Origin: Candidatus Gastranaerophilales bacterium
Lineage (GTDB): Bacteria; Cyanobacteriota; Vampirovibrionia; Gastranaerophilales; Gastranaerophilaceae
Length of the DNA stretch: 35,045 nt
Direction: 5' to 3'
Assembly (NCBI GenBank): GCA_947624685.1
Contig: CANQLJ010000017.1
Span: 1-35,045 of the forward strand
Numbering within the stretch: position 1 is the stretch's first letter; each line of letters opens with the position of its first letter. Below the pieces are notes generated by a model. The model worked only from the letters and a program-made list of their open reading frames with translations. It searched no databases and had not been told where the DNA came from. The translations under genes were made by a program, and so were the position numbers. This document shows positions 1 through 35,045 of the stretch, piece by piece.

Positions 1-61
1 AGCCCTAGCACCACAGGAGCCAAAGAAAGTCCCGGCTTGGTTAGATTCAATCATCCGTTAC

Positions 62-163
62 GTGCACTAAGTTCGAGACGACACTCCCGCGCATCTTTTC
101 CTTGAGGTTTAATGCAAGCACCCCATACGCAGAGCGCTCCGTGCCGTCTCTCACTAAGTGCAC
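62..163. repeat. GC-rich imperfect inverted repeat, candidate structured RNA
   Basis: The arms lie at 62-84 (starting GTGCACTAAG) and 141-163 (ending CTAAGTGCAC). They pair over 23 positions with about 19 matches. Between them are 56 bases that are also rich in G and C. In an AT-rich genome, a GC-rich stretch with long pairing arms and no ORF is typical of a structural RNA, but I could not match it to 6S, SRP, tmRNA or RNase P RNA by eye. It could also be a transposon-derived repeat. The strand cannot be decided. Confidence 0.4.
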
Positions 164-192
164 AGGATTTTTAGGTGTTTGGGCCCCCATAT

Positions 193-347
193 CCTTGTAT
201 AGTGTCATGCTGAACTGACTAGAAAATAGCGCGCATCGAATTTTCTGTTCGTATGAAGCGTTTCAGCATCTGAGGAGTATAGAATTGCATGTTTTATTCT
301 TGCATTGGTCAGACCCTGAAACGAGTTCGGAATGACACGATACAAGG
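193..347. repeat. Nested inverted-repeat (MITE/REP-like) element
   Basis: The outer arms are at 193-216 (CCTTGTATAGTGTCATGCTG...) and 324-347. They match at 21 of 24 positions when one is reverse-complemented. Inside, ATGCTGAA at 208-215 pairs with TTCAGCAT at 262-269, and a 7-bp hairpin lies at 221-227/240-246. The right side carries GACCCTGAAACGAGTTCGG. This TCATGCTGAACT...GTTTCAGCATCT layout resembles short dispersed repeats I recall from several unrelated bacterial genomes, which are probably non-autonomous elements. No transposase is in the window. Copy number is unknown. Confidence 0.6.
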
Positions 348-375
348 TTGTTGGGATTCCAAGCATCTACTGAAT

Positions 376-407
376 AAAAAAAGTGCCCATATTGGTAAAA
401 AGGGCAC
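376..407 (-). terminator. Rho-independent terminator of the prepilin-like gene
   Basis: Read on the minus strand, GTGCCC (407-402) is followed by a 13-base loop, then GGGCAC (388-383), then seven T (382-376). It lies 43 bases after the stop codon of the minus-strand gene at 450-1982. The stem is short at 6 bp, but it is GC-rich and directly followed by the U-tract. Confidence 0.7.
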
Positions 408-449
408 GGTATCAAAATACAAAAAATAACATGAAAAGTTTTGATAACA

Positions 450-1982
450 TTAATTACGAACACATGTGCCATAGCCACTGTACCAGCCGTGATCATCAAC
501 ACGAAGATGTCCTTCTGATCTACAAATATCATCAGCGCTGTTAGTTTCTACATATTTATAACCAGAAAGACAACTGGTGCAACCACTCGTAGGTGGTTTA
601 TAATTTATATATTCACATTTTATACTAGGACCGCCGTTAATTTTATCACAACACTGTATTGCCAATGAATATATACTTGCTCCGCAAGAACAACAACCGG
701 TTGGACATCTGCTATCCCCCTTCTCAACACAGGTTGAACCATTCCATATTGAACAACCTGTGCACCTTTCTGCACAGTAGCTCCCCGTCCAATACTGTGA
801 TGAAGCGCACCTGCTGCTACATCCGCTTCCATTCCAATAAAATTCGCCCGTACATTTATCAACACATGCTGTTCCATTCCATTGTTGGCTATCAGGGCAT
901 GGTGCTTGGCATGTCTTTTTGTCTGTGGAGATGAAGGTGGCGGGGGAACAACATTGCATTGTGGTACCGTCGGGACAATAGCAATTAGTGCCGGAGCAGC
1001 CTGTTGCGGAACAGTTGGTGTCTGAACATGTACTGCATGCGGTATTTCCGCCACTGGTAGAATTGGTTGCCGAGATGTACGAACCTGAACCGCAAGTGAG
1101 GCATGCGTTTTGGGCTTCATTTGGCTGATAATTACTTCCCGTACACAATTCGTAACTGCTATGTTCTTTGGAATCGTCGGGAGTGTATGTACCTGCCGGG
1201 GTCTTTGTGGGTGTTGTTTGTTTGGGGTTGGGACAATAGTACCCGTTGTTACACGGGTGCTTTGTCCCAGGAGTTGGATCTGTTCCCGATTCAGGGCAAT
1301 AATAGCCCTTTTCGCAATCTATACAAGCACTGTGGGCGGGGTTAGCGTAAGTCCCACCTGTGCAAGTTTTACAATATGTTAAAAGATTATTACTATTTTT
1401 AGCGGCGATTTTTCCGGCGGGGCATTGCGATTGGCCGGTTGCACCTTCGCTACAGGATTCGGTAGTTGAAGTTAAAGAACAGGTGTTTGGGATGTAGCCG
1501 GGGTCTGTTGGCTTTTTGTTTTTGCCATCCGGGCAATAATAGCCAATCGGGCATTTTTCGCACATGCCATCAACAAGGTAATAACCTGTTTGACACTCGC
1601 GGCATGAACTTGTGTTACAAACCAAACACCCTTCGCCAAAGCCTCTTGTGGGGTCATTGCAGGGTAAGCATGCACAAATTTCATCTTTTGTTTCAACGTC
1701 TTTAAGGTTCGCAAATTGTCCTTCGGGACAATGGTCTTGGCATAATTTACACTCTTTTCCTTTGCACATCAAGCACCAGGGCGAGATTTTAGCGCAATCA
1801 ATAGACATCGACCCTCCGCCACCTATGGTCGTCCCACTTGATTTAACTTTTTTTGTGATAATTGGGGCAAAGGCTGATGCGATGCAGGATATGACAATTA
1901 AGCTTACCAACAATTCCACAAGCGAGAACGCCAAGAGCTTTTGAAACTTATTTTTGTGAAAAAGTTTTAATAATAGTAACAT
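450..1982 (-). CDS. Type IV prepilin-like protein with large cysteine-rich ectodomain
   Basis: Predicted 510 aa. The start at 1982 is chosen because AAAGGAGTTAATAAAT precedes this ATG; an in-frame extension to 2081 has no such site and would put extra hydrophobic sequence ahead of the leader. Residues 1-18 form a basic leader, then A18|FSLVE with Glu at mature position +5, then a hydrophobic helix. This is the classic prepilin peptidase site of type IV pilins and pseudopilins. The rest is extracellular by inference and holds about 58 cysteines. Three GYYCP units resemble the Cys-rich repeats of eukaryotic receptor ectodomains. Near the C-terminus are four units of the form W-[NT]-G-x-x-C-x-x-[RK]-[CG]. 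GC and Cys/Gly codon content are visibly higher than in the neighbours. No pilus assembly genes lie nearby. It may be a minor pilin or adhesin; the ligand is unknown. Confidence 0.8.
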   Translation of the reverse strand: MLLLLKLFHKNKFQKLLAFSLVELLVSLIVISCIASAFAPIITKKVKSSGTTIGGGGSMSIDCAKISPWCLMCKGKECKLCQDHCPEGQFANLKDVETKDEICACLPCNDPTRGFGEGCLVCNTSSCRECQTGYYLVDGMCEKCPIGYYCPDGKNKKPTDPGYIPNTCSLTSTTESCSEGATGQSQCPAGKIAAKNSNNLLTYCKTCTGGTYANPAHSACIDCEKGYYCPESGTDPTPGTKHPCNNGYYCPNPKQTTPTKTPAGTYTPDDSKEHSSYELCTGSNYQPNEAQNACLTCGSGSYISATNSTSGGNTACSTCSDTNCSATGCSGTNCYCPDGTTMQCCSPATFISTDKKTCQAPCPDSQQWNGTACVDKCTGEFYWNGSGCSSRCASSQYWTGSYCAERCTGCSIWNGSTCVEKGDSRCPTGCCSCGASIYSLAIQCCDKINGGPSIKCEYINYKPPTSGCTSCLSGYKYVETNSADDICRSEGHLRVDDHGWYSGYGTCVRN

Positions 1983-2299
1983 ATTTATTAACTCCTTTTT
2001 TAAAAACATGATGAAAAAAATTTTCGCAAAAGTCATGAGCATGTTACCATGTGAAATAAATAATGTAAACATATTTATCACTTCAAATAGTAAAAAAATA
2101 TTATAATGATATAGAAACTACAGGCTAAATAGTAGTTAAATCGGGCTAAGACCAAAGGATGAACAGAAAAAAATATAAAAATATTAAACTAAATTATATC
2201 AATAACTATGTTACTATTATTTTTTTATATCAACGCAATTATGGTTCATGTATTTTATTCTAACATTTATCATATAAGTAACATACTTAAGGGATAAAT
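1983..2299. other. Divergent intergenic region
   Basis: This 317-base spacer separates the minus-strand prepilin-like gene from the plus-strand XRE regulator. It is extremely AT-rich. Apart from the SD sequences at its two edges, I see several TATAAT-like hexamers but no convincing -35/-10 pair, no hairpin and no ORF. Confidence 0.5.
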
Positions 2300-2650
2300 A
2301 TGGATAAATCATTAATCGGAAAAAAAATTAAAGAAGCAAGAATTACCCAAGGCCTCACCCAAGCGCAGCTTGCCGAGATGGTTTCATTGCATGAAAAGCA
2401 CATTTCAAGGATTGAAGCAGGAAAATATTTACCCACGTTAGAAAACATTATAAAAATATTTAAGATTTTAAAAATCGAACTTTCGATGTGCAATATTGAT
2501 GTCAAAATCCCTATAGAAGAAAATGTTATCAAAATGGAATTTATGAGGCTAATTAACAATTCGTCCGACAATGAGCTTGAATTTTATTTGGGACTTTTAA
2601 AACAAGCCCAAAAAGGCCTGGGGAAATTTAAAGCGAGCCTTAAAGTTTAA
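2300..2650 (+). CDS. XRE-family HTH transcriptional regulator
   Basis: This 116-aa protein has an N-terminal Cro/C1-type helix-turn-helix at about residues 6-60 (IGKKIKEARITQGLTQAQLA, then HISRIEAGKYLPTLENI), the standard layout of XRE DNA-binding domains. The C-terminal half (about 65-116) is helical and charged and probably serves dimerisation; no ligand domain is recognisable. AAGGGA stands 6 bases before the ATG. It is divergent from the prepilin-like gene and could regulate it, but no operator was found to support that. XRE proteins of this size also occur in phage and toxin-antitoxin settings, and neither is evident here. Confidence 0.85.
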   Translation: MDKSLIGKKIKEARITQGLTQAQLAEMVSLHEKHISRIEAGKYLPTLENIIKIFKILKIELSMCNIDVKIPIEENVIKMEFMRLINNSSDNELEFYLGLLKQAQKGLGKFKASLKV

Positions 2651-2664
2651 TTTTTATTTTTTAT

Positions 2665-2979
2665 TTATAGTTCTATCTCTTCGTAATCACCCATTGACTT
2701 AAGTTGTTTTAATTTTATGTTATGAACAGTCATATCAACGATTTTTTCAAAGCTTTTCATGTCTTTTATTTTTGGGGAAAATTCCTTAATCAAAGTGTCT
2801 CGAACCATTTTTTCGAGCTTTTCGTTATCTTTATTTATATCTTTTTTATCCTCAGGGATGAGATAATCGATGTATCTTGAGGCGATTTTGCAGTCTTGCA
2901 GGCTTGAAAACATTGCCCATTTGAGTTTTGGGCTGATGCTTTTTAGTTTTCTTACTATTTTGAAATTTTTGAAATTCAT
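2665..2979 (-). CDS. Small hypothetical protein
   Basis: This 104-aa protein is not recognised. It is highly charged and lysine-rich, has no signal peptide or membrane segment, and contains one cysteine. It is probably largely helical (SFEKIVDMTVHNIKLKQLKS near the C-terminus). GAGG lies 7 bases before the ATG, which supports real translation. It converges on the XRE gene with a 14-base gap and is divergent from pgi. Function unknown. Confidence 0.65.
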   Translation of the reverse strand: MNFKNFKIVRKLKSISPKLKWAMFSSLQDCKIASRYIDYLIPEDKKDINKDNEKLEKMVRDTLIKEFSPKIKDMKSFEKIVDMTVHNIKLKQLKSMGDYEEIEL

Positions 2980-3264
2980 TTTAACCTCATTATGGAAAAT
3001 TATATAGGTCTTTGACTTTTATAATCCTTTAAAGTTTGCTGAAAAAATAAAGTGACACTAAACCGTAATATAATTTACAAAAGTTTACTAAACCTATTCG
3101 GATAAATCAATCAGATATAATTATATAGCATTTTTTTTGTTTTGAAAAGAATATTTAAAAAAATTATCAAAATGTAATATAACGTTAAGATTAACCCTTA
3201 AAGGTCTTTACGAGAAATTATCAAAGGGTAAAATAATATATGTCGGAGTTAATAAGGTTTATCC

Positions 3265-4662
3265 ATGATTAAATTAGATTATACAAATGTTTTAAGTGAA
3301 ACTATCGGGAATGAAGGGCTTGATTTGGCGCAAAAGTTTAATGAATATGCGCCGAAGATTCAAGAAATCATCACGAATTTAAACATGAACAAAGATAAAC
3401 CGGGGACATTTTTGCAATGGATGAATCTTGGATATAACGAAGAAACTGTTTGGTATGTAAAAGAATTTGCTTCGATGGTTGAAAATCGTTTTGATAATGT
3501 GCTGGTTTTGGGTATCGGAGGTTCGGCCCTTGGCGCAAAGGCGCTATCGGAAGCGCTTTTAAGACCATATTGGAATTTATTGGACAAAGAAAAAAGAGAC
3601 AATTTTCCAAGGATATTTTTCCTTGATAACATTGACCCCGACGAGATAAATAGTCTCTTAGATATAATTGATTTAAGAAAAACCTTGGTTAATGTCATTA
3701 CAAAATCCGGTTCAAGCGCTGAGACGATGAGCCAGTTTATGATTTTAAAAGACAGATTGTATAGTCTTTTGGGAGATGATTACAGAAAAAATATCGTTGC
3801 CACGACGGATAAACAAGCGGGGGTTTTAAGACAGCTTGCAAACGAAGAAGGATATAAGACTTTTGTTGTGCCGGATGACGTTGCAGGGCGCTATAGCGTC
3901 TTTTCGGCAGTCGGGTTAGTGCCTTTGGCGCTTGTGGGGATTGATATAGATGAGATAATTCGCGGCATAAAGATAATGGATTTGGGTCTTAAAAATACCG
4001 ACATTAATAAAAACATTGCCGCGCAAAATGCGCTCATTCATTATTTAATGGATAGGGAGAAAAATAAATTTATAAGCGTTTTAATGCCGTATTCGGCAAG
4101 ATTAAAATATATTTGTGATTGGTATAGCGAGCTTTGGGCAGAATCGTTAGGAAAAAAACTTGATTTATCGGGAAATGTCATAAACAATAACCCGACCCCT
4201 CTAAAAGCAGTCGGTGTGAGCGACCAACACTGTCTTTTGCAGCTATTTAACGAAGGAAAAAATGATAAACTGGTGACATTTATTAATGTCGATGAATTTT
4301 CAACAACGCTTGATATACCAAATATCTTTGAATATACGAATTTGAATTATCTTTCGGGAAAAACCATTAATCGCCTGATGGAAGCGCAAATTAATTCGAT
4401 GAAAGTGTCATTGTGCGACTATCAAAAGCCAAATGTCACTATTCATCTGCCCAAGATTAACGAGTATTATCTTGCGCAACTGTTTTATATGCTCGAGATG
4501 CAAACGGCGATTGCCGCGCAATTGTATAATATTGATGCGTTTAATCAGCCCGCAGTCGAACAGGCAAAGAACTATCTTTATGCGCTTATGGGCAGAGTCG
4601 GCTATGAAGAAAGCGCGCTTGAATTAGATAAAAAGATAAATAGCAAAGCATTAAACATTTAA
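3265..4662 (+). CDS. pgi: Glucose-6-phosphate isomerase
   Basis: This 465-aa cytosolic enzyme interconverts glucose 6-phosphate and fructose 6-phosphate, linking glycolysis to glycogen and cell-wall sugar synthesis. The SIS-fold sugar-phosphate sites are visible: VLGIGGSALGA at 81-91, and TKSGSSAET at about 147-154, the counterpart of SKSGTT-ET. The PGI signature appears as DDVAGRYSVFSAVG at about 204-217. The catalytic Glu lies in ELWAESLGKKLD, the His in SDQHCLLQLF, and the C-terminal FNQPAVEQAKNY holds the conserved Lys. The length fits the shorter bacterial type. It is a single gene with its own 285-base upstream region; AAGG is 7 bases before the ATG. Confidence 0.95.
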   Translation: MIKLDYTNVLSETIGNEGLDLAQKFNEYAPKIQEIITNLNMNKDKPGTFLQWMNLGYNEETVWYVKEFASMVENRFDNVLVLGIGGSALGAKALSEALLRPYWNLLDKEKRDNFPRIFFLDNIDPDEINSLLDIIDLRKTLVNVITKSGSSAETMSQFMILKDRLYSLLGDDYRKNIVATTDKQAGVLRQLANEEGYKTFVVPDDVAGRYSVFSAVGLVPLALVGIDIDEIIRGIKIMDLGLKNTDINKNIAAQNALIHYLMDREKNKFISVLMPYSARLKYICDWYSELWAESLGKKLDLSGNVINNNPTPLKAVGVSDQHCLLQLFNEGKNDKLVTFINVDEFSTTLDIPNIFEYTNLNYLSGKTINRLMEAQINSMKVSLCDYQKPNVTIHLPKINEYYLAQLFYMLEMQTAIAAQLYNIDAFNQPAVEQAKNYLYALMGRVGYEESALELDKKINSKALNI

Positions 4663-4681
4663 AATTCTTTTTATTTGTTTT

Positions 4682-7600
4682 TTATATAACATTTATGGAG
4701 CAAAAATCCCTAAATTCGCAATATTTACAACTATCTGCGCTGCAATTATTTGAAGCGGGTTCAAAATCGAGGTTTTCAATTCCTTTTATCGCGTCTTTAA
4801 AATTATTTAAAACCATTTCGCAATCGCACGCGCTTGGAGTTAATGTTACTTTTGACCCATCCAACAAAAAGACAAAAGAAACATCTTTAACGGTACTATT
4901 TGTCAATTTTTCAAAGAAATATTTATAAAGACAAATTTGATTATAATATCCCCAACTTTCCCCATCAAGCGAGATTGATTTTTCTTTTAAAGGGTTTGAA
5001 GTTTTATAGTCGATTATCGAAAAAGTGCCATCGGGGTTTTTTTCGATTTTGTCAATTATTCCATAAAATTTTATATCATCACTTTCAACTTTCACTTGAT
5101 ATTCAACCCCAAAGATATTTTCGGGGCTAATATCTAAAATATGATGATAGTACTTTTCAAGCTCGTTTTTACCTCTTATAAAATACCTGTTTTTAATAGT
5201 TTTGTTTGAAAAAGGAAATTTTTTTGATAATTCTTCATATTTTTCAAGCATTTTTGATTTTTCGATATATATTTTATTTTTAATTGCATAATTATTAACA
5301 TATTCAAAAACAGCGTGGATTAAGCTTCCATAGGCAGCGCCATCGTTAAAACCGTCACGAGCGCCAAGAGAGAGGATTTTTGAATAGAGGTATTTTCTTT
5401 TGCAATCAAGATAGGTGTTAATGGATGTTGGCGAATGAAATTTATTTTTAATTGAAGCTTTGATAAATTCTTCAAAATCTCTTTTATAATCATAAGATTT
5501 TTTTTCTAATATTTTTTTAGATTCATCAATATAGTTTTCAAGCGTCGAATCGGATAGGTCATATGTTTCCATTAAATCTTTTGCTTGAATTATCCAAGAA
5601 CTTGGAGAGCTTGCGCGTTTAGCTGAACCCATAACGTAAGATAATCTTAAAGTGTGTTTTGCTCTTGTCATTCCGACATACATATTTTTAATTCTGTCTG
5701 AAATTTTATATTCCTTCCACTGTTCATCGGTTTTATAGGTTTCTTTCGGGGTAGGAATTGTGGGTTTAAAAGATTTAGAAGAACTTTCCCATCTGTTAGC
5801 TTGCAAAGACGGCATATAGACATATTCATATTCTTTACCTTTGGAGCTATGATATGTCGTTAATTGAATTGCGTTTAATTCTACAGGAGGCTTTGATATT
5901 TTAATATCAACTTCATCATCATCTTGAACAATTAAAAGATATTCTATAAAATCAGATAATGTAACGGCGTTGTTGATTTTTGAAAAATCGTCCGCTTCTT
6001 CGATGATTTTTTTAAGAGCCAAAATATTTTCATTTTTGTTTATGGGGTTTTCCGTAAAATAGCGAAAAATTCCCGTTTTTGCTCCCGTTTCCATAACGAT
6101 ATTTTTAATTGTTTCGCTGTTTTGATAGTTTAAAAGTTCGCTATACGTTGTGATAAATTTTTCGATTTTTTCTTTGTCAACCCAATCACCACAATTTTTT
6201 ATCGTATCAATTATTGAATCATTTAAACTTAGGTTTTGAATGATTTTAGATATATCTAAAGGGTTAAATTTAAAAGGTTCCATAAGCAATAATTTTAATA
6301 TTTTATCGCCATATATTTGAGGGTTTACAAGCATTTGAAGGTAATAAAAAAGGGTTATAAAAGAATTTATCCTATAGATACTTTTTCCTTCTTTAAGTTC
6401 AACAGGAATGTTTCTGTTTTTTAATAAATCATAAAACTCCCCTAATTCGTCGTTGTTTGTTGTAATTATTGCTATTTGGGACAATTTTTTTTCGTTGCTT
6501 TTGTCTTTTGGGCACTCAGGGCTGTTAATTAAATCTTCAATTTCATCAACAATTTTTATAAATTCATCTTGCTTATTATAATATTTTGTCAGGCGGACTT
6601 TTTCTGATTTTTTTAAAATATCGTTGTTTTTTGCAATTAAATCTTTATTAATATTATATTTTTTAAAATCAGGGTTAATTTCAAGCCTTCTTGTATCTTG
6701 TTTTGATACACTTCTTGCCACATCTAAGATTTCTTGAGTGGAGCGCATATTTTCATTTAGGCAGATAACTTTTGTGTCGGGGAAGTGTTTGAGGTAATTT
6801 TCGATATTATCTAAATTTGCCCCTTGAAAAGAATAGATTATCTGATCATCATCCCCCACAACAAAGATATTTTCGCAAACCGAAGCGAGATTAAAGACAA
6901 TTGCATTTTGAATGTCATTTGTGTCTTGATATTCATCCACCATAATATAATCATATTTTTTTGCTATTTCGTTTAAAAAAGCTTTTGATTCATTAAATTT
7001 TTCCAACACGAAACAAATCATATCGTCAAAATCAATGTAGCTTAGTGCTTGGGTTTTAGACAGATATAATTCATAAAATTGCCAAATTTCTTTTGCTTTG
7101 TTTATATCAGAGGTTACTTTTTCTATTTCGCTTTTTAATTTTTCGATTTTTTTGATGTTTGTTGAATTATTTTCGATTAATTCGTGAAGCTCATATTGAA
7201 GCTCAAGCTTTTTTGGCATCCAGGACGGGTTTTTTTCGATATTTTCAAAATACTGTTCTTTGGATAATCTGTTTCTTTTAATTTCTTTTATTTTATCCAG
7301 GATTATTTTTAAATAGACATAAGGGTTATTTTTTTGGTTTTTGTATTCGATTGGGTTAATTTCATCGATACATTCTTTCATTATTTGTCTTTGGATAGTG
7401 TCACTAATTACTTTATAGCTTTCGCTAAGTTCAAAAGCTTCGGGGTTTTGAGAAATTATATCATTACAAAAACTGTGATAAGTGAAAATATTTACCCCCG
7501 ATTCAATGGTATTTAATTCTTTGTCGAGTCTTTGTTTCATCTCGCTTGCGGCGGCATCGGAAAACGTCAGGCAAAGGATTCTGCTCGGGTCGATTTTTAG

Positions 7601-7747
7601 ATTAATCATCTTTTTTAGTCTTTGAATGATTGTAAAAGTTTTACCCGTCCCGGGCCCTGCCAGAACGAGGTATTTTCCTTCAATATTCTCTATACATTCT
7701 TGCTGCTTTTGGTTTGGTTTAATTTCGGTATCTATAACATTAATCAT
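4682..7747 (-). CDS. UvrD/PcrA-type helicase fused to an Fe-S PD-(D/E)XK nuclease
   Basis: Predicted 1021 aa. The ATG at 7747 is chosen because AAGGGG precedes it by 9 bases; the upstream in-frame ATG at 7768 lacks a site. SF1A helicase motifs run in order: Walker A AGPGTGKT (30-37), Ia LCLTFSDAAASEMK, II DEYQDTN (about 271-277), III GDDDQIIYSFQGA, IV NENMRSTQEIL, V TTYHSSKGKEYEYV, VI YVGMTRAKHTLRL. The C-terminus is a RecB-like nuclease: GIID with D899, then IIDYKT with D913 and K915. An Fe-S set follows, with one upstream Cys in TYLDCKRKY plus C1007-x2-C1010-x5-C1016. This resembles a one-chain AddAB-type end-processing enzyme for double-strand-break repair. No addB or recC partner is adjacent. 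It may act alone or with a distant subunit. Confidence 0.9.
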   Translation of the reverse strand: MINVIDTEIKPNQKQQECIENIEGKYLVLAGPGTGKTFTIIQRLKKMINLKIDPSRILCLTFSDAAASEMKQRLDKELNTIESGVNIFTYHSFCNDIISQNPEAFELSESYKVISDTIQRQIMKECIDEINPIEYKNQKNNPYVYLKIILDKIKEIKRNRLSKEQYFENIEKNPSWMPKKLELQYELHELIENNSTNIKKIEKLKSEIEKVTSDINKAKEIWQFYELYLSKTQALSYIDFDDMICFVLEKFNESKAFLNEIAKKYDYIMVDEYQDTNDIQNAIVFNLASVCENIFVVGDDDQIIYSFQGANLDNIENYLKHFPDTKVICLNENMRSTQEILDVARSVSKQDTRRLEINPDFKKYNINKDLIAKNNDILKKSEKVRLTKYYNKQDEFIKIVDEIEDLINSPECPKDKSNEKKLSQIAIITTNNDELGEFYDLLKNRNIPVELKEGKSIYRINSFITLFYYLQMLVNPQIYGDKILKLLLMEPFKFNPLDISKIIQNLSLNDSIIDTIKNCGDWVDKEKIEKFITTYSELLNYQNSETIKNIVMETGAKTGIFRYFTENPINKNENILALKKIIEEADDFSKINNAVTLSDFIEYLLIVQDDDEVDIKISKPPVELNAIQLTTYHSSKGKEYEYVYMPSLQANRWESSSKSFKPTIPTPKETYKTDEQWKEYKISDRIKNMYVGMTRAKHTLRLSYVMGSAKRASSPSSWIIQAKDLMETYDLSDSTLENYIDESKKILEKKSYDYKRDFEEFIKASIKNKFHSPTSINTYLDCKRKYLYSKILSLGARDGFNDGAAYGSLIHAVFEYVNNYAIKNKIYIEKSKMLEKYEELSKKFPFSNKTIKNRYFIRGKNELEKYYHHILDISPENIFGVEYQVKVESDDIKFYGIIDKIEKNPDGTFSIIDYKTSNPLKEKSISLDGESWGYYNQICLYKYFFEKLTNSTVKDVSFVFLLDGSKVTLTPSACDCEMVLNNFKDAIKGIENLDFEPASNNCSADSCKYCEFRDFCSINVI

Positions 7748-7813
7748 AATTTGAATCCCCTTGAGCATTTAAAAAAGTATTTAAAAAAATTATAACATAT
7801 TTCTAAAATAAAA

Positions 7814-7842
7814 TTGAATTTGACTGTCCTTTAAAGTAAAAT
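7814..7842 (+). promoter_or_regulatory. Sigma-70-type promoter of tyrS
   Basis: TTGAAT at 7814-7819 and TAAAAT at 7837-7842 are separated by exactly 17 bases. The expected start of transcription near 7849 leaves a leader of about 38 bases before the TTG start of tyrS. Support is by consensus only. Confidence 0.5.
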
Positions 7843-7886
7843 AAATGAAGCTTAGCATTTAATACATGTTATAAGGGAATCAAAAG

Positions 7887-9098
7887 TTGGAAATATTTGA
7901 AGAATTACGCTCACGCGGGCTTATTGCTCAAGTTACAAACGAAGAAGAAATCAAAAAATTAATTAATTCAGGCAAGGCAAAATTTTATATAGGTTTTGAC
8001 CCAACGGCAGATTCCTTGCATGTCGGGCATTTTATGGCATTGTGTTTAATGAAAAGATTGCAGATGGCGGGTAACACCCCGATTGTCCTCATCGGAGGCG
8101 GAACGGCGCACATCGGAGATCCATCCGGGAGGTCGGATATGCGCTCTATGATGAATAATGAAACGATTGAACACAATTGCGCCTGCTTTAAAAAGCAAAT
8201 GGAAAGATTTATTGAATTTAGCGAAAATAAAGCTATAATGGTAAATAACGCCTCATGGCTTTTGAAATTAAATTATATCGAACTTTTAAGAGACATTGGC
8301 GCTTGTTTTTCCGTTAATAATATGTTAAGAGCCGAGTGCTATAAACAAAGAATGGAAAAAGGCTTAAGCTTTTTAGAATTTAATTATATGATTATGCAGG
8401 CTTATGATTTTTATTATCTGAATCAAAACTATGATTGCAATTTGCAATTCGGCGGAGACGACCAATGGTCTAATATGCTTGCGGGGTCTGATTTGATAAG
8501 GAAAAAAGCAGGACGTGAAGCGCACTCAATGACGATTAATCTTTTATTGAATTCGCAGGGAAAGAAAATGGGAAAAACCGTCTCGGGCGCAATTTGGCTT
8601 GATGAAAATAAAACAAGCGTGTATGATTTTTATCAATATTGGAGAAATGTTGATGATTCTGACGTTATAAAATGTTTAAAAATGCTCACGTTCTTGCCTC
8701 TTGAAAAAATCAATGAAATGGAAAATTGGAAAGATGAAAAAATCAATGACGCAAAAGACATCTTGGCTTTTGAATTAACAAAACTTGTCCATGGCGAACA
8801 AAAAGCGCTTATTGCTCAAAAAAGCGCTAAGGCGATATTTTTCGGTTCGGGCGAAGATGAAAACATGCCTCAAACAAAAATTAATATGGAAGGAAATAGT
8901 ATAACGCTTGTCGATATATTAGTCCAAACAAAAATCGCTCAAAGTAAAAGCGAAGCAAAAAGACTTATTCAACAGGGTGCCATAAGCGCAAACAATGAAA
9001 AAATTGCCTCTTTTGATTATGTCTTAACCATAGATGACCTTAAAAAAGGCGTTATAATCAAAAAAGGCAAAAAAGTTTTCCATAAAGCCGTTATTTAA
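7887..9098 (+). CDS. tyrS: Tyrosyl-tRNA synthetase
   Basis: This 403-aa class I aminoacyl-tRNA synthetase charges tRNA-Tyr. The Rossmann-fold HIGH motif is HVGH (45-48) inside FDPTADSLHVGH. The KMSKS loop is KMGKT (227-231), closer to the KFGKT of the E. coli TyrS type than to the KMSKS form. LQFGGDDQWSN carries the tyrosine and acceptor-site residues. The C-terminus (about 335-400) is an S4-like RNA-binding domain (SKSEAKRLIQQGAI). The start codon is TTG at 7887, preceded by AAGGGA at 8 bases; no in-frame ATG nearby fits the family N-terminus better. Monocistronic; it converges with typA. Confidence 0.96.
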   Translation: MEIFEELRSRGLIAQVTNEEEIKKLINSGKAKFYIGFDPTADSLHVGHFMALCLMKRLQMAGNTPIVLIGGGTAHIGDPSGRSDMRSMMNNETIEHNCACFKKQMERFIEFSENKAIMVNNASWLLKLNYIELLRDIGACFSVNNMLRAECYKQRMEKGLSFLEFNYMIMQAYDFYYLNQNYDCNLQFGGDDQWSNMLAGSDLIRKKAGREAHSMTINLLLNSQGKKMGKTVSGAIWLDENKTSVYDFYQYWRNVDDSDVIKCLKMLTFLPLEKINEMENWKDEKINDAKDILAFELTKLVHGEQKALIAQKSAKAIFFGSGEDENMPQTKINMEGNSITLVDILVQTKIAQSKSEAKRLIQQGAISANNEKIASFDYVLTIDDLKKGVIIKKGKKVFHKAVI

Positions 9099-9115
9099 AT
9101 TTATTTTTTTCAGGT

Positions 9116-10903
9116 TTATCTTAGTTTGACAAGGTCGGCTTTTCTGATTCTGACGTTTTGAGGTGTGACTTCAACAAGTTCATCGTCTTGAATATATTCA
9201 AGCGCATCTTCAAGCCCCATAATTTTTGGCGCTTGTAATGTCACCATAACATCGGCTGTGGCTGAGCGCATATTTGTCATTTTTTTGGTCTTGCAGACGT
9301 TTACGGGAATGTCTTGCGGACGGTTGCATTCGCCCACAATCATTCCTCTGTAGACTTTTGTTTTCGGGGTGATAAAAAATACGCCTCTGTCCTCAAATTG
9401 ATGAAGCGCATAAGCTACCGCTTCGCCTTCTTCATGGGCAATTAGGGAGCCTGTTCTTTGGCGGGGGATGTCTCCGCAAAATTCATCATAATTAGCAAAT
9501 GTATGATACATTATCCCTTCGCCTTTTGTCATTCTGATAAATTCGGATCTAAAACCTATTAGTCCTCTTGCGGGGATTAAAAAGTCGATATTTGTTCTTT
9601 TTGGGCCCGATTCCATATTGAGCATTTGAGCCTTTCTTGAGGATAATTTTTCAATGACGCTTCCTGCGTAATCTTGAGGCACGTCGACAATTAAATTTTC
9701 AAAAGGTTCAAGTTTTACGCCGTCTTTTTCTTTATAAATTACTTCGGGTTTTGAAACTTGAAATTCGTAGCCTTCTCTTCTCATTGTCTCAATCAAAATC
9801 CCAAGGTGCAATTCGCCCCTGCCCGAAACTTTAAAGACATCAGTTGAAGCGGTATCTTCAACTCTTAGGGATATATTCTTTTCAAGTTCGTGGTACAATC
9901 TTTTTCTTAATTGTCTTGAAGTAACAAATTTTCCTTCGGTTCCCGCAAACGGCGAATCGTTAATTGAAAAATTCATGGATATTGTGGGTTCATCAATTTT
10001 AATTAAAGGCAGGGGCATCGGATTATCAATCGAGCAAATTGTTTCTCCTATTTGAATATCGCTAAAACCTGCAATACCAACGATGTCGCCAGCAAAAGCT
10101 TGCTCAATTTCTACTCTTCCAAGGTCTTTAAAACCGAATAATTTAACGATTTTTCCTTTTTGGGTAGTTCCGTCGGCTTTTAAAAGCGCAACCTGCTGTT
10201 GAGATTTGATTGAACCGTTTCTGATTCTTCCGATTGCAATTCTTCCTACATAATCGTTATAGTCTAATGTCGTTATTTGCAACTGCAAAGGCAGGTCAAT
10301 ATCGGCTTCGGGGCCTTCGATATTTTCTAAAATGCAATCTAAAAGCGGAAGAATATTTTTATTTTCATCTTCCATATTCACTTTTGCATAGCGATTTAAT
10401 GAACTTGCGTAAATTACCGGAAAATCAATCAAATCTTCTCTATCGGTTAATTCGGTAAATAAATCAAAAACTTTATTTAAGGTGTTATCGGGGTCTGCTC
10501 CTTGCTTATCAATTTTATTTATTACAACAATGATTCTGATTCCAAGCGCAAGCGCTTTTTGAAGTACAAAGCGTGTTTGAGGCATCGGGCCTTCCTGAGC
10601 GTCAACAATTAATAAAGCGCCATCGACCATTCCTAAGACACGTTCGACTTCTCCGCCGAAATCTGCGTGGCCCGGGGTATCAACGACATTAATCTTGACC
10701 CCTTTGTATTGAACGGCAACATTTTTTGATAATATCGTAATACCACGTTCTCGCTCAATATCGTTGTTATCTAAAACGCATGTACCCATTTCTTTGTGTT
10801 CGTCAAATACACCTGTTTGATCTAAAATGCAATCGACAAGAGTCGTTTTACCATGGTCAACATGGGCGATTATTGCGATATTTCTTAATTTTTTGTTTTT
10901 CAT
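9116..10903 (-). CDS. typA: Ribosome-associated GTPase TypA/BipA
   Basis: Predicted 595 aa. The start at 10903 is favoured by AGGAAG 10 bases upstream; the in-frame codon at 10951 has no SD and lies outside the family N-terminus. It is an EF-G-like translational GTPase that binds the ribosome and helps 50S assembly and growth under stress. Motifs: G1 AHVDHGKTT near residue 12, switch [10 protein letters not shown]3 [12 protein letters not shown]4 NKIDKQGAD. These are followed by a beta-barrel domain 2, two alpha/beta domains and the BipA C-terminal domain. Full length for the family (about 600). Confidence 0.96.
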
Positions 10904-10980
10904 TGTTGTTAATCTTCCTAAAAAAAATTTGGCTATATTTTTATAACGCATGTGACAAAAAATATTTTACACTAAAAAAT

Positions 10981-11022
10981 TTTTAAATAAAACAAGGCTC
11001 AAAAATTTTTTAGAGCCTTGTT
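10981..11022 (-). terminator. Terminator of the glycogen-synthase-like gene
   Basis: On the minus strand AACAAGGCTC (11022-11013) pairs perfectly with GAGCCTTGTT (11000-10991) around a 12-base AT loop. TTATTTAAAA follows the stem, whose last bases are also T. It lies just after the stop of the 991-aa gene and upstream of typA, so the two are probably separate transcripts. Confidence 0.8.
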
Positions 11023-11043
11023 ATTATGTTTTATTATATTTTA

Positions 11044-14019
11044 TTATCTTGCGTTGCTTTTAATGAAGCTATCAAGCGACAGAGGGTCTCCTTTTGCGGG
11101 TTTAAGAGTAGTCGGAGCGCTCAATAGCGCGGTTGAACCGGTATCCAATTTTGTGCCTTGGGCTGGGTTTTGGGTTGGAATACTTGTATTTTTGCCATTT
11201 TTGCCTTTAACTTTATCAAAGATTAATTTAGCTCCAAAACCGATTAATGCGCCTCCCGCAAGACCCAAAGCCGCAAAAGCAAGTTTGTTTTGTTTAATTA
11301 CAACGGGGACACTTTCTGCCATCTTTGCAACAAATGTGCCGTTCCATTTTTTCATGGGTTCTTTGGAGCGGCCCACAGCGCTTTTCATTTCGACAAACGA
11401 GCCATCTGCTGCCTGTTCAATTTGAAAAACATTCATATAGCGGTCAAGCGCCGGTAATCCGCCGTTAAATGCGCCATTTTCGTGCCAATCTATTTTAAGT
11501 TTGATTGCGTTTTGAACCATTTGTTTGTATTTGTCCGGTTCATTCGTGGCTAATTTAACCGCTTTATCTATGTTTTGCGCTTCTTGTTTAGCAAGAGCAA
11601 TCACCCTTGCTTTATCCAATATGTCGGCATAATTTTCCGCTTTCGGATCTGCGTTTTTCAAGAAATCGAAATCAGCGTCATTTGCGAATCTTTTCAATAT
11701 TTCTTCTCTCGAAATCATAAATGCCGTATCGGTCAAAAATCCGGTCGCTTCACCAACTGAACCATCTTGTGCTAAGGTTTTGATAAAATCGGGCGAACCG
11801 CCTGTAGCATTTGATAATACCGGTGTTCCTCCCGCAAATGATTCTAAAGGTGTAATTCCGCAAGGTTCATATCTGCTTGTAATTATGGAATAATCGATAC
11901 AAGAGACGAATCTGTTTGAAGAACGGCCGTCGACATAAACGATATTGCCGCCATAGCCCATATCGGCTATTTCTTTTATACCTTCTTTGATTGATTCCCA
12001 ATCTTTTGCACCTTCATCCCAAGGGCCCGCGCCAAGAAGGATTTTTGTGTGACGAGCTTGATTTAAACTTTCTTCGTCGCCGCGTGCAATCATATTTTTT
12101 AAATACTGTTTAAATGATTCAATTGAAGTCGGGAAGCCTTTTTGTGAATCCGCTCTGCCCCATCCGAAAAAGAGTATGTCGCCCTGTTCAAATTTCGAAA
12201 AGCTGCCTAAGGTCCTTGGCGTTTCTTCATATTTTTTTCTTGCTTCAATAAGAGCGCCTTTAAGTTTATCAGTTACAGCGTCGCCTGCCGCAAGGACTTT
12301 TGCGTTTGCTTCTTCAAATGCCGCTTTTGTGCTTGCTAATTTTTCCACCCCTGCTTTTCCAAAGAACAGCTCGTTTAAAGGATTGTTTATTCCGCTTAAT
12401 TGCTGATCGCGTGCGGCAGCTTTTGCGCTTTCAAGAGCTTCGCCAGTTAAATCGGCGGGGACTTTTGGGCTTGCGTCTGCTATGGTGTTAATTAACCATT
12501 GTTTATTGCTTTGTTTTGCACTGTTTAGGGTGTCAAAATTTATTTCACCCGTTTTAGGCAGAATCGGAGTGAACCCTTTTTTAATTTCATCCGTAAATCC
12601 GGGGCAAAATTCGTCAACTTCGTCAAGTTTTAACGAAGCGGGAGTTGAACCGTTTACAATATCGTATGACCTTACGGGCATAATTTTTCTTGTCAAACCG
12701 TCGCTGATTTCACATGTTTGTAATTGGCTCATTTCTTTTCCGAAATTATCTGAGACCGAGCCGATTGTGGAGCATTCCCCGTTTCTTATAAGCTGGCTGT
12801 TTATAATCGGAATTGTGGTCATGTTGTAGTCGCCGTATTCATCAACAAAATCGCCAATATAGGGTTTAAAAAATTCTTGTAACTTTTTAAATTCGTCTTT
12901 AGGAAGTGATTGAACTCCTTTTTCTTTGTCACCGGGAACTACTTTTTTGATAATTTCAGAGATACTATCCCATTCGGGGTCACTTTGCATTATTTTTAAA
13001 TCATCGGGCGAACAGGTTATTCTGACAAAATCCATCGGGCTCATATAGTGGCCTTGATAATTTCTGCCGGGGTTATGGAAGGTAGAGTGCGTCATGATTC
13101 CTCGCCAATATTCATTTCCCTTTGCAGATTCTTCCGTGCTGGCACAAATTGTGGGAAACACCTGTCTGTCATGGAGCCAAACGGTGCCGGGGTTAAAGTT
13201 TTCGCCGTTTTCATCAACTAATTTAGGCAATGCATCGGTGACTGCTCTTGAAAAATTACCGTAAAATAAATCCGAAAAGCAATCGCCTTTATATGTGTAA
13301 GCTTTTTCAAATTTAGCAAGCTCCGGTGTGTGCATAATATAAACATCCGGCCCGCCGTTGAGCTGGTCTTTTCTCACTTTAAATAAATGATAAGGAACTT
13401 CATCGACGGAGTCCAGATTTTGGCTGATACTGTAAACCTTGCCTTCAATATTTTTACCTTGGGATTTAACCGGCTCAATTATTTTATATGGCGTTTTCCA
13501 AGGTTGCTTGGCGTCTATTGTTTCGTGGATAACGTATTGCTGGCCTTCTTGGAGAGGTTGATCCAAGTCGACAGGTATAAATTCATAAGCTTCAATGTCG
13601 TGTGCGAAACCCGTTTCGGCTTTTGTCCACATTTTTGTTGAACCATCTTCGTTATGTATAATGGATTTTATTTTTATTTTACCTTGCGGGTTTTCCGGGG
13701 CATGGTAAGGAAGAATTGCTCTTGCGTCAATATTTTTGTGTTTTTTAAAGGCGGCTGAAGCTTCGCTTGTGACGTTAGCCAATCCGCCGACTTTGTATAC
13801 ACCGTTTAAAAGTCCCTGATACTCGGGTGCAACCGATATTATCTGGCCTAAGTTTTTTGAAGTGTTACCTGTAAAAGTTAAAGCTCTTGAAAAATTTAAT
13901 GGTCTTAGCGAATTGACATCAAATTGAGCTTGAATCGTGTTTGTTTTTTTTACATCTCTTGCGTTGAGATACCTTTGCGTTTTTGGAACATACCCTAAAG
14001 TGTTAAATGCGACTTTCAT
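11044..14019 (-). CDS. Oversized glycogen/starch-synthase-like (GT5) protein with atypical N-terminus and C-terminal membrane segment
   Basis: Predicted 991 aa, about twice a normal GlgA (about 480). ATG 14019 has GAGGGG just upstream; the in-frame GTG at 14031 does not. Family features: APEYQGLLNGVYKVGGLANV at about 67-86 matches the GT5 N-terminal nucleotide-sugar loop (K-x-G-G-L). The C-terminal YEPCGITPLESFAGGTPVLS keeps the E-P-C-G-x4-E donor-binding site, followed by ATGGSPDF. Between the halves are long non-family stretches with charged helices. The first 46 residues are polar and end in LTFTG (47-51), a motif also found in the three proteins at 29961-33553. Near the C-terminus is one hydrophobic helix (LAFAALGLAGGALIGFGAKL), then a disordered Pro/Thr tail. 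It likely elongates an alpha-glucan from ADP- or UDP-glucose, perhaps at a membrane. Activity and location are inferred. Confidence 0.8.
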   Translation of the reverse strand: MKVAFNTLGYVPKTQRYLNARDVKKTNTIQAQFDVNSLRPLNFSRALTFTGNTSKNLGQIISVAPEYQGLLNGVYKVGGLANVTSEASAAFKKHKNIDARAILPYHAPENPQGKIKIKSIIHNEDGSTKMWTKAETGFAHDIEAYEFIPVDLDQPLQEGQQYVIHETIDAKQPWKTPYKIIEPVKSQGKNIEGKVYSISQNLDSVDEVPYHLFKVRKDQLNGGPDVYIMHTPELAKFEKAYTYKGDCFSDLFYGNFSRAVTDALPKLVDENGENFNPGTVWLHDRQVFPTICASTEESAKGNEYWRGIMTHSTFHNPGRNYQGHYMSPMDFVRITCSPDDLKIMQSDPEWDSISEIIKKVVPGDKEKGVQSLPKDEFKKLQEFFKPYIGDFVDEYGDYNMTTIPIINSQLIRNGECSTIGSVSDNFGKEMSQLQTCEISDGLTRKIMPVRSYDIVNGSTPASLKLDEVDEFCPGFTDEIKKGFTPILPKTGEINFDTLNSAKQSNKQWLINTIADASPKVPADLTGEALESAKAAARDQQLSGINNPLNELFFGKAGVEKLASTKAAFEEANAKVLAAGDAVTDKLKGALIEARKKYEETPRTLGSFSKFEQGDILFFGWGRADSQKGFPTSIESFKQYLKNMIARGDEESLNQARHTKILLGAGPWDEGAKDWESIKEGIKEIADMGYGGNIVYVDGRSSNRFVSCIDYSIITSRYEPCGITPLESFAGGTPVLSNATGGSPDFIKTLAQDGSVGEATGFLTDTAFMISREEILKRFANDADFDFLKNADPKAENYADILDKARVIALAKQEAQNIDKAVKLATNEPDKYKQMVQNAIKLKIDWHENGAFNGGLPALDRYMNVFQIEQAADGSFVEMKSAVGRSKEPMKKWNGTFVAKMAESVPVVIKQNKLAFAALGLAGGALIGFGAKLIFDKVKGKNGKNTSIPTQNPAQGTKLDTGSTALLSAPTTLKPAKGDPLSLDSFIKSNAR

Positions 14020-14134
14020 TTTTCCCCTCACCTATGCACAATCTACTATATACACAAAACACAAACATAAATTTTTTTGCGCAAAATCGACGTTTTTTAT
14101 ATATTTTTAAGCTAAAATTTACGAAAATTTACAA

Positions 14135-14163
14135 TTTATATCTGTGCCAATCCATGATACAAT
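14135..14163 (+). promoter_or_regulatory. Promoter giving a probable leaderless mRNA
   Basis: TTTATA (14135-14140), a 17-base spacer, then TACAAT (14158-14163). The ATG of the HTH gene begins at 14170, 6 bases after the -10 box. Transcription would therefore start at or next to the start codon. No SD sequence is present before this ATG, which agrees. Confidence 0.5.
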
Positions 14164-14169
14164 AAAAAA

Positions 14170-14598
14170 ATGAAAAAAGGAAATACTTCTTTAGCACAAT
14201 TTATTATAACAAAAAGGCAAGCCCGTAATTTAAGCCAGCAAGAGCTTTCCGAGCTGTCGAGCGTTACGCTTGATGAAATTCAATCAATTGAACAGGGCTT
14301 AGTTTTGTTTCTTGCAACTACAGTCAGACAAAAACTTGCAAAAGCTTTAAAGATTGAAAATAAAGAAATAAAGCAGTATGAAAAGAAGGCGGATTTTAAT
14401 TTAATTGATAAATCAAAAAAAGATCAAATAAGAGAGCTTATTTTGCTTAATTCTTCCAATCCTGATTTTGAGATAAATTGCCCCGTTTGCGGAGAAAAAT
14501 TAATCACAAGAATAGCAAAATTATATGATTTAGAAGATAATTTAGTCCTAAACCCGAAGGCAAGATGCCCAAAATGTCCTTTTCAATTGAATGATTAA
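14170..14598 (+). CDS. HTH (XRE-like) protein with C-terminal zinc-ribbon cysteines
   Basis: This 142-aa protein has an XRE-like helix-turn-helix at residues 8-60 (FIITKRQARNLSQQELSELS, then LDEIQSIEQG). A short lysine-rich linker follows, then CPVCGEKL (about 105) and CPKCPFQ near the C-terminus, two C-x2-C knuckles spaced as in a zinc ribbon. The combination suggests a DNA-binding regulator with a metal-stabilised or metal-sensing tail. There is no SD site; the promoter geometry suggests leaderless expression. It converges with the diguanylate cyclase gene (7-base gap) and is divergent from the glycogen-synthase-like gene, which it might control, though no operator is visible. Confidence 0.75.
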   Translation: MKKGNTSLAQFIITKRQARNLSQQELSELSSVTLDEIQSIEQGLVLFLATTVRQKLAKALKIENKEIKQYEKKADFNLIDKSKKDQIRELILLNSSNPDFEINCPVCGEKLITRIAKLYDLEDNLVLNPKARCPKCPFQLND

Positions 14599-14605
14599 AT
14601 AAAAA

Positions 14606-16390
14606 TTAAACTTCCGATACGACTTGATTTCTTCCTTGTTCTTTTGCGCGATAGAGACATTTATCTGCATATTCGATTATATCTTGGGGAGTTTTTCCGT
14701 CTTTTTCGACACTTGAAACACCGATACTTATTGTAACATTCACTTTTTTTGAATCTGCAAGGATGAATTTATAAGAACTAACGGCATTGCAGATTTTATT
14801 TGCGGTTATAATCGCATCTTTTTTAACCGTGTTTGTTAAAATGATTGCCATTTCTTCTCCGCCATAGCGGCAAACTATATCGGATGTTCTTGAATTTTTC
14901 TTTAATATATTTGCAACTTGTTTTAAAACAATATCCCCGCTTTGATGGCCGTATTTATCGTTAAATTTCTTGAAAAAATCAATATCAATTAATATTAACG
15001 AAAAAGGAATGTTGTATCGTTTAAAATTATTTACATTTATTATCATTTGTTCTTGAAAATATCTGTGGTTATAAAGGTTTGTTAATCCGTCCGTTACGGC
15101 CAATTGATAGGTTTGTTCATAGTCTTTAGATTTTAAAAGATATTTTTGGCAATAAATTATTATAAAAATAATTACACAAGACACAAAAGGCAAAACCACG
15201 GGAACCCACAAATTAAACAAAAGCATCAAAATTATCGATAATGCCCCATAAAACATCATAGCCAAAATCGAAAAACTGATTGTCTTTATAACATCGTCGG
15301 TTTTTAAAACGTAATATCCTATTATTACCATCAAAATTATCGAAATCAAAAAATCAAATATCGGGGGAGTTTTTTTGATGAAGTCATTTTTTAAGATATT
15401 ATTTAAAAATGTGCAATTAAATTCCACTCCCGACATATTATATTCAACAGGCGTGCTTTTAATATCACCCATGCTCATTGCAGTTGTTCCTATATAGATA
15501 TTTTTGTTTTTAAATTGTTCAAAAAATTTTGTATCGTTATTTTTAATTGCTTCAAGCGTTTGCCACAGAGGAATATGATTATAGCTATAAGCTTTTCCAT
15601 ACCAGTTTAAAACGGCCCTTTGTGTTTCATCAAGCGGGATTTTGTGTTTTTTATCGATAATAATTGTGTTGTTTTTAATTATCAGAGCTTTTTTATCCAA
15701 CAAATCCATAGCGACTTTTAAAGTCAAGTTCGGATAATATAAATCTTTATATCTAAAAACAGGGGTTGCATCTCTTATGATTCCGTCCGTGTCTCTTGTG
15801 ACGTTAATTGCACCGATATTATTTGTTATATCTTCCAGGTTTTTCATCACTCTTCTTGAATTTTTGAAAGTGATGTATTGATTATCATATAACCCCCCAT
15901 CGACAACTTTTAGCATTAAATCTTCTTTTAATTCGCTTGATTGCCTTATAACATCGTCATAATTATCAAAACTCATCGAAAGATAGATGTTGGGGTGTTT
16001 TTTTACCGTTTCAATAAATATATTATCGGAATCAATATCCGTCAAATTAGGTTTTATAAAAAGCATATCGAATATAACGCTTTTGGGGTTCTGTTTTTCA
16101 ATGTTATTTACGACATTTGCCCAAACTTTTCTTGATATTGGCCAATAGCCGTATTTATCCATAATATATTCATAAGTTGCATCATCAAGTGCCAAAATTA
16201 CTATGTCATTGTCAATTTTTTTGTGTTTTGAAATGACGCTTTGTCTTAAATCAAAGGAATTATTTTCTATTTTTGTGATGAAGTCCCGAAATATTTGAAA
16301 ATTTCCAAAAAAACAAAAAGTTAAAAATATGGTTAAAATTATAAAACCATAGATGATTTTAATAAGGCGTTTTTGGGTTTGCTCCTTCAT
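14606..16390 (-). CDS. CHASE2-GGDEF membrane diguanylate cyclase
   Basis: This 594-aa protein makes cyclic di-GMP from two GTP in response to an extracytoplasmic signal. Layout: one N-terminal membrane helix (about 8-32), a CHASE2 sensor domain (about 40-335; DIVILALDDATY and PKSVIFDMLF are typical), three further membrane helices (about 340-415), then a GGDEF domain (about 430-594). The active-site loop is RYGGEEM (GGEEM 510-514), with the inhibitory I-site RTSD at 501-504 in the canonical position five residues ahead. Met replacing the usual Phe is tolerated in active enzymes as far as I recall. It starts 2 bases after the stop of the 65-aa ORF, so the two are probably cotranslated. Target pathway unknown; a pilus or envelope output is plausible given the neighbours. 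Confidence 0.92.
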   Translation of the reverse strand: MKEQTQKRLIKIIYGFIILTIFLTFCFFGNFQIFRDFITKIENNSFDLRQSVISKHKKIDNDIVILALDDATYEYIMDKYGYWPISRKVWANVVNNIEKQNPKSVIFDMLFIKPNLTDIDSDNIFIETVKKHPNIYLSMSFDNYDDVIRQSSELKEDLMLKVVDGGLYDNQYITFKNSRRVMKNLEDITNNIGAINVTRDTDGIIRDATPVFRYKDLYYPNLTLKVAMDLLDKKALIIKNNTIIIDKKHKIPLDETQRAVLNWYGKAYSYNHIPLWQTLEAIKNNDTKFFEQFKNKNIYIGTTAMSMGDIKSTPVEYNMSGVEFNCTFLNNILKNDFIKKTPPIFDFLISIILMVIIGYYVLKTDDVIKTISFSILAMMFYGALSIILMLLFNLWVPVVLPFVSCVIIFIIIYCQKYLLKSKDYEQTYQLAVTDGLTNLYNHRYFQEQMIINVNNFKRYNIPFSLILIDIDFFKKFNDKYGHQSGDIVLKQVANILKKNSRTSDIVCRYGGEEMAIILTNTVKKDAIITANKICNAVSSYKFILADSKKVNVTISIGVSSVEKDGKTPQDIIEYADKCLYRAKEQGRNQVVSEV

Positions 16391-16392
16391 AA

Positions 16393-16590
16393 TTATTTTC
16401 CGATATATGTTTTTTGATATTTGGAATAAGTAAGCTCGTCAATTATTTGATAGACGGGGTTTTGATTTTTAAAATTCAATTTCAAACCAAAGTCATAAAT
16501 CATTTGAATCAATTCGTCAGACTTGTTTTGGGGTATCGACAGGTTTGATATAAATCTTAAAAGGTATTTTTCATTTTGGTTGTTTATCAT
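16393..16590 (-). CDS. Small ORF upstream of the diguanylate cyclase
   Basis: This 65-aa protein is not recognised. It is hydrophilic, Asn/Lys-rich, and has no membrane segment. The reading frame ends 2 bases before the cyclase ATG, the spacing expected for translational coupling. Its own start at 16590 lacks a clear SD (only TAAGAAA). A 7-bp inverted repeat (16592-16598/16612-16618) lies immediately before it. It could be a partner of the cyclase or a translated leader. Confidence 0.5.
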   Translation of the reverse strand: MINNQNEKYLLRFISNLSIPQNKSDELIQMIYDFGLKLNFKNQNPVYQIIDELTYSKYQKTYIGK

Positions 16591-16718
16591 AATGATGATT
16601 TTCTTATAGATTCATCATAATTAAATCAACCGTAAGAATAATTTAGGGCCTGTTTTTATAATCCAAACAATGTATTTTTACTTTTTCTTTTGAAATTTTT
16701 ATATCAAATAAATTAAAT

Positions 16719-18020
16719 TCACAGGTCGGAAATGACGATTGTTAAATCTTTTCCCGTGCGATTAATTCCGATGGGGTCATAGATTGTGTGTTTGTCTTTA
16801 ATTTCAGGGATGCTTTTTTTCATATCATTTATGACATCTCCCGTAATATCCAGGTTATGAATTGCGATGTAGTCTTTCATTGCGGAATTTGATTGCTGCA
16901 TTCTGACGGCATATCCTTTTGATTCAAGTTCATCTTTGATTATTGCCGCGTTTTTTTCTTTGGAATCAGCGTATAAAATGCCGATTGAAAGGTCTTTTGC
17001 ATCAATATCGGATTTTGTTCTGTAGACCATTTTGTTAATTAAATCTTGTGTTTTATCCGGATCAATTATCCAATAGCTTATTATTCCTTTTGTTGAAGGA
17101 GCGCCCGGGATTGTACCCACTTGAATGGTTGACATATCGATATTTTTTGCCATCGATAAAAATCTTGTCATATCATATGGAGATAAATCCGTTTGGATAT
17201 ATTGAGGAATTGTTTTTAAAAGTTCGGGTAATTTCATCACGACCGAGGGGTCTTTAAGTCTTGCTAAAAGTGCATTAAAGAACCATTGCTGGCGTCTGAT
17301 TCTTCCTATATCACCGAATGAATCGTGGCGGAATCTTAAATAGCCTTCCGTTTGTTTGCCGGATAAGATGTGATTACCTTGTTTGAGGTTGATATGAAGT
17401 TTTCCCGAGTAATCGTCATATTTCATGTTTTTTTCGATATAAATGGGTAAACCTCCCAATATATCAATCATTTCAATTACGCCGGCGTTTGAAATTGCAA
17501 GATAATTATGTATTCGAACACCAAAAGTTTCTTCAACGGTTTTAACGGCAGCTTTCGGCCCGCCAAAAGCAAAGGCATGGTTAATTTTATCTATTTTGTT
17601 TTTCCCTGCAATGTAGACTTTTGAGTCTCTTGGGATTGATATAACATTGACATTTTTGCCATACGGCGCAACGGAAATTAAAAGCATTGTGTCAGAGCGG
17701 TTGCCTTTGAAGGGATTATCCTCGTTTTGAGGAGCGTCCACGCCCATAAGAAGAATGTTTTGGGTTTTTGGAGAAAAGTTAATGTTTAAATCCATCGCCC
17801 CATGGGGATTAGTTGCGGTTTGTTGTCCGACGAAATCCGTTTTATAGTTTGCAAAAAAGTATATTAAACCGCCAAAAAGCAGCAATACCATTATAAACCT
17901 CATAAAAGAATTTTGCTTTTTGGGGCGTCTTCTTCTTTTATATTGAGGCCTTATTGGGATTCTGTATATTTGGGTTCTGTCTTCTAAACTGCTATTCACT
18001 TTATTAACTGAATTTCTCAC
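16719..18020 (-). CDS. LytR-CpsA-Psr (LCP) family cell-envelope protein
   Basis: This 433-aa protein starts at GTG 18020, with AGG about 11 bases upstream. A cytoplasmic basic segment (KRRRRPKK) precedes a single membrane anchor (about 40-60), so the catalytic part is outside. The LCP domain (about 85-300) shows RSDTMLLIS, ISIPRDSKVYI, KINHAFAFGG and RFRHDSFGDIGRIRRQQWF, containing the Arg/Asp residues that bind polyprenyl pyrophosphate. A LytR C-terminal domain follows (about 345-433). LCP enzymes transfer lipid-linked glycopolymers to peptidoglycan; they are known mainly from Gram-positives and also occur in cyanobacteria. The substrate here is unknown. It is divergent from the TPR gene, with a palindrome in between. 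Confidence 0.93.
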   Translation of the reverse strand: MRNSVNKVNSSLEDRTQIYRIPIRPQYKRRRRPKKQNSFMRFIMVLLLFGGLIYFFANYKTDFVGQQTATNPHGAMDLNINFSPKTQNILLMGVDAPQNEDNPFKGNRSDTMLLISVAPYGKNVNVISIPRDSKVYIAGKNKIDKINHAFAFGGPKAAVKTVEETFGVRIHNYLAISNAGVIEMIDILGGLPIYIEKNMKYDDYSGKLHINLKQGNHILSGKQTEGYLRFRHDSFGDIGRIRRQQWFFNALLARLKDPSVVMKLPELLKTIPQYIQTDLSPYDMTRFLSMAKNIDMSTIQVGTIPGAPSTKGIISYWIIDPDKTQDLINKMVYRTKSDIDAKDLSIGILYADSKEKNAAIIKDELESKGYAVRMQQSNSAMKDYIAIHNLDITGDVINDMKKSIPEIKDKHTIYDPIGINRTGKDLTIVISDL

Positions 18021-18066
18021 AATTTTTATTACCTAATAAAGAATAATACAAAAATTTTTAATTGTA

Positions 18067-18089
18067 CATATACTAAAGTTTAGTGTATG
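18067..18089. promoter_or_regulatory. Palindrome in the LCP/TPR divergent promoter region, candidate operator
   Basis: A 23-base palindrome has core ACTAAA-G-TTTAGT and flanks CATAT/GTATG, with one mismatched pair. It fills the 18-base gap between a weak TTGTAC (18062-18067) and TATGAT (18086-18091) that could drive the TPR gene. TACAAT on the other strand (18066-18061) could serve the LCP gene. A dimeric repressor bound here could block both. The factor is unknown. Confidence 0.4.
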
Positions 18090-18126
18090 ATTTTACTATA
18101 GATATTTTTTAATAAGCGGGGATGAT

Positions 18127-18735
18127 TTGTTCAAGAATAATCTTACTAAAAAAATTTTTCTTTTCATAGTTTTTTTTCTGTTGTTATTTGCGAACAATAA
18201 TACTATAGCGCAAATAAATGATAATAACAATACTGACGATATAAAACAAAAAGCAATTGCGCTTTATGAAACAAAAAACTATGACGAAGCCAAAAAAATC
18301 TTAAACGAATTAAACAAAAACGACAAAGATGAGCTTGTTTTTCTGCTTTTATCAAACATCGCCCTTGAAGACAATGATGACAATTTGGCAATAAAAAACT
18401 TAAATAAAGCACTTCAGAAAAACCCAAACTACTATAAAGCCTATTATAACTTGGGTTGCATCTTTGCTTCAAAAAAATCTTATCTTTTGGCTATTGATAA
18501 TTTTGAACTTGCGCTAAAAAATAAAAAAGACTTTGAAAGCGCATACTATAACCTTGCATATTGCCAAATGAAATTGAAAAATTATGAAAAAGCTAAGAAA
18601 AATTTAATCAAAGCGCTTGAATTAAACCCCAAAAATAAAAACTATTACTACAATTTGGCTTATTGCTATAAAGAATTAAATAAACCCAATCAAGCAAAAA
18701 AGATTCTTGAAGCTTATGATAAAATCGCGCTATAA
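18127..18735 (+). CDS. Exported TPR-repeat protein
   Basis: This 202-aa protein starts at TTG 18127, preceded by GGGGA. Residues 1-28 form a signal peptide or N-terminal anchor (KKIFLFIVFFLLLFANNN, TIAQ). The rest is tetratricopeptide repeats of about 34 residues. Four to five units are visible, with clear copies at YYKAYYNLGCIFASKKSYLL, FESAYYNLAYCQMKLKNYEK and NKNYYYNLAYCYKELNKPNQ. TPRs form a superhelical protein-binding scaffold, so this is probably a periplasmic adaptor. It is divergent from the LCP gene and may share its regulation. It ends 4 bases before the convergent ABC gene. Confidence 0.85.
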   Translation: MFKNNLTKKIFLFIVFFLLLFANNNTIAQINDNNNTDDIKQKAIALYETKNYDEAKKILNELNKNDKDELVFLLLSNIALEDNDDNLAIKNLNKALQKNPNYYKAYYNLGCIFASKKSYLLAIDNFELALKNKKDFESAYYNLAYCQMKLKNYEKAKKNLIKALELNPKNKNYYYNLAYCYKELNKPNQAKKILEAYDKIAL

Positions 18736-18739
18736 TTAA

Positions 18740-20419
18740 CTATTTGACGCTGAAGTTTGATAATTTTAACATTTTTTCAAATTTTTCGTGGTTCTTGGCC
18801 AAATCTTCAAATGTCCCAATATCAATGATTTTACCGTCATCAATAAAGACAATTTTTGTGCAATGTTTTAAAATTTGAAGCCTGTGCGCTATTACAATAA
18901 TTGTTTTTTCGCCTTTTAATTCATTTAATAAAACGTTTATTTTTTCCTGCTCGATGACATCAAGCGCGCTTGTAATTTCATCTAAGATTATTATGTCTTT
19001 GTTTTGTTTAAATAATTCATTTATCCCCAAAATCTGCTTTTGGCCGGAAGATAGAGTTTTTGAATCATCAAAAAACAAAAAATCAAAATCCCCGGCTAAA
19101 TATGAAATATTATTTTGCCAGCTTCTTTTGTTTGTTTCATCTAAGCTTGTTTCATCAATCAATATTTCGCCTTTGTCGGGTTTGATTAATCCCGCGATAA
19201 TTAAAGATAATGTCGTTTTATAGCTTGCATTGGGCCCGATAACGGCAATAAAATCGCCTTTATTTATTTCAAGATTGATGTTTTGAAGTCCCGGGGATTC
19301 TTTTTTATAAGAAAAAAAGACATTTTTTAGCTCAATTTTATTTTTTAAAGGAAGTGTTTGATTTGATTTATTGTTTTTTATTTTATCTTCGATATTTTTT
19401 TCAAATAAATCATCAAGCTCGAGAAATTCTTCAATTAATTTTCGGTTTGAATTAATTATATAAAGGGCACTTTGGGCTTTATTTATGTTTGGAGTAAGCC
19501 GAAGGATGATAACGCAGATTGTGGATATTGAGGATAAAAGGAGCTGATTATCAAAGTTTGTGGTATAAAACATTATCCCAAGAACCAATACGAACACAAC
19601 CATAATCGATATTTCGGTAAAATAGATATGAGAAACTTCCCAAAAAGATTTTTCGTTGTTTAAATTAGCGTATATTTTGGATTTTTCTTCAATTTTATCG
19701 AGGAAATAATTTTCTTTGTTGTTTAATTTTATCTCTTTAATTAAATTGACTACTTTTAATATCAAAGAGTTTAAGCTGTCATAGGACGAAGAAAAATATT
19801 TGTTTTGGCGGTTTGATTTTGATTTTAAATATTTATAGCTTACAAAAGCCAAAATTGAAACAAGAATTGAAGCAAAAATCGCGCTATAGGTAAATTTTAC
19901 AAAAAGATATATGACTAAAAGCAGCGATATTGTAATATTTATAATTAAATTTATGATTTTAGCGCAATAATTCCAAACGATATAATACACTTTTAAAATC
20001 ATATTAAATTTTTTTTCTTTTTGAATTTTATAAACTTTTTCAAAATCCTGAAACAATATTTTTTTTACAAGATTGAGGTTAATTTCGACCGATAAATCCT
20101 GTAAGGTGTTGTTGTTGAATCTTACAAAAAAGAGCATGTAGATATTTTTTAAAATATAAATTAAAGCAACGCAGCAGCCGATTATAAATGAAATTAATGA
20201 AACATCAGATATATTAAAAAAATTTTTAAAAAAATCAATAATATTTTTGCAATAGATTGTGTTTGGATTGGTCAAAAAAAGGACAAACTGAAAAATCAAA
20301 ATCAAACCGAAATATTCAAACATCCCCGCAATAAAAGAAAGCGGAAAGAGCAAAAAAATCCTGTATCTTTTTTTATAATAAAAACGATTTATGATTTCAT
20401 TAAATAAAAGTGATTTCAA
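18740..20419 (-). CDS. ABC exporter half-transporter with degenerate ATPase domain
   Basis: This 559-aa protein starts at TTG 20419, with AAGGAA 7 bases upstream. Residues about 20-310 contain the membrane helices of an exporter (MsbA/PglK-like layout), and 360-559 the nucleotide-binding domain. The Walker A is GPNASYKT (395-402), where Gly is expected at both the Ala and Tyr positions. The expected Q-loop reads ISYLAGDFDF, with no Gln. Only 53 residues separate Walker A from the signature LSSGQ (456-460); exporters usually have about 100, so most of the helical subdomain is missing. Walker B (IIILDE, 476-481), D-loop (SALD) and H-loop (H512) are intact. The frame is open throughout. It may be the impaired half of a heterodimer, a regulator, or a decaying gene. 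Substrate unknown; a lipid or lipid-linked glycan would fit the family. Confidence 0.85.
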   Translation of the reverse strand: MKSLLFNEIINRFYYKKRYRIFLLFPLSFIAGMFEYFGLILIFQFVLFLTNPNTIYCKNIIDFFKNFFNISDVSLISFIIGCCVALIYILKNIYMLFFVRFNNNTLQDLSVEINLNLVKKILFQDFEKVYKIQKEKKFNMILKVYYIVWNYCAKIINLIINITISLLLVIYLFVKFTYSAIFASILVSILAFVSYKYLKSKSNRQNKYFSSSYDSLNSLILKVVNLIKEIKLNNKENYFLDKIEEKSKIYANLNNEKSFWEVSHIYFTEISIMVVFVLVLGIMFYTTNFDNQLLLSSISTICVIILRLTPNINKAQSALYIINSNRKLIEEFLELDDLFEKNIEDKIKNNKSNQTLPLKNKIELKNVFFSYKKESPGLQNINLEINKGDFIAVIGPNASYKTTLSLIIAGLIKPDKGEILIDETSLDETNKRSWQNNISYLAGDFDFLFFDDSKTLSSGQKQILGINELFKQNKDIIILDEITSALDVIEQEKINVLLNELKGEKTIIVIAHRLQILKHCTKIVFIDDGKIIDIGTFEDLAKNHEKFEKMLKLSNFSVK

Positions 20420-20430
20420 AAATTAATTCC

Positions 20431-20459
20431 TTGAAAAAAACTGATAATTTAATTATACT
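20431..20459 (+). promoter_or_regulatory. Strong promoter with -10 box next to the start codon
   Basis: TTGAAA (20431-20436), a 17-base spacer and TATACT (20454-20459) give 5 of 6 matches to each consensus box. The ATG at 20467 is 7 bases after the -10 box, so transcription should begin at or within one base of the start codon. There is no SD sequence. Confidence 0.6.
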
Positions 20460-20466
20460 CTTAATT

Positions 20467-21090
20467 ATGCAAAGTCTGTCAAGTAAACAAAATTTCTTTA
20501 TCGGTTTGTCGCTTGCAACAACATCAAGCCATGACAGCTCTATTTGTGTCTTAGACAGGAATTCAAAAATTATTCTGATAGATAAATTCTATTTTGTTCA
20601 GGATATGGAATATTTTTTTGAAACTTCGCCATATATAAAAGATTGTGCGCTTTGTGCTTCAATTGCCTATGATAACAGGCTTTTAGAGGGCAAATGGAGA
20701 ATACATTCCAAAAACTATAAGGTTTTAGGGGATAATTTCAAAATCAATCGCGACAACTGGACTAATCGAATTTCAAATCGATTGTCAGAGGGGTTATTGA
20801 AGCTCAAACAAAGAGGAATTGAAGTCATAAGATGCGACATAAACCAGCTTAGGATGGCTTATGGCCTAAGTGCGCATTATTTGGAGCGCACAAGTATCGA
20901 TTGTAAAAACCTTCAAACTGCCTTAAAATTAAAATATAATTTTTCTCAAATGCCCGATAATATGCTAAGCGCATCGTCACTGGAAGCGATAATCTGTGCT
21001 ATGTTTGCGATGGATTATGTAAATAACGTTGAGACAAAAAAAGTCCAAGATGTCTTTGGGATTGATTTTTTGGCAAGAAAAGTCAACTAG
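20467..21090 (+). CDS. Unknown protein, possible RNase-H-like fold
   Basis: Predicted 207 aa. ATG 20467 is preferred over the in-frame ATG at 20410, because a good promoter lies between the two and the conserved-looking sequence begins after it. The N-terminal FIGLSLATTSSHDSSICVLD followed by a beta-hairpin (KIILIDKFYF) is reminiscent of RNase-H-fold families such as DUF429. The late segment SSLEAIICAMFAMDYV resembles the final helix with an acidic residue in those proteins. The match is weak and the function is not known. It is cytoplasmic, with several Cys. It is divergent from the ABC exporter; their 5' regions are only about 47 bases apart. Confidence 0.6.
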   Translation: MQSLSSKQNFFIGLSLATTSSHDSSICVLDRNSKIILIDKFYFVQDMEYFFETSPYIKDCALCASIAYDNRLLEGKWRIHSKNYKVLGDNFKINRDNWTNRISNRLSEGLLKLKQRGIEVIRCDINQLRMAYGLSAHYLERTSIDCKNLQTALKLKYNFSQMPDNMLSASSLEAIICAMFAMDYVNNVETKKVQDVFGIDFLARKVN

Positions 21091-21114
21091 TCAATGAAGT
21101 ACCGGAATTTTGTG

Positions 21115-23619
21115 CTAGAATTTTGCGGTTAATTTGTCGATTTTTTGTCTGTAGAAATCTATATTTATGTTTAATTTTTTCCCTATTTGCAATATATCCA
21201 AAAGGATTTTTCTTGTGTGGGCGTGATGTTTTGATTTAACTTTTTTATAAAATCCTTCAAAATCTTCACATAGCATTTCATAGAAAATGTTTTGGGCGGT
21301 TGAAATTTGCGTTTCGATTTTCAGTTTTTCCAATAAATCAAAGAAATATAAGAGTTCTTTGATATTTTCTTGACAAATTTCTTCTTTTAATTTTGAAACG
21401 AGTTCAACTAAATTGGTTGACAAAATTGTGTTTATTTTCGGATTATTTAATTTTATCTTGAATTTATCCGCTAATTGTCTGATATTTAAGAGTCTTTCGA
21501 GCTTTTGTCTGTCGTCATAGTTTTTTATGTCGGATAATTCATTATCCAATTTATTTAAAAGCGTATATTTAGCACAAACTCTAAATTCCTCCGGAATGTC
21601 CATCCCAAGGTCATTTAAGTAACTTATCGGATTTAAAAGATTTTTATACATATCGCCATAGGTTTTTGATGCGCTTTTGAGTTTTTTTGCTATAAGATTT
21701 TCTAAAATCGTTTTTCTTCTGTCTATCGGAATATCCTTTAGAGAATAGAATTTTGAACCGTAATATAGTTCAATAGCTTGAAAAGTATCCAGGATGCTGC
21801 CTTCTAAAAAAACTTTTGAAATTTCTTTCTTTTCTAAATTATAATCGTCATTATGTTTAACTTCTTTTGTAGCGCAATAAAAGTCGTGGCTTTGAGTTTG
21901 GAGCATTGCATAACACATTTCTTTTTTCTCTAACGTGATATTAGATACTATTTCGACTTTGCCGAAAGTCAAGATGTTATCAAGGTTTACATATTTTTTT
22001 ATATTGTTTCTTTTTATAGAGTAGCAATATAAATTTGTGATTTTTGAGTTTTCGTTATTTTCAAGAGTTGATTCAATTGCATATTGCGCGGCAATTTTAT
22101 CAAATCCGACTGCCGAAGGCTTAACGAAGCGGTTAAATATGTCTTTCCCGTTTCCAAATTCAGCAATATTGCTTTTTGCTTTTTGTAAAATCGACAAAAA
22201 TGTCTTTTCATAGTCGGTTTTGGAAAATTCTTTTGCTAATTCCATTGCTCTTAGAGCGTATTTTAAAATTTGCGTTGTTTCAATTCCCGAAATATCGGCA
22301 AAAAACCATCCGCAGCTTGTATACATCAATTGAGAAAATCTTTGAATTTCCATTAATTTTATTGCTTTAACTTTTTCTTGATAAGTTAGAGACTTTTTAG
22401 CGTTTTCTTTAAAGAATTTTTCAATATTTTCGCTACTTCTATCTAAAATAACATCAATATAGTTATTTCTTGCAGCCCAAAAATCGCTGTAGTATTTTGT
22501 TCCTTGGATTGAACAGAGATTAATTAATTCGTCTCTTAAATAATCAAGCGCCTGGCGAAGGGGTTTTCGCCATTTTTGATTCCAGTGGGGCTGAGCTCCT
22601 GTTGAACAGCCGCAATCATCCATCCACCTTCCGACCCCATGGGCGCAGCTCCAAGCTGATACGGGTTTTATATCGACTTCATAAATTGGCGGGTACATAT
22701 TTAAAAATTGGGCGTAATTGGTTATTGTAAAGCCAAAGTCTTTTGCGCCGACTTTTAAAATATAAGCTAATGCCATATCGCCAAATTTTGTGTGGTGGCC
22801 ATAGCTTTCGCCGTCTGTTGCAATGTTAATTAATTGCGGACAATTTCTCGATTCAACATAACCGTCATTTAATCTTGAGATGAATTTTCTGCCGTCTTGT
22901 AAAAGATTATCAAATGCGACGGATTTTGATATTGAGCCGTCATAGAAAAATATATCGAGGTATTTTTCCTTATTTGTGCCTTCAACAAAGTATCTGTACG
23001 GTTTAGAAGGGTCAATTGAGCCCCAAGAGACATCTTGCCAGTTATTTTCTCCGATTTTATTTACGCATTTTGCCTGATGAGGAGAAAGAATAGTAAATTT
23101 TACCCCGCAATCAATCAAAACTTCTAATGTCTGAGCATCGACCGCAGTCTCAGCAAGCCAGATACCTTGAGAATTTCTGCCGAATCTTTTTTGAAAATCT
23201 TTTAAACCCCATATAACCTGGGTAATTTTATCATTTTGATTAGCTAACGGCATAATGATATGATTATAAACTTGCGCAATCGCGCATCCAAAGCCATCAT
23301 AGAGACTTCTTGAATTAATATCTGCTTGAATAATTCTATCGTAGGCGCTTTTATCGAATTTTTCCATCCAACTCAACAAGGTTGCGCCGAAGTTAAAGCT
23401 CATATATTGATAGTTATTTGAAATTTCTAAGATTGAATTAGAACTATCCACAATTCTTGAAGCGCCGTTTGGCCCGTAACATTGAGAAGATATTTTTTCA
23501 TTCCAATCATGGTTAGGATATGCGCTTGTTTGCGCCTCAATTTCTTCTATCCAAGGGTTTTCCCTGGGCGGTTGATAAAAGTGTCCGTGAATTGTTAAAT
23601 ATTTCTTATTTTCGCTCAT
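21115..23619 (-). CDS. GH57-family glycoside hydrolase
   Basis: This 834-aa protein opens with LTIHGHFYQPPRENPW, the first conserved block of GH57 (H-x-H-x-Y-Q-P-P). GIWLAETAVD holds the expected nucleophile Glu, and ATDGESYGHHTKFGDMALAY holds the acid/base Asp region. About residues 300-330 (WSCAHGVGRWMDDCGCSTG) fit the large GH57 subgroup that carries a C-terminal DUF3536-type domain. The long helical C-terminal half agrees with this. GH57 enzymes hydrolyse or transfer alpha-glucans. With the glycogen-synthase-like gene and pgi in the window, an alpha-glucan remodelling role is likely, but the exact reaction cannot be read from sequence. No signal peptide, so cytosolic. The gene lies 27 bases downstream of the exported OB-fold-like gene end. 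Confidence 0.88.
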   Translation of the reverse strand: MSENKKYLTIHGHFYQPPRENPWIEEIEAQTSAYPNHDWNEKISSQCYGPNGASRIVDSSNSILEISNNYQYMSFNFGATLLSWMEKFDKSAYDRIIQADINSRSLYDGFGCAIAQVYNHIIMPLANQNDKITQVIWGLKDFQKRFGRNSQGIWLAETAVDAQTLEVLIDCGVKFTILSPHQAKCVNKIGENNWQDVSWGSIDPSKPYRYFVEGTNKEKYLDIFFYDGSISKSVAFDNLLQDGRKFISRLNDGYVESRNCPQLINIATDGESYGHHTKFGDMALAYILKVGAKDFGFTITNYAQFLNMYPPIYEVDIKPVSAWSCAHGVGRWMDDCGCSTGAQPHWNQKWRKPLRQALDYLRDELINLCSIQGTKYYSDFWAARNNYIDVILDRSSENIEKFFKENAKKSLTYQEKVKAIKLMEIQRFSQLMYTSCGWFFADISGIETTQILKYALRAMELAKEFSKTDYEKTFLSILQKAKSNIAEFGNGKDIFNRFVKPSAVGFDKIAAQYAIESTLENNENSKITNLYCYSIKRNNIKKYVNLDNILTFGKVEIVSNITLEKKEMCYAMLQTQSHDFYCATKEVKHNDDYNLEKKEISKVFLEGSILDTFQAIELYYGSKFYSLKDIPIDRRKTILENLIAKKLKSASKTYGDMYKNLLNPISYLNDLGMDIPEEFRVCAKYTLLNKLDNELSDIKNYDDRQKLERLLNIRQLADKFKIKLNNPKINTILSTNLVELVSKLKEEICQENIKELLYFFDLLEKLKIETQISTAQNIFYEMLCEDFEGFYKKVKSKHHAHTRKILLDILQIGKKLNINIDFYRQKIDKLTAKF

Positions 23620-23646
23620 CTTCCAACTCTTTAATACAAATTATTG

Positions 23647-24270
23647 TTATTCTTTAGTTTCGTGCTTTGCTTTTTTAATAACCGTTAAATCCAATACATC
23701 AAGCCATGGGTCATTAAGCGCCGTCGAAAAGACTTTTGCGGTGATTTCGATTTTATCTCCCGTGTCAAGGTCGATGTGTTTTTCAGCAAGCTCTTTTTTC
23801 AAAAATAATTTCATTTCAGATAGCGGAATGTTATGATCAACCACATCATCTCTTTGAATCAAGATTCCGATGTAGTCCGTACTTTTTCTTAAAGCTTTGT
23901 TATAGTCAAGCCCAAGCGTTGAAAATTTATCAAATGTCGCTTGCATTTTTACGGTTTTATTTAGATATTTAGCAGGATTTGCTACGATATTTAATGATGT
24001 TGTATTAATCGGCTTTGTTTGCGCCATCGGTTTTTGGGCGTTTTGTGGTGTCTTTTGAGATGCGTTTTGAGATGTTTTAGAGACAGGTTTTGCCGCGGGT
24101 TTAACAATTTTTGTAGGGGCTGATTTTGTATCGGCGGGTTTAGGTATAACTTTAACAGGCGGGTTCATAGGCATTGTAGTCGGCGTATCTCCATAGGCAA
24201 AATTTCCTATAAGACAAGATAGGCTGAATCCTAAAAATATAAAACTTGTAAATATTGCTTTTTTATTCAT
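23647..24270 (-). CDS. Exported protein with Pro/Lys-rich linker and OB-fold-like domain
   Basis: This 207-aa protein has GAGG 7 bases before the ATG. Residues 1-27 are a signal peptide (KKAIFTSFIFLGFSLSCLIG, then NFAYG). Residues about 30-90 are a low-complexity Pro/Lys/Thr/Gln linker. Residues about 92-200 begin NIVANPAKYLNKTVKMQATF and end DKIEITAKVFSTALNDPWLD, with the beta-strand pattern of a small OB-fold barrel as in nucleic-acid- or ligand-binding periplasmic proteins. The family is not identified. The linker could thread through or bind peptidoglycan. It sits upstream of the GH57 gene in the same direction with a 27-base gap, so the two are probably cotranscribed. Confidence 0.65.
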   Translation of the reverse strand: MNKKAIFTSFIFLGFSLSCLIGNFAYGDTPTTMPMNPPVKVIPKPADTKSAPTKIVKPAAKPVSKTSQNASQKTPQNAQKPMAQTKPINTTSLNIVANPAKYLNKTVKMQATFDKFSTLGLDYNKALRKSTDYIGILIQRDDVVDHNIPLSEMKLFLKKELAEKHIDLDTGDKIEITAKVFSTALNDPWLDVLDLTVIKKAKHETKE

Positions 24271-24321
24271 TTTGACCTCGTTTTTGCTGTTTTGAATTAC
24301 AAGATAAGTTTAGCATAGTTT

Positions 24322-25224
24322 TTATTTATTTAAAATATCAATTTCCCTATTTTCAAGATTAAGATATTTTATCTGATTTTTAAAGCCCATTTGGTTAATA
24401 TCCTCTTTAGTTAAAATATTTTTCTTAATCAAATTTATGGCTATTTCATCAATTGTCTTAACAGAACCTGCCAGAGTCCCTTTTTCGTCTTTACCAAATC
24501 TATTTATTTTTTTGTTACAAAAAATAATATCTTTTTTATGGTGAGCATTAGGCAAACTGTCGCTAATTAATATTATTCTATCTTTTGGTTTTGTTTTCAA
24601 AATAAGATTAATTATATCCTGCGATAAATGTATTAAATCAGCTATGACTTCGCAATATATATTATCATCAATTAATCCCTTCAGGGTGCAGGTGGGGTTT
24701 CTATGGTGAATTTGTGGCATCGCGTTAAAGATATGAGTTAAACCTTTTATGTTTTTAATATTATCTGAATTTGTGTGGCCTAATTGAACAATGATATTTT
24801 TTTTATTTAGGTATTTTATTAAATCAATATCTTCTTCGTTTGCTAAAGTTACAATTTTTATAATATCTTCATAACCCGCGGTTAATAATTTAAAATTATC
24901 TTTTGTTAATTTTAAGAAATTTTTTTTATCTTGAATACCTGATTTTAGGCTTGATAAAAAGCTTCCTTCCAGATGAACGCCGATGATAAACGTTTCATTA
25001 TCGATTTTTTTTAATTGCTCCCGTTTAATTTTTGAAAAAATTTCAAGCTGTTTAATTATTTTTTTATTTTCATCACCGACTAATGTCGGGCAGATTCCTT
25101 TTATATTTCTTTTATAGAGCTTTTTTAAGACATATTTAACTTCATCATAATTACAATTGTTAAAATTAACCCCATAAGCGCCGTGGGTGTGGTTATCGAT
25201 GAATTTTAAATCCTCTTTTTTCAT
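24322..25224 (-). CDS. nagA: NagA-like N-acetylglucosamine-6-phosphate deacetylase, trimmed
   Basis: This 300-aa protein belongs to the amidohydrolase superfamily. Motifs follow NagA in order: IDNHTHGAYG (metal site), GVHLEGSFL (E of HLEGPF), LGHTNSD, THIFNAMPQIHHR, VIADLIHLS, ISDSLPNA (catalytic Asp) and TLAGSV. It would remove the acetyl group from GlcNAc-6-P to give GlcN-6-P in amino-sugar recycling. NagA is usually about 380 aa; here the N-terminal beta-sandwich segment before the D-x-H-x-H strand is absent and the C-terminus is short. SF replaces PF in the metal motif. AAGGAA is about 11 bases before the ATG. It ends 52 bases before the start of the exported OB-fold-like gene, which lies downstream on the same strand. 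Substrate specificity is uncertain. Confidence 0.8.
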   Translation of the reverse strand: MKKEDLKFIDNHTHGAYGVNFNNCNYDEVKYVLKKLYKRNIKGICPTLVGDENKKIIKQLEIFSKIKREQLKKIDNETFIIGVHLEGSFLSSLKSGIQDKKNFLKLTKDNFKLLTAGYEDIIKIVTLANEEDIDLIKYLNKKNIIVQLGHTNSDNIKNIKGLTHIFNAMPQIHHRNPTCTLKGLIDDNIYCEVIADLIHLSQDIINLILKTKPKDRIILISDSLPNAHHKKDIIFCNKKINRFGKDEKGTLAGSVKTIDEIAINLIKKNILTKEDINQMGFKNQIKYLNLENREIDILNK

Positions 25225-25387
25225 ATTTTGACTTTTCCTTAAAAATAATTAAATCAAGATTGTATAATATATTATAGCGCAGGATTTAGCAATTGTTAAT
25301 AAATGTAACAAAAAAATCATATAACCCTAAAGAATTAATCACAAAATGTCGTATACAAAAACATAAATACGAAGGAAAGGTGACAAT

Positions 25388-26452
25388 ATGGGATTAGCAG
25401 CAAGTCAAGCTCGCTTTCTTGGTTTAACTGCAAGGAAAAGTAATGTTGAATATAAAGCACAGCAAATAAACCAACAAAGGGTAGCATTATCAAACGAAGT
25501 TTTGGGGTTATATGGCGAATATAACAGATTAGATGTGCCGGTACCTCCCGTAGTACAAGATTTTCAAAAATCTTCCTACACTCTTGATTCAACTTATGAA
25601 AATTATCAAATTTCAGGTTTTTCAAAAATCCCCTCGGGCGAATATGAAGGATATTATAATGTTACATTAACTTGGGATCAAGATGTTGCAAAAGCATACA
25701 CTTATGCAGCAAGAGACAGCGTCATAAGAGCCAAAAAAAGAGAAAGCCAAACTGACGAGGAAGGAAATGAAATTCAAGGGTCTTTTTCATATTTAAGTTT
25801 TCAATTAGGTCTTGATACTTTTATTTATGACGAAAGTAACCCTGAAGGTTCAACCATTACGAAAATCACGGGCGATTATGATAAATATCAGGGTTTGTCA
25901 ACCATTATGGAATCATTGGGTAAAACCGACGGAACATATTATATGTATATGAGAAACGGTGTTGCTTATTATACTTCCGAAGACGACTTATTAGCGACAC
26001 AATTTGAACAAAAAGAAGGCAGTGACGAGCTTGATTATTATGGAACATATTCTTTTGATTATCAAGGTTCTCAAAAAATTTCAAAAAATGCTTCCGTAAT
26101 TGCGGCATTAACCCAAGAAGCAAACGGAAGATTATCAACAATTCAGGTTATAAGTTCCGATGATTTACCCGAACTTATTGACCATACATTTTCCATAACA
26201 ACTTCTTCAACGGACGATCAAGCGGCATACGCTGATGCGATGAATGAATATAACTATCAAAAAGCAATATATGAAAAAGAAGTTGAAAGAATAAACCAAA
26301 AAACCGAAACTCTGCAAAAAGAAGACAGAAGCTTGGAGCTTCAATTAAATCAATTAGATACCGAACAAAGAGCAATTTCAACCGAAATGGAATCAGTCCA
26401 AAATGTTCTTAAAGATACTATGGAAAAGGTATTTAAGACTTTTGACGGCTAG
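25388..26452 (+). CDS. MGLAASQAR-type coiled-coil protein, flagellin-like ends
   Basis: This 354-aa protein begins MGLAASQARFLGLTAR and continues with a helix rich in Gln/Asn (YKAQQINQQRVALSNEV). The middle (about 45-275) is beta-rich with many Tyr, Ser and Thr. The C-terminal 80 residues are a long heptad helix ending DTMEKVFKTFDG. Helical ends flanking a beta middle recall the D0/D1 design of flagellins and hook-associated proteins, but flagellin motifs proper are absent. I recall similar N-termini among hypothetical proteins of Melainabacteria-like genomes. There is no signal peptide. AAAGG stands 8 bases before the ATG. It is a single gene with its own terminator. Function unknown; an assembled surface or secreted structure is one guess. 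Confidence 0.75.
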   Translation: MGLAASQARFLGLTARKSNVEYKAQQINQQRVALSNEVLGLYGEYNRLDVPVPPVVQDFQKSSYTLDSTYENYQISGFSKIPSGEYEGYYNVTLTWDQDVAKAYTYAARDSVIRAKKRESQTDEEGNEIQGSFSYLSFQLGLDTFIYDESNPEGSTITKITGDYDKYQGLSTIMESLGKTDGTYYMYMRNGVAYYTSEDDLLATQFEQKEGSDELDYYGTYSFDYQGSQKISKNASVIAALTQEANGRLSTIQVISSDDLPELIDHTFSITTSSTDDQAAYADAMNEYNYQKAIYEKEVERINQKTETLQKEDRSLELQLNQLDTEQRAISTEMESVQNVLKDTMEKVFKTFDG

Positions 26453-26477
26453 AGATAATTTTTCCTTTGTATTTTTG

Positions 26478-26520
26478 AGTCCTTGTTAATTTTAACGGGG
26501 ACTTTTGTTTATTTTTACTT
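26478..26520 (+). terminator. Terminator of the MGLAASQAR protein gene
   Basis: AGTCCTTGTTAA (26478-26489) pairs with TTAACGGGGACT (26492-26503), with G-T pairs at two positions. TTTTGTTTATTTTT follows. It lies 26 bases after the stop codon. Confidence 0.7.
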
Positions 26521-26528
26521 GTTTTATT

Positions 26529-26717
26529 TTAATAGGCGCGAAAGAATCTCTGATTAGTCCCGTTTTCACCAACTCTGATTTTGACTGTACGAAGACATTT
26601 CGGGCATTTGCCTTCATAGAATGTTCCTTCTTTATTTTTGTAGATTCTTGAATAGACATTACAGCAATCAAACATAATACCTATGAAATTATTATTCTTT
26701 TTTTGATTTTCTTCCAT
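26529..26717 (-). CDS. Small Cys-rich (zinc-ribbon-like) protein
   Basis: This 62-aa protein has FDCCNVYSR at residues 16-24 and [13 protein letters not shown] at about 36-48, two Cys pairs that could bind one zinc. The C-terminus is basic and aromatic (NQRFFRAY). It is not recognised. No SD precedes the ATG, but a TATGAT box ends 6 bases upstream, which suggests a leaderless message. The frame is short, so confidence rests on the paired Cys motifs and position. Confidence 0.55.
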
Positions 26718-26723
26718 AAAATA

Positions 26724-26754
26724 ATCATAACTTTTTAAATTGGTTTTAAATCAA
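26724..26754 (-). promoter_or_regulatory. Weak promoter of the small Cys-rich gene
   Basis: On the minus strand TTGATT (26754-26749) and TATGAT (26729-26724) are 19 bases apart. The ATG at 26717 follows the -10 box by 6 bases. The spacer is longer than ideal. Confidence 0.3.
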
Positions 26755-26772
26755 TTTTTTGTTTGAAATTTA

Positions 26773-26801
26773 TTGTAAAAAACTCTAAAGCGTAGTAAAA
26801 T
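26773..26801 (+). promoter_or_regulatory. Promoter of the symporter-rlmH-phosphorylase operon
   Basis: TTGTAA (26773-26778), a 17-base spacer, then TAAAAT (26796-26801). The sequence GTAAAATAAAT around the -10 box is the same as at the tyrS promoter. Predicted leader about 40 bases. Confidence 0.5.
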
Positions 26802-26848
26802 AAATCAAACAGTTTTAGTTTTAGTTATAAAAAGGATAATTTAATAAG

Positions 26849-28177
26849 ATGGGTATACACATGCAAGTTATTATCGCGCTTCTTTTAGGTATTAAAAGAA
26901 ACTGGCATATTTTCATCGGTCTGATTTTAGGTGTGTTGGTTGGTGTATTTTTCCCGCAAGAACTTTATCCTAAGGCGTATTCGGTTTTAAATTTTGTAGC
27001 CGGCGCTTTCATAAATTTAATTCAAATGGTTGTGATTCCTCTTGTAATTAGCGCAATCATAATCGGCATTTCTAATATCGGCGATTCAAAACAATTAACC
27101 AAATTCGGCACAAAAATGATTCTCTATTACGGAATTATCACAGTGATTGCTGTCACATTAGCAACAGTCATTGCAATAATTATAAAACCCGGCGTTAATG
27201 CAGAAAGCTTGATTCGTCCCGACATTTCAGAAAGTATTAAAGAATATGTTGCAGGGGCTATTCAGTATCAACAAGATAATCTGAGCGAAATATTTTTGGG
27301 TCTGATTCCTAAAAATCCTTTTGAAGTGCTCTCAAAAGGCGATATGGTGCCTTTGATTCTTTTTGTTTCGATTTTTGCCGTGGCATTAGCTCGCTGCGGA
27401 GAAATATCAAGAAGCGTTGTTGCGTTTTTTGAAAGCATTTTTGCTGCAACAATGAAAGTAATTGATTGGATTATGTATTTTGCTTCGGTTGGTGTATTTG
27501 CACTGACTGCCGTTTCGGTCGGAACATTTGGCGTTGAAGTGTTTAATGACATATCAAAATACCTTGCTGCGATATTAATTGCTTTGGGTATTCAATTTTT
27601 CATTGTTTATCCTTCGATGTTAAAGATTTTCTCAAAAGTCCCGCCGACAAAGCTTTTTGCCGCAATATCGGAAGCTATCATGGTTGCTTTCGGCACGGCT
27701 TCATCATCTGCAACATTGCCTTTAACAATTACATGCTGCGAAAAAAGGGGTATATCAAACAGAATCTGTTCATTTGTTCTGCCTTTAGGAGCGACATTAA
27801 ATATGGACGGAACGGCAATCGTTCAAACAATTGCCGTAATATTCATTGCGCAAATGTATGGGATTGATTTAACGCCTCTGTTACTATTTGAAATATCATT
27901 GTTGGCAATGATAGCTTCATCAACTTGCGCCGGAATCCCGGGTACCGGTTTAATTACAATTACATTAATCTTTAACGGAATCGGCTTATCCGCTCAACAG
28001 CTCGTTGTTGGTTTTACTTTATTATTCACGGTTGAAAGATTTGTCGATATGTTTAGAACCGTCTGTAACGTCACCTCAGATGCCGTTGTTGCGGCAATTA
28101 TTGCCGACAATGAAAATGAACTTGACTATGAACTGTTGTCTTCAAAAGAATCCGCAGACAAAATTGAAAAGGCGTAG
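26849..28177 (+). CDS. Dicarboxylate/amino acid:cation symporter (DAACS family)
   Basis: This 442-aa inner-membrane carrier of the GltP/DctA/GltPh family imports glutamate, aspartate or C4-dicarboxylates with Na+ or H+. About eight membrane helices and two re-entrant hairpins are expected. Key sequences: LIQMVVIPLVISAI early; HP1 FGTASSSATLPLT with the Ser-rich tip; TM7 LGATLNMDGTAI with the NMDGT cation site; HP2 ASSTCAGIPGTG. The TM8 stretch FVDMFRTVCNVTSDAVVAA has D..R..NV.. as in substrate-binding family members; distinguishing acidic amino acid from dicarboxylate transport needs closer comparison. AAGGA is 12 bases before the ATG; an alternative ATG lies four codons in. First gene of a tight operon with rlmH. 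Confidence 0.92.
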   Translation: MGIHMQVIIALLLGIKRNWHIFIGLILGVLVGVFFPQELYPKAYSVLNFVAGAFINLIQMVVIPLVISAIIIGISNIGDSKQLTKFGTKMILYYGIITVIAVTLATVIAIIIKPGVNAESLIRPDISESIKEYVAGAIQYQQDNLSEIFLGLIPKNPFEVLSKGDMVPLILFVSIFAVALARCGEISRSVVAFFESIFAATMKVIDWIMYFASVGVFALTAVSVGTFGVEVFNDISKYLAAILIALGIQFFIVYPSMLKIFSKVPPTKLFAAISEAIMVAFGTASSSATLPLTITCCEKRGISNRICSFVLPLGATLNMDGTAIVQTIAVIFIAQMYGIDLTPLLLFEISLLAMIASSTCAGIPGTGLITITLIFNGIGLSAQQLVVGFTLLFTVERFVDMFRTVCNVTSDAVVAAIIADNENELDYELLSSKESADKIEKA

Positions 28178-28180
28178 CGC

Positions 28181-28606
28181 TTGAATATTAAAATAATTCT
28201 TGAAGGAAAACTCAAAGAAAGCTTTTATAAAAATGGCGTCAAGGAATATCAAAAGCGGCTTTTAAATAAAGTCAAAGTCATTGAAGTTGATAATATCGAA
28301 CAATATCTAAAAACAATAAAAACAAGGCAGCAGAGTTTTATTGTTACTTTAGAAATTGAAGGGCAAGAACTAAACAGCATTGAATTTGCTCATAAACTAA
28401 GACAAATTGAACTCGGTGAAAATGTAAATGAGATATTATTTTTAATAGGCGGCGCCGAAGGTTTGAGCGAAAATTTGCGAAAAAATTCCGATTTTAAGTT
28501 TTCAATGTCAAAATTAACTTTTCTTCACCAGGAAGCGGTATTGATTTTGATTGAACAAATTTATCGAGCGTATAAAATATTAAATAATGAACCATACCAT
28601 AAATAA
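28181..28606 (+). CDS. rlmH: 23S rRNA (pseudouridine1915-N3)-methyltransferase
   Basis: This 141-aa SPOUT-fold methyltransferase modifies pseudouridine 1915 in helix 69 of 23S rRNA using SAM. The trefoil knot is recognisable from FLIGGAEGLSENL (about 87-99) and the conserved C-terminus EQIYRAYKILNNEPYHK. The length is slightly below the usual 155. It starts at TTG 28181, only 3 bases after the symporter stop, with AAGG in the end of that gene, so translation is probably coupled. The phosphorylase gene follows at once. Confidence 0.93.
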   Translation: MNIKIILEGKLKESFYKNGVKEYQKRLLNKVKVIEVDNIEQYLKTIKTRQQSFIVTLEIEGQELNSIEFAHKLRQIELGENVNEILFLIGGAEGLSENLRKNSDFKFSMSKLTFLHQEAVLILIEQIYRAYKILNNEPYHK

Positions 28607-28621
28607 TTGTTTGGAGGGAAA

Positions 28622-29926
28622 ATGAGAGCCGTTGATTTAATTCAAAAGAAAAAAGAAGGAAAATGCCACACAAAAGAAGAAATTGATTTTTTAATCGATA
28701 ATTATATGAAAGGAAATATCGAAGACTATCAAATGTCTGCTTGGCTTATGGCAGTGTGTTTTCAAGGATTAAATGACCAAGAGACGGCATATTTAACTCA
28801 AAGCTTCATTAATTCAGGCGACATTTTGGATTTTTCTTCAATCAGCCAAAATATCGCGGATAAACATTCTACAGGTGGCGTCGGAGATAAAGTCACCCTT
28901 GTTTTAATCCCGATTCTGGCTCAATTAGGCGTTTATACGGCTAAATTATCAGGCCGGGGCTTAGGTTTTACAGGGGGCACCATCGATAAACTTGAATCAA
29001 TTCCGAATTTTAAAGTCGAACTTACAAATGAAGAATTTTTTAATCAAATAAAAGATATAAAAGTTGCAATATCTTCTCAAAGCCCAAATCTTACGCCTGC
29101 GGACGGGAAAATTTATGCCTTAAGAGACGTAACTGCGACAGTTGATAATAAATCATTAATTTGTGCTTCCGTTGTATCCAAAAAAATCGCTTCGGGAGCT
29201 AATTCCGTTGTACTGGACGTTAAATTCGGCTCGGGTGCGTTTTTAAAAACACCAAATGAAGCAAAAGAGCTTGGTGAATTGATGATTAAAACGGGAAAAT
29301 TATTAAATAAAAAAATTGATGTCGTAATTTCATCGATGGAGCAGCCTTTGGGGCTTTGTGTAGGAAATTCATTAGAAGTTATTGAAGCGATTGAATTTTT
29401 AAAAGGCAACTATCAAAAAGATTTATACGATATAACGCTTGAACTTGCCACAAAAACTCTTTTGAATTTTAATATCGCTTCAAATCATATCGAAGCTAAA
29501 AATATGATAGATAGTGTAATAAATGATAAAAGTGCGCTTGAAAAATTAAGACAAATTATAATTCATCAAAAAGGAAACCCGGATGTAATTAATGATTATT
29601 CATTATTTAAAATCGGCAAAAATAAAATTGAAATTAAAGCAAATAGCGATGGGTTTATAAAAACACTTGATGCACTGGATGTCGCTCATAGCGCAAAGCT
29701 ATTGGGCGCGGGACGAGACAAAAAAACAGATAACATAAATTATGGCGCAGGAATTAAATTACATAAAAAAATAGGTTCAAAAGTTAAACAAAATGAAACG
29801 GTAATGGAATTATATTTTGATAAAATTGAAGAAATAAAACTCAATGACGCGATAAAAATTGCAAAAAGTTCTTTTGAAATATCAAAAGAACTTGTTTTGG
29901 AACCTGCTTTAATTTTTAAAGGTTGA
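28622..29926 (+). CDS. pdp: Pyrimidine-nucleoside (thymidine) phosphorylase
   Basis: Predicted 434 aa from ATG 28622, chosen because GGAGGG is 4 bases upstream; a TTG five codons earlier overlaps the site itself. It splits thymidine or uridine with phosphate into base and (deoxy)ribose 1-phosphate for nucleoside salvage. Phosphate and base sites: KHSTGGVGDKV near residue 80 and the family signature SGRGLGFTGGTIDKLE (about 109-124). The C-terminal domain (about 335-434) includes the AHSAKLLGAGR and GAGIKLHKKIG blocks. The length matches Gram-positive Pdp (about 433) more than E. coli DeoA, but the two cannot be firmly separated by eye. Last gene of the symporter-rlmH operon. Confidence 0.93.
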   Translation: MRAVDLIQKKKEGKCHTKEEIDFLIDNYMKGNIEDYQMSAWLMAVCFQGLNDQETAYLTQSFINSGDILDFSSISQNIADKHSTGGVGDKVTLVLIPILAQLGVYTAKLSGRGLGFTGGTIDKLESIPNFKVELTNEEFFNQIKDIKVAISSQSPNLTPADGKIYALRDVTATVDNKSLICASVVSKKIASGANSVVLDVKFGSGAFLKTPNEAKELGELMIKTGKLLNKKIDVVISSMEQPLGLCVGNSLEVIEAIEFLKGNYQKDLYDITLELATKTLLNFNIASNHIEAKNMIDSVINDKSALEKLRQIIIHQKGNPDVINDYSLFKIGKNKIEIKANSDGFIKTLDALDVAHSAKLLGAGRDKKTDNINYGAGIKLHKKIGSKVKQNETVMELYFDKIEEIKLNDAIKIAKSSFEISKELVLEPALIFKG

Positions 29927-29960
29927 TTGAAACAATAATTCAAGTAATTGATTTTATTTT

Positions 29961-31064
29961 CTAGTTTTCATCTTCAATTTCTCGAGTTATGGTATATTTT
30001 TTTAATTTGTTATTTTCTAAATCAAGCTGCATTTCGTTATCATAGGTCATTGGGCCTCCTTCGCTGTCATAGCTGACCAAGGTATTGTATGCAACTGATT
30101 TATAGCTTTGATCGTCATCGGCAAGGAGCTGTTTTTGCGCTTTTTGGTTCATTGAACCATCATCATTATATTTCATTAAGGAATTCAGAAAATATGCGCT
30201 TAATTTATTATCGCTCATCATAATTTTGACGCCATCTTTTGTATAAGTCGGTATATCTTTATTATAGCCTATTTCATAGTGGCTTTTGCTGTATGAAAAA
30301 TCGGCTTCGCCTTGAGAAAAATCATAGATTTCTTTTTTTGAGACACTGTCTGTCCTTTCGTTCATAAAAATGTCTTTTGAATATTCCAGTAACGTGTCGT
30401 TATTAAAAATATATTCTTCTTTAGCTTTGCTTAAATACGAATTAACGTCGATATGGCTTTTGTAGACTTGGATTGATTGTTCATTATCATCTTCATCATT
30501 AAAAATATATATATCAAATGTCCCGTCGTCATTAACATAATCAATTTCGGCGGCATTTTGACCGACATAGCATAATTTTTCCAAAGCGCCGTTTTTGTCA
30601 AATTGCCCTATTTTTAATTGCATATTATCCGAAATTTTGTATTCATATAATATTTTTCCTTCGTCATTAAATGCATCTTGAAATTTATTTTCTTTTGCAA
30701 TTTCAAAAAGTTTATCGAGGTCATTTTGGGCTTTTTTCGCATTTGAAAATTCTTTTTTTGCTAATTTCTTTATTTGGCCGACGTTTTGTCTGATTATGGA
30801 AATTTCGCTATAGGCTCTTGCAAATTCATCTAAGGCCTTTTTTTCATACTGTTCAAATTTCTTAAGTTCTTTTTTAACATCCGACAAGGAGCCGGTTTTG
30901 TTTTGTTTAATGTTTCCCAAAAAATGGAGGCTTTTATAGTGCTCAAAATCGAGATTGTTTGTTTGTATTTTAGAATCTGAAATAGATTGGTTTTGATTAT
31001 GATTTTGAGTTTTGGGGTTTATTTTATTATATGAAATACTGTTTAAATTGATTTTTGTTATCAT
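29961..31064 (-). CDS. Repeat protein A of a three-gene paralogous family, LHFLG N-terminal motif
   Basis: This 367-aa protein has no classical signal peptide. Residues 1-45 are polar, rich in Asn, Gln, Ser and Lys, and end in LHFLG (46-50). Residues about 58-115 are a charged, probably coiled-coil region (LKKFEQYEKKALDEFARAYS), followed by ENKFQDAFNDEGKI. The rest is beta-rich, with units of about 35 residues built around Y-x-F-x(n)-L-x-x-Y-x-K, for example YIFNNDTLLEYSKD, and degenerate ones such as NKLSAYFLNSLMKY and NKLKKYTIT. NKFQD is also present in protein B, which supports homology. GCGAG precedes the ATG. It lies 36 bases downstream of protein B in the same direction. Function unknown; an adhesin or secreted effector is conceivable. 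Confidence 0.75.
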   Translation of the reverse strand: MITKINLNSISYNKINPKTQNHNQNQSISDSKIQTNNLDFEHYKSLHFLGNIKQNKTGSLSDVKKELKKFEQYEKKALDEFARAYSEISIIRQNVGQIKKLAKKEFSNAKKAQNDLDKLFEIAKENKFQDAFNDEGKILYEYKISDNMQLKIGQFDKNGALEKLCYVGQNAAEIDYVNDDGTFDIYIFNDEDDNEQSIQVYKSHIDVNSYLSKAKEEYIFNNDTLLEYSKDIFMNERTDSVSKKEIYDFSQGEADFSYSKSHYEIGYNKDIPTYTKDGVKIMMSDNKLSAYFLNSLMKYNDDGSMNQKAQKQLLADDDQSYKSVAYNTLVSYDSEGGPMTYDNEMQLDLENNKLKKYTITREIEDEN

Positions 31065-31100
31065 TTTTACTCGCTTTCTTAATTCTTTGAATATTGTTTT

Positions 31101-32498
31101 CTATATCGGTTTAAAAAACTTTGTGACATCGGCTCTGGCGCTTGCGTTTTTGGTTTTGATAAATCCTTTGATATATGATTTTAAAGAACCGCTTATATGG
31201 TCCCAATTGTACTGTTCGTCATAAACTTCACCCATTGTGGGGTTTTCTTTATGATGAAGAATGTACGAACTTAAAAGTTTATTCACAAATTGATACTGTT
31301 CGTCGGATTGCACCGTGTCATTTATTTTAGAATAGTTTGTTTTATATGAATAAATTTCTCTGTCAATAAAAAAGTTATCTTTCACTTTAAAATTAAATTC
31401 GCTTTGGGCGTGCTCAATGTTTTTTTGAGGATTTATCGAATAATTTGTTCTGTATATTCCTTTTTCCTTATCGTAATATTGTGCGAAAAAATTAGTTGAG
31501 TCATCCGGTGAAAACTTATTTTCTTTTTCATATCTAATTATATTATTATCGCGATAATTTATTCTCTCATCAAAGCCGAGAGACGTACCGTCAGCTAAAT
31601 TTGAACAGTTTTTAACGTATGTTTTTAAATTATTGTCAGAATCAAAAACATACATTTTTTCATTTTTGATTGAATTATTTTTATCTTTATAAAGATTATT
31701 TTTGTATAATTTTAAGGGATTATCGCTTTTTATTTCGTCCCATCTTAATACTTCATCTATTTTAAATTCGCCGTCTTCAAGGTATTCAACCCCCAAGGAA
31801 CAATTTTTTAGATTATCAAAAGCAAATTCATAAATATCAACTTTGGAGCTATTTTTTTGGGCGTTATTATCATTGTTGTAATTTTTGCAATTCATCATTG
31901 ATTCAACATAGAACAATTTATCCTCAATTGCCTGATTCAAGTCAAAATATGCAACGGCGTTTGTTTCGTTTATTAATTCATCATTTTTAAACTGACGCAT
32001 TTTAATTAAAATAAAGCTGTCTTTGGTTTCGCTGAGTTCATATTTTCTTGTAATTTGGGTTTTTGGGTCAAATTCATCCTGAAATTTATTGGCTTTTGCT
32101 TTCATTATATATTCAAGATTCTTTGTTTTTTGTTCAATTGCGGCATTTTTGACTTCTTCGCCTCTTTTTATGATGTCATTTGAAGATGATTGGATAGTTT
32201 TTGCTCTTGCATTAATTTTTTCAATCGAATTTAAAACATCGCTATAAATCGCTTTTGCGTTTTGAGAAATTCTTTGGGCTTGATAAAAAATCTGCTCGTT
32301 GTCCTTTTTTGCGTTTGGTTTGCGGATGCGGATTTTGATTTTTGATAAACCCGAAAAAGCAAGGTTTTGTGTTTGTTTTTGGGTTTTAAAGATATTAAGA
32401 TTTAAAGGATTAATTTGATTTTGTTTTGTTTTTAGCGCTTTATTATTGCTATTATTTTGATAGCGCGTGAAATTAAACGATATTGGGTTTATAAACAT
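31101..32498 (-). CDS. Repeat protein B of the paralogous family, LAFSG N-terminal motif
   Basis: This 465-aa protein is preceded by AAAAAGG at a proper distance. The N-terminal 45 residues are Asn/Gln/Lys-rich and end in LAFSG (46-50), the same residue numbers as in protein A. A helical segment (about 68-130; ISQNAKAIYSDVLNSIEKIN) leads to ANKFQDEFDP. Then come about eight beta-type units of about 30 residues with the core Y-x-F-x(4-6)-L-x-x-Y-x-K. Clear copies are MYVFDSDNNLKTYVKN, IDEVLRWDEI...PLKLYKNN, YQFVNKLLSSYILHHK and YNWDHISGSLKSYIKG. The last copy is very close to the last unit of protein C. No transmembrane helix. Function unknown. Confidence 0.75.
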   Translation of the reverse strand: MFINPISFNFTRYQNNSNNKALKTKQNQINPLNLNIFKTQKQTQNLAFSGLSKIKIRIRKPNAKKDNEQIFYQAQRISQNAKAIYSDVLNSIEKINARAKTIQSSSNDIIKRGEEVKNAAIEQKTKNLEYIMKAKANKFQDEFDPKTQITRKYELSETKDSFILIKMRQFKNDELINETNAVAYFDLNQAIEDKLFYVESMMNCKNYNNDNNAQKNSSKVDIYEFAFDNLKNCSLGVEYLEDGEFKIDEVLRWDEIKSDNPLKLYKNNLYKDKNNSIKNEKMYVFDSDNNLKTYVKNCSNLADGTSLGFDERINYRDNNIIRYEKENKFSPDDSTNFFAQYYDKEKGIYRTNYSINPQKNIEHAQSEFNFKVKDNFFIDREIYSYKTNYSKINDTVQSDEQYQFVNKLLSSYILHHKENPTMGEVYDEQYNWDHISGSLKSYIKGFIKTKNASARADVTKFFKPI

Positions 32499-32563
32499 TT
32501 ATCAAACCTTTTTATATTTTTATAGTGAATTTATATTACAAGAACTTTGATTAAAAAGATGAA

Positions 32564-33553
32564 TTAAAACGTGACGGTTTTTTGTGCGTCAAAAGTTTCA
32601 CCAAAAGCCGAAGTTGAATAGTTTTTGGAATATGACTTCAAAGAGCCTTTATAAAATCTGTAGACTTCTTGAATTTTGCTTTTTTCGTTGAGCTCTTGTT
32701 CAAAATTTTTATAATAGTTTGTTAAACGATGTTCACTGAATTTAAAAGTTTCTTTTGCTTTATATTTGCCATCCGTTGTTTTAACAAGGCCTTTTTCATA
32801 TTGTTTTAAATAGTTGCTGTCAAAATAATATGATTCTTTTGCTTCAAATTTCGTTGTAATTTCTTTGTTGCTGTCAAGAAAATCAACTATTGTTTGAAGG
32901 GCTCTTTTTCTGTAGAATTCAACGTTTTCTTTTGGAACATTGTAGGAATTTTGATTGAGGTTTTCAATAAATCTAAAAGCATCATCTAAAACTTTTTTAG
33001 ATTTGTTTGGAGTAAATACGCTTCCTTTAAAGTCTTTGTAGTATTGAGCCAATGACCCGTTGGATGTAAAAATATATGCATCAAATTTGCCGTTATCTTT
33101 TGTCACGACGCTTTGAGGTTTTGAATCGTATGCATTAACTTCCGCGACCATATTATTGAATTTATCAAGGATGAATATTTTTTGAACTTCGGGGTCTTGA
33201 AATCTTCTGTCTGTTTCAAACGTTATAAAAAATTCACCATCTTCCATTGGAGAAAAATTGTTTTCTTTTCCTTCTTTAATATATGAAGATAGTGTTTGAT
33301 ACATTGATTTTGCTTCGTCTTTAATAAATTGAGCGTCGCTTTTTATATCAACAGTTCTTTCTTTAATTTCTCTTGCATTTTCTAAAATGGCGGGAATGTC
33401 GTCCTTAACGAATAAATCCTCGTTTAAATTGTTGCCGAATGAAACATTTTTTGTTTGCGGGGCACAGAGGGATTTTGTATTTTTGAAATACGATGAAGCT
33501 GATTTTAAAATCGAATTTTTACCTGAAACACAACCCAAAGCGCTAATTTGCAT
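32564..33553 (-). CDS. Repeat protein C of the paralogous family, VSFG N-terminal motif
   Basis: This 329-aa protein has AAGGGAAGG before the ATG. The N-terminal 36 residues are Ser/Lys-rich and lead into NVSFGNN (36-42), a variant of the motif in A and B. The helical part (about 53-96; ILENAREIKERTVDI) is followed by beta-rich repeats: YIFTSNGSLAQYYKDF, then three near-perfect tandem units YYFDSNYLKQYEKG, FKFSEHRLTNYYKN and YRFYKGSLKSYSKN at the C-terminus. These are the clearest copies and define the consensus. It is the first gene of the C-B-A run on the minus strand, with spacers of 65 and 36 bases, probably one operon. Function unknown. Confidence 0.75.
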   Translation of the reverse strand: MQISALGCVSGKNSILKSASSYFKNTKSLCAPQTKNVSFGNNLNEDLFVKDDIPAILENAREIKERTVDIKSDAQFIKDEAKSMYQTLSSYIKEGKENNFSPMEDGEFFITFETDRRFQDPEVQKIFILDKFNNMVAEVNAYDSKPQSVVTKDNGKFDAYIFTSNGSLAQYYKDFKGSVFTPNKSKKVLDDAFRFIENLNQNSYNVPKENVEFYRKRALQTIVDFLDSNKEITTKFEAKESYYFDSNYLKQYEKGLVKTTDGKYKAKETFKFSEHRLTNYYKNFEQELNEKSKIQEVYRFYKGSLKSYSKNYSTSAFGETFDAQKTVTF

Positions 33554-33665
33554 AATTTTTTCCTTCCCTTAATATAATCTTATATGAATACAAAACATGT
33601 GAAAGAAATTTTTTGCCATGGGCCAAATTTCCGTACTATTTTTAATTTTGCGCTTTTTGATAAAA

Positions 33666-34466
33666 TTATTTATTATTCAAATTTATAAAAGGAACGGAAT
33701 TACCCATAGTATATTGAGGCAGTTTCCCATCCCACTTTTGGACTGCTTCATATTCAACAAGCGCCTTGTTTTGACTTAGAGCCGTCGCTCTTATTTGCAT
33801 TGATTTTGCTTCGGCTTGAGCGGTGATTAATTTTTGTTTTGCCTCTTCTTCAACTTGAACAGTTTTATTTTTTGCCTTTTTAGCTTCCTGTTCGGCCGTG
33901 ACTTTTGATTCAATTGCTCTCATGAAGGTTTCTGAGTATTTTATATCAAGAATTTGAAAGCTTGTAAAATTAATAAATTTTTTGCCCAATTCTTCTTGAA
34001 GTTTTCTTGTTATTTCATTTGACGCTATTTCTCTGTTTTCAATTAAATCTGAAGCGTTCCATTTACCTATGACGTTTTTGATATTACCTTCAACAGCGGG
34101 GTATAGAATTGTTTCAACATAGTTCACTCCGACTTTTCCATACATATCGTGGACATGTTCGGGCATTAAATTAAAATTTATCGCATAGTTAATTTTTGCC
34201 TGTTGAATGTCTTTTGTGTAGACTTCGGTTTCTTTAACAATTTTTTGGGTTTTAATGTTCATCACTTTTATTTTAGATATAAAAGGAGCAACAAAATGCA
34301 CCCCTTCAACATAGCTTTTGGGAGACAATCTTCCTAATGTGACTTTAACACCCCTTTCCCCAACGCCAACTATTGCCACCGGGTTACATAAAACAATAAA
34401 AGCAATAAAAATTATAACAACCGCTAAGATTATTCCTTTTTTCTCGTTTGGCATATCTTTATTCAT
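33666..34466 (-). CDS. SPFH/prohibitin (band 7) family membrane protein
   Basis: This 266-aa protein has GAGGAG 7 bases before ATG 34466. One N-terminal membrane helix (about 10-32) is followed by the SPFH domain: VGVGERGVKVTLGRLSPKSY, GVHFVAPFISKIKVMNIKTQ. A long Ala/Glu/Lys coiled coil follows (about 185-235, KVTAEQEAKKAKNKTVQVEE). The C-terminus ends in a short IPFINL-like stretch (VPFINLNN). This layout matches bacterial prohibitin/HflC-like proteins, which form large ring assemblies in the inner membrane and often control FtsH protease or membrane order. The small membrane protein gene 31 bases upstream is probably in the same transcript. Confidence 0.9.
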   Translation of the reverse strand: MNKDMPNEKKGIILAVVIIFIAFIVLCNPVAIVGVGERGVKVTLGRLSPKSYVEGVHFVAPFISKIKVMNIKTQKIVKETEVYTKDIQQAKINYAINFNLMPEHVHDMYGKVGVNYVETILYPAVEGNIKNVIGKWNASDLIENREIASNEITRKLQEELGKKFINFTSFQILDIKYSETFMRAIESKVTAEQEAKKAKNKTVQVEEEAKQKLITAQAEAKSMQIRATALSQNKALVEYEAVQKWDGKLPQYTMGNSVPFINLNNK

Positions 34467-34497
34467 TTATTAACTCCTCGTTTTTATTATTTTAAGC

Positions 34498-34689
34498 TTA
34501 TTTTAGACTAATTAGCGCCATAATGACATAAGACGCTATGACAAACAAAATAAAACCTATAAAAAAGTTTAAAATCTGTTTAGAATATTTTTTATATAAA
34601 TTTACGTTAAAAATAAGCCCCGAACAAATTAGGACTAAATTAACAAATAGTACAAAACACAATATCAAAAATAATATTCTAACTACCAT
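34498..34689 (-). CDS. Small two-helix membrane protein
   Basis: This 63-aa protein consists mostly of two hydrophobic helices (about 4-27 and 42-61) joined by NVNLYKKYSKQI, so a hairpin in the inner membrane is likely. AAAGG lies about 10 bases before the ATG. It precedes the SPFH gene by 31 bases on the same strand, suggesting a partner or accessory role. The family is not recognised. Confidence 0.6.
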   Translation of the reverse strand: MVVRILFLILCFVLFVNLVLICSGLIFNVNLYKKYSKQILNFFIGFILFVIASYVIMALISLK

Positions 34690-34822
34690 ATTTTTTAAAC
34701 CTTTTTAATAAATCATATATTTAAAATGGATGTAGCGCAAATTTGTAAAATTTTATAATATTTTTAAACCTAAAGAGAAGTTTTTTGATATTATTTTCTT
34801 AAAGGAATTTAAGGAGATTTTA

Positions 34823-35045
34823 ATGGAAATGTTGAATTTAGATGAGGTATATAAAGCCCAAAAAGTCTTATCACAAATTGCAAGAAAAACGGATTTAATC
34901 TATTCAAATTATTTAAGTCAAAAAAATAAAGTCTTTTTAAAATCCGAAAACCTTCAATTGACGGGCTCTTTTAAATTAAGAGGGGCTTATTATAAAATAT
35001 CAAAATTAAGCGATATTGAAAAGAAAAAAGGGGTAATTGCATGCT
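34823..35045 (+). CDS. Threonine dehydratase (N-terminal part, cut by window end)
   Basis: Only the first 74 residues are present. AAGGAG stands 6 bases before ATG 34823. The sequence VFLKSENLQLTGSFKLRGAY is the pyridoxal-phosphate lysine site of fold-type II enzymes (S-F-K-x-R-G-A) in the form typical of threonine/serine dehydratases (IlvA/TdcB). The product would be 2-oxobutanoate from threonine, for isoleucine synthesis or threonine catabolism. Without the C-terminus, which would show whether the regulatory ACT domains exist, the biosynthetic and catabolic types cannot be told apart. Confidence 0.88.
   Translation, partial: MEMLNLDEVYKAQKVLSQIARKTDLIYSNYLSQKNKVFLKSENLQLTGSFKLRGAYYKISKLSDIEKKKGVIAC

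Follow-up and report, generated by a model that had tools for sequence, protein, structure and literature searches.

The window, a stretch of 35,045 nucleotides from a Candidatus Gastranaerophilales bacterium, contains a gene whose product is best explained as a modular type IV pilin, one member of a lineage-specific repertoire that presents variable adhesins. We give this reading a probability of about 0.68. Judged by sequence and predicted fold, the protein consists of a class III leader and a pilin helix, followed by a short Gly linker and a long, disulfide-type, receptor-like rod. It belongs to a dispersed, genus-specific family, and the N-terminal segments of this family follow the genome, not the locus. 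The first-pass annotation of this DNA described the joining of a prepilin to a Cys-rich ectodomain. It contained nothing on a multigene family, on conserved slots whose content is exchanged, or on the putative gene-conversion signature of the helix.

The window gene and its product

The prepilin gene lies on the minus strand and extends from an ATG at 1982 to a stop at 450, encoding 510 residues. Its parts are listed in Table 1. The coordinates 450-1982 had been given correctly by the first-pass annotation, which named no strand. The same reading frame is open further, to a GTG at 2081. The ATG was taken as the start because relatives in the same slot, or orthologous locus, begin at the 1982 ATG; a good match to a Shine-Dalgarno sequence, AAGGAG, lies upstream of it. 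A terminator starts 43 nt past the stop codon. Since good ribosome-binding and terminator sequences bracket the pilin gene, it is probably a single-gene unit.

The mature pilin (453-1928) is 492 residues long and contains 59 Cys (58 outside the helix), which bears out the proposed fusion of a prepilin site (A|FSLVE) to a Cys-rich body. Both types of repeat that had been described are present. GYYCP units (n = 3) lie at mature residues 129, 208 and 229, and W-[NT]-G-x-x-C units (n = 4) at 350, 365, 380 and 395. For the latter the maximum was 1 in 5000 shuffles of the body. CxxC motifs number 13, compared with 7.1 in shuffles, and the heme-type CxxCH was not found in the window pilin.

The N_methyl prepilin motif of the window copy falls below the Pfam cut-off (14.1 vs 21.2 bits). 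Despite the low score the prepilin call is secure, since 32 relatives share S2, E5 and P22 without exception and several family copies in the same genome score above the cut-off. The GC content of the gene is raised, and this had been read as a possible sign of acquisition. The value of 0.448 is close to the 0.443 expected from the gene's own amino acids and the codon use of its neighbors, so acquisition by this argument was rejected.

Table 1. Features of the prepilin gene and its upstream region in the window.
Feature	Position	Strand	Basis
Intrinsic terminator, GTGCCC/GGGCAC stem, T7 tail	374..407	-	sequence; fold -11.0 kcal/mol
Cys-rich C-terminal part and stop, no known domain	450..716	-	Pfam; low pLDDT
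Four W-[NT]-G-x-x-C-x-x-[RKE]-[CG] units	717..881	-	motif search with shuffles
GYYCP / Ephrin-receptor-like array, about residues 120-300	1029..1571	-	BLASTP to L091; ELAPOR1 and Mst1 fold matches
First Cys module, family-wide, residues 45-135	1524..1796	-	invariant C45, C52, C55, C60, C63
Gly/Ser-rich linker, residues 29-44	1797..1844	-	sequence and alignment of relatives
N-terminal assembly helix, mature residues 1-28 (FSLVELLVSLIVISCIASAFAPIITKKV), with E5 and P22	1845..1928	-	S2, E5, P22 invariance; model helix 4-25
Prepilin leader, 18 residues (MLLLLKLFHKNKFQKLLA)	1929..1982	-	sequence; LINM-LL leader recurs at this slot in other species
Repeated sites AGTAACATA/TATGTTACT, between pilin and HTH genes	1975..2285		kept in the same slot of other genomes
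Divergent XRE-type HTH gene, candidate slot regulator	2300..2650	+	PF01381 E 3e-14

The upstream region

The flank of the window slot, with its HTH gene, is conserved in six genomes. It contains a 21-nt inverted repeat (1969-1989 / 2201-2221) that spans the pilin start codon and is kept across genomes of the slot. Inverted repeats in this position could flank a switching segment, that is, a phase-variable invertible promoter. Arms of 21-24 nt, compared with a shuffle maximum of 16 nt, are found in the window and in 5/6 other slot genomes, as this alternative would have it. The orientation, however, is the same in 7/7 genomes, more partial copies of the motif lie between and beside the arms, and the window has no recombinase gene. 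The constant orientation and the extra partial sites favor HTH operators, which are the simpler account, and an invertible promoter is very unlikely. The divergent XRE regulator probably controls the pilin gene through the repeated GTAACATA operators. Separately, window positions 200-345, near the contig start, resemble a dispersed TGCTGAA / TTCAGCATCTGAG repeat.

Conservation of the fusion and distribution of the family

Thirty-two relatives align across the helix and the first Cys module, and S2, E5, P22, C45, C52, C55, C60 and C63 are invariant among them. Pilin helices are typically marked by E5 and P22. The first-pass annotation had named two ways in which its reading could fail, a helix that homologs do not conserve and a fusion that is an artefact of sequencing error. 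Both were checked and are excluded by the 32 relatives, which keep the prepilin-Cys fusion together with the helix residues.

Other pilins of the same type, which the first-pass annotation had suggested looking for, are plentiful in the same genome, which has about 12 dispersed copies. Total copy number and full-length identities are uncertain, since 9/15 family matches there abut contig ends in the draft. The family is present in 27/28 genomes of the genus that were searched, with 1-24 matches per genome. A profile search at E<=1e-10 identified it in 15/289 genomes of the class and 1/89 genera, and at this threshold the Cys-rich form was absent from the other 88 genera sampled. With looser thresholds, the search also found a few other genera in which this helix is joined to Gly-rich and Lcl_C-like parts that have few cysteines. 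The genomes compared are drafts, mostly MAGs where named, and copies are cut off at contig edges.

Several further arrangements were observed. In another genus (L068 and L084, genomes G086 and G115) there are many prepilin fusions of ~900-1000 residues with Gly-rich and Lcl_C-like parts. In the genome of the window, a prepilin-like protein of 942 residues that has a Gly-rich domain lies outside the Cys-rich family (L200 2427-5252, G000:C4). A protein from another family of the order (L056 307-3291, G044) has a prepilin-like helix, then ~200 residues, then Cys-rich repeats; the same design may have arisen independently in it. At L180, a 118-residue Cys-containing prepilin (3771-4124) is encoded directly upstream of a full-length one (4128-5741). 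Frame changes split two family copies of genome G008, one near a run of A (L181 3348-5122) and one between the Cys array and the Lcl_C-like part (L184 4724-6114). These represent either slipped-strand phase variation or sequencing error.

The ectodomain

The window protein gave no Pfam ectodomain match, with none to PF07699 at E<=1 and none to Lcl_C (PF07603), and a sequence search of the PDB produced no match. BLASTP aligned it with L091, from the same slot of another species (31% over 302 aa, E 9e-31). L091 contains seven Ephrin_rec_like (PF07699) stretches (2.4e-35) and matches the Chlamydomonas mastigoneme protein Mst1 in sequence (E 7e-23). PF07699 was detected in 3/194 genomes of the class, only in this genus and at the coordinates of these pilin genes.

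The structure model of the window protein (mean pLDDT 55.9) has a helix at residues 4-25, a low-confidence linker and then Cys modules. It is confident mainly in residues 41-170 and weak elsewhere, except for parts of 221-280; pLDDT is mostly 74-93 in the first Cys module and low in the C-terminal part. The top Foldseek match was Mst1 (E 1.2e-7). ELAPOR1 matched residues 204-280 of this low-confidence model (Z 9.6, rmsd 1.3 over 67 residues), and the Cys-rich part of EphA4 matched residues 97-171, again with low mean confidence (Z 5.3). Parts of the ectodomain are thereby predicted to share the fold of Ephrin-receptor-like/TNFR-like rods. These matches, along with PF07699 in relatives, support the receptor-like character first proposed for the ectodomain.

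The heads of the family differ, being Lcl_C, Gly-rich, or none, and no head was found in the window copy. Among the relatives scanned, Lcl_C scored above the Pfam cut-off in nine and Gly_rich_2 (PF21722) was found in two. A PDB sequence search for the head of L113 gave no match. The Lcl_C fold binds glycosaminoglycans in Legionella (PMC11162425). Since this glycan-binding fold and Gly-rich heads occur in relatives, the role of an adhesin, as suggested earlier, is plausible, and such an adhesin might serve host or prey contact.

A diversity-generating retroelement (DGR) that targets the ectodomains or the Lcl_C heads was also considered. Lcl_C-type heads on a variable surface protein would suit such an element, and the genome of the window (G000) has three reverse transcriptases. 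These are located on C1, C39 and C12, contigs with no family copy, and a reverse transcriptase was not found in G003, G008 and G018, which have 7, 13 and 14 family matches, respectively. A DGR is extremely improbable and was rejected on both counts.

Slots and the helix

To define orthologous positions, 62 copies from ten genomes were compared by their 5' flanks. Fifteen orthologous slots are common to different species, and in most genome pairs the slot flanks share about 86% identity. The 108 nt that code for the helix have a mean identity of 0.79 between different slots within a genome, 0.736 in the same slot and 0.667 in other slots, a pattern in which helix-coding DNA follows the genome rather than the slot. 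The genome effect on helix identity was 0.075 (0/2000 permutations) and the slot effect 0.018 (26/2000), where the permutation counts are a guide and not a formal probability because related pairs were treated as independent. Segments of at least 95% identity were found 12 times within genomes, in every case between different slots, and 0 times between genomes.

The clearest putative gene-conversion tract is seen in the orthologs L098 and L117. Their flank and ectodomain are mostly 0.88-1.00 identical (~95% outside the tract), and identity falls to 0.75-0.81 only near the mature start (~45 codons; windows of codons 1-60). In the window gene, the helix protein is 97-100% identical to four paralogs in its own genome and 64-67% identical to six slot orthologs, and the slot flank is 75-80% identical to the orthologous slots. 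Third-codon positions of the gene share 0.33-0.77 identity with the same paralogs. Since third positions of the helix differ from those of the paralogs, protein constraint must act besides conversion. A recent event would then not account for the homogeneity of this helix, which would reflect protein-level constraint or old conversion; the constraint perhaps serves to match one pilus. In the family as a whole, gene conversion appears to keep the helix uniform per species while the outer part varies.

Two other sources of uniformity within genomes were weighed. Collapsed or chimeric repeats in short-read MAGs could generate it, and contig ends do interrupt many copies. We consider such an assembly artefact highly unlikely: copies within one genome are 72-89% identical at the DNA level, too divergent for collapse, the same pattern is found in MAGs of differently named assembly sets, and identical protein with third-position differences cannot arise by collapse. 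The second source is antigenic variation of the Neisseria type, in which silent copies feed pieces to one expressed pilin gene. It would account for the many copies, the tracts of at least 95% identity between loci of one genome, and a conserved N-terminus with a variable C-part. It is quite unlikely, given that the slots have distinct leaders of their own, most with a start codon in an open frame, that the tract held in common is the constant N-terminus and not the variable part, and that no single expression site was identified.

Pilus and disulfide machinery

The genome of the window encodes PilB, PilC, a secretin, PilT and the prepilin peptidase PilD. The question of whether DsbA/DsbB or VKOR is present was answered by a VKOR-DsbA fusion, a candidate partner for oxidative folding, and VKOR was found in 30/30 genomes searched. 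Since one genome encodes both the components of a type IV pilus and this VKOR-DsbA oxidase, disulfide-rich pilins are plausible.

The model (mean pLDDT 55.9) predicts no globular pilin domain between the helix and the Cys array, so the pilin is possibly held in the membrane and not polymerised. The prepilin helix would then be only a membrane anchor or a type II-type pseudopilin, and the rod would stay in the envelope or periplasm, where it might act as a spacer or metal binder, a use that the 13 CxxC motifs would allow. We regard this as unlikely. E5 and P22 are invariant, and the helix is identical among paralogs of the genome despite synonymous divergence, which suggests a packing constraint. 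An outer-membrane secretin and the PilT retraction ATPase are present, the heads of relatives are of an outward, glycan-binding type, and a disulfide oxidase occurs together with receptor-like disulfide folds.

Discussion

Modular type IV pilins comprise >1,200 proteins with 264 architectures (Raynaud et al. 2021, PMC8179133). As in S. sanguinis PilB and PilC (PMC8179133), the class III leader and pilin helix of the window protein are joined to an additional, putative binding module that is not specific to pili. Described modular pilins have a small pilin module with one or a few domains and are few per genome (PMC8179133), whereas here a long Cys-rich receptor-like rod directly follows the helix and the paralogs are many and dispersed, with a homogenised helix. 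The modular pilin was already known (PMC8179133). What is new here is the Cys-rich receptor-like rod, along with the homogenised helix and a repertoire of this size.

Other known systems resemble single parts of this design. Ephrin_rec_like / GCC2-GCC3 arrays (Eph receptors, ELAPOR1, Chlamydomonas Mst1) resemble the rod in Cys spacing and, by a model of low mean confidence, in predicted fold, but here the array is on a bacterial prepilin, and the window copy has diverged too far to match the Pfam model. Legionella Lcl (PMC11162425) has the Lcl_C domain of many relatives, though not of the window copy; it is carried by a collagen-like trimer, and in the relatives it would be borne on a pilin. 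The Myxococcus Kil pilus (PMC12075869) has several alternative tip pilins with variable outer domains on one pilus, as is proposed here. Kil differs in being Tad-type with four tip complexes and no Cys-rich rods, and no description of gene conversion was found for it in PMC12075869. Neisseria pilE/pilS likewise combines a pilin family, gene conversion and a constant N-terminus. There, a single expressed gene receives sequence from silent partial copies and conversion affects the variable part, whereas here the constant helix appears to convert among leader-bearing slots.

For the modular pilin that we favor, the following scheme is proposed. PilD would cut the leader, and VKOR-DsbA would form the disulfides of the rod in the periplasm. 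The helix, with E5 and P22, would pack into the type IV pilus, probably at or near the tip, and the rod may hold the variable outer part off the cell, so that it could act in the animal gut as an adhesin that binds glycans or proteins. Gene conversion plus purifying selection would keep the assembly helix uniform among the copies of each species, and the outer parts would meanwhile diverge or undergo exchange. One pilus would thereby gain many interchangeable binding proteins. We suggest further, tentatively and at somewhat less than even odds, that the genus uses ~12-24 fixed-slot loci with differing ectodomains, and that ongoing conversion limited to the helix keeps the copies compatible with the pilus as the ectodomains diversify. 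If true, a helix kept by conversion together with diversifying ectodomains would be a new way to maintain a modular surface repertoire.

Gastranaerophilales, which are relatives of cyanobacteria, are common in the gut and mostly uncultured. In the open-access literature we found no report that combines an ephrin receptor-like part with a pilin, no report of this family under Gastranaerophilales and pilin, and none on how Gastranaerophilales attach. The family partly explains the assembly breaks in genomes of the genus. Its members are candidate attachment factors of Gastranaerophilales, in which a eukaryote-like receptor rod would serve as a bacterial pilus ectodomain. They may also offer a clean natural example of a single protein whose assembly interface and ligand-binding part are under opposite evolutionary regimes.
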